From: Candidatus Poribacteria bacterium | GTDB lineage: Bacteria > Poribacteria > WGA-4E > WGA-3G | Direction of reading: 5' to 3' | Assembly: GCA_009841255.1 (NCBI GenBank) | Contig: VXMD01000012.1 | Coordinates: 44,717 to 108,716 of the forward strand | DNA: 64,000 bases | In this document: one piece after another, positions 1 through 64,000 of the stretch | How positions within the stretch are numbered: the first letter of the stretch is position 1 | Layout of the letters: each line of letters opens with the position of its first letter | Notes under the pieces: model-generated | Told to the model about the DNA's origin: nothing | Seen by the model: only the letters and a program-made list of their open reading frames with translations | The model's database searches: none | Made by a program: the position numbers and the translations under genes

Positions 1-156
1 GGCGGATATATGGAAATGCGCGTTATTTACCCAACCCGCCTCACCGAACCGCAAGTTTCCCTGTGAGGATAGGCGGAAACGCAACCCGTAATGCAATGGA
101 GGGCGGATATATGGAAATGCGCGTTATTTACCCAACCCGCCTCACCGAACCGCAAG
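1..156 (+). repeat. Direct duplication of a family A repeat
   Basis: Bases 1-55 recur exactly at 102-156, an offset of 101 bases. The unit is part of interspersed family A: a GGCGGATATA core, a variable middle, and the end ACCGAACCGCAAGG. The second copy continues into GTAAAATTAAAA, the usual family A terminus. The first copy breaks off at 55 into unrelated bases. The duplication may extend left of the window. Confidence 0.9.
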
Positions 157-1544
157 GTAAAATTAAAAAACGAATTCTCCCATTTGTTATCTGTCTCGTA
201 TTCGGCTATATCATCGGCGGTTACTCGGATACGCCCCTCCCACTTCTCAGCTTGCTGGTTGCCACCTGTGTTTTCGTCTTTTTCGGCATGGAACTTGCGG
301 TCTATCTGCTATTAATCGCGTTGCCATTTTCATTTCGCTACATCCTCCCAGGTCGCTTTGAGATTCAAACACCGACAGAACCGCTCTTAGGGATGCTCGC
401 CGTTGTTTACTGTGCGCGGCGAATACTCGATCGGACACTCCGGAAGGACAAACCGCAAAACACCTTCCCTTTTCTCGTCCCACTTTGCCTCTACATCTTT
501 GTTACATTCCTTTCTGCAATCAACACCCCCGATCTTTTTGGCACCCTGAAAGGGGCACTCCGTGCGACAGCCTACATGTTGTTTAGTGTGGTAGTACACG
601 CCGTCATCCAAAACAGGACTTCCCTGAAACGGCTTTTTATTGCCAGTTTTCCATCGGCGGCGGTTGCTGTCATCTGGACAGTTGTTGTTCTCGTTTATCA
701 CATAGATGCTTGGCAGTGGACGAGCGCGTATCGGAGCGCGCCGTTTACGAATTATTCTGTTTATGGTGCGTTTACTGCACTCTTCTTCCTCGTCTGCCTG
801 AGTCGTCTCCTCTTTGACAATAGTGAGTACGACCGTGTGCTCTGGACGGCGTGGTTCGTATGCTTCGGTGTGGGTCTCCTCATGTGCTTTTCGCGTGGGG
901 TCTGGCTATCAGTGATTGTTGCGATCGGTTTCATGCTATTGCAACTGGGGAAAGGCGTTACACATAAAAAGATTGTGTTTATCGGTGCTGCATGCCTTCT
1001 CTTACTGGTGTGTCTGAATTTGCCCGGTATCTACAACATTCTCATTGAACGTATTACATCCGCGGTGGATCTCAGTTACGCCTCAAACCGAGCGCGCCTC
1101 TTACGATGGGGACAGGCATTCGTGATGTTCGCTGAAAACCCTATTTTGGGTAAGGGATATGGTGCGTTTGCGATGTTGTACGAGGAAGACATCGCACTTG
1201 TTGGAAGCTACACGGCACAGTACCAACTCGGGGCACACAGTGAATACCTCCAAGTGATAGCGGAATTGGGGATTGTTGGATTCGGTATATGGGTATGGCT
1301 GAACCTTGCCTTCTTACGCTACGGTTTCCGTGCCCTCAAAACGTTAGATGTTGGCTTTTATCGTGCCATTGTCATTGGATTGATGGCGGCAGAAATTTCA
1401 TTGATGGTGCATTTTACAGTGAACAATCTGCTAAACGGTGATGCCATCGGGATCCCTTTCTGGGGTATCTATGGACTACTGCCGGCTGTTGTACAAATGG
1501 CACACCGCGAAAAGACTACAATCGAAACTGGACCAAGATTTTAG
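111..1544 (+). CDS. O-antigen ligase/polymerase-like membrane protein
   Basis: This is a polytopic inner-membrane protein of about 477 residues, with many hydrophobic segments separated by short loops. A larger loop before the last segments contains a GKGYGAF motif and a downstream HSEYLQ motif. This layout is typical of the Wzy/WaaL O-antigen ligase family (PF04932), which polymerises lipid-linked glycans or transfers them to lipid A or protein in the periplasm. The frame is open from a GTG at 63. ATG 111 has GGAGGG at 98-103 with 7 bases of spacing and is preferred. The first 15 or so residues are encoded by a family A repeat. The exact role (ligase or polymerase) cannot be read from sequence. 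The neighbouring sulfatase-fold and STT3 genes fit a surface-glycan region. Confidence 0.75.
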   Translation: MEMRVIYPTRLTEPQGKIKKRILPFVICLVFGYIIGGYSDTPLPLLSLLVATCVFVFFGMELAVYLLLIALPFSFRYILPGRFEIQTPTEPLLGMLAVVYCARRILDRTLRKDKPQNTFPFLVPLCLYIFVTFLSAINTPDLFGTLKGALRATAYMLFSVVVHAVIQNRTSLKRLFIASFPSAAVAVIWTVVVLVYHIDAWQWTSAYRSAPFTNYSVYGAFTALFFLVCLSRLLFDNSEYDRVLWTAWFVCFGVGLLMCFSRGVWLSVIVAIGFMLLQLGKGVTHKKIVFIGAACLLLLVCLNLPGIYNILIERITSAVDLSYASNRARLLRWGQAFVMFAENPILGKGYGAFAMLYEEDIALVGSYTAQYQLGAHSEYLQVIAELGIVGFGIWVWLNLAFLRYGFRALKTLDVGFYRAIVIGLMAAEISLMVHFTVNNLLNGDAIGIPFWGIYGLLPAVVQMAHREKTTIETGPRF

Positions 1545-1662
1545 TGATTTTTGTGATTTACTATGATAGAATGATAAGACTTCCAGTAATCATGGTAAAT
1601 CTGTCTTCTTATATTACTGGCACATCAGTCTTTCGTAGACTTTTATGGAGAAATTAATCAAC

Positions 1663-3021
1663 ATGAACATTATCCACATTATTTCAGACACATTTCGACG
1701 CGACAACCTCACTATCTATGGTGGAAAGGGATACACTCCCTCCCTGAACGCTTTCGCAAAAAAATGTGTCGTTTTTGACAAAGCGTATGTCTGTGGTTTT
1801 CCGACTGTCCCGATCCGAGGCGAGCTCGTGACAGGGCAAGTCAGCATCTGTCGGCGCGGATGGGAACCTTTGAAGCGAGATGTCCCTGTCATCGCAACTG
1901 ATTTAACGAACGCTGGGGTCGTTAGCATGATGATTGCGGATACGCCACACCACATCAACAACGGTTTCTTTTACAATCGTGAGTTCACCGGCTGGAAGTG
2001 GATTCGCGGGCAAGAAGGTGATCATTTAGAGACGCAGCCCTACGATTATGAATCGAAAAAATCGTTGCAGTATCGCGAGTATACTCGAACGCATCCGAAC
2101 AAATTGCCCGGTGGACTGGGTAACCACCTGAGAAATATGGCATTTCGGCAGACTGAGGCAGACACTTACGTTGCACAAACGATGCAGACGGCTTGCGACT
2201 GGTTGGAGCGGAACCATCAGCACGAAAACTTCTACCTCATGGTGGACACCTTCGATCCGCACGAACCGTGGGATGCCCCTGAATGGTATCTAAAGCGTTT
2301 CGATTCAAGCGATTACGACGGACCGGAACCGATCTATCCCCCCTACGGTCCCAATCCGATGAATGAACGAGAAACAGAACGCCTCAACGCCCTCTACCGT
2401 GCGGAAGCGTCACTGGTTGACAACTGGATCGGGCAACTCCTGCGAAAAATCGACTATATGGGTTTGATGGAAAACACGATGGTGATTTTCATGGCGGACC
2501 ACGGTTTCCTGTTGGGTGAACACGGACTGCTCGCGAAGAATCTGAGCATGTATGAAGAGGTTATCCATATCCCACTCCTGGTGTATCATCCAGATGCGAC
2601 ACCACGCCACACCGATGCCCTCACCAGTATTATCGATATTCCACCTACTGTCATTGATGTATTTGGAGCAGAACGCGGCGGACAAGTGGAAGGTAACAGT
2701 CTTCTGCCCGTTATCATGGGAGATACCGACACAGGACGCGAGTATACCGTTACGCACGGGGCATGGGTCGGCGGCTGGAGTCCTGATGGTGGAAGCCCCC
2801 ATGGAAACATCACCGATGGCACCTGGTCCCTGCTTTTAGAAAACCAAGGCGCACCGAAGGAGTTATTCCATCTCCCCTCTGATCCGGAACAGATGAATAA
2901 TCGGTTTGAATCGGATACGACAGAGGCACGTCGGCTTTATCAAGCGTTTTTGGAGTTCTTAGCGCAGCACGGTGCCCCTGACGCAATGGTAACAGAATTC
3001 CAGAGTCGGTGGCAAGACTGA
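1663..3021 (+). CDS. Sulfatase-fold (alkaline phosphatase superfamily) hydrolase with Thr at the nucleophile site
   Basis: About 452 residues. An ATG at 1645 is in frame, but ATG 1663 is preferred because GGAG lies 12 bases upstream. The N-terminus (IISDTFRRDNL), the DPHEPWD stretch near residue 200 and ADHGF near 278-282 match the metal-binding elements of type I sulfatases. The signature Cys/Ser-x-Pro-x-Arg reads T48-V-P-I-R52, followed by the expected TGQ, so Thr stands where the formylglycine precursor should be. Thr nucleophiles are known in related phosphatases and phosphodiesterases of the superfamily. This may therefore be a phosphohydrolase rather than a sulfatase. There is no signal peptide, so it is probably cytoplasmic. 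Confidence 0.8.
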   Translation: MNIIHIISDTFRRDNLTIYGGKGYTPSLNAFAKKCVVFDKAYVCGFPTVPIRGELVTGQVSICRRGWEPLKRDVPVIATDLTNAGVVSMMIADTPHHINNGFFYNREFTGWKWIRGQEGDHLETQPYDYESKKSLQYREYTRTHPNKLPGGLGNHLRNMAFRQTEADTYVAQTMQTACDWLERNHQHENFYLMVDTFDPHEPWDAPEWYLKRFDSSDYDGPEPIYPPYGPNPMNERETERLNALYRAEASLVDNWIGQLLRKIDYMGLMENTMVIFMADHGFLLGEHGLLAKNLSMYEEVIHIPLLVYHPDATPRHTDALTSIIDIPPTVIDVFGAERGGQVEGNSLLPVIMGDTDTGREYTVTHGAWVGGWSPDGGSPHGNITDGTWSLLLENQGAPKELFHLPSDPEQMNNRFESDTTEARRLYQAFLEFLAQHGAPDAMVTEFQSRWQD

Positions 3022-3129
3022 TTTCTGCTAAGAGCATTTATTTCTCAAAAGCGATATCTCTCGCCGGTAACAGGCAGGGACCTCCGGTTCGTAGTAGCGC
3101 AATTTATTGCGCATTGTATAAGTCCCAAC

Positions 3130-5532
3130 CTACCTCTTATCCGCCGCCATCGGTTCAGTTACGAGGTATTTTTCATTTGTCTCTATATCGGGTAGGTAGT
3201 GAACCTCCCAGACTTTGATGTCTTTCACGGGGCTGTCATCTGTCGGATAAACGGGAACGAAGATATCAGTGTGTTCACCGCGCAGGAACAATTTGACAGC
3301 AAGACTGTTCCAACCGCGCGGCGGAATGTAATAGGCACTGCTCAATCGAGTCTCAGCGTCAAAATCCAAAATGAGTCCCCCGTTTTCGATATTGACTGCA
3401 ATTTGAGAAGTTGGGAGTTTAACAACTTTTTTTATTGTTACCTCTCTCGTCAAGGTTTCTCCGAGTTCTCCTGCAGCGATCGCCTCGTTTTCGTCTTTAA
3501 AGTGCGCGGTGATGGATAACAAGTCGGGAGAAGTACGGGCAATATCAATAAAGTCTAACGGCGTGTCTATTCCTCGAGATTGCATTCGGTAGGGGGTTCC
3601 GATGGGAGTTTCTGTTCGCGTGAGTTGGTAGAGGCTAAACTGTCTGTCCCCGTTTTCATCGCTGCCCATGCGTGAATAGGTTTGGGAGCGGGATAGCACC
3701 CCTTGCTCTGTTAACATCAGGTGCGTGGCTTTGTGTGTTTTGAGAAATTCCAGTGCTTCGCGTTCGTCTTGTGCACAGAAGACGTGTCGGTAATAGAGAT
3801 GTATCCAATGAGGGAGAAAGTGATCTGAATCAACGATGGTGGTAATACCACCGAGGATGTTAAGTTGTGTTCCATAGTTCCAATTGGCTGCGATCACGGA
3901 TTCTTTGGGGAGGGTTTCGTGCATCCATTTAAATGTTTCTGACCGACTACCCTGCCCGGGGGACGGTGGACGCATGCGAGTGGCAGCATAGACGGATTTG
4001 TTTGCATGCCCACCAATCGGTGTCCAAAAGAGAACGGGTACCAACACAATGACAACAAAGATGGCAGTCACACGCCTTTCCCTCACCTGCGGATAAAGGA
4101 TCTTTGCCTCCTTAAGCCACTGTATGAGATGCCCAGGAGAAAAATAGAGAAGCCACGCCGTGCCGTAAGCGAGTGGCAGCCCGATAAAGAAGTCATGTCG
4201 TTTGCCGCCACGTGAGAGCCCCACCCATAAGAGAAACCACGCGAGCGTTGTGAGCGTCACAAGTTCCTTTTCGGCTGCCTTTGTTCGTAAACAAGCGATG
4301 CCAAGAGATAGGACCGTCCCCCCCAACGAGATGAAAAAGAGCATGTTGCACATATCTTCTCCTATCCACCCGTTGACCTGTGAGCGAAAGAAGGTTGTAC
4401 CAACAAACAGAGCAAGTGAGATTACCAGAGGGAGCCCCTTCCATTCCCACAAATAGAGACAGGTAGTTATGAGTCCGAGGCTCCCCAAGATGAACACAGC
4501 ACCGTATCTGCCTGTCCAATATCCGAAATTTGGATCGGCCAATTCCCCTATATTCTGCATGAGTTGGCTCTCACGGAACGGATACGCTGTCTCGGCGAAG
4601 GTGCCAGCTTGCATGAAGATATAACTGACTCCCGCGGTGAGACCAAGTAGTGTTAATCCCCACGCGAGTTTTCGTTGATGTAGGCGAAGTTGTTCAACGT
4701 ACTTCAGGATTAAATACTGGACCCCGCGCAGTGCGAAGACTACCAGTGGCGGGAATAGCATCAGAGCGGCGACATGCGTTGAAAAGCCGTATCCACCTCG
4801 ATAGGCAGGACTGATAAGATAGAGCCACGGGACGAACATCAAGATCCAGAGTAGATATTCTTTGAGGTGCTGCTCTGTGTCCGTGCTACAGAATTTCCAG
4901 AGTTCTACCCCGACAATCATCACAACGAAAAACCCGAAACCTTCCCAACTCATCCCACCCAAGAAAACGGTAAATCCAGCGAGTGCAGTGGCAATCCATC
5001 TACGTCGTCCAGGTTCTATACGTTCCTTATAGAGATAACTGGTGACAGCAAGGATACCGAGCATCCAACACCAGGCATCTCTGTCGCCGAAACCCGCGGC
5101 ACTGCGCTCTATACTCCCCGGTAGCGTTGCCAGAAGAAGAGTTACAATTGCGGCGAAGGTGATTCCGTAGACGCGGGCAAGGAAGAAACACAAGACACCG
5201 AGCCCCAGTGTGAAACAGATAGCAGTAGCGTAGACTTGGATGTGATAAAGTGTGAGTTTTGGAAACGCCCAACCGATGGCTTTGTGGGTGTAGGCGATAG
5301 CATAGGCGTAGAGCGGGAATACCTGTCCATTATCTCTGCCATAAGGCAACCAGCGACGCATATCGCGTGCGGGCAGGACTCCTTCCTCAGCGATCTGTTG
5401 TGCCTGTCCTGCGAAGAGATACGCATCGTTAGAAGTAAACTGTCCAGTGGGAAGTGTAGATACGCCTTGGACGCGAATCCAACAAGCAAGTAGCACGACA
5501 GCACATAAAACGATTTTTTGGTAGAAGTTCAT
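3130..5532 (-). CDS. STT3/PglB/AglB-type oligosaccharyltransferase
   Basis: 800 residues: about a dozen hydrophobic segments in residues 1-510, then a soluble C-terminal domain. The N-terminal loop has SNDAYLFAGQA with D36, closely resembling the NDGYAFAE loop of PglB. The second loop has GFGDRDAW (D150, D152), the DxD metal site. E321 lies in a loop where the family has its glutamate. The WWDYG acceptor-recognition motif appears as N-W-N-Y-G at 550-554. These enzymes transfer a lipid-linked oligosaccharide to Asn on exported proteins. The gene starts 18 bases after the upstream permease gene, so it is probably the last gene of that minus-strand operon. The family assignment is strong; the acceptor motif variant is unusual. 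Confidence 0.85.
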   Translation of the reverse strand: MNFYQKIVLCAVVLLACWIRVQGVSTLPTGQFTSNDAYLFAGQAQQIAEEGVLPARDMRRWLPYGRDNGQVFPLYAYAIAYTHKAIGWAFPKLTLYHIQVYATAICFTLGLGVLCFFLARVYGITFAAIVTLLLATLPGSIERSAAGFGDRDAWCWMLGILAVTSYLYKERIEPGRRRWIATALAGFTVFLGGMSWEGFGFFVVMIVGVELWKFCSTDTEQHLKEYLLWILMFVPWLYLISPAYRGGYGFSTHVAALMLFPPLVVFALRGVQYLILKYVEQLRLHQRKLAWGLTLLGLTAGVSYIFMQAGTFAETAYPFRESQLMQNIGELADPNFGYWTGRYGAVFILGSLGLITTCLYLWEWKGLPLVISLALFVGTTFFRSQVNGWIGEDMCNMLFFISLGGTVLSLGIACLRTKAAEKELVTLTTLAWFLLWVGLSRGGKRHDFFIGLPLAYGTAWLLYFSPGHLIQWLKEAKILYPQVRERRVTAIFVVIVLVPVLFWTPIGGHANKSVYAATRMRPPSPGQGSRSETFKWMHETLPKESVIAANWNYGTQLNILGGITTIVDSDHFLPHWIHLYYRHVFCAQDEREALEFLKTHKATHLMLTEQGVLSRSQTYSRMGSDENGDRQFSLYQLTRTETPIGTPYRMQSRGIDTPLDFIDIARTSPDLLSITAHFKDENEAIAAGELGETLTREVTIKKVVKLPTSQIAVNIENGGLILDFDAETRLSSAYYIPPRGWNSLAVKLFLRGEHTDIFVPVYPTDDSPVKDIKVWEVHYLPDIETNEKYLVTEPMAADKR

Positions 5533-5550
5533 TGTAAGGGAGTGTCCTCC

Positions 5551-6606
5551 TTATGTATCCGTTCGGAGCGCATCCATAGGGGACAACCTCGATGCCCGTA
5601 TGGCGGGATAGACACCGAAAATGATGCCCATGAAGATAGAAAAGAGGACAGAAACCACTATCCATTGCACGGATAGCACCACCGGCCACACATCCACAAT
5701 CGGCGCAATATGCACAGCAACTCGTGCCAGACCGTGTGCCGCGAACCAGCCGCCTATAATGCCGAGAATTCCACCACAGAGGCAAAGACAGATGGATTCT
5801 GTCAAGAATTGATAGAAGATGTCAATGCGTCTCGCACCGACAGATTTCCGCAAGCCTATCTCGCGTGTTTTTTCACCAACAGAGACCAGACAAATATTCA
5901 TAATGCCAATGCCCCTGACAAAAAGTGAGAAACCGGCAATACCACCCAACGCAATTTTTATTAACTTTTCAATATGGTCAAGTTGCTTGACTGTCCATTT
6001 CGGTATCCAAATCCTGATAAAGTCATCCTTTCCTCGGTGTCTTTTCCGTAGTATATCCGTCACGGAACCAATGATACGAGAAGGATTCACTCCATCTTGG
6101 AAAAAAATCGTGAAACCAGAAAAAGAACGATTGCCGGAGAGTCGCTGGAGATGTGTTGTTAACGGGACACAAACGATATCATTCAGAGACAAGTAAGATC
6201 GGAGGCTCTGCCCTTTAGGGGCCATAACCGCAATAACACGACAGCGGACAAACGGTTGTCGCCATCGTAGCTTGATCTTCACCTCTTGCCCTAAGGCGGA
6301 CGTTTCGCCAAACAAGTCAACAGCCACTTCTGATCCGAGTACACACACTTGTGCTGCAGTGTCAATGTCATTTTGCGTGAAAAAGCGTCCTTGTTTCACG
6401 CCCCACTGCCTACCCTGGGCGTAGTCCACCGTGACACCTTCGACATAAGGACGAGCTCGTCCACCGTGTCGACTCGTGAGAATCCCTCGGAAGCTGGTTT
6501 CATGAGGGAAAACAAAGCGAATATCAGGACATTCCATTTTGATGGCGTGAATGTCTTCATCGGTTTTGTCTAAGGTGGACAATGCCAGTGGTAATCGCAT
6601 CATCAA
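5551..6606 (-). CDS. MacB/FtsX-type ABC permease, N-terminally truncated
   Basis: 351 residues. The sequence begins in the middle of a MacB periplasmic core domain (roughly residues 10-210, with typical GVTVDY, GRFF and VLGSEVA stretches). It continues with three C-terminal membrane segments of the FtsX domain, including GIMNICLVSVGEKTREIGLRK, the conserved permease signature. The first membrane helix and start of the core domain found in MacB permeases are missing, and no ATPase gene adjoins. Its ATG run overlaps the stop of the WD40 gene (TGATGATG), so translation is probably coupled. It may be a remnant of a full permease whose 5' part was replaced by the WD40 gene, or a partner in a split system. 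Confidence 0.7.
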   Translation of the reverse strand: MMMRLPLALSTLDKTDEDIHAIKMECPDIRFVFPHETSFRGILTSRHGGRARPYVEGVTVDYAQGRQWGVKQGRFFTQNDIDTAAQVCVLGSEVAVDLFGETSALGQEVKIKLRWRQPFVRCRVIAVMAPKGQSLRSYLSLNDIVCVPLTTHLQRLSGNRSFSGFTIFFQDGVNPSRIIGSVTDILRKRHRGKDDFIRIWIPKWTVKQLDHIEKLIKIALGGIAGFSLFVRGIGIMNICLVSVGEKTREIGLRKSVGARRIDIFYQFLTESICLCLCGGILGIIGGWFAAHGLARVAVHIAPIVDVWPVVLSVQWIVVSVLFSIFMGIIFGVYPAIRASRLSPMDALRTDT

Positions 6607-8657
6607 GTTTCATGGTGTAGATACGGTTTCACGTCCCACAAGAGAACAGTGCCATCATAACTCCCACTTGCTAAGAGTGCCCCGTCCGGTGAGAAGGCGA
6701 GATCTTGGATATCGGTTGGATGTCCCCAGAAGGTGTGGATATTTTCACAAGTGGCAAGGTCCCACAACCGGATGGACACTTTCTCGGTTCCAGCCCACCA
6801 GGAACCGGAGGCAAGATACCGACCACACGGTGAAAATGCCAATGCATACGGACGCTCACATTCCCTGGGCAGGAGGATCGCTGCGCGGATGTCATGGGTA
6901 GTTGTGTCCCATAACCGAATCTCGCGAGATAAGCCACCAGCAATGATATTCCCACAAGGCGAAAAATCAATGGCTCTAATTTCAATAGAGCGATATATTG
7001 TTTCCCCTCTCTCAGCTCTGTTATGTTGTATCCTCATGAGACGCTGTTTCTGATGTGGATCACCGAGATACAGTTCCGCGTCCAATTGGGTTAAGGGGAA
7101 CACAGCGATCTCTTTACCAGATACAACATTCCAGAGCCTCACTGTGCTATCTCTTGAACCGCTTGCCAATTGTTTCTTATTTGGATGAAAGGCCAGTGTC
7201 TCAATTGAGTTTGTATGTCCTAACAAAGGAAGCTGCTTTCCACTACGATCCCATACATATAATTTTCCTTCTATGTCCCCATATGCCCAGCGTTTGCCCT
7301 TAGGGGCAAATGCAGCGGCATTTACCTGTTTTTCGTGCCCAGTGAAGGTAGCAATTATTTTATTGGTTTTGACATTCCACACATTGAACGTGTTTCCAGT
7401 ATTACTCATCGCGTTTATATTTCCAGTAGGTGAAAAATAGATGCAATGGATGGTTGTTTCTGAAAGAGAAATTGTCTGCCAATTGAGTTTCTTGGCAACA
7501 TCCCAACAGGCGACCTCCCCACTTCCAGTACTTACAAGTGTTTGTCCATTCGGCGAGAAGGTCACAAAGTCAGGGTAGTAACTATGTTCAGAAATAGAAG
7601 CAGCGTGTGTCTTATCGGCAGTCCACACATTGATGTCTAATGGACCTGCAACAGCCAGATGCGTACCGTTTGAAAAACGAACAGCATGAATGTCTCCACG
7701 GTGCTCGAATGTATTCAATTTTCTACCACAATCCACATCCCATACGGCAATTGTTGATTGGCACTTCGTCGCAGTGAGTAGTTTCCCCGATTGGGAATAT
7801 GAGGGTATCACCCAATATTTCGCATCATATTCAGACGATGTCCGTAGTAGTTTTTTGTTAGAAACGTCCCATTCTCGCAGCGTCCCTGAGGCATCACCAG
7901 CAGCAAGGAATTGTCCACAAGGTGAGAAGTCAAGGGTATGCACGAGGTTCGTATTTTCTTTAAAAGCGGCTATCTGTTTACCTATTTTTACATCCCACAC
8001 TGAGACAAAATCGGAGGTGCCGTCTGTATCAGATGGGCTTGCAAATGCAAGGTAATGGCCGGACGGAGAAAAACAGAGTGGGCGCTCAACCCCCCTACTC
8101 CTCCCTATCGTCAGATTTAGGGGGGCTGAAAACTCGGTAATCTGGGCACCGGTTTCGGCATTCCAGAGACAGATGACTCCATTTCCAAGACGAGAAACAG
8201 CAATATATTGACTATCGGCGGAAAAGACAACTGTGGAAATTCCGATTTCAATCCAGCCGGTCTCATATCGCTGTATTGGAAGTTTGATTCTGGCAGTACA
8301 TTTCTCTCGCTGGAGGTTCCATATCTTGATAGTAGCATCTAAGTTACCAGTAGCGAGGTATTTGCCATTAGTGGAAAAGTCGAGAGCTGAAATTACTCCT
8401 CGTTCCGTTTCCCACAATCCGATAGGAGACCACGTTGCGATATCATACCACCAAATGCCAATCCATGTGCCAACAGCAAGATATTTCCTATCTGAGGAGA
8501 AGGCTAAAGAGGTCACCCTTCCTCGTCCCAACCGAGCAATAGCGTCATCAGGGAGCCCCCATGTAGTGCTATCTTTACTTGTATCGGCACTTTGCGCACG
8601 AATTTGGGGAGTATAATATTCAGCCAAAATATCCTCTCTTGTAAAATGAATAAGCAC
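6603..8657 (-). CDS. WD40-repeat beta-propeller protein
   Basis: 684 residues built almost entirely of about 12-14 WD40 repeats. Each has a phrase like LAFSPDGxxLASGS followed by VRLWDV. The repeats begin near residue 45 after the lead-in STTWGLPDDAIARLGRGR, and a Trp-Asp dipeptide recurs to the C-terminus. The length suggests two propellers acting as a protein-binding platform. The start is a GTG three bases after the stop of the Cys-rich gene, in the same frame and without a clear ribosome site, so it depends on coupling or readthrough. No signal peptide is visible from this start. The substrate or partner is unknown; the permease gene overlaps its 3' end. Confidence 0.85.
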   Translation of the reverse strand: MLIHFTREDILAEYYTPQIRAQSADTSKDSTTWGLPDDAIARLGRGRVTSLAFSSDRKYLAVGTWIGIWWYDIATWSPIGLWETERGVISALDFSTNGKYLATGNLDATIKIWNLQREKCTARIKLPIQRYETGWIEIGISTVVFSADSQYIAVSRLGNGVICLWNAETGAQITEFSAPLNLTIGRSRGVERPLCFSPSGHYLAFASPSDTDGTSDFVSVWDVKIGKQIAAFKENTNLVHTLDFSPCGQFLAAGDASGTLREWDVSNKKLLRTSSEYDAKYWVIPSYSQSGKLLTATKCQSTIAVWDVDCGRKLNTFEHRGDIHAVRFSNGTHLAVAGPLDINVWTADKTHAASISEHSYYPDFVTFSPNGQTLVSTGSGEVACWDVAKKLNWQTISLSETTIHCIYFSPTGNINAMSNTGNTFNVWNVKTNKIIATFTGHEKQVNAAAFAPKGKRWAYGDIEGKLYVWDRSGKQLPLLGHTNSIETLAFHPNKKQLASGSRDSTVRLWNVVSGKEIAVFPLTQLDAELYLGDPHQKQRLMRIQHNRAERGETIYRSIEIRAIDFSPCGNIIAGGLSREIRLWDTTTHDIRAAILLPRECERPYALAFSPCGRYLASGSWWAGTEKVSIRLWDLATCENIHTFWGHPTDIQDLAFSPDGALLASGSYDGTVLLWDVKPYLHHET

Positions 8658-8660
8658 TAG

Positions 8661-9125
8661 TTATTTTTTCGTACAACACCCACCCCCTGCACATAGATCG
8701 CCACTGCATTTCGTTCCGTAGGTGCACTCTTTACAAGGTTTATTACAACCCGTGCCACAATTAGCGAGGCTACCTCCACAGTCGTCATCATTTGCACAAT
8801 CGCCGCAGGCACGATCTTCACTTGAGCCAGGTACATGCAGACAGGTACAAGATCCACTATTGCTGCTGCTTGAGAGGACAAGTTGTCCACCACAACACTT
8901 ACCGATGCTAGAGGTATCCATCGGAATATCACTGCCATAGTCACTGCTGCTATCTGCTGCGAAGGAAGTCGCCTGTGACTCGCCCCCACTACAACAACCG
9001 GTGGCCTGCGACTCTGAGACCGTTCCATCAAACGTAAACATGAAAATAGCACCACTCACGAACATCAGGACAATCATCAACTGATAGATGGTATGCCGGT
9101 TTTTGTAAAAAACGTGAATCATCAT
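8661..9125 (-). CDS. Cys-rich membrane-anchored or secreted protein
   Basis: 154 residues that I do not recognise as a named family. Residues 12-33 form one hydrophobic segment with a basic lead (YKNRHTIYQ), a signal anchor or signal peptide. The rest is Ser/Gly-rich with 17 cysteines, including CC pairs near 44, 77 and the C-terminus, and spaced CGDC, CNKPC, CKEC and CTYGTKC motifs. It resembles an extracytoplasmic disulfide-rich or metal-binding domain. The start has AAGGAAAAG just upstream. A shadow frame on the same strand (8657-9055) lacks these features. The stop codon is in frame with, and three bases before, the WD40 start, so the two could be one readthrough product. Confidence 0.65.
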   Translation of the reverse strand: MMIHVFYKNRHTIYQLMIVLMFVSGAIFMFTFDGTVSESQATGCCSGGESQATSFAADSSSDYGSDIPMDTSSIGKCCGGQLVLSSSSNSGSCTCLHVPGSSEDRACGDCANDDDCGGSLANCGTGCNKPCKECTYGTKCSGDLCAGGGCCTKK

Positions 9126-9286
9126 CTTTTCCTTTCCCGTAAGGGATGTTTGTAAAATATCAACAGTTAGAAAAAATGTTAAGCACTTAAGTCTTGATCC
9201 GTTCTATCCATTAGACCCTGTCGTTCGCCCTCAAGGCACCAAACTGGGTTGACTCGCTGCAAGGAAATCCCGCTGCAAGACAAAAA

Positions 9287-9318
9287 GCCCGCGACACAAC
9301 TCGCCTTGCAAGGCGGGC
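9287..9318 (-). terminator. Terminator-like hairpin with internal palindrome
   Basis: On the minus strand GCCCGC (9318-9313) pairs with GCGGGC (9292-9287), followed by TTTTT. An inner GCCTTGCAAGGC palindrome lies between the arms. It sits about 85 bases after the stop of the 39-residue ORF. It may instead be part of a degraded structured element. Confidence 0.4.
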
Positions 9319-9402
9319 CCGCGGGTATGAAGGTAGCACGCTCATCAAAGTTTCCAAGACTGCCTTGTAAGATATGACGTTTAACGAATATTGGAGAGTG
9401 AA

Positions 9403-9522
9403 CTAAGGACACGGACAGAACCAGCAAGCATCGTGGTCGACTACCGGACACAACTTGCTCAGGTGAGAGTCACCTAACATCATCGTTTTTGGCAATGTAG
9501 GATTCATAAGTCGGTTCTTCAT
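9403..9522 (-). CDS. Candidate 39-residue Cys-rich peptide
   Basis: A short ORF with ATG at 9522 and GGAG eight bases upstream (9534-9531). The last 15 residues carry four cysteines (C25, C33, C36, C38) and end in DACWFCPCP. The first 24 are charged and leader-like, with the sequence LGDSHLSKL before the first Cys. A consensus sigma-70 promoter lies 107 bases upstream. Its ATG overlaps the TGA of a 34-residue ORF (9519-9623) that starts almost at the predicted transcript start. No modifying enzyme is adjacent. It could be a ribosomally made peptide precursor, a regulatory peptide, or a chance ORF. The composition and the promoter make chance less likely but do not exclude it. Confidence 0.4.
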   Translation of the reverse strand: MKNRLMNPTLPKTMMLGDSHLSKLCPVVDHDACWFCPCP

Positions 9523-9628
9523 TTCAGAATCTCCATAAGAAGGGTTAGTTCGAAAATTCCAAACCAGGGTGAGCATTTCGGTTTTATGATGACGGTACTT
9601 TGCGATTTTGCGCCCATGCTCATAGGTG

Positions 9629-9657
9629 AATATATCTGAAATCGCAAAAAATGTCAA
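9629..9657 (-). promoter_or_regulatory. Consensus sigma-70 promoter
   Basis: On the minus strand TTGACA (9657-9652), a 17-base spacer and TATATT (9634-9629). The predicted transcript starts near 9622, at or next to the ATG of a 34-residue ORF. It reads toward the 39-residue peptide and then the Cys-rich/WD40 cluster. Confidence 0.65.
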
Positions 9658-9753
9658 ACTTTTTACGAAAAAAAGTAAAAATTGATTTCCCTGCCTTCTC
9701 AGAACAGACCCCAAGCGCAATGAAGTGCGCGACTGTAAACTCCCACACAAAGA

Positions 9754-10758
9754 CTACGTCCAGTCCATGATGACCCCTAAGTATTCATCTTTGCGATCCG
9801 TCAATCCATCGTAGGCGGATTGTGCGTCTTCCGGATCAATCACGTGTGTCAGCAATTCTTCTACTTTGAATTTGCCCTCACACATCAGTGAATACACCAA
9901 GCGAGAGTTGCGTTCAAGTGAATGTTTCGATTCACCAGAGTGCATCGTCGGGTAGACCCACTCATGCGCACTTTTGAGCGTAATTGCCCCCAAACCGATA
10001 CTGTGGCTGTAGTTTAGGATTGCCGTTGCATTTGTGACATACTCACCGCGCGGGGAACCGAGTAAGATGACTTCCCCCTTGGTGCCGGTCAATTGATACG
10101 CCGTTTCGACGAGTCGTGGGTTTCCGATCGCCTCGACAGTGACTGCCGCTTTCTCGCCGTTTGTCAACGCGATAACACGCGCCAGAGCATCCTCCTCATC
10201 CGGATTAATCAGGTGCTGAATACCGCACTGCCGAGCGATTTCAAGTCGACGCGGCACCCGTTCGATGCTGATGACTTTCATGCCTGCGAGATCGAAGAGT
10301 TGCGATGCGGAGTTGCCGACCAGTCCCAAGCCGATAACCGCAACGGTATCCCCGAATTCGGCAGAAGATACCCGTAGCGCGGTCATTGCGACGGTTGCCA
10401 TTCGGACGAACGGGACGAGTTTCTCATCTATTTCTAACGGGGGTTTGAGTGCCAAAAGTACTGCCTCCGTTTTGGCGATAGAGGCGTGTGGACCATAGCA
10501 GAAAGCGAGATCCCCGACGGCACATTTGGTCACGCTCTCACCGACTTTGAGCACTTCACCGATGGCTGTATAGCCGGAACCGTGCGGGAACCGCGTTCCA
10601 CTTTCGAGTCCTGTATATCCCGCGCCTTCGGTGCCCGGACTAATCAAACTATAGTGCGTTTTTAACAGAATTTGGTTCGGCGTGAGCGTCTCGTCAAGTT
10701 CGAAATCCTCCAGCGTTGCTGAACGTTTCGCTGGCATCACAATCTGTTTGCCTTTCAT
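9754..10758 (-). CDS. Medium-chain (zinc-type) dehydrogenase/reductase
   Basis: 334 residues from ATG 10758, which has AAGGAG 11 bases upstream; a GTG at 10791 would add 11 residues. It has the two-part MDR layout: a GroES-like N-terminal domain with SLISPGTEGAGYTG, and a Rossmann domain with VIGLGLVGN. The usual zinc-ligand Cys and His-Glu residues are not evident. It therefore belongs to the SPGTE-type branch that lacks clear catalytic zinc ligands, as in BchC-like and related dehydrogenases. It probably oxidises an alcohol or sugar with NAD(P). It diverges from the PhyH gene next door, which suggests a shared catabolic role, but the substrate is unknown. Confidence 0.75.
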   Translation of the reverse strand: MKGKQIVMPAKRSATLEDFELDETLTPNQILLKTHYSLISPGTEGAGYTGLESGTRFPHGSGYTAIGEVLKVGESVTKCAVGDLAFCYGPHASIAKTEAVLLALKPPLEIDEKLVPFVRMATVAMTALRVSSAEFGDTVAVIGLGLVGNSASQLFDLAGMKVISIERVPRRLEIARQCGIQHLINPDEEDALARVIALTNGEKAAVTVEAIGNPRLVETAYQLTGTKGEVILLGSPRGEYVTNATAILNYSHSIGLGAITLKSAHEWVYPTMHSGESKHSLERNSRLVYSLMCEGKFKVEELLTHVIDPEDAQSAYDGLTDRKDEYLGVIMDWT

Positions 10759-10852
10759 AGGTTGCAATGCTCCTTGTTGAATTTTTTCCACTATGGTATC
10801 ATATTTTTAAACTTTAGACAATTCGTTTTAGATTTCGGTACAGAAATGCGTC

Positions 10853-10873
10853 GCGAGCACAGCTCGCTCCTAC
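10853..10873 (+). repeat. Family C hairpin
   Basis: GCGAGC-ACA-GCTCGC followed by TCCTAC. This is one of several short hairpins in the window that keep the loop size and the CCTAC tail while the stem sequence differs. Confidence 0.6.
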
Positions 10874-10912
10874 AGATCAAAACCGTATCCCTTAAGAAGG
10901 AGAGATTTTTGT

Positions 10913-11794
10913 ATGAGACTCACGCAAGAGCAGTGCGAAACCTTCCGAACACAAGGCGTGCTGATCGTCAAAAATGCCTTGACTGATGAAGACCTCCAGC
11001 CGGTGATTGATGAAATTTCGGACTGGATTTCGGAACGCGCCCTTTCTTTAAAGCAGGAAGGCAAAATCGAAGACTTGCATGAAGATGACCTCTTCGATAA
11101 ACGGTTTGGTAAGTTGTTGGCACAGTCCAACGAGATGGTGGGTGGCTTGGACATTATGCACTATCGCGGCAAAGCCATCTTTGAATTCCTGAAGAACGAT
11201 AACCTTTTAGATGTCGTTGAAGGAATCGTTGGTCCCGAAATTACCTGCAATCCGATTCAGCATTTACGTGCAAAACCGCCCGTTATAGATGGGAACGCGA
11301 GTTGGGCAGGAGGTGTGCCGTGGCATCAGGATGCTGGTGTGATGATGCCGGAAGCGGAAGGATCCACCATCATCACTTGTTGGCTTCCGTTAGGCGATAG
11401 CACGATAGAGATGGGATGTCTTGAAGCATTGCCCGGTATGACGGAAGAAAAAGGCTATCTGAGCCACCAAAAAGAGGGCGGGACGATGATCAAACCGGAG
11501 TTAATGCCGGATGTTGAACCGTTGATGTTGGAGTGTTACCGTGGGGACGTTATCTTGTTAAGTCGATTCACGCCGCATCGTTCGCAACCGAATACATCTG
11601 ACCGGTGCCGCTGGTCGCTGGATTTACGGTATCAGACGACAGGACATCACACAGGACGCACGGCACATCCAGACTTCATCGTACGAAGTCGCCAAAACCC
11701 CGAAACCGTCCTATCTGAACACCAAGCGTGGTGTGATTTGTGGGTAGATGCTTTTGAAAATCCACGCGGCTTCGCAGGGCATAGGTCGGAATAG
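10913..11794 (+). CDS. Phytanoyl-CoA dioxygenase (PhyH) family protein
   Basis: 293 residues. The Fe(II)/2-oxoglutarate oxygenase facial triad is visible: H138 and D140 in PWHQDAG and H222 in FTPHRSQ, with a likely 2-oxoglutarate-binding Arg in RCRWSLDLRY. PhyH enzymes hydroxylate small molecules; the substrate cannot be predicted. The start has AAGGAGA about 10 bases upstream. A divergent MDR dehydrogenase lies on one side and a nucleotidyltransferase follows 47 bases downstream. It is clearly different from the closely similar PhyH pair at 41460 and 55278. Confidence 0.9.
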   Translation: MRLTQEQCETFRTQGVLIVKNALTDEDLQPVIDEISDWISERALSLKQEGKIEDLHEDDLFDKRFGKLLAQSNEMVGGLDIMHYRGKAIFEFLKNDNLLDVVEGIVGPEITCNPIQHLRAKPPVIDGNASWAGGVPWHQDAGVMMPEAEGSTIITCWLPLGDSTIEMGCLEALPGMTEEKGYLSHQKEGGTMIKPELMPDVEPLMLECYRGDVILLSRFTPHRSQPNTSDRCRWSLDLRYQTTGHHTGRTAHPDFIVRSRQNPETVLSEHQAWCDLWVDAFENPRGFAGHRSE

Positions 11795-11841
11795 CTGCCA
11801 GCAGTCAGCAATCAGCGGTTGGTAGAAGGTAAAATAAAAAA

Positions 11842-12522
11842 ATGCAAGCGATTATTCTGTGCGGCGGTCTCGCCACGCGACTCGGCGAGACGGCGAAAAC
11901 GCTTCCGAAGATTTTGTTGGAGATCGCTGGGAAAACAGTATTGGAATGGCAAATCCAATTGCTGAGAGATGTAGGTGTCACCGTAGTCGTCCTTGCGTCG
12001 GGACACCTTCACGATGTGCTTTACGAACACGTAGGAGACACTTACGCTGGGATACGCATCCGTTACGCCAAAGAGGAAAAGCGGCTCGGTACTGGCGGTG
12101 CGGTTCAGAATGCGATGCGGTACATCAATACATCACCCTTTTTTGTTCTAAATGGGGATATTTTGCTCGCCAACTTTTCGCTGCGGGAAATGTTAGTCCG
12201 ATTTGACCAAGGCATGGCAGGTGTGTTGTTAAGTGTGCATGTCCCCGACATCCGCCCCTACGGCGAAATTGTATCGGACAGTGAGGGAAGAATTCAGGCA
12301 TTTCGTGAGAAACAGCCTATCTGTCGTGCCGGTTATGTCAACGGTGCGATATATCTTTTCGATCAAAGCATTGCTGAGGCATTTCCAGACGATCAAGAGA
12401 TTTTCTCGATGGAACGAGACGTTTTTCCGTTTGTTTCCAATCTCTATACGTTACGAACGGACGCAGACTGGATCGATATCGGTGTTCCAGAGCGGTTGGC
12501 TTATGCGCGCGAATACTTTTAA
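11842..12522 (+). CDS. Sugar-1-phosphate nucleotidyltransferase
   Basis: 226 residues, about the size of a compact nucleotidyl transferase domain (PF00483). The N-terminal motif LCGGLATRLGETAKTLPK gives the nucleotide-binding loop and catalytic Arg/Lys. LNGDIL carries the metal-binding Asp and DIGVPER lies near the C-terminus. It resembles HddC and related enzymes that make GDP- or dTDP-activated sugars for surface glycans. It lacks a left-handed beta-helix extension. The stop codon (TTTTAA) coincides with the end of a minus-oriented family A repeat. The exact sugar is unknown. Confidence 0.85.
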   Translation: MQAIILCGGLATRLGETAKTLPKILLEIAGKTVLEWQIQLLRDVGVTVVVLASGHLHDVLYEHVGDTYAGIRIRYAKEEKRLGTGGAVQNAMRYINTSPFFVLNGDILLANFSLREMLVRFDQGMAGVLLSVHVPDIRPYGEIVSDSEGRIQAFREKQPICRAGYVNGAIYLFDQSIAEAFPDDQEIFSMERDVFPFVSNLYTLRTDADWIDIGVPERLAYAREYF

Positions 12523-12667
12523 TTTTACCTTGCGGAGAAATCGCGTGCGTCTCAACTCTCAAGTGCGTTTCTTAAACCCGCCTGCGCCGATGTTGCAGGC
12601 TACGGGTTAGGGTTTAACAAAAACCTCTTAACCAACTACTGATTGCTGGCTACCATCTTCCTGACCG
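12519..12667 (-). repeat. Composite A+B repeat filling a convergent gap
   Basis: From TTTTAATTTTACCTTGCGG (family A end, read on the plus strand) through the GCCTGCAACATCGGCGCAGGCGGG segment into AACAAAAACCTCTTAACC and a GATTGCTGGCTACC tail (family B). It occupies the whole gap between the nucleotidyltransferase stop and the rsgA stop. Confidence 0.65.
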
Positions 12668-13642
12668 CTACTCCTCTACCCGTTCTGTCCGCAACACGAC
12701 ATAACTCCGATACCGTTCTGGATGTATTTCCCCTACTTCAACCGCATCCTGAATAGCGCAATCAGGTTCCGCGACATGGGCACAATCGTTGTATTTGCAT
12801 GTCCCAAGGTAAGGTTCCATTTCCGGAAAATAGTGTTCTAAATTCTCCGTATCCACACCCCACAATCCGACCTCCCGTATACCGGGTGTGTCGGCGACTT
12901 CACCACCGCTGTCCAAAGGAAAAAGTTCAACAAGTGTTGTTGTATGTCGTCCCTTCTGAGTTCTGATACCGACTTCAGCGGTCCGTAAGTCTAAACTCGG
13001 TTGGAGTGCATTCAACAGACTGGATTTCCCGACACCAGATGCGCCGACAATAACACTAAACTTATCCCTCAGTACATTTCGGAGTGCGTCCAGACTCTCA
13101 GGCACATTGACGCTGGTATAGATGACCTGATACCCCAATTTCTCATAAACGGCAAAGGTTGCTGTGAGTTCTGTTCGTTGGGCTTCATCCACTAAGTCCA
13201 TTTTGTTGAGACATACCACCGCCTCCATGTCACCCGCCTCCGCCAAAATAAGAAACCGATCCAACGTCCGGAAATTAAGGGGCGGCATCAGCGTAGCGAC
13301 AACGGCTACGATTTGATGTGCGTTCGCAACAATAACCTGTTCAATGTCTCCGTGTTTTCCAGCGTATTGCCGCGAGAATTTTGTCTGGCGCGGCAGAATA
13401 TCCTCCACCACTCCTTCTTCCATATCAAGTTGCGTGAAGATCACCCAATCACCGACAGCAACTGGGTCGGCATACAATCTGCGTCCGGTTTCAGAGCGGT
13501 GTCTCCGTTTGAGTGTACCACGGAGTGTGCATCGCAGGATAATGTCATCGCGTTGCACATCATAAAACCCTGTCCGCGCCCGGATAACTCTGCCGTGTTC
13601 GTGTGTAAGGATAAACTCCACCCCCCAAAAGCGTGGAAGCAA
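12668..13642 (-). CDS. rsgA: Ribosome small-subunit-dependent GTPase RsgA
   Basis: 324 residues with the circularly permuted G-motif order of RsgA/YjeQ: NKMD at 146-149, then GASGVGKS at 200-207, then DTPG at 251-254. An N-terminal OB-fold domain (GDWVIF) precedes them. A C-terminal zinc site has C282, C287, H289 and C295. The protein acts in late 30S subunit maturation. The frame opens with a TTG at 13642; a GTG at 13621 is an alternative, as homologues begin close to the HGRVIRARTGFY stretch. A family C hairpin lies immediately upstream of the TTG. Confidence 0.95.
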   Translation of the reverse strand: MLPRFWGVEFILTHEHGRVIRARTGFYDVQRDDIILRCTLRGTLKRRHRSETGRRLYADPVAVGDWVIFTQLDMEEGVVEDILPRQTKFSRQYAGKHGDIEQVIVANAHQIVAVVATLMPPLNFRTLDRFLILAEAGDMEAVVCLNKMDLVDEAQRTELTATFAVYEKLGYQVIYTSVNVPESLDALRNVLRDKFSVIVGASGVGKSSLLNALQPSLDLRTAEVGIRTQKGRHTTTLVELFPLDSGGEVADTPGIREVGLWGVDTENLEHYFPEMEPYLGTCKYNDCAHVAEPDCAIQDAVEVGEIHPERYRSYVVLRTERVEE

Positions 13643-13649
13643 AGGAATC

Positions 13650-13670
13650 GGGGTTACAAACCCCTCCTAC
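13650..13670 (+). repeat. Family C hairpin
   Basis: GGGGTT-ACA-AACCCC followed by TCCTAC, between rsgA and the isomerase gene. The same stem recurs inside the coding region at 16567. Confidence 0.65.
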
Positions 13671-13675
13671 ATCTG

Positions 13676-14443
13676 TTAGATATAAGTTTTCATGGTTTCC
13701 AAAGCGACCTCAACATCCTCGTCAAAATTATCAAATTTGCACTCACACGAGACCCGTCCGTCATAGCCCGCTTTTTGTAGTGCCGCGAAGAAATCTGTGA
13801 AATCGAAATCATCGTTCCCCGGATAGGAACGTTTGACAGGTTCAGCGATGTGCACATGCGCGAGCCACTCAGCAGCGTCGATGGTGTTTTGCATCGGCTC
13901 TTCTTCTTGATGGATATGATAGAGATCCGCCAACGCCTTAATTCCCGGACGATTCACGCGTTTTGCCATAGCGAGTCCATCTGCGACAGTCCGCAGGATG
14001 TTTCCCTCTCGCCAACAAATGGGTTCGATGACAATTGTCATGTTGTACGCTTCGGCATGATCCGCCGCCATATCGAGGAATTCAGCGATTTGCGCCAATG
14101 CCCGTTCGCGCGAATAGCCTTCCTCTATACTACGGGAACCGCTGCTGCCATAGACGATAACCTCACCGCCAATTTCATTGCCTCTCCGACATGCAGTCTC
14201 TACATACCGAGATAAACGTGGCAAATCGACAACATCACCCACAACACGTAAGTCCCCCGGAATAAACCCCGAGTACGACTCCGGCTTTAACGGTGCTTTC
14301 GCGACCTGTTCACGGATTTTCTGGAATTCTGTTTCATCCGCCTCGGGCATTAATCCCGGACGCACCCCTAATTCAATGTAATCATATCCAATTTCCGCGA
14401 GCCGATCAACATTCTCTAAACCCGTACAAACCCCAAATCTCAT
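13676..14443 (-). CDS. Sugar phosphate isomerase/epimerase-like TIM barrel
   Basis: 255 residues from ATG 14443, which has AAGGAG at seven bases; an ATG at 14467 would add eight residues and overlap the upstream gene. The sequence fits the xylose isomerase-like TIM barrel family (PF01261): GYDYIELGV in an early strand, VIEPICWREGN, ALADLYHIHQEE and HVHIAEP carry the acidic and His metal ligands, and SCECKF ends the barrel. Such proteins isomerise or epimerise keto-sugars. The substrate is unknown. It follows the UppS-type gene by about 20 bases, so they are probably co-transcribed. Confidence 0.8.
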   Translation of the reverse strand: MRFGVCTGLENVDRLAEIGYDYIELGVRPGLMPEADETEFQKIREQVAKAPLKPESYSGFIPGDLRVVGDVVDLPRLSRYVETACRRGNEIGGEVIVYGSSGSRSIEEGYSRERALAQIAEFLDMAADHAEAYNMTIVIEPICWREGNILRTVADGLAMAKRVNRPGIKALADLYHIHQEEEPMQNTIDAAEWLAHVHIAEPVKRSYPGNDDFDFTDFFAALQKAGYDGRVSCECKFDNFDEDVEVALETMKTYI

Positions 14444-14463
14444 ACGTTCACTCCTTCTCTCTT

Positions 14464-15267
14464 TCATTTTCCAAAACGTCGTTTTCGTTGGCTATAAGCA
14501 CGTAAAGCACGGAGAAAATCAATCTTCCGAAACGAGGGCCAGTACGTATCGCAGAAATAAAATTCGGAGTAAACACTCTGCCAAAGCAAAAATCCTGATA
14601 ACCGCACTTCCCCACTGGTGCGAATGATTAGCTCAGGATCAGGAAGGTTTGAGGTGTAAAGATAGGGTGCAATTTTATCCACCGTGAGTTCGTCTGCAAT
14701 CTGGTGGATAGGTTTACCACTCTCCCCCTCGGCTTTTAGATGTCCTCGAAATGCTTCAATAATTTCCTCTCGTCCCCCATAAGCAACAGCGACATTTAAG
14801 ATAAACTTATCGTAATGTTGTGTAGCTTCTTCCGCCTCCCGAATTGCTTCTTGCAGACTGGTTGGTAACAGTTCTATCTGCCCCATCGCACGTACTTTGA
14901 TCTGGTTCGCATGGAGCCCTTCGATTGTGACGAGCTCCCGCATTTTCCTTTCAATAAGCCCGAGGATTCCCTCAACTTCATGCGCTGCGCGCTTGAAATT
15001 ATCCAGTGAAAAAATCCAAATTGAGAAAATTTCAACGCCAAGCTCGTCGCACCAATGGAGTACCTCTTCAAGTTTGTTCGCACCCTCATGGTGCCCTTCA
15101 ATGACGTCGCCAAATCCACTGGCTTTCGCATAGCGACGATTCCCGTCTAAAATTACACCGATATGGCGTGGGATGTTCCACGCAGTGGCTTCGGATTCCA
15201 AACGCCGCTGATAGGCATTATAAAAAAATCTTTCAACTCGATTTTTCAGAGAGTGGAATGGCTTCAT
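14464..15267 (-). CDS. uppS: Isoprenyl transferase (undecaprenyl diphosphate synthase family)
   Basis: 267 residues. HIGVILDGNRRYAKASG carries the catalytic Asp (D41) and the diphosphate-binding loop. IFSLDNFKR and, near the C-terminus, IIRTSGEVRLSGFLLWQ are the other conserved blocks of cis-prenyltransferases. The usual product is the C55 lipid carrier for peptidoglycan and surface glycans. The N-terminal extension of about 30 residues and the motif variants (LDGNRRYAK, EVRLSGFLLWQ) are closer to the archaeal and actinobacterial type than to E. coli UppS. Chain length cannot be told from sequence. Confidence 0.9.
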   Translation of the reverse strand: MKPFHSLKNRVERFFYNAYQRRLESEATAWNIPRHIGVILDGNRRYAKASGFGDVIEGHHEGANKLEEVLHWCDELGVEIFSIWIFSLDNFKRAAHEVEGILGLIERKMRELVTIEGLHANQIKVRAMGQIELLPTSLQEAIREAEEATQHYDKFILNVAVAYGGREEIIEAFRGHLKAEGESGKPIHQIADELTVDKIAPYLYTSNLPDPELIIRTSGEVRLSGFLLWQSVYSEFYFCDTYWPSFRKIDFLRALRAYSQRKRRFGK

Positions 15268-15390
15268 GTTTGTGTCCTGAGTTGTTACAGATGCAATTTA
15301 GGCACAACCCACAGGTTCCCCATATTGCGTCATTTATTATACCACGGAAGTGTTATTTAGAAAAGCCCATAATCCGCAGAGATTTTAAAG

Positions 15391-15419
15391 TTGACGTGCC
15401 GTAGAAAATGTGATAAATT
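15391..15419 (+). promoter_or_regulatory. Putative sigma-70 promoter
   Basis: TTGACG (15391-15396), a 17-base spacer and TAAATT (15414-15419), about 70 bases before the DUF6785-like gene. Confidence 0.45.
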
Positions 15420-15491
15420 CATTGTAAAATATTCACAGATGGCGATCGGGCGTTTGTAGCGGTCGCTATTCGGAGGCCCATAGTTAGAAAA

Positions 15492-17477
15492 ATGGAAGTT
15501 GAAACTTCCTCTTTGCCAAGATCATCACGAATCCCTGCCCACGGTGTCACACTTAAATCTATCCTTATTGCCGTTATTCTCATACCGATTAACTGCTACT
15601 GGGTCATCGAAATGGAGGTTATTCGGTATTCAGGTCATCCTGTAACGATTTCCCTTTTTTTCAATGTAATTTTCAGTCTGTTCATGATCATCGGTTTAAA
15701 CTATCTGTTGCGGCGTTTTGTCCCGAGTTTGGCACTGGCACAAAGCGAGTTCGTCGTTGTGTACCTAATGCTTTCCATTGCATCGGGCATTACTGGCCAC
15801 GATATGCTCGAGATTTTGGTGCCGATGTTAGGGCACGCCTTCCGTTTTGCAACTCCAGAAAACGAATGGCAACAGTTGTTTGTTCCGTTCCTGCCGCAGT
15901 GGCTCACCGTTAGCAGCCCGTCCCTTTTACACGGTTACTATGAGGGTGAACTCCCGCTCTACACAATTGAAACGTTGCTCGGTTGGGCAACGCCCGTCCT
16001 TTGGTGGACCGCCTTTATCACTGTGTTGATTTTCGGCATGCTTTGCATCAATATAATTGTTCGTAAACAATGGATCGAACATGAAAAATTAAGTTATCCA
16101 ATAATTCAACTCCCACTCCAATTGACAGAAACCCCACAGAATCGTCTCTTTCAGAATAAATTGATGTGGCTCGGGTTTGGGGTTGCTGGCGCGCTTGCGC
16201 TATGGAATGGTGTTAACTTTCTGTATCCAATTTTACCTGAATTGCGGACCCGTGTGCGCAACTTCCAAATTTTTACGGAGAGCCCGTGGAACGCTATGGG
16301 GAGAATCCCGTTTTCACTGTATCCGTTTGCAATCGGGCTCGGTTTCTTTATTCCTCTGGATCTCTCGTTCTCGTGCTGGTTCTTCTTCTGGTATTGGCGA
16401 TTCATGCGGGTTCTCGGTGCCGCCCTTGGATTACGCAGTCTGCCGCGTTTTCCGTACATGAATGAGCAGGCATCCGGTGGTTACCTTGCGTTGTGTGCTT
16501 TAGCTATCTGGGCCAGTCGTAGACACCTTTTGGACGTTGCCAAAACAGTTCTTGGATTAAGGAGTCGGGGTTACAAACCCCACCTACAGAATACGGTTTC
16601 AGAGGATACCCGACAAGAACCGATGTCATATCGCGGCGCGACCCTTGGACTCATCGCAGTGATGGCATTCCTTGTGCTTTTTTGCTACTATGGGGGCGCT
16701 GAAATTTGGGTGATGTTTGCATTCTTCGTTATTTATTATATGATCTCCATTGCTATTACCCGGATGCGCGCCGAATTAGGTACGCCTGTGCATGACTTGC
16801 ACTACTCCGGTCCTGATGAAATTTTGAGTCGGACTGTCGGAACAAGGCGATTAGGGAGAGACAACCTCATTATGTTTTCGATGTTTTGGTTTATCAATCG
16901 TGCGCATCGAAGCCATCCAATGCCACACCAACTCGAAGGTTTCAAAATCATGGAACGGACAAACATGTCGATGAACCGTATCATTTTCGCCTTGACGCTT
17001 GCGACCATTTTGGGATCGTTAGCAGGATTCTGGGCACTCATCGACCGAGGCTATCGGCTTGGTATGGAAGTACGCGCCTATTGGCCCTCTCTCAGTGCGT
17101 TTGGTATAGAGCCGTATCGCCGCCTTGCGGGATGGTTGCAGGCTCCAGAAGAGACCCTTATCGCTGAAAGCGGATTTATGGGCATAGGGTTCCTATTAAC
17201 AACAGTACTCATGTTCTTTCGGATGCGATTCGTATGGTGGCCATTTCATCCTGCAGGTTTCGCTATCTCGACGAGTTGGGGTATGAATGTTACGTGGAGC
17301 TGTCTTTTCATGAGTTGGTTAATTAAGTGGCTTATTCTCCAGTACGGCGGTGTCGTTCGGCATCGCAAGATAGCGCCCTTTTTTTTAGGGTTAATCTTGG
17401 GGGAATTTACAATCGGGAGTCTCTGGACAATCTTGGGGATTATTGCCGGTATTCCGACTTACGGGTTTTGGGTGTAG
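15492..17477 (+). CDS. Large polytopic membrane protein (DUF6785/DUF6784-like)
   Basis: 661 residues with about 12-14 hydrophobic segments. The look is that of the uncharacterised DUF6785/DUF6784 membrane proteins found in Planctomycetes, Poribacteria and relatives, which distantly resemble oligopeptide transporters. Conserved-looking stretches are SGITGHDMLEILVP and RMRAELGTPVHDL. A family C hairpin (16567-16587) lies inside the reading frame and encodes LRSRGYKPHLQN in a hydrophilic loop. The 3' end overlaps the convergent P-type ATPase gene by 19 bases. Function is unknown, probably transport. Confidence 0.7.
   Translation: MEVETSSLPRSSRIPAHGVTLKSILIAVILIPINCYWVIEMEVIRYSGHPVTISLFFNVIFSLFMIIGLNYLLRRFVPSLALAQSEFVVVYLMLSIASGITGHDMLEILVPMLGHAFRFATPENEWQQLFVPFLPQWLTVSSPSLLHGYYEGELPLYTIETLLGWATPVLWWTAFITVLIFGMLCINIIVRKQWIEHEKLSYPIIQLPLQLTETPQNRLFQNKLMWLGFGVAGALALWNGVNFLYPILPELRTRVRNFQIFTESPWNAMGRIPFSLYPFAIGLGFFIPLDLSFSCWFFFWYWRFMRVLGAALGLRSLPRFPYMNEQASGGYLALCALAIWASRRHLLDVAKTVLGLRSRGYKPHLQNTVSEDTRQEPMSYRGATLGLIAVMAFLVLFCYYGGAEIWVMFAFFVIYYMISIAITRMRAELGTPVHDLHYSGPDEILSRTVGTRRLGRDNLIMFSMFWFINRAHRSHPMPHQLEGFKIMERTNMSMNRIIFALTLATILGSLAGFWALIDRGYRLGMEVRAYWPSLSAFGIEPYRRLAGWLQAPEETLIAESGFMGIGFLLTTVLMFFRMRFVWWPFHPAGFAISTSWGMNVTWSCLFMSWLIKWLILQYGGVVRHRKIAPFFLGLILGEFTIGSLWTILGIIAGIPTYGFWV
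16567..16587 (+). repeat. Family C hairpin inside a coding region
   Basis: GGGGTT-ACA-AACCCC then ACCTAC, matching the intergenic copy at 13650. It keeps the reading frame of the membrane protein open. Confidence 0.7.
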
Positions 17478-20338
17478 CCCGGTCGCGAACCTATTGCCAA
17501 ATTAAGCGGTAACAGAAGCAGGGTCAAACTAAACAGAAGTGTCCATTGCCATTCCCATTCGAGGCGCGCCATCCCTAAAAATTGCGCCACAGGTTCGACA
17601 TAGAGCGTCGCCAAATGGAGTACTATAATAACAACTGAAACGATGATGAGACGGACGTTCGCGAACACCCTTTGAACCAGGGGTTCCCATGGATACCGTA
17701 AAGCTTGCCAGCATGTAGCCAGCTGTGTGAAAATAAGCGTGGTACACGCTGTCGTTCGAGCGATCGCAATATCCAAGGCATTTGGATCTCCCATATCTCC
17801 AACGGATAGGACATCTCTCATTAATGTGGAAACACCGAATACACCGGACAACGCCGGCGAATGCCAGAGAATAAAGAAGAAGGGAATGATTGTCATCAGA
17901 CTAATCGTCACCGCACGGCAAACGATGTCCACACCTGTCATTTTTGAAAGGAAGCGCGATCCTGAAAACCGCGTTGGACGATGATGTTTTTCATCAGCAA
18001 ATATCCGTTCCGTGCCTACAACTAATGACGGTAATAGGGTTAGGAGAAATTGGGTCCAAATTATCTGTGTTAAGGTCAATGGCATAGGCATCTTATAGAG
18101 ATAGTGCAGGACCGTCCCGAAAGATAGTGTCAAAAGTAGGGAAAGTGTACAAGAGAAGTTCCACCGTAGAAAACTGGCGGCGTTATGGTACGCTTCGCGC
18201 GCATGAAGCAGCACATCCCTTACAGCTTGGAACCCTCCCTTGTTAATAAGTCCATCGGCTGCAGCTTGCACAACATGTGACGCATCGACTCTATTCGCCA
18301 GTGTAATATCGGCGACAGTCATTGCTCGGAGGTCTTCCCTATTTTGGCCCAGAAATCCTGTTGCATGTCCTTGACGTTTTAAACTAAGGACAATATTTCG
18401 GCGCTGATGCCACGTCGGTTGCGAATAAGCAAACCAGTTTGCTGTTTCACTATCGAGTTGTTCACGCGAGACACTGTCAAGTTCCTCCCTTGACGCCACC
18501 GCTTTCCGGTTGTGAATAAGCCCAAGATCCTTCGCAAGATCAACTGTTTCTTGCTCCTTGCTCTCAGTGATGAGGATAATTTTAAGTCCGGTGTCGAGAC
18601 TGGACTTTAGGATTGCCTTCGTGCGTTCATCATTGCTGGCAGAAAAACCGATAAACCCTAAAAAAATGGGATTGTCTTCCATTTCTTGCGGTTTTAAGAT
18701 AACATCAGAGGAATGAAAAGCCACGCCATAGACCTGTGATTTCGTATTCATCAGATAGTCTATGATTTCACGATACATTTCGTACCTGTCGTCTGATAGG
18801 GATGTGGCTTCGCCATTAATGAGTACATAACCGCATGTGTCAAGTACTGTTCGGGCATCTCCAAAGATGATATTAAGATAATCTTCTGGTGCTGACTCGA
18901 ACACTTGCATTTGATAGCGGTAGTTCCGCGTGGAGGGATACGTGTTCACTAACGGAAGTCGAGTCCTGACACTTTCCAGTTGGTAGCCCAGTTTCTTTAT
19001 ATCCTTTTGAATGGCAATCTGGGGCGACAGTCCCGTCTCGGAAGACATGGAAACCTCTGAAGTTGTCCACGTGTTAAAGGGGTCGGCACTGTCCGTCTCC
19101 TGTCCATCAGAAGTACCAAGTCCCGCTGTAAACACTAAGTGAGGGGCACCCTGTGGAATTTTTCCGCCAGATGGCATTGTCTCAATAGCCTTTTGCCGCT
19201 CTACAGGGGTAAGTTCTTTGAGAGAATCTAACCATGCATTCCATGTTTTTCCATCAACCAATTGTTCATCGACGAAAAGACTCGAAATTGTTAGGGAGCG
19301 CGTGGTAGAAAGCCCGGTTTCATTCGCAAAAAAAGTGGTAATACGACTCAGTTTTTCAAGGCTACGCGAGTTTCGTAGCACAACCCCTTTTTCCAACAAT
19401 CTTTGGGCGTGTTTAGAAAAGAATAAACGGAGCAGTTGAATCACATCTTGCGGGGCAGATGCGATAACAAATAGCATCCCTAAATGGATTAGGGATTGCC
19501 AATCGGTAGCATGATTCTGATATTCAAACCACCATGCGATTGCGACAGCCACTCCCCCCATAACCATCCCCACAACCTTTATAGTGGTATATAAACCTCT
19601 TGTCTCACTTTCGGCGAGGATATTGGTGACGAGGGTTGGACGCGCATCCGGACGTTGCTTCCATATTTCCAACTGCCTCCCTGTCTGCACAACAATTGCG
19701 AGTCCGTGTCCGGCTACAACGTAGGTCCCACCGAACGCCATATTTTTCTGTTTTTGAGGCGGTAAAGTACTATCTTGAATATCCCCCCCTACCTTTTGCC
19801 CAGGTTCCTCGGTCCCAAAGAGCCCGGACTCGTCAATCATAAGACCTTCTGATTCAATGATCCTTGCGTCAGCGGGTACATAGTCCCCTGCGTTGAAGGG
19901 GAGTAAGTCTCCAGGCACGATGTCCTCTGGCGCGCACTTATCTAATTTCCCTTGTCGGATAACCTTGATACTATGCACCATGAGCCTATTATGGTTGGCA
20001 TCACGACTGCGAATGCGGTACTCCATCACACATGCAGACATAGCATGGATAATCAGAACTGTTCCGACAACACCTACTGCATAGAGCGTAACGCTGCTCG
20101 TACCATCGGTTAAGGCAACACTTAGCAGGATTGTCACAACTCCCAAAACAATCACACGCCACGTGAACAACGATTTCAGAAACGCTTTAAAAGGAAACGC
20201 GTTTTTCTCTGGGCACACCTCGTTTTTACCGTGCTGTGCTCTCGCCTTCTGAACCGCTTCGGCACTCAGCCCCTGATCCATGGTGGAGTCGAATTTATTC
20301 AGTATTGATGCAATGTTTTCCGCATGAAAATTTGACAT
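17459..20338 (-). CDS. Catalytically degenerate P-type ATPase homologue
   Basis: 959 residues with the P2-type ATPase layout: N-terminal cation ATPase domain, two helices, actuator domain, helices, P/N domains and a six-helix C-terminal bundle. Alignment by eye is clear around LRNSRSLEKLSRITTF and AADGLINKGGFQAV. The catalytic motifs are altered. DKTGTLT reads N339-E-T-G-L-S-T, so the phosphorylated Asp is Asn. TGES reads F-G-T-E-E. PEGL reads PQDV at 296-299. The GDGxND hinge reads GQNREDL. The frame is intact, so this is a pseudoenzyme rather than a pseudogene. It probably cannot pump ions and may act as a scaffold or sensor. A family A repeat supplies its ribosome site (AAGGA, 11 bases). 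Confidence 0.8.
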   Translation of the reverse strand: MSNFHAENIASILNKFDSTMDQGLSAEAVQKARAQHGKNEVCPEKNAFPFKAFLKSLFTWRVIVLGVVTILLSVALTDGTSSVTLYAVGVVGTVLIIHAMSACVMEYRIRSRDANHNRLMVHSIKVIRQGKLDKCAPEDIVPGDLLPFNAGDYVPADARIIESEGLMIDESGLFGTEEPGQKVGGDIQDSTLPPQKQKNMAFGGTYVVAGHGLAIVVQTGRQLEIWKQRPDARPTLVTNILAESETRGLYTTIKVVGMVMGGVAVAIAWWFEYQNHATDWQSLIHLGMLFVIASAPQDVIQLLRLFFSKHAQRLLEKGVVLRNSRSLEKLSRITTFFANETGLSTTRSLTISSLFVDEQLVDGKTWNAWLDSLKELTPVERQKAIETMPSGGKIPQGAPHLVFTAGLGTSDGQETDSADPFNTWTTSEVSMSSETGLSPQIAIQKDIKKLGYQLESVRTRLPLVNTYPSTRNYRYQMQVFESAPEDYLNIIFGDARTVLDTCGYVLINGEATSLSDDRYEMYREIIDYLMNTKSQVYGVAFHSSDVILKPQEMEDNPIFLGFIGFSASNDERTKAILKSSLDTGLKIILITESKEQETVDLAKDLGLIHNRKAVASREELDSVSREQLDSETANWFAYSQPTWHQRRNIVLSLKRQGHATGFLGQNREDLRAMTVADITLANRVDASHVVQAAADGLINKGGFQAVRDVLLHAREAYHNAASFLRWNFSCTLSLLLTLSFGTVLHYLYKMPMPLTLTQIIWTQFLLTLLPSLVVGTERIFADEKHHRPTRFSGSRFLSKMTGVDIVCRAVTISLMTIIPFFFILWHSPALSGVFGVSTLMRDVLSVGDMGDPNALDIAIARTTACTTLIFTQLATCWQALRYPWEPLVQRVFANVRLIIVSVVIIVLHLATLYVEPVAQFLGMARLEWEWQWTLLFSLTLLLLPLNLAIGSRPGYTQNP

Positions 20339-20430
20339 TTTTTAATTATTCCTTGCGGTTAAACAACGTGGGTTTGAACTTGACATGCTTTTCTTATATC
20401 CGTTCTCCATTTCATTACGAACTACGCGCT
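20339..20430 (-). repeat. Family A repeat
   Basis: Minus-oriented copy with TTCGTAATGAAATGGAGAACGG, a variable middle and an ACCGCAAGGAATAATTAAAA end. It lies immediately before the ATG of the P-type ATPase homologue. Confidence 0.7.
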
Positions 20431-20463
20431 TTGTTCTATAGACATGAGGTTTCCCCGCAAACG

Positions 20464-21381
20464 CTAAAAAACGGTTGCCCCGTGAGCATCCGGTTTCAAA
20501 ATTTTAATATCAGCGGCGATCTGGTGCTTTTTGAAGGCAACTTGCATCTTCTCAGCAACCTGTTCTGTGCGCTCCAGACAATACGCTGCGACAGTCGGTC
20601 CGGCTCCACTCAAAGCGACACTAAGTGCCCCAGCAGCGGTAGCGGCTTCTGACACCGCATCAAATCCTGGAATCAGTGAAGTACGATAAGGTTGATGCAA
20701 CCTATCTTTCATTGCCACACGCAACATTTCAAATTGCCTCGTGGCAATACTGGCGATTAGCAGTGTGCTCCGGCTTGTATTGTAGATTGCATCCGCAAAA
20801 TCTACTGATGTTGGTAATACGCCTCGCGCTTGTTCCGTTGATAGTGGGAAATTGGGAATTGCCAGTACAATCGACAGGAGGGAGGGACATTCCAATCGAA
20901 CGGTATGCACTTGAGCATCCTCCTGTGCTGAAACAACGAGTCCACCATACAACGAGGCAGCGACGTTATCCGGATGCCCTTCCAGTTCTGTTGCAAAGTT
21001 GAGCAGTTCTTTGTCAGAAAACGGAGTGCCACAGAGTGCGTTTGCCGTGAGCAACCCGCCAAGAATGGCTGTTCCACTGCCGCCCAGCCCCCGAATCGCA
21101 GGTATCCTATTTTCTATCTGCAATTTAAAGCCTTTTGGACGTTTCGCTTTGCTTCGGTTAAAAACCAGTTCTACTGCTTGAAATGCGACATGCTCCGGCG
21201 TACTCGGTATTTTATCAGCATCTACGCCGCTGACAACAACTTCAGTATCGGTTTCAGAGGGTTCCAACGTCACCGTACTATAAAGCTGGAGAGCGAGCCC
21301 TAACACATCAAATCCGGGTCCCAGATTCGTCGTGCTTGCGGGGATCCGCGCCGTAGCTTTTTGATTAAATGTAGGAGGCAT
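20464..21381 (-). CDS. thrB: Homoserine kinase
   Basis: 305 residues, the usual length. It is a GHMP kinase: ARIPASTTNLGPGFDVLGLAL at the N-terminus is the substrate-binding stretch typical of ThrB, RGLGGSGTAILGG is the phosphate-binding loop, and ALSGAGPTVAAY is the C-terminal GHMP motif. It phosphorylates homoserine on the way to threonine. No other threonine-pathway gene is adjacent. Start ATG 21381 follows a family A repeat end with AAGG. Confidence 0.93.
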   Translation of the reverse strand: MPPTFNQKATARIPASTTNLGPGFDVLGLALQLYSTVTLEPSETDTEVVVSGVDADKIPSTPEHVAFQAVELVFNRSKAKRPKGFKLQIENRIPAIRGLGGSGTAILGGLLTANALCGTPFSDKELLNFATELEGHPDNVAASLYGGLVVSAQEDAQVHTVRLECPSLLSIVLAIPNFPLSTEQARGVLPTSVDFADAIYNTSRSTLLIASIATRQFEMLRVAMKDRLHQPYRTSLIPGFDAVSEAATAAGALSVALSGAGPTVAAYCLERTEQVAEKMQVAFKKHQIAADIKILKPDAHGATVF

Positions 21382-21630
21382 TTTTAATTATACCTTGCGG
21401 AGGAACACCGGACATTTCGTGTTTGACGTGCGTTCCTCATATCCGCCTGCGTGTTTTTGCGAATCAACGCTGAATGCGCGTGTTGCCTCGCAGTGAGAGT
21501 CATCGGGGTGTTTCTGTGTATTGTTGCAGGCTACGGTTTTTCAGTCTTCAGTTTCCGGTTAAGACGGTTCTGGTAACAATGGTAGGTTTTCAGCGACCTT
21601 TAACTGGCAACGGATAACTGATAACTATGG
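21382..21630 (-). repeat. Composite A+B repeat filling the thrB-aminotransferase gap
   Basis: Family A part: TTTTAATTATACCTTGCGG, then GACGTGCGTTCCTCATATCC, with an extra 70 or so bases before GCAGGCTACGG. Family B part: CAGTCTTCAGTTTCCGG to GATAACTGATAACTAT. Together they occupy the complete 249-base gap. Confidence 0.65.
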
Positions 21631-22803
21631 CTACAACTTCGAGATTGCAGTTTCCATTCTGCCTAATGCCTCTTGAATATTTTCTAACGAATTGGCATAT
21701 GAGAGACGGAGGTAACCATCGCCATATTTTCCGAAAGAGGTCCCGGGCAATAAGGCAACGTCTGCTTCCTCCATGAGATAATCGGCGAGTGCTTCACACG
21801 AAAGGGGCAGTTGCGTAACGTTCGGAAATACATAGAAGGCACCGAGCGGTTTGATGCAACTGACGCCTTCAATTGCATTCAGTCCATCTACAATTGCGTC
21901 GCGTCGTTTCTGAAATTCTGAGACCATCTGCGTAACAGAGGCTTGCTGCCCTGTCAGTGCCTCTATCCCAGCGAGTTGTGTGAAAGTGGCAGTACAGGAA
22001 TTGGAGTTAATAGTCAACTGCGTAATTTTATCAGCAATCGCTTGCGGAGCAATACCGTATCCCAATCGCCATCCTGTCATTGCATAGGTTTTAGAATGCC
22101 CTTCGATTAGAATGGTTCGTTCCTTCATGCCGGGCAGACTCAGAACGCTGTGGTGTTGACCTTCATAGAGGATACGTGAGTAGACTTCGTCTGTCAACAC
22201 ATAAAAATTATGTTTCTGTGCGAGTTCCGCGATTGCCTCCAGGTCTTCAGCCGTCAGCGTGCCACCTGTAGGATTTTGAGGTGAGTTGAGAATTAGTAGT
22301 TTTGTCCGATCAGAGATTGCCGCCTCAAGATCTTCAAGCCGGAATCGGAAGTCTACTTCCTCGCGAAGTGGTAGGGGTACAGCTTTTCCACCGATGAAGT
22401 CGATAACAGATTCGTAGACGGGGAAACCGGGTTCCGGATAAACTACCTCATCCCCCTCATCAATTAGCGCCAAAATAGTAAAGAAAATAATAGGTTTCGC
22501 CCCGGGCGTCACTGTGACTTCGTCAGGGTGTATCGTAACACCACGCGTTTCCGTTATATGTTGTGCGACAACTTCGCGAAACTCCGGCACACCAGCAGAC
22601 GGGCAGTAGCCGGTATGACCGTCCTTCATCGCCTTGTACGCTGCTTCGATAATATTGATAGGTGTTGGAAAATCTGGCTGTCCTATCTCCAGATGGATGA
22701 TGTCTTTGCCTTGTGCCTCCAACTGTTTGGCTTTAGCCAAGACTTCAAATGCAGATTCTGTGCCTAATCGACTCATCCGCGTTGCGAATGTGGATACTTC
22801 CAA
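21631..22803 (-). CDS. Class I aminotransferase (aspartate aminotransferase-like)
   Basis: 390 residues, a fold-type I PLP enzyme. NSPQNPTG (N177), TDEVY (D205), SKTYAMTGWRLGYG with the Schiff-base Lys K238, and a C-terminal Arg in LRLSYANS are all present. This matches the AspB/type I-gamma branch that includes aspartate, aromatic and related aminotransferases. The start is TTG 22803 with GGAGG at seven bases. Substrate is probably aspartate or another amino acid. Confidence 0.88.
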   Translation of the reverse strand: MEVSTFATRMSRLGTESAFEVLAKAKQLEAQGKDIIHLEIGQPDFPTPINIIEAAYKAMKDGHTGYCPSAGVPEFREVVAQHITETRGVTIHPDEVTVTPGAKPIIFFTILALIDEGDEVVYPEPGFPVYESVIDFIGGKAVPLPLREEVDFRFRLEDLEAAISDRTKLLILNSPQNPTGGTLTAEDLEAIAELAQKHNFYVLTDEVYSRILYEGQHHSVLSLPGMKERTILIEGHSKTYAMTGWRLGYGIAPQAIADKITQLTINSNSCTATFTQLAGIEALTGQQASVTQMVSEFQKRRDAIVDGLNAIEGVSCIKPLGAFYVFPNVTQLPLSCEALADYLMEEADVALLPGTSFGKYGDGYLRLSYANSLENIQEALGRMETAISKL

Positions 22804-22953
22804 AATTATACCTCCGCGTCTTTAGTTGTCAGCAGTCAGTTTTCAGTTTTCAGTTAAAGAGATGTGTTGTGACAGTAAAATTACTGCAATCGCCCAAAAG
22901 TATTAACTGATGACTGTAAGGATTTTTTGAAAAAAATCCTTACTGACAACTAT
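22804..22953 (-). repeat. Family B repeat
   Basis: CAGTCAGTTTTCAGTTTTCAGTT, AAGAGATG and a TAACTGATGACTG segment, followed by the hairpin and CTGACAACTATT. It fills the gap between two minus-strand genes. Confidence 0.55.
22916..22943 (-). terminator. Perfect 13-bp hairpin in a family B repeat
   Basis: GTAAGGATTTTTT pairs exactly with AAAAAATCCTTAC across a two-base loop. It lies directly after the Ycf48-like gene (minus strand), and its A/T tracts would suit a terminator in either direction. A weaker version, GGATTTTT-TTC-AAAAATCC, is at 27417-27435. Confidence 0.5.
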
Positions 22954-23997
22954 TTATTCTGCTTGCATTATAGCTCCGGTGGAACCCGCTACCCACACGT
23001 TTTGTCCATCAAGCACAAAAACTTTGACTAATTTTTCTCTGGAATCTTCAAGTTCCCAAGTTTCGCCGCCATCACTGGTACGTAGGATCGCGCCAACTCC
23101 AAAATCACCACCAACAGCCCAACCGTTTTTCTCATCTGCAAATCCGACACTTCGTAGTGTTTCTTCTGTACCGCTGGTTTGATCTTGCCAGGTTTCACCG
23201 CCGTTACTGGTATGAAGAATTACGCCGTTTTCACCAACAGCCCACCCCATTGACGCATCAAGGAAAAAGATGTCTTCAAGGATATCCTCTCTGTTGATCG
23301 CTTGCGTATTCCACGTCTGTCCACCATCCATTGTTTTCTGAATCAAAGTATGTTGACCCTGTGTACTCGGACTGACGCGGACCCCGGCAATCCATCCGGT
23401 TTCTTCATCAAGAAATTGAATGGCACTGTACATATTTGCGTCATCGTCGCCGACCGCACCGAGTTGTCCACCTTGAAGAACCTTCCAAGAGCGTCCGCCA
23501 TTTTTCGTAGAAAGGATCGTGTCACTTTCTCCTACTGCGTACCCGACCTCTTTATTAACAAAATAGATACCTTTAAGTCCGTTGCCAACCTTGCTGGTTT
23601 GCAGTTCCCAGTCTCTACCGTTATCCGTACCGACTATTGTTCCGTCCGCACCGACAGCCCAACCATATTTATCATCGAGGAAGTACACTTCTGCTAAATC
23701 GGCAGGGATTTTGATTTCCGATTTTTGCCACGATTTACCACCGTCCATGGTATATCCGATGAAACCTGGATTTTCAAAGTCTTCAAAGGACGCGGCACCG
23801 ACGACCCAACCGTTATTTTTGCTCGTAAAAGCGATTGACATATAATCCCGAACTTCTGGATCGCGTTCTTGTAAAACGCTCCAATTTCCTAATACCGGTA
23901 GAACGGTCCCCAAAATGCCGAGGATCGCGAGTAGCATTACTCCTCTTAGTAGGCGTGACTCAAGCCTGTTCATTGTTGTCGTATCTCCTTTTTTCAT
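22954..23997 (-). CDS. Ycf48-like/BNR-repeat secreted beta-propeller
   Basis: 347 residues. An N-terminal hydrophobic segment (residues 17-35) is a signal peptide or anchor. The remainder has about seven repeats of the form GWAVGxxGTIVxTxNGGxxW, the signature of Ycf48/HCF136-like and BNR propellers. In photosynthetic organisms Ycf48 is an assembly factor, but outside them such proteins have no fixed role. Probably periplasmic or exported. Confidence 0.8.
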   Translation of the reverse strand: MKKGDTTTMNRLESRLLRGVMLLAILGILGTVLPVLGNWSVLQERDPEVRDYMSIAFTSKNNGWVVGAASFEDFENPGFIGYTMDGGKSWQKSEIKIPADLAEVYFLDDKYGWAVGADGTIVGTDNGRDWELQTSKVGNGLKGIYFVNKEVGYAVGESDTILSTKNGGRSWKVLQGGQLGAVGDDDANMYSAIQFLDEETGWIAGVRVSPSTQGQHTLIQKTMDGGQTWNTQAINREDILEDIFFLDASMGWAVGENGVILHTSNGGETWQDQTSGTEETLRSVGFADEKNGWAVGGDFGVGAILRTSDGGETWELEDSREKLVKVFVLDGQNVWVAGSTGAIMQAE

Positions 23998-24072
23998 TGA
24001 TTTTCAGTTTTCAGTTAAGAGACTTTCATTTAGCGAAACCTTCTTGTAACTGTTAACTGATAACTATTTAAC
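23998..24072 (-). repeat. Family B repeat
   Basis: TTTTCAGTTTTCAGTTAAGAG, then a GTAACTGTTAACTGATAACTATT end. The following 140 bases up to the next gene hold no feature I can name. Confidence 0.55.
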
Positions 24073-24210
24073 CCCGAATTAAAAATTAAGTCAACAAATT
24101 TCTCCCAAGCTCCAACGGATTGGAACGCCGAAAGCAATACGGATCCTACCCCTCAAAAAACGAAAATTCCATACTGCCATGAGGATGTGTTTTAATGTTA
24201 CATCCATTCC

Positions 24211-25575
24211 TTACTTAGCAACAATTAAAGTCCCTGTCTTAAAACTCTCTCCCACTTGAAGCTGATAGACGTAAACGCCGCTTTCCACGATTTCACCGGA
24301 TTCATCGTGTCCATCCCAAATCAACTCCGTTTCACCCGGTAGTGCGGTCAAACTCTTAACGAGCATTCCGTCAATGTCAAAGATGAGCACCGTGAATTCA
24401 CCCGATGTTTCTTCAAGCGCGCGCGCCGGGAAGACAACCCGATTAAAATCCTCGTCTGGAGAAAGCGGTGTAAACGGGTTCGGATAGGGTTTATCAAAAA
24501 TACGAAGCCTTTTTTCTAAGGGAATGGATTCGTTGTTTGCCTCGTCAATGGCGATGACAGCATACGTAAAACTGCCTATAGGTAACTGACGGTCATCAAT
24601 AAATTTATATTCCGTTTCTAATTCATCGATTTCTTTAAGCGTAGTAAATCCCTCGGTAATTCGGTAGGTTGTTACGTCTCGACTGACACTCGGTTTCCAT
24701 AAGACCTCAACACCATCGCTTGAAGCAATAACGCTCAGCATTGTCGGCGGCTCTGGCGCAGCAGTGTCTGATGATACGTCCACCATTTGTATGGGTGAAC
24801 GCTCCGATTGTAAGTAACGCGTCTTGTAAGCGGTAATCTGATAGGTATGGTTTCCTGAAGGAACATTTACGTCGCGAAACGTGGTTGACGAACGATTTTC
24901 GACCTGAATCGTAGAATCGTCCTTGTCCCTGTAGATAAGATAACCGTTGACATCTGGATCTGTTGATTTCTGCCAACGGAGTATTACATCGTTTTCTCCG
25001 GTTTCATCGGCTTCAGCGGTGAAGTCAATAACCGGGTCAGGCGGCACATTCGGAATAACCTGCAACGTAAAATCGTCGTTATTGAGTTTTCCGTCCGCCT
25101 GCCCTGGCCGGATGAATTCACCGATGGGACCATCTTGAAGATTGCGAAGCCGCGCTCTGAAAACTGCCTCTGGAATCAGCGTATTCGGTGTCTGACACTC
25201 AAAAGTAATTTCATAGAGCGAGTTCTGAAAATCAACGATAACATCTGCGAGTTCAACGCGTAGGACACTTCCGGCAGAGACGACTGCCCTTGCTACAATT
25301 TTGTTGCCATCCCGCGAGATACCTCTGAAAAAGGATGATTGGGTCAAAAATCCCCGTGGCATTGTAATCTCAATCGTTTTAATTTCTTCACCCGGCTCCG
25401 CCAACGACCGGTCAATTACAAGCGTCACGATCAATGGTACGGTTGAACTTGCCGGAACAACACCTTCCTTTTGTCCTGCGACGTTAATCTCTCCAACAGA
25501 GGTAACTGCTCCATAACCATTAGCAACAAAGAACAGACTACCGATAAGTATTAAAGCAATGGATGTATTTTTCAT
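24211..25575 (-). CDS. Secreted fibronectin type III protein with FlgD-like C-terminus
   Basis: 454 residues. A clear signal peptide (residues 1-23, ending ANGYGAV). The N-terminal part (30-180) is a beta-rich domain with no obvious family. Two fibronectin III-like domains follow near 183-270 and 275-360. The end (residues 370-454) has the pattern YPNPFTPLS ... WDGHDESGEIVESGVYVYQL, the FlgD Ig-like domain common at the ends of exported proteins in this group. The start follows a family A repeat. It is probably surface-exposed or sorted by the C-terminal domain. Confidence 0.8.
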   Translation of the reverse strand: MKNTSIALILIGSLFFVANGYGAVTSVGEINVAGQKEGVVPASSTVPLIVTLVIDRSLAEPGEEIKTIEITMPRGFLTQSSFFRGISRDGNKIVARAVVSAGSVLRVELADVIVDFQNSLYEITFECQTPNTLIPEAVFRARLRNLQDGPIGEFIRPGQADGKLNNDDFTLQVIPNVPPDPVIDFTAEADETGENDVILRWQKSTDPDVNGYLIYRDKDDSTIQVENRSSTTFRDVNVPSGNHTYQITAYKTRYLQSERSPIQMVDVSSDTAAPEPPTMLSVIASSDGVEVLWKPSVSRDVTTYRITEGFTTLKEIDELETEYKFIDDRQLPIGSFTYAVIAIDEANNESIPLEKRLRIFDKPYPNPFTPLSPDEDFNRVVFPARALEETSGEFTVLIFDIDGMLVKSLTALPGETELIWDGHDESGEIVESGVYVYQLQVGESFKTGTLIVAK

Positions 25576-25754
25576 TTTTTCTTTTTAATTTTTCCTGGCG
25601 GAGGCATAACGTCCGTTTGAACTTTGACGTGCGTTCCTCATATCTGCCCTTCGCTACGCTTACGGGCTACAGGCTTTGAGATTATCTTAAGAGGTGTCGT
25701 TTGTAAGACGACTCTCTCTTAACTGAAAACTATCCTTCTGATGACTGATAACTA
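25576..25754 (-). repeat. Composite A+B repeat filling the gap
   Basis: Starts with TTTTTAATTTTTCCTGGCGGAGGC and GACGTGCGTTCCTCATATCTGCCC (family A), then TCTTAACTGAAAACTATCC and GATGACTGATAACTATTA (family B). It covers the gap from start codon to stop codon. Confidence 0.65.
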
Positions 25755-26702
25755 TTAAAGCAGTAAATTGAGAGAGAACCGCTGTGTTATATTGTCTCGA
25801 AAATCCGCACTGAGTAGCTGGAAACCATAATCGATCTGAAGAGCAGTACTACTGATTGGAAGTTTAGCACTTCCCCCGAAACTCAGGGTCGTTGCCGAAC
25901 GTCCTCCATTTTTCACGCCATAACCGCCGCGAACAGCGATGGATTTATTCAACCAAACTTCCATCCCTGCGCGGATATAAGTCTCGCCATTGCGAGACGC
26001 AACTTCAAAACTCCCAAGACTCCCTTTCAACAAGTTGCTGACTGCTGCACCTTGGGCACTCATCTCCGCGATAGACGCCAGTCTATATGCCAAACCAGCC
26101 CGAATGTTTAACGGTACTGTATCTGTCTGCGCGTCAGATATGCTCATATCTGCGGGGAGCAGGTTTTCTACTGACGCACCAAGACTTAGACTCTGGAAAG
26201 GTTTTGCAATCACGCCGAGATCAAACGAAACGGCTGAACTGGAGGTCTGAACAAAATATGGATTCTCTACGACGAATTCATTTGTCTCGTCAAAAGAGGT
26301 GCCGAAGAGTTTTAAATTGGCACCGATTGCAAATTGCTTGAAAAGCGCATTTCCGTAAGAGAAGCGGAACGTCTGTTCACGATAAACTTCGGAGTCTTCT
26401 GCTAAGATACCGAGACTTGCGCCAATTGCCCCCAACCTCCCGAATGGGATAACGCCGCTGGCAGCGTTGTAAGTGATAAGTCCATTAAAGCGTTGGGCGT
26501 GTGTCACGCCGAGGTGTATATCATCAATATACCCTAATCCTGCGGCGTTGTAATCTGCGGCGTTGCTATCATCGGCAAGCGCGACGAACGCTCCACCTAA
26601 CCCTAACGGTCTCGCGCCAACACCAATATTATTGAACGTAGCAGCGGCGATAGCAGGGAAGAGCAACACAATGAGTAGAATTAGACAGCCTATATGTTTC
26701 AA
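25755..26702 (-). CDS. PorV/UPF0164-like outer-membrane beta-barrel
   Basis: 315 residues. The signal peptide covers residues 1-21 (ending IAAATF). GVGARPLGLGGAFVALADDSNAADYNAAGL is the conserved N-terminal stretch of the PorV/UPF0164 barrels of the FadL-like superfamily. The rest alternates hydrophobic beta strands with Gly/Asn-rich turns and ends in a hydrophobic strand (FSLNLLL). PorV works in type IX secretion in Bacteroidetes; similar proteins elsewhere are uncharacterised. It lies next to an FlgD-tailed protein, which suggests a link to export, but that is inference. Confidence 0.8.
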   Translation of the reverse strand: MKHIGCLILLIVLLFPAIAAATFNNIGVGARPLGLGGAFVALADDSNAADYNAAGLGYIDDIHLGVTHAQRFNGLITYNAASGVIPFGRLGAIGASLGILAEDSEVYREQTFRFSYGNALFKQFAIGANLKLFGTSFDETNEFVVENPYFVQTSSSAVSFDLGVIAKPFQSLSLGASVENLLPADMSISDAQTDTVPLNIRAGLAYRLASIAEMSAQGAAVSNLLKGSLGSFEVASRNGETYIRAGMEVWLNKSIAVRGGYGVKNGGRSATTLSFGGSAKLPISSTALQIDYGFQLLSADFRDNITQRFSLNLLL

Positions 26703-26724
26703 TTTTCTAATTTTCCTTACAGAT

Positions 26725-27387
26725 TTAATTCAGTCCACCTGTCATCGGGACAAAACGGACAGGGATAATCTCAGTGGTTTCGAGAGCGTGTACCGAATTC
26801 TCATCAGTTCGCAGTCCTTTTCGAATTAAAAGGAGATTTTGTTCAGAACCACCGACAGGAATTACCATCCGCCCGCCTGGCTTGAGTTGCTGAATGAGCC
26901 GCGTCGGCACGTCCGGAGGTGCAGCGGCAACAAGTACTGCATCATACGGCGCGTGTTCGTACCAACCGTAATATCCATCCCCTTTTTTGAGATGAATGTT
27001 TTGATAATTGAGCGTCTCCAACAGCGCTTTCGCGCTTTTGGCAAGTCCCGGTATAATTTCAACAGAATAAACGTCCTTCGCTAATTCAGCCAGTATCGCG
27101 GTTTGATAACCACACCCCGTTCCTATCTCAAGCACTTTTGAAGTTGAGGTAATCTCCAGCAAATCGGTCATCAATGCGACGATATAGGGTTGCGAGATCG
27201 TCTGGTCACAATCAATCGGTAACGCGCCGTCCTGATATGCCGCGCTGAGGTACTGCGGTTTTACAAACAGGTGCCGCTCCACCTTTCGCATTACAGCAAG
27301 CACTTGTGGATTATAGATACCACGCGCTTCAATCTGATTCCTAACCATTTTGCGACGGAGTGTCGTGTAGTTCTTGGTGAACAGCAT
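26725..27387 (-). CDS. pcm: Protein-L-isoaspartate O-methyltransferase
   Basis: 220 residues, the family length. It shows QTISQPYIVALM (isoaspartate-site motif), the SAM-binding motif LEIGTGCGYQTAILAEL, GDGYYGW and DAVLVAAAPPDVP. It methylates isoaspartyl residues for repair of aged proteins. ATG 27348 (MVRNQIEARG) is an alternative start 13 codons in. It lies 22 bases before the PorV-like gene and is probably co-transcribed with it. Confidence 0.93.
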   Translation of the reverse strand: MLFTKNYTTLRRKMVRNQIEARGIYNPQVLAVMRKVERHLFVKPQYLSAAYQDGALPIDCDQTISQPYIVALMTDLLEITSTSKVLEIGTGCGYQTAILAELAKDVYSVEIIPGLAKSAKALLETLNYQNIHLKKGDGYYGWYEHAPYDAVLVAAAPPDVPTRLIQQLKPGGRMVIPVGGSEQNLLLIRKGLRTDENSVHALETTEIIPVRFVPMTGGLN

Positions 27388-27502
27388 CTTTTTAGTAGTG
27401 GCAGTCGTCAGTACGGATTTTTTTCAAAAATCCCTTCAGTTTTCAGTTAAGAGATGTTCGTTTAACAAAAACCTCTTGTAACTGATAACTGATAACCGAC
27501 AA
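27388..27502 (-). repeat. Family B repeat, most complete copy
   Basis: CAGTCGTCAGTACGGATTTTTTTC with a complementary AAAAATCC, then CAGTTTTCAGTTAAGAGATG, AACAAAAACCTCTTGTAAC and ACTGATAACTGATAACC. Two imperfect hairpins (GGATTTTT/AAAAATCC and GTTAAGAG/CTCTTGTAAC) are evident. It fills the gap between the SppA-like and pcm genes. Confidence 0.6.
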
Positions 27503-29983
27503 CTATTCCACACTTATATGATAAGGCATGAGAAGAAATAACCGATGTTTTCTGACTGTATTTAGGAGTCTCGCGGTGGTGCTCAAGCCCCCGTACCGCG
27601 TAATAAATTGCAGCCGATTCCCAGTTCCCTTATCTTTATCCTCTGCCCCGCTGTTTTCAAAGGAGTTCGGGATTCCAAACCCCTTCCACAACGAAATTAA
27701 TGGAAGTCCGAAGTTGCCAAATAGTTGTGACATCCATGTTTTTTTCGGAAATTCGACTATCCCAACCGACTTTCCTTCCAACCCGGCGCGTTCTCGAGCA
27801 ATCGCGATTGCGAGATTTAAACCGCCTAACTCGTCTACAAGTCCGTTTTCCTTCGCTTGTCTGCCTGACCAGACGCGTCCTCGTCCAAGTCTATCTACAT
27901 CCTCGACTGTTAGCTGCGTTCGTCCGAGAGCAACTTTTTCAATGAAATTGTCATAAATCTCTTTAATCTGTTTCTGTACAATCGCTTTTTCGGCAAGCGG
28001 ATAGTCCCCGTAATCGGTATAGAAATCAGCATGCTGTCCCCGTTTGAGAATCTCCTTATGGATACCGAGTTTCTCATAAAGTCCTTTGAAACTATACTTA
28101 CCGCCAATAACGCCGATAGACCCCGTAATTGTCCCAGGTTCAGCAACAATCGAATCTGCGGGAGCCGCGATATAATAGCCTCCTGATGCTGCCACATCAC
28201 CCATTGACACCACAAGCGGTTTAACCTCTTTGAGTCGTACTAACTCGCGCCATATAATGTCAGCAGCAACAACGAGCCCACCACCGCTGTCGATTCGTAA
28301 CACGACCGCTTTTATAGAATCGTCGGCTTTTACATCCTTGACAATACGCGTGATTGTGTCGGCTCCCATCACCTGAGTGCCCATAAACGGATCGACGAAA
28401 CTATCGCCCGTCAACATTAACCCCTCAGCCTTAATGATTGCGACCTTCGGCTCGGGTACCTGCCACTCTTGTGCGTACAGTCCACTTCTTACATATTCAC
28501 TCAGTGGCACCAAATCGGTTCGGGTGTCAGTGAGTTCGGTCACGACGTCATGCAATTCATCTTCATAGGCGAGTCTGTCCACCAGTTCAACGGCAAAGGC
28601 TTGACGTGCCGTGTAAGGTCCCTCATCAATACGTGTTTTGACGTTTTCGTGCGTCCATCCACGCCCCACTGCGATCGCCTCTACGAGTTGTTCGTAGAGG
28701 TCATCCAAAATAATGTTTTGGATTTCGCGGTGTGCTTCGGACATCTCGCGTTGCGTGAACGCCTCGGATGCGGATTTGTACTTACCGAGATGCTCAAGAT
28801 CCGCCCTAATGCCGAGCATGTCTAAGGCACCCTTATAGAACGAATGCTCTGTACGTATTCCAATTAACCGAACTTCAGCAGACGGATGGATTAGGATACC
28901 ATCGCATGCAGACGCGATCATATAGTCGCCGGTGGAACAATTAGAGAGGTAGCAGAGAACAACCCGTCCTGACTCCCTAAAATCTAAGATGGCACCTGAC
29001 ATCTCCTGAAGCTGCGCGATCCCGTAACCACTTCCGTCGATGCGGACAAGCACCCCAGCGACATCGTCATCCCATTTTGCGATAGGTAGGACCTGTTTGA
29101 CGGCGCGCATCGGTAGGTCAAGGAAGGTCCTACGACGGGGCAGCGGTTTGGTTTTCGGCGCGTTGGAAAAATGAAAATAGCCGACACCGGACCATGCTTC
29201 TCGATTATTGTCAAAGGCGTTGCCCGTTCCAAATCCCCAATTCCCGATATTTACACCGAAACGGACATCAAAACTTAGATCGTTATTTACGGTGCCGCGG
29301 AGCATGAATTCGCGAATAGGACGGACCTCCAAGGCATAACGGAGCTCTATCCCCTCAATTCCCTGCGTTTTCTGCATGTCAATTGAGAGTGTTGCGCGCC
29401 ACGTTCCTGGACGGAGTGCTAATCCTAAATCATAGGTGCGACCGAGTTTTTCTCCAAGCAATTTAGGACGATTGAGATCGCGTGCCGCTGCGCCAATCGA
29501 GACATACCGTCGTCGATACATTAATCCCATGGACAGCGAACGGAATTTGTCGTATCCTGCATCGTCCGAATTCATCCAACTGTAACTCGTTCCCCAGTAG
29601 AGCGCATTTCCGAGATGATATCCCCCCGCAAGCGTATAGCGCGTGAAGTCGGTATCGGCATCAGCGGTGCCGAATTCTATACCGAAACCCGCGCCAGGAA
29701 CAGCAAGGAAGAAAGCATCATCGCCTGTCCAATCACTTTGATATGTTCGGAGGTAGTATAGGTTCAGCCCGCGCCCTGCGGCGAGTCCGGATGGATTAAA
29801 AAAGGTGGCAAGGGCATCATCGCTCATAGCGATGGAACTTGAAGGCAAGTGGGTACGTGCCTTTGGCGGCGCAGCAACACAAAACGTGCTTATCCCACAA
29901 ATGAATGCTGCGGAAATAACATTTCTACCAATACGCCCTAAATGCTTGTTAAATGAAAGTGGAACGAAAAACATGCGTTTCAT
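27503..29983 (-). CDS. sppA: SppA-type S49 protease with N-terminal barrel-like domain
   Basis: 826 residues. A signal sequence covers about residues 18-38. Residues 45-275 resemble a PorV/FadL-type outer-membrane barrel (SDDALATFFNPSGLAAGRG, then alternating strands). From about 300 to 790 it has two tandem S49 domains as in SppA: GKYKSASEAF with the catalytic Lys K403 in the first, and GDVAASGGYYIAA with the nucleophile S600 in the second, plus ITGSIGVIGG. SppA normally degrades leftover signal peptides at the inner membrane. The barrel-like fusion suggests outer-membrane or periplasmic placement here. The catalytic dyad is intact. Confidence 0.85.
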   Translation of the reverse strand: MKRMFFVPLSFNKHLGRIGRNVISAAFICGISTFCVAAPPKARTHLPSSSIAMSDDALATFFNPSGLAAGRGLNLYYLRTYQSDWTGDDAFFLAVPGAGFGIEFGTADADTDFTRYTLAGGYHLGNALYWGTSYSWMNSDDAGYDKFRSLSMGLMYRRRYVSIGAAARDLNRPKLLGEKLGRTYDLGLALRPGTWRATLSIDMQKTQGIEGIELRYALEVRPIREFMLRGTVNNDLSFDVRFGVNIGNWGFGTGNAFDNNREAWSGVGYFHFSNAPKTKPLPRRRTFLDLPMRAVKQVLPIAKWDDDVAGVLVRIDGSGYGIAQLQEMSGAILDFRESGRVVLCYLSNCSTGDYMIASACDGILIHPSAEVRLIGIRTEHSFYKGALDMLGIRADLEHLGKYKSASEAFTQREMSEAHREIQNIILDDLYEQLVEAIAVGRGWTHENVKTRIDEGPYTARQAFAVELVDRLAYEDELHDVVTELTDTRTDLVPLSEYVRSGLYAQEWQVPEPKVAIIKAEGLMLTGDSFVDPFMGTQVMGADTITRIVKDVKADDSIKAVVLRIDSGGGLVVAADIIWRELVRLKEVKPLVVSMGDVAASGGYYIAAPADSIVAEPGTITGSIGVIGGKYSFKGLYEKLGIHKEILKRGQHADFYTDYGDYPLAEKAIVQKQIKEIYDNFIEKVALGRTQLTVEDVDRLGRGRVWSGRQAKENGLVDELGGLNLAIAIARERAGLEGKSVGIVEFPKKTWMSQLFGNFGLPLISLWKGFGIPNSFENSGAEDKDKGTGNRLQFITRYGGLSTTARLLNTVRKHRLFLLMPYHISVE

Positions 29984-30082
29984 TTAATACGGATATGCAA
30001 CCTTGGAGCACCTACCTGTAGTATGAATCTATACTATAAGAATACCACAAAAGCGTCGGGATTGCAATTGAAACCCTAAAAC

Positions 30083-30898
30083 CTATGAGCGTCGGGCATA
30101 TTGTGGAAACAATTCGTCATGAATGTCGCTACATTGTTGGAGGTGAATTTGCCGTTTTGCGTCTGCAGTATCAACCATCGTTGGGAAATACATTCCCGCG
30201 CCCGTTTCAATTTTATATCCGCCCGCTGAATGGACGCTCAAGTACTGATGAAGCGTTTCTAAATCTGGTTCGGTCGTGCAATGTTGCGTGCAATTCATAG
30301 TGAACATCCGCCGCCGGGTCCCACCCCCGAATGCTGCATGATAGGTATCGTGGTTGAAAATAACAACATCACCGGGTGTACTTTCCAAGGCGACGTTGGT
30401 TGGAAAGTCGCTCGGCGGGATACCGTACAACGCCTCTGATTGATTTGGGTCAATCTTTCCGGCTCTAACAAAGTGTGCGGGGTTTTGACTGCCGGGAATG
30501 ATGCGCAAGCATCCGGTGTCTTTCGTCAATGGATCGAGGTAAAACGCCACCTTACACGCAAAGAGGCGTCCCCAACTTCCATCAGGATGCCAACCGGTAT
30601 CGCCGGCGTAATAGTTTCCGTCGCCCCCAGCGTAATTGAAGTCTTCACCAATCACACCACCGATGAGTCCTTTAACGCGTTCATCATCAAGGAGGGTACA
30701 GAGTCGAGGGCGATGTTCAATTGGACCGCCGAACATCGTGCGACTTGTTCCATCATGATCCTTGCCACCGCCGAATTCCTGAATCGATATCTCAAATTCT
30801 TCGATGATCCATTCCATCTCGGTTGGTGAAAACATGCCCGGTATTGCGAGATAGCCGAAAGTATTGAAAAAATTCACTTGATGTTCTGTCAACCTCAT
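30083..30898 (-). CDS. Phytanoyl-CoA dioxygenase (PhyH) family protein
   Basis: 271 residues. The facial triad is H104/D106 (TGWHPDGSW) and H187 (DTYHAAFGG), with Arg residues in TRRRMF for 2-oxoglutarate. It is an Fe(II)/2OG hydroxylase of unknown substrate. The start has GGAGA about eight bases upstream. It follows the next PhyH gene by 26 bases on the same strand, so the two are probably made from one transcript. They are not close copies of each other, which suggests different substrates or successive steps. Confidence 0.9.
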   Translation of the reverse strand: MRLTEHQVNFFNTFGYLAIPGMFSPTEMEWIIEEFEISIQEFGGGKDHDGTSRTMFGGPIEHRPRLCTLLDDERVKGLIGGVIGEDFNYAGGDGNYYAGDTGWHPDGSWGRLFACKVAFYLDPLTKDTGCLRIIPGSQNPAHFVRAGKIDPNQSEALYGIPPSDFPTNVALESTPGDVVIFNHDTYHAAFGGGTRRRMFTMNCTQHCTTEPDLETLHQYLSVHSAGGYKIETGAGMYFPTMVDTADAKRQIHLQQCSDIHDELFPQYARRS

Positions 30899-30924
30899 GA
30901 TGTCTTCTCCATATTAAAGTCCGG

Positions 30925-31749
30925 CTACTCCCATCGCGCCCAGACGTTCGGTGTAACATATCCCTCGTCAGTGTAGGGATCTTCACCCGCAACGGTGACA
31001 ACACCGCGATAATTCCGCTGTCCCTTCCAACCTAACCACGATGCTGTTGAACAATAATGACTCACAAGGATACGTCGGAATTTATCACTCCGATTCTTTT
31101 TCGAGCGGTGTAAAAGGTAGCCGTTAAAAAAGAGAACGCTACCGGCTGACATCTCAATCGGAATTTCATTGGTGTCATCAAAGCCGGCTGCTTCGTGACA
31201 GCTATCGAATTCATGTCGTTTGTTGTGTGGAAAACGATCGTAAATTATACCGGAACGATGGCTATCCGGCAGAACCCAGAGACAACCGTTTTCAAGCGTG
31301 GCATCATCTAATGTAATCCATACGCCTATCAGTGATCGATCACGCGTCGGAATCGGGTGCTCATCCTGATGCCATGGATTACCCGTATGTCCCGGCACCT
31401 TGCTCAACATCATTGACTGCATACATTTCACACTACCATCCCAAAATGGGATGTGTGCCCCAACAATCACCTGAAGGACTTCACAGATTTTTGGATGTTC
31501 AATGTAACGCCGAACCAAGGGGCTAAAGACATGTGGTTCACCGACACACATAATCCTATCCAAAACTTCCATTTCGCTTGCTGTCTCCGGCATCGGTGGG
31601 ATCGCTTCACACGGGTAATCGCCACGAAAGATTTTTAGCATCTCTACTTTCAAATCATCGCATTCTTCGAGTGTAATGAGATCTGGAAGCAGTAAATATC
31701 CGTCATTGATGTATGATTTTGCCCAAAGATTGGGCTGCTCTTGTACCAT
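30925..31749 (-). CDS. Phytanoyl-CoA dioxygenase (PhyH) family protein
   Basis: 274 residues from ATG 31749 (AGAGGA at seven bases); an in-frame TTG at 31755 is less likely. H129/D131 in NPWHQDEHP and H216 in NGYLLHRSKKN form the iron site, and an Arg follows in DKFRRILVSHY. Acidic stretches near 60-75 distinguish it from its neighbours. It is the first gene of a two-gene PhyH unit. Confidence 0.9.
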   Translation of the reverse strand: MVQEQPNLWAKSYINDGYLLLPDLITLEECDDLKVEMLKIFRGDYPCEAIPPMPETASEMEVLDRIMCVGEPHVFSPLVRRYIEHPKICEVLQVIVGAHIPFWDGSVKCMQSMMLSKVPGHTGNPWHQDEHPIPTRDRSLIGVWITLDDATLENGCLWVLPDSHRSGIIYDRFPHNKRHEFDSCHEAAGFDDTNEIPIEMSAGSVLFFNGYLLHRSKKNRSDKFRRILVSHYCSTASWLGWKGQRNYRGVVTVAGEDPYTDEGYVTPNVWARWE

Positions 31750-31846
31750 TTTCAAATCCTCTTTCTAACTATGATCAAACTCCCATCGTTCCATAGAAGG
31801 GTTGCCATTCTTTGGAATGTAATGGCGGGGTGCCCAGCGCCCTTAA

Positions 31847-32950
31847 TTAAAGATCTGCCCGGATAATACGCCATGTTTCCGCTTCATTCGCGAAAACCAA
31901 CGTCAATTTGCCAGAGGTCTGTTTAACCTGACCGTTCGCTTTCGGGGCATATTGCAACGTATAGCCACCTGTTACAATCGCTGTATCGTCAACGATGTTC
32001 GGATGAATGTCAATATCGGTCAACGTCATATCAATCTGATGATAGACTTCAAAAAAGTGGGCTGCCTTTGTTTTAACATCTCGGTATGTGCGCCCGTTGG
32101 AGAGATAGGCTTCCGAAAAACAGGACATAACCTTCGTCAGGTCCGCCATGTCATACCCGAGTTCATATCGGCTTAAAACGCGCTGAATAATCTCGTTGAT
32201 TGTCGGCTCGGTTTGAAGTTCACCCTCCTGTGTCTCTGTTGCTACAGGTTGCACCATTGATTCCGGCGGCACCCCTTGTGCAATCTGCTTGAGTGTATGT
32301 ACCTCTGGAGCGGCATACCCCCAAATCTCCAATTCCATAACGCGCGCAATGCCATCTACTTCATACACAGGTCGTCTCCCAGCCATGTGCTGGTAATTGC
32401 GCACTGTATCATTTGAAGAGACAGGAACGAGCCGTATTTTGCTCGCAATTAGGCGTTGGTGGACTTCATGAATCCGCTTCCCTTTGGTATTATCTCGCGC
32501 TGTATACTGTTTCTCTTTGGTGTTGCCTGACGGAATAAGTCCCCAACCGGTGCCGTGCCAATACTCAATCCGATAGTCCTTTAACCCGAATTGTGGTGCC
32601 GGATATTTTTCCGAGTCGATCGTCCACATAACAATCTTACGAATGTCGACCGGTTTGGGGAGCGTCACGGACACATAAGGACGCTTATTTAGATCTGAGG
32701 TCCGTAGATGTTCTAAACTGCTTCCCCATCCACTGCCCTCGTCCCACGTTTCGGAGTTCGTATCACCATCGATTATTTCTCCGGCGCGGTGATTCGGAAC
32801 GGATTGTGAGGCGTGCGCGGTCGCTCCGTTTCGGCTTAGCGCGAAATTGATGAGGGGTGGTGGCGGCTCTAAAAGATGTTCCTGCAAAGTTTGCGATTTA
32901 CAACTCATCACTGAAATCAAAAGTGTCAGATATGTACATATACGCAGCAT
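31847..32950 (-). CDS. Lipoprotein with discoidin-like and NTF2-like domains
   Basis: 367 residues from ATG 32950, which has AAGGAGG at good spacing. A longer frame to 33085 would overlap the upstream gene. The N-terminus TLLISVMSCKS is a lipobox, so the mature protein starts with a lipidated Cys. Residues 30-225 look like an F5/8 type C (discoidin) domain: IIDGDTNSETWDEGSGW, RPYVSVTLPKPVDIRKIVMW and MELEIWGY are typical. The last 110 residues (IQRVLSRYELGYDMADL to the end) resemble a DUF4440/SnoaL NTF2-like fold. Probably a surface lipoprotein that binds carbohydrate or another ligand. Confidence 0.75.
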   Translation of the reverse strand: MLRICTYLTLLISVMSCKSQTLQEHLLEPPPPLINFALSRNGATAHASQSVPNHRAGEIIDGDTNSETWDEGSGWGSSLEHLRTSDLNKRPYVSVTLPKPVDIRKIVMWTIDSEKYPAPQFGLKDYRIEYWHGTGWGLIPSGNTKEKQYTARDNTKGKRIHEVHQRLIASKIRLVPVSSNDTVRNYQHMAGRRPVYEVDGIARVMELEIWGYAAPEVHTLKQIAQGVPPESMVQPVATETQEGELQTEPTINEIIQRVLSRYELGYDMADLTKVMSCFSEAYLSNGRTYRDVKTKAAHFFEVYHQIDMTLTDIDIHPNIVDDTAIVTGGYTLQYAPKANGQVKQTSGKLTLVFANEAETWRIIRADL

Positions 32951-32969
32951 CGTTAACCTCCTTTTCGTT

Positions 32970-35525
32970 TCATCGCAATACTGCCAAGCGTCCGAGGGTC
33001 TGGGCTGTCTGGTCTCCAACGACAGCGCGTATCCTGAAAAAATAGACACCATTGGCAAGCAATATACCGTCAGCGTCTCGTGCATCCCACATAAACTCGT
33101 TGTAGCCTTCGTTTCCAGAAGCCTCCTTCAAGACATTGACAACCCGTCCGGATATAGCGTAAATAGTGATAGAGACTTCATCTGCATCCAGTGATAACTG
33201 ATAGGTAAACGTTGTTTCTTCCTTCAGAGGATTCGGATAGTTGTGAACGTCCCAAATTCGGAAAGGTGTTTCCTCTGGTGAGAAACCCTCGTCGTGTTTC
33301 TGGAGTGTCTTATAATCGAAACTCGTTAACCAAGCGACTTCTGCGTTTAAGGTGCTCAACAACTCCGCTTCAATCGTCCGATGCGAATATCCGAAAAGCG
33401 GAATAAACTCTTCAATTCCCTTGATATGTGGTTGTATGGACTTTGAAAATTCTATCGCACTTGTGATTTTTGAGCGGATTGCCTCTTCCGTCCCTGGCTC
33501 GTAGCCGAGTGCGATTGCTTCTACCAACTTGGCTCGACTTTCAAAGAACAGGACCCATAGTTCCATCAAACGAACGGCATCGCGTAAATCCTCGGTTGCT
33601 TCCAGATCAAAGGGTTCCGAGATCTCGCTCGCTTCCCGTATCTCGTTTGCTGCCTGCTGTTGTGGTGCCAAAAGTGCGGTAAACCGGTTCACTGCGAGTT
33701 TCGCGATGTCCAGTTCCGGGATAGCCAACGTATCTTCAACAGCCCGTGGTCCAATCAACGTCCAGAATCGCGTTGCGAGTCCAGCTGACCCGCTGCCGTA
33801 GGTGCCACCAACGGTCAAGGATCCAGCATAATCTGTGAAATAACTTGCCATATTCCATCCGTTTACTCGCAAAGCGTTTAGAATGTGGGGAGCGGCTTCG
33901 GCACCGTACCGGGCTATTAACTCGTTTCGGAGGAGTTGATAATGGTCAAGATTGATATCCCAATTGAGACTCGCACTGACAAGCCGATCGAGGTACCCCA
34001 ACCCCTGCGTCGCTCCTTGGACAGTAAACCCACCGAGCCCGGCGACCTCTGGATTATTGGCAAGCTGCCGAACACCTTGCACAAACAGATCGCTCTCCAG
34101 CATCCAGAACGGCATCACCTCCTCCACCTCATGGGAAAGAACTATAAAGCGATGGCCGATTTCTCCGAGTGCCCTGACTTGTGGGATCGGCACGCCTGCA
34201 CTCGCGACGGGTTCGCCATCTGCGCCCCACTTCCGCGAGAAAATGGTTCCTTTCGGCAACTGCCTTGCATAAACGCCAGCAGCATCCTTGAGCCAACTGC
34301 TGTCATACCCGGAGATATAAAATTTGAAGTCCGGCCGCACCTCTCGTGCGGCGTTGATAATCGTAAAGTAGACTTGCCAAAGCTTTGCTTGTCCCTGTTC
34401 CGTCCTATCACCACAGTCAGGACAATTGCATGCGCGTGTCTCATGCCCCCAAGAACGCAGATGAAAACCCGCAAGCGTGGGGTAGGTGCGCACGATCGTC
34501 TGTATCAACTCCCGCGCGAGCGTATGAAACGCGGGTTTGGACCAACAGAACGGCCGATAAGATACTTCATTCCGAGACGCTCCGTAAAGCACTGTGGGTC
34601 CAAGGACATCGGGACGCTGTCGGATCAGTGCCTCTGTCGGCTCGCCCGTCACGTACATGAAAAGATAAGCATCAATACCGCGCCGTTTGAGCGCATTAAA
34701 CCGATTTTGTAGCCCCGCGATACGTTCGCGCCGCTGTCCGATCGGTTCATCCTGCAAGGCTTCAAACGCAGGCGTATCGACATATTTAAACGCCGTTCCG
34801 AACCCATCTTCAATACCGGTCCCTGTCCATACGCCTTCACCGCCGCTCATATTGATACGATGCCGCGCGAGCCAATCGGGGTCCTCTATTTCCAACACGG
34901 CACGCACCGGATAAAATGGTGACGACGTCTCGTTCATGAACGGCACAAGGAGTGCTTGCGCCTTGGCAACCGGTAACTCTGCGTGGACGGGCTTCAAACC
35001 CGTCAATGCCGTAATACAGTTTTCAATGAAGGCGTACGCCCCATAAATCACGCCTCTCTCGGTGTGCGCCGTCACAACAATGACGATTTCTGTGCCGACC
35101 TCCACCGTTTTGATACGATAGCCTTCATCTCCAAGCTCCTGTGCCAAAGTCAATTCTACGTTTGCCTGCAGTCCTGCAATCGTTGGATTCGACTTTGGGG
35201 TGCCGAGCACAATCACCGTTTGGGTTTCTGTTTGTTGACGATTGGTACGGATGTCGAGTTCGGCACCTGTGAATTGTTGAATAAAGGATTGGATTTCGGT
35301 AGCTGCGAACTTTTCCTGTTCCGAGGCGTTCGCGCCAACTTGCAGTGTCGCTCTCGGTTCACCGGACACCGCAATCGGAATTTGATCGCCCTTCGCTGGT
35401 AGAGCGAACATCACACTACAGAAGATAGCGATCAGCGTATTGGCTATTAGCCATTGGCTTTCGACTTTCAGCTTTTGGTTGGAAGGTTGGAAGGTTGGAA
35501 GGTTGAGGGGCGCCTCTCCTTCCAT
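32970..35525 (-). CDS. DUF4838/GH67-like secreted protein with FlgD-like C-terminus
   Basis: About 851 residues from ATG 35525 (GGAAGGA at eight bases); the frame runs on to 35651 through repeat DNA. A hydrophobic stretch (ANTLIAIFCSVMFALPA) is the signal. Residues 75-180 look like the carbohydrate-associated N-terminal domain of GH67/GH20 enzymes. A TIM-barrel-like region follows, with the CNCPDCG cysteine motif of DUF4838 proteins. An alpha-helical part comes next. The C-terminus has NYPNP ... WDARDADGILLANGVYFFRI, an FlgD-like sorting domain. Probably an exported glycan-active or glycan-binding protein. Catalytic residues cannot be assigned. Confidence 0.75.
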   Translation of the reverse strand: MEGEAPLNLPTFQPSNQKLKVESQWLIANTLIAIFCSVMFALPAKGDQIPIAVSGEPRATLQVGANASEQEKFAATEIQSFIQQFTGAELDIRTNRQQTETQTVIVLGTPKSNPTIAGLQANVELTLAQELGDEGYRIKTVEVGTEIVIVVTAHTERGVIYGAYAFIENCITALTGLKPVHAELPVAKAQALLVPFMNETSSPFYPVRAVLEIEDPDWLARHRINMSGGEGVWTGTGIEDGFGTAFKYVDTPAFEALQDEPIGQRRERIAGLQNRFNALKRRGIDAYLFMYVTGEPTEALIRQRPDVLGPTVLYGASRNEVSYRPFCWSKPAFHTLARELIQTIVRTYPTLAGFHLRSWGHETRACNCPDCGDRTEQGQAKLWQVYFTIINAAREVRPDFKFYISGYDSSWLKDAAGVYARQLPKGTIFSRKWGADGEPVASAGVPIPQVRALGEIGHRFIVLSHEVEEVMPFWMLESDLFVQGVRQLANNPEVAGLGGFTVQGATQGLGYLDRLVSASLNWDINLDHYQLLRNELIARYGAEAAPHILNALRVNGWNMASYFTDYAGSLTVGGTYGSGSAGLATRFWTLIGPRAVEDTLAIPELDIAKLAVNRFTALLAPQQQAANEIREASEISEPFDLEATEDLRDAVRLMELWVLFFESRAKLVEAIALGYEPGTEEAIRSKITSAIEFSKSIQPHIKGIEEFIPLFGYSHRTIEAELLSTLNAEVAWLTSFDYKTLQKHDEGFSPEETPFRIWDVHNYPNPLKEETTFTYQLSLDADEVSITIYAISGRVVNVLKEASGNEGYNEFMWDARDADGILLANGVYFFRIRAVVGDQTAQTLGRLAVLR

Positions 35526-35563
35526 TTTTTCATCCTTCCATTCCAGTCTCTGGATGACTGCGA

Positions 35564-35593
35564 CGCAAGCCGCGTGTGGGCTTGCGGGACAAT
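35564..35593. repeat. 30-bp repeat, identical copy at 60707-60736
   Basis: Contains a GCAAGCC/GGCTTGC hairpin with a seven-base loop, followed by GGGACAAT. Both copies lie just upstream of large secreted-protein genes. A GGAAGGTT microsatellite follows at about 35478-35504. Confidence 0.85.
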
Positions 35594-35628
35594 GCTGATT
35601 GTTGACCGCTATCCCCGTCGATAGCCAT

Positions 35629-36378
35629 TTAGTGAAGATGTTCACCCTCAAATCCCTGAAAGAAATAGATAGCGCAAAAGGTCAAGACGAATCCAATGAC
35701 GAAAAGCAATTTGGCAAAATAGCTCAGGTTTCCTGTCTTCTCGAAGGTATAGTTGCCACGAAACCCGTCCATCACGACGTGCAAGAGCGTACCCACAGCG
35801 AATGCTGTCAGGTAGTCTGTTAATTCACCGAAAGCACCACGGAGTAGCTGCTCTCCGAGCACTGCTCCAACAACCGGTCCAATTATCAGCGGTGTCAGTC
35901 GAATCAGTGCCTTCACAAAAGTCTGATTCCGGAGGAGCGCGACGGTGATAAGCGTCCCGACGGGTAAGCGATGGATCAGTATGCCAAATGCGAGTGCGCC
36001 GCCGAGTATCTCCTCTCTCGCGGCGATAACCAAATTAAGTCCATCTGCCAGTGAGTGCAGCGATAGTCCGAGAACGGTTAAGTTGATACCCCATCTCTTG
36101 CCTGTATTGCTCGTGTGTCTTCCGGTGTCGCCGCGTTGATGTATTGCGAGATGTTCTACCGCCGAAATCAGGAAAAACCCGCCCCACATTACAAGGATTG
36201 TAATGTAACCTACTTTGGTGTACAGGTGCATCATCATAACCAAGACGATGCCGAGTACTGCACCTGCTGTTAATCCAAAGATATACTCGAAATGTCTCTG
36301 CTGCCCCCGCGAAACAAAAGCGATTCCTGCCCCGAGTGGTACCGTCGCCACTGCAATTGCCAGATAGAATATAAGCAT
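35629..36378 (-). CDS. ZIP-like metal transporter
   Basis: 249 residues from ATG 36378; a TTG at 36408 is also in frame, and neither has a strong ribosome site. There are about eight hydrophobic segments. HSLADGLNL in the fourth helix matches the ZIP metal-site motif. The fifth-helix motif HxxPEG reads HRLPVG, so the Glu is Val. A short His-rich loop (HLAIHQRGDTGRH) precedes the fourth helix, and the C-terminus is EGEHLH. It probably moves a divalent metal across the inner membrane; the missing Glu makes the metal uncertain. Confidence 0.75.
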   Translation of the reverse strand: MLIFYLAIAVATVPLGAGIAFVSRGQQRHFEYIFGLTAGAVLGIVLVMMMHLYTKVGYITILVMWGGFFLISAVEHLAIHQRGDTGRHTSNTGKRWGINLTVLGLSLHSLADGLNLVIAAREEILGGALAFGILIHRLPVGTLITVALLRNQTFVKALIRLTPLIIGPVVGAVLGEQLLRGAFGELTDYLTAFAVGTLLHVVMDGFRGNYTFEKTGNLSYFAKLLFVIGFVLTFCAIYFFQGFEGEHLH

Positions 36379-36446
36379 AAAATAACTATAACAGAATTTG
36401 GGTCGCAATGCAATCTAAATTCCCAAGGTCAATCGAATTTTTTCGC

Positions 36447-36475
36447 TTGACGCTTTTTCACATTAATGTTAGTAT
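36447..36475 (+). promoter_or_regulatory. Putative sigma-70 promoter
   Basis: TTGACG (36447-36452), a 17-base spacer and TAGTAT (36470-36475), about 100 bases before the small hypothetical gene. Confidence 0.45.
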
Positions 36476-36574
36476 TAATTCTTACAACAAATAAATCAGC
36501 GCGAACCAAGTCCCAGTGGATTGAAGTGCAGTTTTATGTTTACAACCTTATAAAATAATAAAGGACCTATAGAA

Positions 36575-37012
36575 ATGTTAGACAGAATTTTTGATACTAT
36601 CGTTGGATTTATGCTTAATCGAGATTTGGAAAAGGAAATCGGCATTCGGCAGAACTTATTGAAAGGGAAAGTGATACAGATTCCTTCAAAAATTTTAGAC
36701 CGATTCGTTGACCTTATGATGGGTACTCGGTACGCTTACTATCTGAAGATGCGAAGTAATATGCTCGAGGGGGGTATTGTCGAGATGCCCTCAAATATCT
36801 TCGACTGGAAAGCACTTGAACGCGCCAGTGGTTATCTACGCGTCTATATGGAAGAGTGTCATGATCAATTCAAGGAAGAGTATGACGGAAATTTTCTTGA
36901 TGAAGATTTCAAAGAATGGTTCCGTTATTTTCATATTGAACGTCTGGAGCGTAAAGCAGCGAAGAAATCTGTCTCTGAGGCGTTACTCTCGGACGATTTG
37001 CCGAGGGTTTAA
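36575..37012 (+). CDS. Small hypothetical protein with an internal repeat
   Basis: 145 residues; I do not recognise a family. The sequence holds two copies of a unit of the form RxNLLxGxVxxxPSxIxD (around residues 25-42 and 60-77). An amphipathic helix follows (RVYMEECHDQFKEEYDG), then a charged C-terminus. There is no signal peptide or clear membrane helix, so it is cytoplasmic. The start has AAAGGA upstream, and a promoter candidate lies 100 bases before. It is transcribed toward the TcmP/DUF5131 pair. Confidence 0.6.
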   Translation: MLDRIFDTIVGFMLNRDLEKEIGIRQNLLKGKVIQIPSKILDRFVDLMMGTRYAYYLKMRSNMLEGGIVEMPSNIFDWKALERASGYLRVYMEECHDQFKEEYDGNFLDEDFKEWFRYFHIERLERKAAKKSVSEALLSDDLPRV

Positions 37013-37048
37013 GACTACAGTACAAAGATGCCGGAGGTAACGAGAATT

Positions 37049-37789
37049 TCAAGCCGGCATCTCATCATAAGTCTGCCCGTCCAACTCCCGTCCGGTTTTC
37101 GATTTACGTCTGCCACCCCACTGCTTAAAGAAAAATAGCACGTTGGCATCCGCACACTGGTCGCGAATGTCAATAACCCATTCTTTCTCCATTCGGCGTG
37201 CGCCGGGGCCGGATTCCCCACCCACAATGACCCAATCTATCCCTTCTAACGCTAAATTCGGGAGAGCCCCCAATAGGGGTTCAAGTGAGAGGAATTTGAT
37301 CTGTGCACCAGTCTGCCTAAGTTCATCAATTCGATGTACCACGCTATTGTCTTCAACGCTGACTCCCATCCAGACATTCGGGGACCACGGCAATTCCGGG
37401 CTGAATTTGAGCAGTCGTTCCGATCGCTTTGTTAAGACTTGGAATTGGTGCCAATGCGCCTTTTCCATCACAGAAAAGATTTTTTGAATATCAGCGAATT
37501 CAATTTTTTCATGAAACAGGTCGCTCATAGAGTTGACGAAGATTCGACGCGGTTTTTTCCACTTCAGCGGTTCGTTAAGCAGTTCCGGGATAAGGCGGAC
37601 CTCTCTTGTCCACTGTGGTCCTGCTTTGGTATTCTCAGCAAAACCTTCGTAAGCCATGCCCTTGCCTGAAAATCGCGCTGCTATCCGTTCGGCGTAACAG
37701 AACCGACACCCCTCTGAGACACGGGTGCACCCGCGCACTGGATTCCACGTAGATTCTGTCCACTCTATTTTTGAGAATTGAGTTGCCAT
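37049..37789 (-). CDS. DUF5131 (phage Gp37/Gp68-like) three-Cys protein
   Basis: 246 residues. SKIEWTESTWNPVRGC begins the protein, with C21, C28 and C31 in GCTRVSEGCRFCYA, the three-Cys motif of this radical-SAM-like family. FVNSMSDLFHE, VLTKRSERL, WMGVSVED and VIVGGESGPGARRM are the other conserved blocks. The cysteines are suited to a 4Fe-4S cluster, but the reaction is unknown. It starts 11 bases after the TcmP gene, the partner with which the family is known to occur. Homologues lie in phages and in bacterial accessory regions. Confidence 0.88.
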   Translation of the reverse strand: MATQFSKIEWTESTWNPVRGCTRVSEGCRFCYAERIAARFSGKGMAYEGFAENTKAGPQWTREVRLIPELLNEPLKWKKPRRIFVNSMSDLFHEKIEFADIQKIFSVMEKAHWHQFQVLTKRSERLLKFSPELPWSPNVWMGVSVEDNSVVHRIDELRQTGAQIKFLSLEPLLGALPNLALEGIDWVIVGGESGPGARRMEKEWVIDIRDQCADANVLFFFKQWGGRRKSKTGRELDGQTYDEMPA

Positions 37790-37800
37790 TGGGTTACCTC

Positions 37801-38676
37801 TTATATTGGGAGCAACTGCTGGGCAGTATCATGCACGCCTTCTAAAATTTCTTGTGCAATTTTGAGAGCATTTGGAGCATTTGGATTTCCAGCAGCAAAG
37901 CAAAGAAGGTACATTAAGGAATTTTTTGAATTGCGAAGAGGAAGGGGATTCTCGGCCACCCTGGCAAACACACTTTCTAAACGCTTCAGGAAGTATTGCT
38001 CAATTTCTGGTAAAATATCGTCTCTTTTTTCCACTTCATCTTCATCGTTGAACAATGATCCCTGTCGAGCCAATTGATAAAATTTGTCAAACCAATCATC
38101 TGTACCGAAGAACCGGTTAAGTTTCCTACGGTGAGCCATAGAGATTTTCCCATTATTTTTCAGCAATCGGCTTACTCCCATACCAATTGGAAAAAGGTAC
38201 CATAAGTCAATAGCTTGGGTGTGAGCAATTAATTCAATCGTTGTCCACTCAACCTCCATACCGTAAGGGTCAAGAAACACCAATGCTCTACTGGTTCGCC
38301 ATTCTCTTTCTTGGCATAAATCTGTTAAGTACTGATTCGCATTGGCGTTTTTACATTCAATATTGCGGTTTGGAAACTCATCGGCAAGATTTTTTAACTC
38401 AACATAGCTGTCCTCATTTTCTTCAATAAAAACATATTCTTTGAATGGTGGGTTTATTTCCAAGGCTTTCCGTGCAGAACCAGCCAAAAAACTCGGGATC
38501 TCTATATCCTCACTGTGTTTCAGTTCACGATATCCTGTCCCGGCAAAAGCATCTATGTACGCGAAATGAAAGTCTCTATCTTTCATAATTTGTGTGTAGG
38601 AGTGCAAATATTTGCTTACACATTCCAGTTTTTGTTCTGTCCAATCCCCGCCAAATCTATGTCCACGAGTGTTCAT
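37801..38676 (-). CDS. tcmP: Three-Cys-motif partner protein TcmP
   Basis: 291 residues from ATG 38676, with AAAAGGA eight bases upstream; a GTG at 38682 is too close to that site. The N-terminal half has a methyltransferase-like motif I, AYIDAFAGTGYR, then FIEENED (acidic ligand position) and VFLDPYGME, which resembles the DPPY motif IV of N6-adenine methyltransferases. This is the TcmP family, encoded beside DUF5131 proteins. The activity is not established. A consensus promoter directly upstream shows the pair is an independent unit. The A/T-rich leader and flanking ABC genes suggest it was acquired as a cassette. Confidence 0.85.
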   Translation of the reverse strand: MNTRGHRFGGDWTEQKLECVSKYLHSYTQIMKDRDFHFAYIDAFAGTGYRELKHSEDIEIPSFLAGSARKALEINPPFKEYVFIEENEDSYVELKNLADEFPNRNIECKNANANQYLTDLCQEREWRTSRALVFLDPYGMEVEWTTIELIAHTQAIDLWYLFPIGMGVSRLLKNNGKISMAHRRKLNRFFGTDDWFDKFYQLARQGSLFNDEDEVEKRDDILPEIEQYFLKRLESVFARVAENPLPLRNSKNSLMYLLCFAAGNPNAPNALKIAQEILEGVHDTAQQLLPI

Positions 38677-38718
38677 ATTCACCGTCCTTTTCGCCTATGA
38701 TAATTATTACTATATTAA

Positions 38719-38748
38719 ATCATACCAATTTCTGTTAGGGTATGTCAA
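38719..38748 (-). promoter_or_regulatory. Consensus promoter of the tcmP-DUF5131 unit
   Basis: On the minus strand TTGACA (38748-38743), an 18-base spacer and TATGAT (38724-38719). The transcript would start about 36 bases before the tcmP ATG. Confidence 0.65.
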
Positions 38749-38757
38749 GTTAATTTT

Positions 38758-40383
38758 TCATTTTTCGTTTCTATCATTTTTTCTCAAAAAGTGGATCCAA
38801 CCGATAAATCCCGCCACGATCATAACGCAGTAGAAACCATAATATACCCATATATTCAGCCAAAATGTTAAAAGTTGGATACCCACGAAAACGCCGATGA
38901 CAAATAGACTCGCTAAGAAAGGGACCAGACCAGCACCCGCTATCTGGCTTTGGACGAATTCTCCGGCAAGTGGCAAGCCAGCGGGCGGTTTTGGGAAAAG
39001 AATGACATAGTAGAGTAAAACGGTTAAGCATGGCAAAACGTGAAATATCCCTAAAACTCCCCAAATAATGGTGGCAATGCCAAACATCAGGAGCATACAC
39101 GGCGCGACAATGTAGAGAAGGGCAGTTATCTGGACACCGCGCCACAAATCATTAGGTGCTGATAGTGGCGCGAGCCTTAACATCCAAGACGCTTTCCAAT
39201 GTTCTGAATATCTAACCGGTAAAATAAAACTGCTAACAATGCCCGTTCCGATAAAGTAAAATATACCAGAGAAACCTGGACTGAGCCCAATAGCATCGGA
39301 GTGATGGGGCCATGTCAGAAAAGACGAACCGTCCCGAAGCAATAAAACCACTATCATAATCATAGTCCCAAGCGCACCAAAAAGTTGTCGCAATATGTGC
39401 TTATCGCGACACATATATGTAGCACTGAGACAAAGTCCAGCACGGATCGTCTGGTTTCGGAATATTCTCGCAAACAGCGGTATTCTCACCGGAAGTTTAG
39501 ACTTTTGCCTGCTGCCTGATTCCAGTAGATAAGAGAGATATTCTGAATAGCTTTTTGCGATACTCCGAAGCGGAACCAGCACTAAAAAGAGGGTTGAAGC
39601 AATAGCCAATCCTGCTAAAATCACAAAAGGTCGTTCTATTTGTCCGAGTGCAAGCGAGACGGTTCCAGCAAACCAACCGTTCGGAAGTGCGTAGAACCAT
39701 TTCAGAGCCGAAGTCAGTTTATCCCTTGGAATATCTGGTAATAGATGAGGAAGCGTAACCAATATTGCGGGGAAGAGCGCGGGAAATATAAATTGCGCGT
39801 ATTGGGCGATATTTCGGAGGGCATGTCGGGTGTATAGTTTTGTTAAATACCCTGCGAAGGTCGTCATCACACCGATTGTGAAAAGACCGGACATAAAGGC
39901 GACAGGTAGGTAAACAAAAGGAAAAAAGAATTGGAACCGAGCAGATTCCGTCGGACGCACCCAGATACCCCCGATAGCAGGCATTAAATTGAGACAGGCT
40001 AACAACCAGACAGTGTAGGTAGCAACCTGCGTTAACTTCACAAGAAAATAGGTCCGAGAGGACACGGGCGTATGTGCTATAACAGGGTAGTTTATAGGAC
40101 TGAGAAGAATATCGAAATACGGGATAGTCCAGATACCTATCATCATCATAGACATCGTTATGCCGGTAAGCGCGTAAGTGAATGTATCCATCGGGAGAAG
40201 GAACGGCATAAACGTAAGTAATACACTGATTACAAAACAGATAACGCAGGTCAGAACAAGCGACAGATGTGGAAGGCCGTCTTTTCGTTCAAGAGCTCGC
40301 TTCTCTACCAATTTCTCCGTTGCCAGAAGGTATCTGTACTGTGTTAGAGAGGCACCGAACATTACCGCGATTTTCTCAAACAT
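38758..40383 (-). CDS. ABC transporter permease (multi-helix)
   Basis: 541 residues with about 12 hydrophobic segments and no recognisable soluble domain. It resembles the large ABC-2-like permeases encoded next to ABC-2 ATPases. It starts inside the last bases of the ATPase gene (8-base overlap), so the two are translationally coupled and form one exporter. The substrate is unknown. Confidence 0.8.
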   Translation of the reverse strand: MFEKIAVMFGASLTQYRYLLATEKLVEKRALERKDGLPHLSLVLTCVICFVISVLLTFMPFLLPMDTFTYALTGITMSMMMIGIWTIPYFDILLSPINYPVIAHTPVSSRTYFLVKLTQVATYTVWLLACLNLMPAIGGIWVRPTESARFQFFFPFVYLPVAFMSGLFTIGVMTTFAGYLTKLYTRHALRNIAQYAQFIFPALFPAILVTLPHLLPDIPRDKLTSALKWFYALPNGWFAGTVSLALGQIERPFVILAGLAIASTLFLVLVPLRSIAKSYSEYLSYLLESGSRQKSKLPVRIPLFARIFRNQTIRAGLCLSATYMCRDKHILRQLFGALGTMIMIVVLLLRDGSSFLTWPHHSDAIGLSPGFSGIFYFIGTGIVSSFILPVRYSEHWKASWMLRLAPLSAPNDLWRGVQITALLYIVAPCMLLMFGIATIIWGVLGIFHVLPCLTVLLYYVILFPKPPAGLPLAGEFVQSQIAGAGLVPFLASLFVIGVFVGIQLLTFWLNIWVYYGFYCVMIVAGFIGWIHFLRKNDRNEK

Positions 40384-41155
40384 CCGCGGTGCCCTCCATT
40401 ACAATCCGAATGGCTTCCTCGGTTTTCTCGTCGATTCCTGTTGTTTCTGTCAGCTGCACGAAAATTTCGTTGAGTGCCGTCTGACGGGTCTCTTCCCGCA
40501 GTTCCTCCACAGGCGCATCGGCGATGAGTTTTCCAGCGTTGATAATCATAATTCGTGGACAGAGGGTCTCAGCGACTTCAAGAATGTGTGTGCAGTAGAG
40601 GATCGTTTTTCCCAACTCGGTTAAGCGTTGTAGCACTGTCTTCATGAGCGTCACGGTCGTTACATCCAGATTGGTAAAGGGTTCATCTAAAAAGAGGACA
40701 TCGGGGTTGTGCAGTAGGGCAGACATAATGAGGCACTTTTGGCGCATGCCTTGCGAAAAACCGCTTATCCTTTGGTTTGCCTGTGCTTCCATGTCGAACA
40801 GTCTCGCCAGGTCTTTTATTTTCTGCGCGGTTAACGCCTCTTCCACCTCATAGAGTCTGCCCATTAATTGGAGATGTTCTACCAAGGTGAGGTGTTCGTA
40901 GAGTTGCGCCTCTTCTGGAACGTATCCGATGCGCCGCTTGAGTTCAAGCAGTTCAGTTTCGGCGTTGTATCCTGCCACTGTGATCTCACCCGATGTCGGT
41001 TGAAGTAAACCGACGAGCATTTTAAGGGTTGTACTTTTTCCTGCTCCATTGGGACCGAGATAACCGACGATTTCACCTTGCTGAATGTTGAAACTAATGT
41101 CGTCAACTGCCGTAGTCGCTCCATATTTTTTCGTGAGATGTGAAACGTGAATCAT
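40376..41155 (-). CDS. ABC transporter ATP-binding protein
   Basis: 259 residues. GPNGAGKST (Walker A), FSQGMRQKCLIMSALLHNPDVLFLDEP (signature and Walker B) and the ILYCTHILE switch His are intact. It is of the ABC-2/NatA (CcmA-like) class that energises export or efflux. Start ATG 41155 has no strong ribosome site. It pairs with the downstream permease. Confidence 0.93.
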   Translation of the reverse strand: MIHVSHLTKKYGATTAVDDISFNIQQGEIVGYLGPNGAGKSTTLKMLVGLLQPTSGEITVAGYNAETELLELKRRIGYVPEEAQLYEHLTLVEHLQLMGRLYEVEEALTAQKIKDLARLFDMEAQANQRISGFSQGMRQKCLIMSALLHNPDVLFLDEPFTNLDVTTVTLMKTVLQRLTELGKTILYCTHILEVAETLCPRIMIINAGKLIADAPVEELREETRQTALNEIFVQLTETTGIDEKTEEAIRIVMEGTADV

Positions 41156-41459
41156 GTTTTCTGTGTGTCCTTAAAAGTGTAATTGTCGGCAATCAGAGGT
41201 TAGTTGTCAGAAAGCGTCGGGATTCGGAGATCCCTCCTACAGAAGAAGGAAGAAGAGTATCAGTAGACATTAGTTTCAATTTATGTTACCATATTTAGAA
41301 GAAAGCGTGCAAAATGCCCAGTCTTTATCATACCAAGCGCGTCGTCCGTAACATTGCCCCGTAAGCCTTTATAGGAGACCTACGCTAGGAGGACGGATTC
41401 GAGCAAAGAACGCCAAAGCTCGAATGTCGCCTGATTTAATCGCAAGGAAAATTAAAAAA
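41156..41459. other. Intergenic region with repeats
   Basis: About 300 bases. A family C hairpin GGGAT-TCGGAG-ATCCC with TCCTAC is at 41219-41240. A longer inverted repeat ATTCGAGC/GCTCGAAT is at about 41397-41425. The end of a family A repeat (CGCAAGGAAAATTAAAA) lies at 41440-41457 directly before the PhyH ATG. No other gene is seen. Confidence 0.6.
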
Positions 41460-42275
41460 ATGGAATTTGTCCAGTTGACAGACGCACAGCGTGCGGCATT
41501 TGAGGAGAACGGATACCTCATCGTGCGGTCGGTCCTTGATAGCGACATGATAGATCGTTTAACCGAGGTAGGCGACCGGCTCATGGCATCGTTTGAGTAT
41601 AACGGCTACTATGCCCATAAGCGGGACGGTTTGGTGCAGGAGCCCGTCTTCGCGGAACTAACATCGCAGACAAAAGCGATTCCCTTGGTGATTCAACTGC
41701 TCGGCACAAATATCCATATCACGAATACTGCGCTCATCTACAAACATCCACAACCCGCTGAGAACCTTGAAAGCTGTGGATGGCATCGAGATGCGGGTAT
41801 ATTTTTAGACCTCGGATACAAAAATTGCCCGCGCGTCGGCTTGAAAGTCGGGTACTGCTTAACGGATTTTACCGTGCCGAATTCCGGTGGGACGTTGTTC
41901 GTTCCAAAAAGCCACCTATCGGACGAACCGTTGGGTATCCCTAAGGGCAAAATCGATCCAATTGAACCTTATGATGAACCTGTCTTGCGTGCAGGCGATG
42001 CGTTTTTCTTTGAAAATCGTATCTATCATACCGCCGGTGTCAACTTTACAGAACAGGTCGCTAAAGTTGTTATCTACGGATATCACTATACATGGCTCAA
42101 ACCGGAACCCTATCTACTCTACTACAACGACGAGTTGCAACCTGAAGAGAAGGTGATGGAGAGTCTTGACGATCTCGGCAGGCAATTTCTTGGTGGCGGC
42201 GGGGGTGCCGCGGCGGAGTGGGCAGCAGGGCATAACCTGCAGTTTGAGGAAGTCCCACACGTCGTGACAATTTAG
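41460..42275 (+). CDS. Phytanoyl-CoA dioxygenase (PhyH) family protein
   Basis: 271 residues from ATG 41460, where the family A repeat gives AAGGA; a start at 41424 would lie inside the repeat region. H109/D111 in GWHRDAG and H190 in RIYHTAG form the iron site. It is closely similar to the gene at 55278 over the whole length, roughly 70 percent by eye. It ends with a run of Gly codons (LGGGGGAAAE) not found in the other copy. It is convergent with an amidohydrolase gene 14 bases away. Confidence 0.9.
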   Translation: MEFVQLTDAQRAAFEENGYLIVRSVLDSDMIDRLTEVGDRLMASFEYNGYYAHKRDGLVQEPVFAELTSQTKAIPLVIQLLGTNIHITNTALIYKHPQPAENLESCGWHRDAGIFLDLGYKNCPRVGLKVGYCLTDFTVPNSGGTLFVPKSHLSDEPLGIPKGKIDPIEPYDEPVLRAGDAFFFENRIYHTAGVNFTEQVAKVVIYGYHYTWLKPEPYLLYYNDELQPEEKVMESLDDLGRQFLGGGGGAAAEWAAGHNLQFEEVPHVVTI

Positions 42276-42289
42276 CTAACTTTCTCTGC

Positions 42290-43369
42290 TTAAAGTCGAT
42301 AGAGGGCGCGAGCGTTTTCCGCCATGATTTTGCGTTTGAGCGTTGGTGAGAGACTTTTCGGAAGTGCTTGATCAGGAGAATCGAAGTCCCAGTGCGGATA
42401 GTCGGTTGCGAACATTAACTTATCATCTAAGTCGAGTTGCGCAAGTAACTGATCAAAGTATTCCTGCTTGGGTGGCTCTTCAATCGGCTGCGTTGTAATC
42501 CAGAAGTGTTCCCGGATGTACTCGGAAGGCAATCGTGTCAATTCAGGCACCTCATCGTGTAGTTTTTTCCATGCTCGGTCGAGTCGCCACATCAACGGGG
42601 GTAGCCAGGCGAAACCGCCCTCAATGAGAGCAACCTTGAGTGTCGGGAATTGTTCAAATACCCCTTCGCAAACGAGACTGGTTACCTGTGTCTGAAACGC
42701 CTGGGTCATTCCGGCGTGGTCTTCAATGTAGTGTGAAGGTCTACCGACGGCAGTAATCGGTCCGACGCCGACACCCGTGAAATGGATACCAATAGGAAGA
42801 TCATGCTGGACTGCGGCTTCATACATCTTCCAGTATCTCCGTCGCCCTAAAGGTTCCATTGTGCGAGCGAGCAGCAGTATTTGCACGAATCCGGGATGGT
42901 CTGCTAACCGATTAATCTCAGCAGTCGTGAACTCTGCGTCGTCGCAGGCAACAATGATTGAGGCGCGGAGTCTCGGTTCTTTTTCAAGCCACTCTTCGAT
43001 TTGCCAATCGTTCACAGCACTTGCCCACGCAGCGGCGAATGCGAGATTGGGCATCTCACAGACAGGGGTCAAACAGTTGAGGATGCCGTATTCGATGTTG
43101 AATGCGTCCAGGAGCTGCTTCCGTAGGAAATCGAGATCGGAGCCGGGGCGGTGTCCGGAGGGTGTCCATGCATCGTATCTCGCACCAAAGGGGTGGGCCC
43201 GAGGGATATACGCGCCGACGCGGTCGGTTGTCCCGACCATGCCGTGATGTTTCTGCCACCGTTCGGAGAGATAGGGGTACAACACCGTCTCGGAAGCAAG
43301 GGTGTTATGCACATCACAGTCGATAACTGATGGTCTTTGCTGTTGTTGGGATGTCTCTGTTTTTGCCAT
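42290..43369 (-). CDS. Amidohydrolase-2 family metal hydrolase
   Basis: 359 residues of the PF04909 type. VIDCDVHN at the N-terminus is the first metal-binding motif, with the second His of DxHxH replaced. PIGIHFTG in the middle and ATDYPHWDFDSPD near the C-terminus supply the other metal residues. Members include ACMSD-type decarboxylases and hydrolases of aromatic or lactone substrates. The ATG has AAGGAGGG at five or so bases, a very strong ribosome site. It is similar along its length to the gene at 49955. Confidence 0.88.
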   Translation of the reverse strand: MAKTETSQQQQRPSVIDCDVHNTLASETVLYPYLSERWQKHHGMVGTTDRVGAYIPRAHPFGARYDAWTPSGHRPGSDLDFLRKQLLDAFNIEYGILNCLTPVCEMPNLAFAAAWASAVNDWQIEEWLEKEPRLRASIIVACDDAEFTTAEINRLADHPGFVQILLLARTMEPLGRRRYWKMYEAAVQHDLPIGIHFTGVGVGPITAVGRPSHYIEDHAGMTQAFQTQVTSLVCEGVFEQFPTLKVALIEGGFAWLPPLMWRLDRAWKKLHDEVPELTRLPSEYIREHFWITTQPIEEPPKQEYFDQLLAQLDLDDKLMFATDYPHWDFDSPDQALPKSLSPTLKRKIMAENARALYRL

Positions 43370-43467
43370 CTTTTCCCTCCTTTTTGTTAATTATACATCT
43401 TCTCCAGAAATATGTCAATTGGTAACTCACATAGAACCGACCTCCAACCCCGACAACTGATGCCCTT

Positions 43468-44829
43468 TTAATCAGACTTCTTCTCAAAATGTAGATTTCT
43501 AACTCGATTTCCTGTCAATCTAAATCCTGTAACGCGTCCGGTATCGTCTCGGATAAAATGAATCTCTGGAAAAAACCAAGAATCTCCACGGAAATGACCG
43601 TCGACGTAGGTTAGCACTATATCATCATGCCGCCTGTGTTGCGCCACAAGCCCATCCCCGCGCACACGGATGGTGTAGGTTGTATCGAGTTCTTCGGTAT
43701 AATAGTCTCCTTCGAATTCTGTCAACTGTTCTGGTGATAGAGGTTCAGATTTAATGCCTTCATCAGGCTCCGTCGCTTTATCTGATTCGGACGCCTCTAC
43801 GGGAACAAGGTCATCGGCAAGATAGATATCTGCGACCTTTTCCGCCAATCTGAGTGGATTAAAGGTGTCCAGATTGCATAAAATGACAACGCCAAATTTC
43901 TGATCCGGAAAACGCATCAAATGACTCCGAAATCCGCGCCATGATCCGCTGTGTCCAATCGTCTTCAACCCTCTATATTCACTGATGTTCAACCCAAAAG
44001 CGTAATCAATTTGCTCACCGTTATTAAGCACGCCCCGCTGGTGCATCTGTTCAATAACTGTTTGTCCACCGATCCGTGCGTCACCAAAATTCAGGATCCA
44101 TTTCGCCAGATCTTCCACAGTTGAATAGAGAGAACTTGAACCGAGGGCAGTCGTATTATTGACAGCATGTTTAAATCCACCGTTTTCGACACTCTGATAT
44201 GAATACGCTCGGTTCTTCAGAATCATTTCGTAGTCATCGTGAAAGTGAGAGTTCGTCATGCCGAGAGGTTTGAAAATGTGAGTGTCTGTCCACTTTCGGA
44301 ATGAATCTCCTGTTACCGTCTCGACGATTTCTGCCAGTAGATTGTAACCCGTATTACTGTATGAAAACGCCGCTCCAGGCTCGAAGTTGAGCGCTTTCTG
44401 ATGCCGGACCATCTTTAAGATGTGCGTAAATGAAATCACGTCATCCATCAGATCCCCTGCGATAACAAGGGACTGTACCCAATCCCGTAGTCCGCTGATG
44501 TGATGCAAGAGATGCCGAATTGTGATTATGTTGCCAAAATCAGGGACATCGAGCAGATACGTTCGAATGTCGTCATTCAGCGAAAGTTTTCCCTCATGCG
44601 ATAACGTAGCAATAGCGAACCCCGCGAATTGTTTAGACACTGAAGCGATATCGAAAATTGTCCTCGTCGTGATGGGGATGTCATATTCCAGATTTGCCAT
44701 CCCGTATCCGCGTTTATAGATGACTTCACCCTCTCTGACAATCGCCAAGGCGGCACCAGGGGAATCCGATCGGTCCCATTCCGCAAACAGTTGATCGACT
44801 TTTGCTTCAAGGGTCTCGTGAGTTGTCAT
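43468..44829 (-). CDS. Serine hydrolase (beta-lactamase/DD-peptidase family)
   Basis: 453 residues. S63-V-S-K66 is the SxxK motif, YSNTGYN is YxN, and GHSGSWRGF replaces the KTG box as in class C-like esterases. The core domain covers about residues 5-345; a C-terminal DUF3471-like beta domain follows (FEGDYYTEELDTTYTIRV). No signal peptide is visible, so it is probably cytoplasmic. It may be an esterase or peptidase rather than a beta-lactamase. Confidence 0.87.
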   Translation of the reverse strand: MTTHETLEAKVDQLFAEWDRSDSPGAALAIVREGEVIYKRGYGMANLEYDIPITTRTIFDIASVSKQFAGFAIATLSHEGKLSLNDDIRTYLLDVPDFGNIITIRHLLHHISGLRDWVQSLVIAGDLMDDVISFTHILKMVRHQKALNFEPGAAFSYSNTGYNLLAEIVETVTGDSFRKWTDTHIFKPLGMTNSHFHDDYEMILKNRAYSYQSVENGGFKHAVNNTTALGSSSLYSTVEDLAKWILNFGDARIGGQTVIEQMHQRGVLNNGEQIDYAFGLNISEYRGLKTIGHSGSWRGFRSHLMRFPDQKFGVVILCNLDTFNPLRLAEKVADIYLADDLVPVEASESDKATEPDEGIKSEPLSPEQLTEFEGDYYTEELDTTYTIRVRGDGLVAQHRRHDDIVLTYVDGHFRGDSWFFPEIHFIRDDTGRVTGFRLTGNRVRNLHFEKKSD

Positions 44830-44860
44830 ACCTATCTCCTTTTGGTGAACAGCTTTCAGA

Positions 44861-45557
44861 TTATTTTTTCAGTACCTCGTGCGGATTTAACCAGTAGTTG
44901 AGTTTGACCATGAATACATTCTCCGCTGGCGCATCGAAGAGTGTTCCGATGTCATCGTCGAGGTTGAACTCCCCAATAAGATCGATATGTTGACGCCCCT
45001 GCGACCAGACAACGAAGAGCGTTGAACCCAAGCGGTGTGACACCTTTGAGGTTCACACCGAACTGAAACGCGGTCCGCTTATCGTTGTATGAGTCGATTG
45101 CGACATGGACCCACGCGGAGAAGGATTCCTGGTCGCGTCGTGTGAGCTGCCCTTCGATTGCACTCGGATCTGTGTCGAAGGCGCGGAATGCTACATAGAG
45201 TACATCGTTGCCGTATAGGACGCGGACTTCAGTGCGTTCGGAGGCTGGCGAACCCTCATCTGGCACTAGCTGCACGAAACCTGTTGCAACGGGTGCGTGT
45301 TCCCACACATCTTCGTCGAGGTTGCCATCTATGCGGGGTGGTGTGCCTGTTAGTTTCGCGGCTGTCAGCACTGGCGGGGAATTTGTGGAAGTATCGTCTT
45401 GTGCCGAGCTATGAAGGGGGGTACATAATAGAATTAAAAGGACTGTCCCGATGAATACAATACGTTCAAAGTTGTAATGGAAAGTAGGGAATAGAAGCAT
45501 TTCTGACAGTCTTTGGTTTGATTGGCAAGTGCTCATAATTGATCTTAATTTTCGCAT
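44861..45557 (-). pseudogene. DUF5916/CBM9-like protein with internal deletion
   Basis: The 201-residue frame (44952-45557) starts with a signal peptide and a CBM9-like domain (PPRIDGNLDEDVWEHAP, VRVLYGNDVLYVAFRAFD, TAFQFGVNLKGV), the N-terminal part of DUF5916 proteins. It then runs into bases that, in the next frame (44861-45043), read HRLGSTLFVVWSQGRQ to NYWLNP, the typical DUF5916 C-terminus. The central barrel of several hundred residues is missing, and the two ends are joined out of frame. A consensus promoter remains upstream (45556-45583), so the true start is downstream of 45557. Confidence 0.8.
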
Positions 45558-45583
45558 TATATAAGATCTTATCCGAAAGTCAA
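45556..45583 (-). promoter_or_regulatory. Consensus promoter of the DUF5916 remnant
   Basis: On the minus strand TTGACT (45583-45578), a 16-base spacer and TATAAT (45561-45556). Confidence 0.6.
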
Positions 45584-45746
45584 GAAAAAAGCGGATTATA
45601 GCACAAAATAGTGTTACAATCCGCCATGTGTAAGGATAAGGTTAGAAACCACGACCATAGAAACCGTGGCGTGTTCTATTTTTTAGTTCCTTTTTCGTTA
45701 AAAAAGAAAAAACTGTGAGTTTCGTCGTAAAGAGCGGTGCCCGTCT

Positions 45747-46631
45747 TCATTGTTTGAGCTGTGCCCATGTCGTCGTGAGTTTGCCTTGGGGTTCGACTGC
45801 GAGTGTGGTATTTCCAGTCTTCGCGCCATTTTTACCCACCAGATGGTGTGCGTTGGCCGATGCATCTGAGAATTTCCGTGTGCCGCTCGGTTCATCAAAA
45901 TGCCACAACGCAAGCGTTTTTGCGTCATCCTTGAACTTTCCGCGCGGCGTGAAACCGTTTTTATCCACATCGTAGCGAGCAACTGTCGAGATACGGACCT
46001 CATCAATACATCCCGCAAAGGAACCCCGAAAGTAGTCTTTGCCAATCTCAATTTTCTCTCCAAACCCTCCAAGTGTGAAATCCTGTGGATGCTTGAGGTG
46101 TGAAAGATCGTCTCTCAGCGTTACGCCTTGTGGTACTGTCTTTGCGAGATCGTTGACAATGGTTGCCGTCTGTCTCCCTTTCGCCTGATATGCGATGTGA
46201 TTCCATTGATTCGGGGAAAGTGCTATCGGGGAGAATGGTGTCCCAGCGGGCTTTCCTCCAGCCGTAATATGCGCTCGCATTATTAGGAATAAATCCCCCT
46301 TCTGCCAATCAATGCGTTTCTTTATCTCCCTCCATCCCTCGCTATCGTTCGCGGCGCGCATTTCCACCTGTTGGCTGAGAATCATGGCATATACGTTCTC
46401 GCCAGGCGGTGTGGTCAGATAGACCCACGCTTCAACAGTGAATTCGTCTGTGCCTTTTGGCAAGAGGACACCGAAGGTTTTAAAGTCTAAGACCGCATAG
46501 TCGTCTATTCCATCAAGGACTAAGTAGTTTCCACCTGCGGGGGAAGGCGGTGGAAATGCTTCAGCACTCAACGGGATTAATGTAAGCAAAAAGATGCAAG
46601 CAAAAAGATGCAGATTTTGTAAATGTCTCAT
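45747..46631 (-). CDS. Secreted LamG/concanavalin-like protein
   Basis: 294 residues. A signal peptide ends near AEAFPPP (residue 25). The single domain is a LamG-type jelly roll: YLVLDGIDDYAVLD, FTVEAWVYL, WNHIAYQAKGRQ, FAGCIDEVRIST and LALWHFDE are the usual strands. Such domains bind glycans or other extracellular ligands. AAGGAG lies about 11 bases before the ATG. Confidence 0.85.
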   Translation of the reverse strand: MRHLQNLHLFACIFLLTLIPLSAEAFPPPSPAGGNYLVLDGIDDYAVLDFKTFGVLLPKGTDEFTVEAWVYLTTPPGENVYAMILSQQVEMRAANDSEGWREIKKRIDWQKGDLFLIMRAHITAGGKPAGTPFSPIALSPNQWNHIAYQAKGRQTATIVNDLAKTVPQGVTLRDDLSHLKHPQDFTLGGFGEKIEIGKDYFRGSFAGCIDEVRISTVARYDVDKNGFTPRGKFKDDAKTLALWHFDEPSGTRKFSDASANAHHLVGKNGAKTGNTTLAVEPQGKLTTTWAQLKQ

Positions 46632-46702
46632 CTTCGTAATTCTCCTTAATTTTATCTCTCATTCACAACTTGATTTGTTGATGAGATGCAGTTAGATGTT
46701 AC

Positions 46703-49624
46703 TTATTTCTCTTCATTTTCTTCAAGCGAAATGTAAAAAAGTCCTTTCTCTTTAAGCCTTTTGACATAATCGGTAGCACTATAGAGCTTATCATTAGCAA
46801 TGGCAAGAGTCTTGATTTCATCTGGCACCCCTGAAAAAATCTGTTCCCATTGCATCTGCGTATCCAAACGATAGCCGCCAGCATCGCCGATACCATAAAC
46901 TGTGCTACTATCTACAGCAAACCGACTTATGATGGGACGCCCTCCTGTGCTATCGGTGAGCACGCGCCACCGTTCCTCGGTTTGAGAAACCATGACACCA
47001 TTATCTGTTGCGACGTAAAGGGTTGTCCCTATAAAGACTATATCGTTGAAGCGAGTGAAGCGGAGCGGTAGGCTTGGTGTGACATCTCTCCAACTCCCTC
47101 CTTCATCAAACGACTGAAACAACTTACCCTCCCGTTTACCCACGTAGACGGTTTCTCCTGAAACCGCTAATTTGAATCCTTTTCTGAAATTGCTAAAAGG
47201 TAAAGGGAGATGACTCCCATCTACCAATCCAGTGCTTGTCCACTCCGAATCACCCAGTTTCCATTTGAAGAGCTCGCCTCGGTATTCTACATAAAAGGTA
47301 TCACGACTCGCCGCAGCAGTCTCAGCTTTGAGACGATCTACATGAAGATCTTCTTTTTCTTTTGACTTATGATATTTTTCATAGTCAAGTTTTTTACGAT
47401 CGAAAATAGGGACACCTTGAACTGGAATTAGCATATCACCATTAGGAGATAAACGGAAAATACTCAAATTGTCCCCTACACTTGACAGAGAATAAAGAAT
47501 GTCGTCAACAGGTATTAGTTTTGACGCATAACTCAACCGGGTAGTGGGGATGTTGAGTACAACTTCCTGCCCATGATTCCAAAGTTTTTTCCAAGACACA
47601 CCACCATCTGTTGATTGATAAACTTCATATCCGGTATGGGCGTATAAGCTATTGTTAAACGCGACGAGATCAACTACAATAGTTCCGATCACGCCATTCA
47701 TAAATGGATGCCATGATTCACCTCCATCCGTCGTGCGGTGAATGCCCCATATACTCGCTTTGTAATACGTTCTTTCGTTCACCATTACAGCTGGAAGGCG
47801 ACTCCTCCCCAAATAGTTCTGATCCTTTTCAAGTTCTGTCCATGTTTGTCCACCATCTGTTGAACGAGATTGGGCGTAACTCAATGCCAAGAGCGTTTTA
47901 CCCCTTGCTAAAACCGTTATACCTGCGGGCGAGATTTTGCGAAGGTGTTCACTTCGAAGCTTTATTTTACTCCACGACGCTCCCAAGTCAGCTGAATGAA
48001 ATATCTCGGTAAAATGTAAATTTCCGTGATCTATCTGTTGTAACTCCGTTCGCGTTAATCTCACCAATACTTCATGCCCCATCCCAGCATAAAGATCGGT
48101 TCCAGAAACTGCCAAGGAACAGACGGCTCCCGATGTATTCAATGGCAGTTTTTCCCAGATACCTGAATCGAGACGGTAGAGACCGTTCTCTGTCCCGGCA
48201 AAAACCGTTTTGCCAACAGTAGTCATTGCGGAAATTTTTTCCGCTGTCAATCCATCGTTTAGAGGACGCCAGTGCGCACCAGCATCTGTGGATCGGAAGA
48301 TTCCTTCATCTCTCAGTGCGAGATACATCGTAAGTGGCACTTGTCCACTGGATACCTGTTCGGCATCTGTAATGACGAGTTCAACGGCATTTCCCGAGGG
48401 TCGGGGACCCAGCGTCCTCCAAGTCTCCCCTCTGTTATCTGAAGCAAATATCTCATCGACAGCAACAATATAAAGCGTACCCCTATACTCTGCCATTGGC
48501 ATCAAAGACTCGCTAATGGAGACACTCGCGTTGACGCGTGTCCATGCAGTCGCATCTGCTGTTAATCTGTATATTCCTGTTCGTATAACAGCATAGACAG
48601 TCCCATCAGATGTAGCGAAAATATTGTGTACAGGTCCCGCTGGCGGTCCGTTTCCCTGCGACCATTGTGCGATAGAGAACCTGGTGGAATCCTCTGGTGC
48701 AGTAGACGTTGAAATTACATCAGAAATTTGCGTGCCGGCACGGCTGGCTTTACCGGGACTGGTATCCCGTCCAGTTTGATTTCGCACAGCAGGTTTCGCT
48801 ACTATATCAAGGATGATAGGGATATCAACGATTTCAATCGTGGGTTCAGATTGTGCATCGAAGCTATACGGCTTCTGGAAACGGGTGAGGTACCGGTTGC
48901 TCGCGCCGAGGAGTAAAGCGATCAAAAGCGCAGCCGCACCTAAAGCCATCCATGGAAGGAACGGTTTAGGCGCCGGAGCGGATGCGGGGTTAAGCTCAGA
49001 GACCTGCCGCATGATGTTCTCTATTACGCTTGTTGGTATTTGGACGCCGCCGAGAATCTCTTGAATTAACGCCTCCTGCTGTTCTTGTAAACGTTTTCGC
49101 GCTCGCTGGAGCCGGCTGGTAATTGTGTTCACAGATACACCTAAGAATTTGCTAATCTCCTTGGTCGTCATTTTACCGAGGTAATAGAGCGTCACGACGG
49201 TGCGTTCGCTCTCTGGGAGCTTTGCGAGCAGTCTTTTGACGAGTTCATGGTGCTGCTCGGTGCGCTCTGTTTCTCGCTGTTCTGCTACGTGGTGTGTATA
49301 AGAGACTCTCTCGATTTCTTCCACAGGTGTGTCCTCCAGCGATTGCATGACAGATTTATTTTTTTCAAGCCATTTAAGACAGAGTCGATTGGCAATGACA
49401 TACATCCAACCTAAGAGTTGATTCGGATTCCTTAGCTGCGGGAGGTTCTTGTAGACTTGGAGAAAAGTGTCTTGGGTAATCTCTTCAGCGATGTGAAAAT
49501 CCCCGATCTTTCGCCACGCAAGTGCATGAATACTGCCTTGGTATTTTTGAACTAAGGTTTCAAATGCCGTATCGTCGCCTGACAAAATTCTACGAATGAG
49601 TTGAATATCGTCTTCTCTTTCCAT
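46703..49624 (-). CDS. ECF sigma factor fused to a transmembrane BNR-type beta-propeller
   Basis: 973 residues in one uninterrupted frame. Residues 8-85 are sigma region 2 (AFETLVQKYQGSIHALAWRKIG, AEEITQDTFLQVY) and 127-182 are region 4 (LPESERTVVTLYYLGKMTTKEIS, then the helix-turn-helix VSVNTITSRLQRARKRL). A Pro-rich linker leads to a membrane helix at about 224-243. A Ser/Thr-rich linker follows, then about 650 residues of BNR/sortilin-like repeats (ASDNRGETW, RSTDAGAHW, STDGGVSWKKLW). The layout puts the sigma domain inside and a sensor propeller outside. Release of the sigma part would need proteolysis or a conformational signal. GGAG lies seven bases before the ATG. Confidence 0.9.
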   Translation of the reverse strand: MEREDDIQLIRRILSGDDTAFETLVQKYQGSIHALAWRKIGDFHIAEEITQDTFLQVYKNLPQLRNPNQLLGWMYVIANRLCLKWLEKNKSVMQSLEDTPVEEIERVSYTHHVAEQRETERTEQHHELVKRLLAKLPESERTVVTLYYLGKMTTKEISKFLGVSVNTITSRLQRARKRLQEQQEALIQEILGGVQIPTSVIENIMRQVSELNPASAPAPKPFLPWMALGAAALLIALLLGASNRYLTRFQKPYSFDAQSEPTIEIVDIPIILDIVAKPAVRNQTGRDTSPGKASRAGTQISDVISTSTAPEDSTRFSIAQWSQGNGPPAGPVHNIFATSDGTVYAVIRTGIYRLTADATAWTRVNASVSISESLMPMAEYRGTLYIVAVDEIFASDNRGETWRTLGPRPSGNAVELVITDAEQVSSGQVPLTMYLALRDEGIFRSTDAGAHWRPLNDGLTAEKISAMTTVGKTVFAGTENGLYRLDSGIWEKLPLNTSGAVCSLAVSGTDLYAGMGHEVLVRLTRTELQQIDHGNLHFTEIFHSADLGASWSKIKLRSEHLRKISPAGITVLARGKTLLALSYAQSRSTDGGQTWTELEKDQNYLGRSRLPAVMVNERTYYKASIWGIHRTTDGGESWHPFMNGVIGTIVVDLVAFNNSLYAHTGYEVYQSTDGGVSWKKLWNHGQEVVLNIPTTRLSYASKLIPVDDILYSLSSVGDNLSIFRLSPNGDMLIPVQGVPIFDRKKLDYEKYHKSKEKEDLHVDRLKAETAAASRDTFYVEYRGELFKWKLGDSEWTSTGLVDGSHLPLPFSNFRKGFKLAVSGETVYVGKREGKLFQSFDEGGSWRDVTPSLPLRFTRFNDIVFIGTTLYVATDNGVMVSQTEERWRVLTDSTGGRPIISRFAVDSSTVYGIGDAGGYRLDTQMQWEQIFSGVPDEIKTLAIANDKLYSATDYVKRLKEKGLFYISLEENEEK

Positions 49625-49954
49625 CAGGATACTCCATAATCAATGAATAGATTAAATAAGCCGAGTCTTTCAATACCGAGTTTCTATAGACATAGCACCC
49701 CTACGGGGTGGGGAATTACCTGAACACCTTGTTGAAATGTCGAAAATTTGTGAGTAGCAGCTTGGGTTTTTATAATTAAAGATACGTCTTTGGCATGGAA
49801 AACGTGCATAATCTGAAAAAAAAATGAATGAGATATGGATTTATGAAAAGATGTTCCGGGGAATTGGGTAGGAAACTCGCTAAATCGCCAATTGTGAGGA
49901 ATACATAGAAACTGTTTCGGAAATGCATTTGAGTGGACAGCACTCAGTACACGC
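49625..49954. other. Intergenic region of 330 bases
   Basis: It holds a repeated phrase ACTCGG(T/C) close to the sigma gene (two copies around 49660-49685 on the minus strand) and a CACCCCTACGGGGTG palindrome at 49697-49711. The rest shows no gene or strong promoter that I can see. Confidence 0.5.
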
Positions 49955-51040
49955 TCAAAAGCGGTAAAATTCCTTCGCATTTTCGGACAAGATTCTGCGC
50001 GCCAACGATTGGGGTAACTGTGCAGGGAAGGCTTCATCGGGTGAATCGTAGTGCCAGTGCGGATAGTCGCTTGAGAACATCAACATATCCTCGGAATCGA
50101 GTTGACCGACAATCTGCAGAAGTTCCGCCGCGGTTGGTGGAGCATCGATGGGTTGGAGCGTCATCCGCATGTGTTGACGGATATATGCTGAGGGGGGTTG
50201 TTTGACCCAGGGGGTCAGATGTCGTAAGCCGCGCCACTCCTTATCGAACCGCCACATGAGAGACGGCATCCAGGTGACACCGGTCTCTATGAGCGCAACA
50301 CGTAAGTCGGGAAACACCTCAAAGACGCCCTCAGAGACGAGACTCAACACCTGTGCTTGAAACACCTGCGACATGCCGACGTATTCCTCCAGATAGGTTG
50401 AGGTCCATCCCACAGAAGTCGGTGGGAGTCCGGGTGCACCACCGTAATGGATGCCGATTACCAATCCATGACGCACAGCCGCGGCGTAGATCGGATGATA
50501 ACGTCTATTACCGTAAGGTGCTTGTGATCGGGCAGGTAGCATTACTTGGACAAACCCAGGATGTCCGCCCAGACGTTCAATTTCCCTTGCGGCAAGTTCA
50601 GGGTTTTGGCTCGGCACAATCAGTGAACCGCGTAGGCGGGGTTCAGGGTCCAGATAGTGTTCAATCTGCCAATCGTTGACTGCCGAAGCGAGTGCCGCTG
50701 CGAAGTCTTCGTTGTGTACGCTCTGTACCCGATAGCCACAGGTAAGGATACCGTATTCAACTTCCCAGAAATCGAGGGCGTGCTTACGCAGGAGTGCTAA
50801 GTCCGAGGCGGGCCGGTCTTCTGAGGGATGTATAATTTCCGGGCGTGATGAAGTCGGGACACCGTCAGGATAGTCGTCGGCATCGGGTCCCGGGAACCCG
50901 GATTCCTCGCAATAGTCGCACCAGTAATCGGGTAGGTAGGGGTAAAGCATCTGGTGTGACGGGAGTCGATTGTGGAGATCGCAGTCGATGATGGACAGCC
51001 CTACCTGAACAAAACTGGGTTTACCGTTTTCGTTTTCCAT
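49955..51040 (-). CDS. Amidohydrolase-2 family metal hydrolase
   Basis: 361 residues, a paralogue of the gene at 42290. IIDCDLHNRLPS, VIGIHYGG and SSDYPHWHYDSPDEAFP are the metal-site blocks. The PF04909 family assignment is clear, the substrate is not. Upstream of the start is a degenerate family A end (TTTAATCATTTAAAAA). Confidence 0.88.
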   Translation of the reverse strand: MENENGKPSFVQVGLSIIDCDLHNRLPSHQMLYPYLPDYWCDYCEESGFPGPDADDYPDGVPTSSRPEIIHPSEDRPASDLALLRKHALDFWEVEYGILTCGYRVQSVHNEDFAAALASAVNDWQIEHYLDPEPRLRGSLIVPSQNPELAAREIERLGGHPGFVQVMLPARSQAPYGNRRYHPIYAAAVRHGLVIGIHYGGAPGLPPTSVGWTSTYLEEYVGMSQVFQAQVLSLVSEGVFEVFPDLRVALIETGVTWMPSLMWRFDKEWRGLRHLTPWVKQPPSAYIRQHMRMTLQPIDAPPTAAELLQIVGQLDSEDMLMFSSDYPHWHYDSPDEAFPAQLPQSLARRILSENAKEFYRF

Positions 51041-51198
51041 TTTTTAAATGATTAAATCTGAGCACTGCTCCATTTCATTACGCAGTGATTTTCGGTTAAG
51101 TCTAAGTCTTTTACTTTACCAGAAACCGTTGTGAATCGAATTATACGTTATTTTGTTGAGCTTATCAAGTTTTTTGTATAAGGTGTCGCGATTGAGAT

Positions 51199-52170
51199 TT
51201 ACGTTGTGCCATACGTGTTCCAGAACAGGACGTGCTCGCCTTCACATCCCTGCTCTCTTATGTAATGAACCATCCCTGCCAATGTCTTGCCCGTGTACGT
51301 ATTCTCAAGCGTGATGCCTTCATGCTCAGCCATCATTGCGACTGCCCGCGTGCCGGCTTCCGTTGGAATCGCATACCCTTTTCCAAAATCGTTGTGCCAG
51401 AGCTCAATACGGCGTGGATTGATGTCATGCGCGTCCACTGCCCCGATGAGACGTAGGATACGACGCACCATACGTGAGATTGCCCACGAATTTGCCACCA
51501 CTGCGTCAGCGACACGGACGCCGACGATCTGAGTGCGCAATCCCGCAAGTCGCACGCCGACGATCAAACCTGCTATAGTTCCGCAGGTCCCTACCGGCAC
51601 GAAGATAAACCGCGGCTCTGGCAAGATATCGGCCTCAATCTGGGATTTTAGTTCTAAAACCGCTTTCACATAACCGACAGAACCGAGGGGTGAGGACCCA
51701 CCCGCTGGAATGAAATAGCGTTCCTCTCCAATCCCAAGAACGGTTTTCGCCTGCTCATAGGCGTAACGGGCGAACATCGTATGCATACGTTTCACTTCGT
51801 AGACTCGGTAGGCATTTTCGCAAATTTTGCGATAGTTTGCTTCGGAATACTCCGTCGGCGGTTGCTTGAAAAGCAAGCATTCTACGCGAAACCCCGATGC
51901 TTTCCCATAAACCGCTGTCGCTCGGACGTGGTTCGAACCTGTCGGACCGATTGTAAAGAGCGTTTTTTTCTCGGCTCCATCGGGAGATGCGTGCGCTGCT
52001 GCGAACATATACTCCAATTTACGGACCTTGTTGCCGCCACCTAATGGACCACTGAGGTCGTCCCGTTTTATCCAGAGCGACTTGAAACCGAGGGCGCGTT
52101 CAAGGTTCGAGAGACGCGCCACCGGTGTTGGGAAGTTCCCGAGTGAAAGGTGTGGAATTGATTCAATCAT
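51199..52170 (-). CDS. PLP-dependent D-cysteine desulfhydrase/ACC deaminase-like
   Basis: 323 residues, a fold-type II PLP enzyme. IKRDDLSGPLGGGNKVRKLEYM carries the Schiff-base Lys; TIGPTGSNHVRATAVYG and PVGTCGTIAGLIVGVRL are the PLP phosphate and substrate loops. It is the family of D-cysteine desulfhydrase (DcyD) and 1-aminocyclopropane-1-carboxylate deaminase, which cannot be separated by eye. The start follows a gap holding two covarying hairpins. Confidence 0.85.
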   Translation of the reverse strand: MIESIPHLSLGNFPTPVARLSNLERALGFKSLWIKRDDLSGPLGGGNKVRKLEYMFAAAHASPDGAEKKTLFTIGPTGSNHVRATAVYGKASGFRVECLLFKQPPTEYSEANYRKICENAYRVYEVKRMHTMFARYAYEQAKTVLGIGEERYFIPAGGSSPLGSVGYVKAVLELKSQIEADILPEPRFIFVPVGTCGTIAGLIVGVRLAGLRTQIVGVRVADAVVANSWAISRMVRRILRLIGAVDAHDINPRRIELWHNDFGKGYAIPTEAGTRAVAMMAEHEGITLENTYTGKTLAGMVHYIREQGCEGEHVLFWNTYGTT

Positions 52171-52198
52171 TCTTTATGGTGAATTCGAAACGTTTTTG

Positions 52199-52284
52199 TA
52201 CCGCAAACTGTCAGTTTGCGGACTGCCAGAGACAACCTGATAGATAACACTCCCTAAAGACCACAATCTAACAGATTGTGGTAC
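52199..52284. repeat. Pair of inverted, covarying 9-bp hairpins
   Basis: CCGCAAACT-GTC-AGTTTGCGG (52201-52221) and CCACAATCT-AAC-AGATTGTGG (52261-52281). Read on opposite strands both follow the pattern GTACCRCAAWCTGTYAG, and every stem difference is compensated. Confidence 0.8.
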
Positions 52285-52296
52285 AAAGGGATTCCA

Positions 52297-53850
52297 TTAC
52301 ACGACACCGCTCTCCGTAATCCGATGGGCGATATGCGTAGCGAGCGCGGCGACCGTTAACGTCGGTGGTACACCGACGGAACTTGGGAAGAGACTCGCAT
52401 CCGCAACAAATAAACCTTTCACGGCGTGGGATTCCCCTGAAAGATTAACGACGCTCCTGTTCGGATTTTCGCCCATCTGAAGGGTGCCCTGTGGATGACT
52501 GGAAGCCAACATGATGTCGTTTGGCACGATGCCGCGTTGGCGGATAATCTCGAGGTCTGCCTCTGTTTCGATAGGCAAGCGTTGTGCGTAAGGCATCAAA
52601 ATTTCCGTCGCGCCTGCAGCGAAAAGGAGTCGAGCGGCGTTGATTATCCCTTCCACTAATACTTTCTTATCCGCACGGTGCAGCCGGTATGCAATGTTCG
52701 AGGAACCCTTATAATCTACCGATACGCGTCCGGTTGTTCTGTCATGCAAAAGAACGAGGAGGGCGGCGATGTGACGATAGCGTTCCATCAATTCCCGATG
52801 GTCTTCACCGAATCCCGGCAGACTTGCCGCCACCATCATCTGTGAACCGAAAGCCGGCATGAGCAGATAACCGCTGTCCGGCAGGCGTTTCATATCCAGA
52901 AACTGATCAATATAGTAACTTTGTGGGATGCCGAGATGTCCATCAATGGTTTCGTTAAAGACGCCACCGACGAAGGCAGCGGGATGCAGATGAAGATTTT
53001 TTCCGACCCGCCGGTTCGTATTGGGAAGTCGGCTTTTTAACCAGAGTTGTGGCGAGTTGATAGCCCCAGCAGCGAGTACCACGATCTCGCTTTGCACATG
53101 CAGTTTCCCTGATGGCACCCGAGCGGAAACACCAACGACGCGCCCTTTTTCGGCGTGAATTTTCTCAGCCGTGCAGTCGCTGTAAAGTTTCGCACCTGCG
53201 GCAAGTGCCAAAGGGATATACGTAACCGCCATGCTCTGCTTGCCCGTTCCTCTCGCATCGCTTTGCGCTGCCTTGGAGGCAGGACATCCAAAAAGACACT
53301 GAGCCCCACAGGTAAGGCATTCGCCGCGGTTGTGCCTTTGCAATCCACCGCGCCACCGCATCGCTTCACACCCCCGGCGGATAATAGTGTTCAATCGATT
53401 TACGTCTGTTTCTTGGATCTGTGTAACACCGAGGATCTGCTCCACCTGATTGAAGTGGGGCCAAATCTCTGGGACCTGCCACCTATATAAGAGTGCTTGG
53501 GCTGGGCGGACCGCATAACAGAGATTATGCACCGTTGAACCGCCAACGCCTTTGCCTTGTGAAATGAGAATAGCGTTGTCCCGTGTCCGTCGTAAACCGC
53601 TCTCCCAGAAAAGACGACGCAGCATTTCCGGTTCGTAGTTGCCGAAGGTACTCGGATCGTGATTTTCCCCCGCCTCTAAAATAATCACCGATAACCCCGC
53701 TTCAGCGAGTTCTTTGGCAACGACGGCGCCTCCAGCACCAGAACCGATAACGCATACATCCGCGCGCTCTTGCCGCTGTATATCCTTTCCCTTCAACCAT
53801 ATGGGTCGCATATTGGTAACATCTGAAATCCAAGACTGCGATTTATTCAT
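52297..53850 (-). CDS. GMC-family oxidoreductase with four-Cys cluster
   Basis: 517 residues. CVIGSGAGGAVVAKELAEAG (GxGxxG at 36-41) and a C-terminal VADASLFPSSVGVPP mark the GMC FAD-binding fold. Residues 178-189 hold C-x2-C-x3-C-x3-C (ECLTCGAQCLFGCP), a metal-cluster-like motif seen in some long-chain alcohol oxidase-like GMC proteins. ASSHPQGTLQMG is the C-terminal active-site region. It probably oxidises an alcohol or sugar. Its start is 31 bases after the TPR gene stop, so they form one unit. Confidence 0.88.
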   Translation of the reverse strand: MNKSQSWISDVTNMRPIWLKGKDIQRQERADVCVIGSGAGGAVVAKELAEAGLSVIILEAGENHDPSTFGNYEPEMLRRLFWESGLRRTRDNAILISQGKGVGGSTVHNLCYAVRPAQALLYRWQVPEIWPHFNQVEQILGVTQIQETDVNRLNTIIRRGCEAMRWRGGLQRHNRGECLTCGAQCLFGCPASKAAQSDARGTGKQSMAVTYIPLALAAGAKLYSDCTAEKIHAEKGRVVGVSARVPSGKLHVQSEIVVLAAGAINSPQLWLKSRLPNTNRRVGKNLHLHPAAFVGGVFNETIDGHLGIPQSYYIDQFLDMKRLPDSGYLLMPAFGSQMMVAASLPGFGEDHRELMERYRHIAALLVLLHDRTTGRVSVDYKGSSNIAYRLHRADKKVLVEGIINAARLLFAAGATEILMPYAQRLPIETEADLEIIRQRGIVPNDIMLASSHPQGTLQMGENPNRSVVNLSGESHAVKGLFVADASLFPSSVGVPPTLTVAALATHIAHRITESGVV

Positions 53851-53881
53851 AGTAGTATAGAGTGATGCTGGAAGCCGAAGT

Positions 53882-55027
53882 TTACTTTGTTAAGGAGCGG
53901 TAACGTCGATACGCCTGTTCTGCTTTCGCCCGTTCGCCGATTTGACGATAAGCGTTCGCCAAGTTTCGGTAAAATTGTGGATTCGTCGTGCCAAGGCGTG
54001 TCGCGGTTTCAAACTGTCCGATCGCCTGTCGCGGTTTTTTTAGCATCATATAGACAATGCCGAGACTGTTCCGGTATATCGCGCTCTCTGGGTATGCCTC
54101 AACGAGACCTCCGTAGACTTCAAGCGCCTCTGGGTAAGCCTCTATTTGTAGGTAAATGTAACCCAGCAGCTCAGATGCCTTCTCATCGTGCGGTTCAATG
54201 GCGAGACAAGCTTTAAGTTCCGTTGTAGCCAGCTCCCATTCCGTTCTTTTCATAAGGAGTTCTGCCAACTCATAACGAGGTTCAAGACGGTGTGGATCGT
54301 TATGGACCAAACGCTGCAGCGATGATAGTTGTTCCTCTTCGCGAGCCAATCTCTCAAATGTGCGGAGTGCAGTGCGTCCTTCAGCGATTTTCCCCGTGCG
54401 GAGATAACAATTCCCAAGATTGAAATGCGCTTTGGCGTGTCGACTTTCGCGTTTTATGACGGCTTCAAAATGCGGTATCGCCTGTGTGAAATCTTCCTTT
54501 TGGAAATATGCAAGACCGAGGAGATAACGGGCTTCACTCTCCCGTCCCAACTGTTTAAGGTGATGAATCGCATCGTCGATTCGGTTCTGACGGAGGTAAG
54601 CCTCACCTAATAATCTTCGTGCGCGTGAGAGGTCAGGTTGCAACTGTAGCGCACGTTCCAAGGGTTCAGTCGCAACTTTCGCACTCGCCATGCCGATAAG
54701 ATGTGCCTCACCCAGACGAACGTGTGCATCAACGAAATCGGGTGTGAGGTTAATCGCAGTCTGGAGCGCATCAATAGCGGGTTTCCACTGCGATTGTTTG
54801 CCGTAAAGCACCCCGAGTTGATAGTGCGCCCCAGCAAGGGTTGGATCCAGTTCCACCGCCCGCTGAAACGCTGTAAAAGCATCGTGATCCTTTTTCCGAT
54901 CAAGGGCTTGCAGACCTACTTGGTAGGCGAGTGTAGCCTCGTCCAGTGGGTTTCCCGCTTCTGCTGGTGTAAGACACGCTATCGATAGGAAAATTAGGAA
55001 AGAAAGGCGAAGAAAATTTACTTCCAT
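53882..55027 (-). CDS. Secreted TPR-repeat protein
   Basis: 381 residues. The signal peptide covers about residues 1-25 (ending TPAEAGNP). About nine TPR units follow, such as AHYQLGVLYGKQSQWKPAIDAL and AHFNLGNCYLRTGKIAEG. It probably mediates protein interactions in the periplasm. The ATG follows a degenerate family A end (GCAATAATTAAAAA, without the AGG). Confidence 0.87.
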   Translation of the reverse strand: MEVNFLRLSFLIFLSIACLTPAEAGNPLDEATLAYQVGLQALDRKKDHDAFTAFQRAVELDPTLAGAHYQLGVLYGKQSQWKPAIDALQTAINLTPDFVDAHVRLGEAHLIGMASAKVATEPLERALQLQPDLSRARRLLGEAYLRQNRIDDAIHHLKQLGRESEARYLLGLAYFQKEDFTQAIPHFEAVIKRESRHAKAHFNLGNCYLRTGKIAEGRTALRTFERLAREEEQLSSLQRLVHNDPHRLEPRYELAELLMKRTEWELATTELKACLAIEPHDEKASELLGYIYLQIEAYPEALEVYGGLVEAYPESAIYRNSLGIVYMMLKKPRQAIGQFETATRLGTTNPQFYRNLANAYRQIGERAKAEQAYRRYRSLTK

Positions 55028-55186
55028 TTTTTAATTATTGCAATAGACATCGTTTTGCGTTTATGATAGCATATTTCTAAATGTCTATCAACTCTCTATC
55101 AGGATGGAATCAATTATTCAGTTTTAGGACTTTGTCCGACTTATCCGAAAAGTCGGGAATCGGAGTTCCGTCCTACTAAAGAAAAC

Positions 55187-55277
55187 GCGCAGCTCGTAAT
55201 GAGATGGAGAGCGGATATACGGAAAGGAACGTTAAGTACGAAACCCAGCAGACCGAACCGCAAGGAATAATTAAAAG
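55187..55277 (+). repeat. Family A repeat
   Basis: CTCGTAATGAGATGGAGAGCGG, a variable middle, and ACCGCAAGGAATAATTAAAA immediately before the PhyH ATG at 55278. A family C hairpin (GGAA-TCGGAG-TTCC, TCCTAC) lies at 55156-55176. Confidence 0.75.
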
Positions 55278-56126
55278 ATGGAATTTGTTCAGTTGACAGA
55301 GACACAACGCCAAGAATTTGACGAGAACGGTTACCTCATTGTGCGCTCAGCAATTGATGACGAGATGATTCAACGTCTGACGGAGACAGGTGACCGGCTT
55401 ATGGAATCGTTTGAGTACCACGGCTATTACGCACATCGGCGGGACGGGTTGGTGCAAGAACCCGCTTTCGCAGATCTCGCGACTCAGTCGAAGGCAGTGC
55501 CATTGATTCTGCAACTGCTCGGTACAAATATCCATATCACGAACACGGCACTTATCCACAAACATCCACAGGCACCTGAAAAACCTGATAACCGCAATTG
55601 GCATCGAGATGTCGGTGTGCATCTGGACGTTGGGCATGCGGGGTGCCCGCGCGTCGGTTTGAAGGTAGGTTACTGTTTAACAGATTTCAGCGTCCGAGAC
55701 TCAGGTGCGACGTGGTTTATCCGAAAGAGCCATAAACTGAGTAAACCGTTGGGTATCGCTGAAGGCGAAGTGGACCCGCCTGTGTATGATGAACCACTTC
55801 TCCGCGCAGGAGATGCGTTTCTGTTTGAAAGCCGTATCTATCATGCAGCGGGGTTGAACTTCAGGGATAATATCTCTAAGGTTGTCATCTATGGGTATCA
55901 TTATCGCTGGGTTAAGCCCGATTATTATCTCCGCTATTACAACGATAGCCTGCAACCAGATGAAACACTGGTGGAAAATCTGGACGATCTGGGCAGGCAG
56001 TTTCTCGGGGCATCCGTAGACACACAGGGCAGGCGGGATCCGAACGGCGTGCACTGGGCTGGTTCAGAATGGGCAACGGCGCACAATCTGAACTTGGAAC
56101 AAGCTCCACAGGTCACCACGATTTGA
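55278..56126 (+). CDS. Phytanoyl-CoA dioxygenase (PhyH) family protein
   Basis: 282 residues, closely similar to the gene at 41460 from the first residue (MEFVQLT) onward. H109/D111 in NWHRDVG and H189 in RIYHAAG form the iron site. The C-terminal part has a short insertion (ASVDTQGRRDPNG) in place of the Gly run of the other copy. The ribosome site AAGGA comes from the family A repeat. The Gfo/Idh/MocA gene follows on the same strand after another family A copy. Confidence 0.9.
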   Translation: MEFVQLTETQRQEFDENGYLIVRSAIDDEMIQRLTETGDRLMESFEYHGYYAHRRDGLVQEPAFADLATQSKAVPLILQLLGTNIHITNTALIHKHPQAPEKPDNRNWHRDVGVHLDVGHAGCPRVGLKVGYCLTDFSVRDSGATWFIRKSHKLSKPLGIAEGEVDPPVYDEPLLRAGDAFLFESRIYHAAGLNFRDNISKVVIYGYHYRWVKPDYYLRYYNDSLQPDETLVENLDDLGRQFLGASVDTQGRRDPNGVHWAGSEWATAHNLNLEQAPQVTTI

Positions 56127-56168
56127 TAAGGCGAGAGTCAGAAGTACAGCGTCTTGATTGTTCTAAGC

Positions 56169-56260
56169 ACATAGCCCATAACGAAGTGGAGGGCGGATTT
56201 TTTAGAAAGGAACATCAAACATCAAGCCCACTTCATTTAACCGCAAGGAAAGATTAAAGA
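56169..56260 (+). repeat. Family A repeat
   Basis: ACGAAGTGGAGGGCGG, a variable middle, and AACCGCAAGGAAAGATTAAAG before the ATG at 56261. Confidence 0.7.
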
Positions 56261-57289
56261 ATGAAAGAAATTAAGGTAGGTATTGTTGGGTGCGGCGGCA
56301 TTGCTGGCGGTAAACACCTTCCGGGCCATAAAAGTGTCAAGGGTGTTTCGATTATCGCCGCGTGTGACATCGACGAAACCCGCGCGAAAGCATTCGCCAA
56401 AGAGCACGACATTCCGCACGTTTTCAGTGATTACGAGGAATTGGCAGCGATGGACGAGTTGGACGCCGTGAGCGTTTGCACGCCGAATAATTTCCACGCG
56501 GGTCCAACGATTGCAGCGTTGAAAGCGGGAAAACACGCTATCTGTGAAAAGCCGATCGCTGCGAACGCTATTGATGGACAAGCGATGGTGGATGCGCAAA
56601 AGGCGAGCGGTAAAGTCCTACAGATCGGGTTACAATCTCGGTTCCGTGCTGAGGCGCGCACCCTCCGCAAACTCTATGATGAAGGTTTCTTTGGAGACAT
56701 CTACTATGCCCGTGCAATGTCAGTGCGGCGGCGCGGGGTTCCTGCATCTCCCTCGTTTCTAAGTAAAGCCATTGCGGGTGGTGGACCCCTGATTGATATC
56801 GGCGTGCATATCCTTGATGTGTTGCTCTGGATGATCGGTTGTCCGAAACCTATTGAGGCGTTCGGAATGACGGCAACAAAGTTTGGACATAAAGAGAACG
56901 TCATCAACCCGTGGGGGAAATGGGATCCTGAAGAATTTGAGGTGGAAGATTTCGCGATGGGCACCATCCGCTTTGAAGGAGGCTTGACGGTGACTTTGGA
57001 AACGGCGTGGGCATCGCATATTGAGAACATCGGAGGGACATTCTTCATGGGAGATTTAGCCGGTGCGACCTATGAACCGCTTCAGATTTACCTTGATAAA
57101 AAAGATGGGATGGTGAACTATACCCCGAAACTGCTCAAAGGATTACCGAGCGAATTTGAATCGTTCCACACGGCTGTTCGAGAGGGGTTGCCGTCTCCTG
57201 TCCCCGCTGAAGAGGTGTTGAACATCGCGAAGATCTTCGATGCGCTTTACGAGTCCGCTCGAATAGGTCGTTCCGTCCCAATATTTTAA
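56261..57289 (+). CDS. Gfo/Idh/MocA-family oxidoreductase
   Basis: 342 residues. VGIVGCGGIAGGKHLPG is the dinucleotide-binding motif, and HAICEKPIA carries the conserved EKP of the family. GGGPLIDIGVHILDVLLWMIG is the catalytic-helix region with the His. It probably oxidises a sugar or cyclitol with NAD(P). The stop TTTTAA coincides with a minus-oriented family A repeat. Confidence 0.9.
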   Translation: MKEIKVGIVGCGGIAGGKHLPGHKSVKGVSIIAACDIDETRAKAFAKEHDIPHVFSDYEELAAMDELDAVSVCTPNNFHAGPTIAALKAGKHAICEKPIAANAIDGQAMVDAQKASGKVLQIGLQSRFRAEARTLRKLYDEGFFGDIYYARAMSVRRRGVPASPSFLSKAIAGGGPLIDIGVHILDVLLWMIGCPKPIEAFGMTATKFGHKENVINPWGKWDPEEFEVEDFAMGTIRFEGGLTVTLETAWASHIENIGGTFFMGDLAGATYEPLQIYLDKKDGMVNYTPKLLKGLPSEFESFHTAVREGLPSPVPAEEVLNIAKIFDALYESARIGRSVPIF

Positions 57290-57408
57290 GCTTACCTTGC
57301 GGTTCGGTGAGGCAGGTTTGAACTTTGAAGTGCCTTTCCGTATATCCGCTTGCGCCGTTGTTGCAAGCTACGGGTTTGGTGCTAAAGAAACCCTCTCAAC
57401 CGATAACC
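57287..57408 (-). repeat. Composite A+B repeat filling a convergent gap
   Basis: AAGCTTACCTTGCGGTTCGG, GAAGTGCCTTTCCGTATATCC and TTGCAAGCTACGGG (family A), then AAACCCTCTCAACCGATAACC (family B). It covers the space between the dehydrogenase stop and the queF stop. Confidence 0.65.
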
Positions 57409-57801
57409 TTAACCCTGATAGCTTGCACGCACGACCGTTTTGATGCCGCCGCGGATGTTAAAGTCCCCGACAACTTCCGCCTTCCGCGGTTGGCAGGCTT
57501 CAACAAAGTCTTCCAACACCTTATTCACGACGTGTTCATGAAAGATGCCGACATCTCGGTAGAAAAGGAAGTATTCCTTCAACGATTTGAGTTCGACACA
57601 GTGCCGGTCCGGCACGTAAGTGATACAGAGGGTTGCGAAATCCGGGAGTCCCGTTTTGGGACATACCGCGGTGAACTCTAAATTAGTAATCTCGATCGTG
57701 TAATCTCGATGGCTATACTGATTTTCCCATGTCTCGATCGGAGGTGTCTCCAGTTGACGGATATGGGTTTGTAAATCATCATAGCCAGTCTGTTGATTCA
57801 T
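57409..57801 (-). CDS. queF: NADPH-dependent 7-cyano-7-deazaguanine reductase
   Basis: 130 residues, the short (unimodular) QueF. EFTAVCPKTGLPDFATL carries the Cys that forms the thioimide with preQ0, and ELKSLKEY is the NADPH-binding motif. VVGDFNIRGGI is near the C-terminus. It reduces preQ0 to preQ1 for queuosine in tRNA. queG of the same pathway lies 4 kb away on the same strand, with two unrelated genes between. Confidence 0.95.
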   Translation of the reverse strand: MNQQTGYDDLQTHIRQLETPPIETWENQYSHRDYTIEITNLEFTAVCPKTGLPDFATLCITYVPDRHCVELKSLKEYFLFYRDVGIFHEHVVNKVLEDFVEACQPRKAEVVGDFNIRGGIKTVVRASYQG

Positions 57802-57858
57802 TCAGCGTCTCCTCTACAGAGATTTCACCCCTACGGGGTTGAAGAAAACCTCCGCAAA

Positions 57859-57880
57859 GGCTGGGTAACCCAGCCCCTAC
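57859..57880 (+). repeat. Family C hairpin
   Basis: GGCTGGGT-A-ACCCAGCC followed by CCTAC; a CACCCCTACGGGGTTG palindrome lies just before it at about 57826. Confidence 0.6.
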
Positions 57881-57909
57881 GACAACGGATGACTGACAAG
57901 GAATAAAAA

Positions 57910-60693
57910 CTACTTCAGGATTACCATCCGACGGGTGCGTTGGAAATCGCCAGCGGAAAATGTGTAGAAATAGATACCGCTTGCGACCTTCGTTCCATAC
58001 TGGTCTCTCCCATCCCAGTATGCCGCTTTCTCTTGGCTCCGATAACTCCCCGGTGCCTGTAACCCAATATTCAATTGGCGGACAAGTCCACCGCGGACAT
58101 CATAGATTTCCAAGACAACCACCGCCTCCTCTGCCAGATCGTAGGGGAACCACGTCTCCGGGTTAAAAGGATTCGGATAATTCTGAAGAATCGCCGTCTG
58201 TTTGATATATCCGAGTGCTGAGAGCAAATGCGAGGATGGATCCACAGAGAAGGGGACATCCGCAACGCGGAATCCGAGATCAATTGGGTTATAGATAAAC
58301 GCGGAGCCTGAGTTATCACCGGCATTGTCGCTACCTAAAGCTCCGACAATAGCAAACGAGCCTTTGATCGCAACAGATGACCCGAAGAGGTCCGATCGTC
58401 TCGTGCCGGATGCCTCAATACGGCGTTTTTCTACCCAAGAGAGTCCGTCGCGTAAAAAGGAGTAAGCTGACCCTTTGTCAAGTTGCAGGGATGGATCTCC
58501 ATCGGGATCTGCCAAGGGGTGATTATCCTTCCATGCGCCAACGATTGCGGTGTCTTCATGAATTGCGACGGCTGAACCGAACTCATCTCCGGTCTCGGCG
58601 TCGCTTGCGCCTAACTTTGCCTGCTGTACCCAACCGTTTCGTGTCTCCACAAAAATATAAGCGGCTCCGATATCATCAAGGAGTCGATCTTCTTTAGGTG
58701 CGCCGATGATAGCAGCACCCTTGGTTAGATTGACAGAGTAGCCGAATTCGTCCCCAACGCTAATATCATTTGGAATCAGTAGGAGGTCTTGTGTCCACGT
58801 GCGACCATTGCGTGTAAAGAGATAGGCGGCCCCTGAATCAGGTCCTGCTGCGTCACTTCGATAGGCACCTATAAGCGCATTATCTTCATAAACCCCAACG
58901 GCAAAGCCGAACAGATCTCCGGGGACAGCCCCTTGGTGCGTCAGCTTCGCCTGTTGAGTCCAAGAGGTTCCACTCCGGACAAAGACATAAGCGGCACCGG
59001 AATCCGTGCCGATTCCGTCTTTCCCGTAGGCACCGACGATAGCCGTATCTCCGTGTACTGCGACGGCTGCCCCAAACCGATCAAAGATTTCGAGGTCATC
59101 CCCGATCAATCTCGCCTGCTGAATCCACTCCTCGCCGACTTGTACAAAAACATAAGCTGCGCCGGCTTCGGGTCCTGCCTCATCAACACCAGGCGCGCCA
59201 ACAAGGACAGTTTCACCATCCATTGCTACAGCATTCCCAAAGAGATCCCCAGCCTGTGCGTTATCAGTGGTGAGTTTTGCGCGCTGTAGCCAGAGGAAAC
59301 CACTGCGCTCAAAGATGTATGCGGCACCGGCGTTAGGTGCGATATCATCATCTTGTTGCGCGCCGGAGACAGCAAAGTTGCCACTTATAGCAACAGATAC
59401 GCCGAATTGATCCTCTGAAGCAGTCTCACCATCACTCAACTTTGCACTCTCTACCCACGAGGCACCCTCCCTTTGTCCAAAGATATATGCGGCACCCGAG
59501 GCCAATCCACCTGCATCTTGCTTCGGTGCCCCGGCGATCACTTCGTTTTCGTTTTCACCAATCGCGACAGCGAATCCGAGCTGGTCGCCACCGTTTCTAT
59601 CGGCTGCGACTAGCTTTGTATGCTGGTTCCAAAAGGGAGGCTCATTTTGTGTAAAGATATACGCGGCACCAACGACATCTTCTCCCACGTTACCGCCCGT
59701 CGCGCCAATGACAGCAGTATTGCCTCTGAGGTCAACAGAAACACCAAAAGCGGACGCGCCATCAGGATCAATCGGAATCATACGGATACGGACGCGATTT
59801 CTTTTCTGCTCCCATTCGATACCCTCGCGCTTATAGATGTAAGCGGAGCCACTGCCTCTGTTTTTAGGTGAGGTTGCAATGGCAAAATCCCCATGAACAT
59901 CAACGGCGTATCCAAAATTATCTTCCGATTCGGTATTGTTTCCGATAAGCTTCGCCTGGGGTGCCCACCCGAATTGATTCCGGACGAAAATATAAGCAGC
60001 CCCGGCATCATTTCCGGCTTCATCGTCGCGAGTCGCACCAACAATAGCGGTGTCTCCATCAATCCCAACGGAAAAGCCGAAGTACGCGAAACTGTCAGGA
60101 TCTGGAGCAGTGAGTTTGGCTGTCTGATTCCAATTTTCTCCGGTCCTTTCAAAAACGTAGGCGGAACCGCAATCTGCCAAAGGTTCATTTGAGCGATGTG
60201 CACCAACAAGCGCGGTATCTGCATCAATCGCTACCGAAATACCGAAATAATCGGCACGCGCTTCGTCAGACGCGAGGAGTTTGGCTTGTTCTATCCATTC
60301 AGTCCCTTGTCTCCTAAAGATATACGCGGCACCTGAGTTCCTTCCGACCCCATCTTTCCTCGGTGCACCAACAATGGCATAATCGCCGCTCATGGCGAGC
60401 TTCGTGCCGAATTCGTCTCCGCCCGTTGCGTCGCTAGCGGTCAGTTTTTGATGTTGAACCCACCCCGTTTCGGTACGCAGAAAGATCTGGACGGATCCAA
60501 CATTTACGCCGAAGTCGTTGTCATCTTTCGGGACACCTACCATTGCATAATCACCGCTGATCCCGACACTCGCACCGAGATTGTCTTGGAGGACCGCAGC
60601 ACTGGTGTTGAGTTGCACTCGGTCGGCACTGCTTTGCATAGCCAAGCCAACCCCGAAGAACAAGATTAATATGGTTATGTGTAGTTTTCTCAA
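57910..60693 (-). CDS. Secreted FG-GAP beta-propeller protein with FlgD-like C-terminus
   Basis: About 927 residues from TTG 60693 (GGAAAGAG just upstream); the frame runs on to 60735 through a repeat. The signal sequence is within residues 1-25 (ITILILFFGVGLAMQSSA). About 14 units of 55-60 residues follow, each of the form DEFGxSVAIxGDTAIVGA then SGAAYIFxRxGxxW, the FG-GAP type. The C-terminus has NYPNPFNPETWFPYDL and WDGRDQYGTKVASGIYFYTF, an FlgD-like domain. Probably surface-exposed. Confidence 0.88.
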   Translation of the reverse strand: MRKLHITILILFFGVGLAMQSSADRVQLNTSAAVLQDNLGASVGISGDYAMVGVPKDDNDFGVNVGSVQIFLRTETGWVQHQKLTASDATGGDEFGTKLAMSGDYAIVGAPRKDGVGRNSGAAYIFRRQGTEWIEQAKLLASDEARADYFGISVAIDADTALVGAHRSNEPLADCGSAYVFERTGENWNQTAKLTAPDPDSFAYFGFSVGIDGDTAIVGATRDDEAGNDAGAAYIFVRNQFGWAPQAKLIGNNTESEDNFGYAVDVHGDFAIATSPKNRGSGSAYIYKREGIEWEQKRNRVRIRMIPIDPDGASAFGVSVDLRGNTAVIGATGGNVGEDVVGAAYIFTQNEPPFWNQHTKLVAADRNGGDQLGFAVAIGENENEVIAGAPKQDAGGLASGAAYIFGQREGASWVESAKLSDGETASEDQFGVSVAISGNFAVSGAQQDDDIAPNAGAAYIFERSGFLWLQRAKLTTDNAQAGDLFGNAVAMDGETVLVGAPGVDEAGPEAGAAYVFVQVGEEWIQQARLIGDDLEIFDRFGAAVAVHGDTAIVGAYGKDGIGTDSGAAYVFVRSGTSWTQQAKLTHQGAVPGDLFGFAVGVYEDNALIGAYRSDAAGPDSGAAYLFTRNGRTWTQDLLLIPNDISVGDEFGYSVNLTKGAAIIGAPKEDRLLDDIGAAYIFVETRNGWVQQAKLGASDAETGDEFGSAVAIHEDTAIVGAWKDNHPLADPDGDPSLQLDKGSAYSFLRDGLSWVEKRRIEASGTRRSDLFGSSVAIKGSFAIVGALGSDNAGDNSGSAFIYNPIDLGFRVADVPFSVDPSSHLLSALGYIKQTAILQNYPNPFNPETWFPYDLAEEAVVVLEIYDVRGGLVRQLNIGLQAPGSYRSQEKAAYWDGRDQYGTKVASGIYFYTFSAGDFQRTRRMVILK

Positions 60694-60735
60694 TTCTCTT
60701 TCCTTTCGCAAGCCGCGTGTGGGCTTGCGGGACAA

Positions 60736-61160
60736 TATTAGACATTACCTGATGCCCTGAACTTACAAAAACAGGTGTGTGTTAGAGTAAACCATTTTGA
60801 TTCGCTTTGATTCGCCACATTTTTCCTCAGAATTCCGTTGTAATAAGCCTTCCTTGTCCTTATTTAAAAGTGACACAATTTATAGACAAAAAGGGTGCAT
60901 AATTTCAGGAAAACCCTTAAAATCTGAGTCTTCACCTAAAAAAATTGAACCTATCTCATAAATATCAGTTTGCCTCAGGATCCGATGCAAAAGGATGCCA
61001 AAAGTTCCCTGTAGGGATTGGTCTGATGCGTTGCCTACAGTTAGCAAATTGTATGCCACCCGTAAATCTGTATAAAATTGACAGACTTCAACCTATGGTC
61101 GACACAATTTGCGATGTGTCGTTCATTTATTGAACACTATCACCCGTAAAAGCCCCAATG
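60736..61160. other. Intergenic region of about 425 bases
   Basis: The left edge is the end of the 30-bp repeat at 60707-60736. I see no ORF with family features, no strong promoter and no palindrome of note in the rest. Confidence 0.5.
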
Positions 61161-61778
61161 TTACCCCGATATGCTGAGTCTATGGATTGTTTTTGCTTTA
61201 TCTTCGCCGTACCACAACGCAGTGCCATCCCAAGTGAGTCCATGCGGTTCGCTTGGACATGCGATGCTATTGAGCACCTCACCGGATTCGGGATGGATTC
61301 GGTAAACGACATGGTCGTTCGTATCGGCGTTCCAAAGCGCCTCTCCATCCCACGCGAGTCCGTGTGCCCGACCCCCTGGTGTTGGGAGCTCAGTAAGAAT
61401 GTCGCCGGTTTCTGGACACTGTTTGATGAACCGACTCGTGTTCATATCAACGCTCCAGAGATGTTCGCCATCCCATGCTAACCCGTGTGGTCCTTCTCCA
61501 GGCGATCGAAAAGTCGTAACGACTTCCAACTCAGGAATTGTGAGTTTGTAAAAGATTTGTTGCCATATACTGTTATACCAGAGATGCTTGCCATCCCACT
61601 CTATGCCAGAACTACCGGGGTACGGAGGCGTAAGCGTTAGTTCAACGGCGCCGGTTTCAGGGTTGATTCTGTGGATGGGTCCAACCCCTTCAACGCTCCA
61701 GAGCGACGTTCCGTGCCATGCGAGTCCATTCGTGCCAGCCCCTGGGGCTGGAATTTGATGTCCATTTGTTTCACGCAT
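61161..61778 (-). CDS. Small SMP-30/NHL-like beta-propeller
   Basis: 205 residues with five repeats of the form HGLAWDGExLWxxD and INPETGxV. It is too short for a complete six- or seven-bladed propeller. No signal peptide is visible. AGGGAG lies seven bases before the ATG. It starts 17 bases after the queG stop and so is probably co-transcribed with it. Confidence 0.75.
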   Translation of the reverse strand: MRETNGHQIPAPGAGTNGLAWHGTSLWSVEGVGPIHRINPETGAVELTLTPPYPGSSGIEWDGKHLWYNSIWQQIFYKLTIPELEVVTTFRSPGEGPHGLAWDGEHLWSVDMNTSRFIKQCPETGDILTELPTPGGRAHGLAWDGEALWNADTNDHVVYRIHPESGEVLNSIACPSEPHGLTWDGTALWYGEDKAKTIHRLSISG

Positions 61779-61795
61779 TTTTTTCTCCCTGACAA

Positions 61796-62980
61796 TTATT
61801 TTGTCTCTAAGAGTGCGTCCTGAATTTCGGTGATAACATCTCGATCCGTTTCAACGGTTAATCGCGTTTGTAATACCTGTTTGGCGGTTTCGCCTCCGAT
61901 TTTTCCCAATGCCCAAGCGGCATGACTCCGAATTAAAGGTTCGTGATCCGCTAATGCACCTTCGAGTGCCGGAACAGCTTCGGCAACCCCCCGATCACGA
62001 TCATCGTGATGGGATGTTTCCGACCGCCGCGTCCCCCAATTACCGATTGCAACGAGGACATTCCGCAAGAATCCTCGACGTTTCGCTCGTTTAATTGGAC
62101 TCCCCTTGAATCGTCGGCTAAACTCCTGCTGTGTCATATCGACAAGCGAGAGTAACTTAGGGGCGAGGTTTCCGTCGCGTGGCTGAAACGCGGGTTCGAT
62201 CGTCGGGACCGCCTTACTGTTCCATGGACAGACTTCTTGACAGATGTCGCAACCAAAAATCAAGTTCCCGATCTTGGGGCGAAGTGCCTTTGGTATGCTC
62301 CCCTTTAACTCGATCGTCAGATAGGAAATACAGAGCCGGGAATCAAGCAGATTCGGTTCAATAATTGCATCCGTTGGGCACGCTTCAATACAGCGTGTAC
62401 AAGTGCCACAACTTCCGCGAAGATCTAGCGTGTCGGGTTCCAAAGCAACATCGATGAGAACCTCTGCGAGGAAATACCAAGAACCGGAACGCCAATGAAT
62501 CAAGTTCGTATTTTTCCCGATCCATCCGATACCTGCTCTCTGCGCATACTCCCTTTCAATAATAGGCGCCGTATCCACACATACACGGGTTCGTAATTCA
62601 CTCTCAGCAGTCTGTTTGATAAAAGTGACAAGTTCTAAAAGGCGTTCACGAATAAGTTCATGATAATCATCCCCCCATGCGTAACGGGAGATCTGCCCGC
62701 GTCCGGGATCTTGTGTGAGCGTCTCCGGTGGATCAAGCGTATAATAGTTCATCGCGAGGCTAATAACAGATTTCGCCTCTGTCAGAAGTCGACGGACATC
62801 CACCTTAAAGGGGAGATGCTTCTCAAGATAACGCATTTCTCCGGCATAACCGCTTTCTATCCACTGCCGATACCGTGCAATTGTCTCACTATGCGCTGCG
62901 GGTGTGATTCCGACGAGTTCAAATCCGAGTTCGTTTGCGCGCTCGTAAATCTGCTTTCTTAAACTATTGACTCTGATCAT
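61796..62980 (-). CDS. queG: Epoxyqueuosine reductase
   Basis: 394 residues. SCGTCTRCIEACPTDAI and CDICQEVCPWN are the two 4Fe-4S clusters. The N-terminal half has the cobalamin-binding fold of QueG (YAGEMRYLEKH, SLAMNYY). The C-terminus has HEAT-type repeats (HEPLIRSHAAWALGKIGG), an extension known in many QueG proteins. It reduces epoxyqueuosine to queuosine in tRNA. AGGAAC lies before the ATG. Confidence 0.95.
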   Translation of the reverse strand: MIRVNSLRKQIYERANELGFELVGITPAAHSETIARYRQWIESGYAGEMRYLEKHLPFKVDVRRLLTEAKSVISLAMNYYTLDPPETLTQDPGRGQISRYAWGDDYHELIRERLLELVTFIKQTAESELRTRVCVDTAPIIEREYAQRAGIGWIGKNTNLIHWRSGSWYFLAEVLIDVALEPDTLDLRGSCGTCTRCIEACPTDAIIEPNLLDSRLCISYLTIELKGSIPKALRPKIGNLIFGCDICQEVCPWNSKAVPTIEPAFQPRDGNLAPKLLSLVDMTQQEFSRRFKGSPIKRAKRRGFLRNVLVAIGNWGTRRSETSHHDDRDRGVAEAVPALEGALADHEPLIRSHAAWALGKIGGETAKQVLQTRLTVETDRDVITEIQDALLETK

Positions 62981-63015
62981 CGTTCCTCTATAGCCATGTG
63001 CCCCCTGCCACGTCC

Positions 63016-63039
63016 GGTGCGGTTAGAAACCGCACCTAC
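63016..63039 (+). repeat. Family C hairpin
   Basis: GGTGCGGTT-AGA-AACCGCACC followed by TACC, between queG and the prephenate dehydratase gene. Confidence 0.65.
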
Positions 63040-63134
63040 CATCCGCTATAGATATGCAACCCCTACGGGGTTCAGACGGCGCGGCAAACCGCTAACTTTA
63101 AGTATAAGCGAAACGCAATGGGCAGCGTGGAGAT

Positions 63135-64000
63135 TTATGGTTCAAAAGATCCGCGTGGATAGGATCCGAGAACGTTGACATCCCGGCACAATTCTTCGAG
63201 CTGCTCAAGTGCCACGACGACGCTTTCCTCGGCAATATGCCCCTCCATCTCAGTAAAAAAGATATATTCCCACGGTTTGGCGCGCGATGGCAAAGATTCT
63301 AAATAACTCAGATTTAAGTGCGCCTTCTCCAAAATACCCAAGGCTTGGTGTAATGCCCCAACTTTGTCTGGAATTGAGAAAAACAGTGAAGTCCGATCAT
63401 GTCCGCTTGGATCTGGAATATGCTTTCCGATGACAAAGAAGCGAGTTGTGTTCTCAGGGTCATCCATAATGGAATTTGCGACGATTGGAACCTGATAAAT
63501 TTCGCTTGCAAGTTCACTTGCAATGGCAGCTGCTGACGGTTCTTGTGCGGCGCGTTCCGCTGCTTCAGATGTACTAATAACCTCAATCTGCTCAGCCCCA
63601 CTGAGATGTTGCTTTAGCCATACTTTACACTGTGCGAAAGGTTGCGGATGCGAGTAGACATACCGAATTTCTGCGAGCGGTATCTTTGATAGAAGGTGCT
63701 GCTTTATGGGTTGGAACGTCTCTGCACAAATCCACAACGGTGTACGTTGGAAACGTTCCAAAACATCACGCACAGTGCCTTGTGCTGAATTTTCAATAGC
63801 CACTACCCCGTAGTCCGCTCTACCGGATTCAACCTCAGTAAAAATGTCAATCTGTGGACGGACAGGGATGAACTCAGTCGACGCACCGAAATGAGATAGA
63901 GCCGCCAAGTGCCCGAAACTGCCAACAGGCCCGAGGAAAGCCACCCGTTCCAGATCCTGCAAGGAGCGAGACGCAGATAAAATCTCGGTCCAGATCGCCT
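63135..64000 (-). CDS. pheA: Chorismate mutase/prephenate dehydratase, 3' part
   Basis: The frame is open to the window edge, so the 5' end is missing. The visible 288 or so residues contain the prephenate dehydratase domain (VAFLGPVGSFGHLAA, GVVAIENSAQGTVRDVL, NTTRFFVIG) and a C-terminal ACT domain (DRTSLFFSIPDKVGALHQALGIL, then LESLPSRAKPWEYIFFTEMEG). The preceding residues (WTEILSASRSLQ) match the end of a chorismate mutase domain as in bifunctional P-proteins. It turns prephenate into phenylpyruvate for Phe, with feedback control by the ACT domain. A TTG at 63962 could also be an internal start. Confidence 0.9.
   Translation of the reverse strand, partial: AIWTEILSASRSLQDLERVAFLGPVGSFGHLAALSHFGASTEFIPVRPQIDIFTEVESGRADYGVVAIENSAQGTVRDVLERFQRTPLWICAETFQPIKQHLLSKIPLAEIRYVYSHPQPFAQCKVWLKQHLSGAEQIEVISTSEAAERAAQEPSAAAIASELASEIYQVPIVANSIMDDPENTTRFFVIGKHIPDPSGHDRTSLFFSIPDKVGALHQALGILEKAHLNLSYLESLPSRAKPWEYIFFTEMEGHIAEESVVVALEQLEELCRDVNVLGSYPRGSFEP

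Follow-up and report, generated by a model that had tools for sequence, protein, structure and literature searches.

The window examined here, a 64-kb stretch of Candidatus Poribacteria DNA taken as a whole, carries on its minus strand one frame of 973 codons, running from an ATG at 49624 to a stop at 46703, in which an ECF sigma factor is followed by a membrane helix and a large outer part (Table 1); the preliminary description had left the strand unstated. The preliminary description had proposed intact sigma regions 2 and 4 in an uninterrupted frame, and both proposals hold: Pfam recognizes the two domains (Sigma70_r2 at residues 24-90, E-value 5.5e-11; Sigma70_r4_2 at residues 127-179, E-value 1.5e-16), the coordinates are exact, and orthologues at 62-83% identity retain the entire fusion with its helix, which is not the mark of a chance frame. 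The presence of sigma2 and sigma4 without sigma3 is the layout of ECF (sigma70 group 4) factors, and the NCBIfam sigma70-ECF match scores 93.8 bits against a cut-off of 42.9. The helix, earlier placed at about residues 224-243, is predicted as one strong helix at 222-240 (KD 2.18, estimated dG -2.7, against +2.1 for the second-best segment of the protein), and with this helix and the sigma4 helix-turn-helix in one protein the product fits the definition of a transmembrane transcription regulator. The positive-inside count is ambiguous in this protein alone, while the family favours an N-in orientation (3.0 versus 1.8 Lys+Arg). A possible internal start ahead of the helix, an ATG at residue 205 without a clear Shine-Dalgarno sequence, was considered and rejected.

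As a rule, an ECF sigma factor is held by an anti-sigma factor that is a membrane protein of its own. No anti-sigma family was found among the neighbours of the fusion gene, in agreement with the preliminary description, and Pfam recognizes none in the fusion protein itself, including its 37-residue linker. This linker falls short of the length of a class I anti-sigma domain and, having neither Cys nor His between residues 184 and 221, lacks zinc-binding residues. The gene for a secreted LamG-domain protein that lies directly downstream is likely to share an operon with the fusion gene, and synteny including this gene is kept in most of the orthologues. Two other open frames were noted downstream of the LamG gene, one at 44952-45557(-), which has no Pfam match and resembles a truncated secreted protein, and another at 45698-46072(-).

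Table 1. Features of the fusion gene and its surroundings in the window, with helix-free relatives from other loci
Feature	Coordinates	Strand	Basis or remark
ECF sigma - membrane helix - double beta-propeller fusion gene, 973 aa	46703..49624	-	Single frame, Pfam, orthologues
Sigma region 2, residues 24-90	49355..49555	-	Pfam PF04542
Sigma region 4, residues 127-179	49088..49246	-	Pfam PF08281
Cytoplasmic linker, residues 184-221	48962..49075	-	Without Cys or His
Single membrane helix (predicted), residues 222-240	48905..48961	-	Hydrophobicity; near-constant spacing across the family
Conserved juxtamembrane segment, residues 242-286	48767..48901	-	RFQKPYSF.AxSEPTIEI..KPAVRNQxGR; common to paralogues with unlike sensors
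First predicted beta-propeller, residues 321-637	47714..48664	-	AlphaFold model, pLDDT mostly 80-90
Second predicted beta-propeller, residues ~640-970	46715..47707	-	AlphaFold model and GH74 fold matches
ECF-type promoter (putative), AGATTATGCACG-N15-ACGTATCTTTAA	49776..49814	-	151 nt ahead of the start codon of the fusion gene
Other ECF-type promoter site in the window (putative)	60867..60905	-	Score 20.8, matrix from another genome
Secreted FG-GAP (integrin-like) propeller protein gene	57910..60735	-	Downstream of the 60867-60905 site; candidate regulon member
Secreted LamG-domain protein gene	45747..46631	-	71 bp downstream of the fusion gene; signal-peptide-like N-terminus
Helix-free housekeeping fusions	L056:2550-4313(-), L031:3171-4742(+), L036:2544-3746(-), L035:436-4503(-)		

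The outer part had been described as about 650 residues of BNR repeats; the length stands, and Pfam does find BNR/Sortilin repeats at residues 540-690, but the description is refined to two tandem beta-propellers, predicted to be most like those of GH74 xyloglucanases. The AlphaFold model is of good quality beyond about residue 330, whereas its sigma part is poor, and the sigma-linker-helix part modelled separately reaches a pLDDT of only 47. Residues 321-970 of the model match GH74 xyloglucanases, enzymes with two tandem seven-bladed propellers, with a Z score of about 25 over about 550 residues and an rmsd of about 9, which means that the two propeller halves match GH74 while their mutual angle does not. 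Taken by itself, the first propeller has many matches among single propellers (Z 22-23, rmsd 3). The fold matches also include the Bacteroides hybrid two-component glycan sensors BT4663 and BT4673, one-piece regulators with an outer double propeller, whose output is a histidine kinase and response regulator and not, as here, a sigma factor.

In named genome records the relatives of the fusion gene all belong to Candidatus Poribacteria. The homologues, which the preliminary description had suggested comparing for the same fusion, include none that is split at the border between sigma and sensor, and a broken paralogue (L079) is interrupted within the propeller and not at the sigma border. Among the five closest orthologues omega is 0.01-0.12 for sigma2 and sigma4, which indicates strong purifying selection, and 0.22-0.39 for the propeller, where purifying selection is weaker. 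This constraint, the intact Pfam domains, and a family-specific ECF promoter class that tracks the sigma tree (see below) make it very improbable that the sigma domain has degenerated or been silenced, which would leave the protein as a mere membrane-bound propeller, a reading for which nothing speaks positively except that large paralogue families can include inactive copies.

The fusion gene is, as judged by sequence comparison, one of a lineage-specific expansion with tens of paralogues per genome. A sample of 136 members sharing the N-terminal module was drawn from its own genome and two single-contig genomes (28, 70 and 38 members per genome, counted in the stretches sampled); at least 200 further residues follow the module in 131 of them, and the outer parts comprise BNR, WD40, PD40, Kelch, Reg_prop and redoxin domains. 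The helix is present in about 104 of the 136 members, almost without exception 36-43 residues past sigma4 and never more than 53, a near-constant distance that bears out the earlier reading of the gene as a one-piece sensor and transcription factor. It is followed by a juxtamembrane segment of about 45 residues in which ten positions are about 90% or more conserved whichever outer part follows (R248, F249, Q250, P252, Y253, A257, S259, E260, T262 and G285, kept in 94-101 of 106 sequences). A profile of the linker, helix and juxtamembrane segment matches 68 of 85 Poribacteria genomes, with 1 to 57 copies in every genome of the window's family, 1-3 in part of two sister families, and none in the rest of the 85. 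Roughly one family member in four lacks the helix and is joined to a soluble protein, which means that release from the membrane is not generally required. Some helix-free ECF modules continue in frame into additional copies of DnaN, PurC, FtsZ or an FtsZ-DnaE double, all of them housekeeping proteins; several of these junctions retain a Shine-Dalgarno-like sequence and an ATG, and stand-alone DnaN and FtsZ exist besides the fused copies. Two propeller fusions of genome G005, at L132:3469-6204(-) and L132:11030-13828(-), have lost the helix and would be soluble.

The comparison of upstream regions across relatives, proposed in the preliminary description as a way to the promoter motif, yielded an ECF-type motif before the fusion gene and its relatives, with the de novo family consensus ATTATGCA(A/C)(C/G), 14-15 bases, NNGCGTC(ACTAT or TTTAA), or in short form TTATGCAMS-N14/15-..GTC[TTTAA/ACTAT]. 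It lies ahead of 99-102 of the 136 family members; at a score of 11 it is detected in 99 of the 136 family upstream regions, in 42 of 471 neighbouring genes, including genes for secreted LamG, Kelch and PD40 proteins, and in none of 408 shuffles. A matrix trained on genome G005 alone recovers 40 of the 66 upstream regions in the remaining two genomes, compared with 1 of 330 shuffles. Applied to the 64-kb window, this matrix finds exactly two sites scoring above 10, the two listed in Table 1, the first of which is conserved in seven of nine aligned upstream regions amid poorly conserved DNA. The same motif is carried by ABC-2 type permease genes adjoining fusions at L043, L111 and L125. A genome search with a fixed pattern gave 31 places, against 0 for the reversed pattern; about 10 of these are ahead of ECF genes, and most of the others precede genes for secreted LamG, Kelch, PD40 and hydrolase-like proteins or for transporters. 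Site counts are 518 in the genus versus 47 for the control, and 19 versus 11 in the sister families, which have few copies of the module or none. The number of modules correlates with the number of sites (rank correlation 0.85), but this is weak evidence because the reversed-pattern control correlates too (0.71). The -10 type (TCTTTAA or TCACTAT) tracks the sigma tree with 10 changes, compared to 24 or more in shuffles, a pattern in the sequences that fits autoregulation and to which common descent contributes. These observations argue, with moderate force, that the sigma of this subfamily recognizes its own ECF promoter class; the residue-level covariation between sigma and -10 element is, after correction for descent, not enough to demonstrate recognition.

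A stand-alone homologue of the fused outer part lies within two genes of the fusion in 26 of 131 cases, compared to 3.1 by permutation (maximum 8 in 200 permutations), a count already corrected from 35 of 131, which is inflated by duplicated loci. Most of these homologues have signal-peptide-like N-termini, which supports the location of the fused domains on the outside and so lends indirect support to the extracytoplasmic propeller of the preliminary description; a topology with sigma inside and propeller outside is strongly indicated. At one locus (L052) the stand-alone copy still has the fusion's linker and helix at its N-terminus. A C-terminal tail like TTWGxIK, perhaps a sorting signal, is found on 33 of 595 neighbouring proteins, the LamG protein of the window among them, and 23 of the 33 have a signal-peptide-like N-terminus. 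The exported copies next door, together with sensor parts so diverse that they include enzymes and housekeeping proteins, would suit a reading in which turnover of the fusion always yields active sigma, the propeller being exported cargo and not a sensor, and the fusion serving mainly to couple expression. We regard this as improbable: the WGxIK tail, frequent on stand-alone exported homologues, occurs on none of the 136 fusions, and the fused copies retain the helix and juxtamembrane segment, which implies that the anchor is selected for.

Planctomycete ECF-WD40 fusions were reportedly described by Jogler in 2012. Those of the Gemmataceae, likened to the present family by description, share with it many paralogues and the joining of an ECF factor to propeller repeats (PMC8567305). 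Membrane-anchored ECF fusions such as IutY and ECF52 are also already known (PMC8999054). IutY of Pseudomonas putida (ECF243) combines an ECF sigma, a membrane helix and a periplasmic part in one chain and is released by Prc and RseP (PMC8999054), but what is fused to its sigma is an anti-sigma factor from a cell-surface signalling system for iron, whereas the poribacterial fusion has its short linker, no recognizable anti-sigma domain, and a double propeller outside. The actinobacterial ECF48, ECF52 and ECF53 fusions (e.g. SCO4117) likewise place a membrane helix and an outer domain, in ECF52 a carbohydrate-binding domain, C-terminal to an ECF sigma, but in these a zinc-finger (ZAS-like) anti-sigma part separates the sigma from the helix, where the poribacterial linker has no Cys or His. 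The SigI/RsgI systems of Clostridium thermocellum resemble the family in having several sigma paralogues, outer sugar-binding sensors that are like the secreted proteins they regulate, and autoregulation (PMC4711584, PMC12203970); they differ in consisting of two genes, with sigma-I and a separate membrane anti-sigma factor bearing an RsgI_N domain, while the poribacterial system is a single gene with an ECF sigma and no anti-sigma neighbour.

The architecture, its conservation, the expansion of the family, and the promoter class with its gene set can all be read from the sequences themselves. The explanation we favour, which taken as a whole we consider somewhat probable, is that the protein is a one-piece receptor-sigma which activates its own gene and genes for secreted proteins and is released by cleavage. 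The N-terminal ECF sigma would lie in the cytoplasm, the single helix would span the inner membrane, and the GH74-like double beta-propeller outside would be the sensing domain. The fusion gene would be transcribed from the ECF promoter class most probably recognized by its own subfamily, and would hence probably be autoregulated; further likely targets are the secreted LamG protein encoded downstream and additional propeller proteins that are secreted, for example the FG-GAP protein of the window. The ectodomain would presumably sense a ligand, upon which the juxtamembrane segment would probably be cut and an M50 (RseP-like) protease would then free the sigma. Release by cleavage is the weakest step of this proposal; it is preferred on account of the great constancy of the juxtamembrane segment and of the presence of an M50 protease, of which the genome encodes one full-length copy, although such proteases are near universal (14 of 14 control genomes), and the cleavage of IutY provides a precedent (PMC8999054).

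The main rival to cleavage, which we judge rather unlikely, is that the sigma acts while bound to the membrane in the manner of ToxR or CadC, a ligand altering its clustering or orientation so that RNA polymerase is recruited near the membrane. Transmembrane transcription regulators are common (PMC10269533), neither a protease site nor an anti-sigma domain is recognizable, large C-terminal fusions are tolerated within the family even where no release from a membrane takes place, and some of the putative targets adjoin the fusion gene and encode exported proteins, as would suit membrane-coupled transcription. Other putative targets, however, are far from any fusion gene, IutY, the sole experimentally characterized ECF-membrane fusion activated by proteolysis, is cleaved free, and the strict juxtamembrane conservation suits a cleavage or switch site.

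A partial literature search, covering titles and abstracts, returned nothing on ECF sigma factors of Poribacteria, and within that search the following are new: a one-piece design in which no anti-sigma part is recognizable, the multiplication of this design to tens of copies in Poribacteria, the juxtamembrane module that the copies have in common, and the promoter class together with the set of genes it precedes. Tentatively, and with rather less confidence than we place in the mechanism, we suggest that a large share of the outside-to-inside signalling of Poribacteria may run through one-piece receptor-sigma factors, present in tens per genome and combining a common membrane module with ever new outer domains, part of which would switch on a secreted copy of their own sensing domain. 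This phylum of sponge symbionts carries tens of receptor-sigma chains per genome, built on one membrane module with interchangeable outer domains. The family is a natural library for the question of how a tethered sigma stays off without an anti-sigma factor. With the promoter motif, target genes can be predicted directly in an uncultured symbiont; the motif also links the sensors with lectin-like and propeller proteins, which are secreted and may face the sponge.
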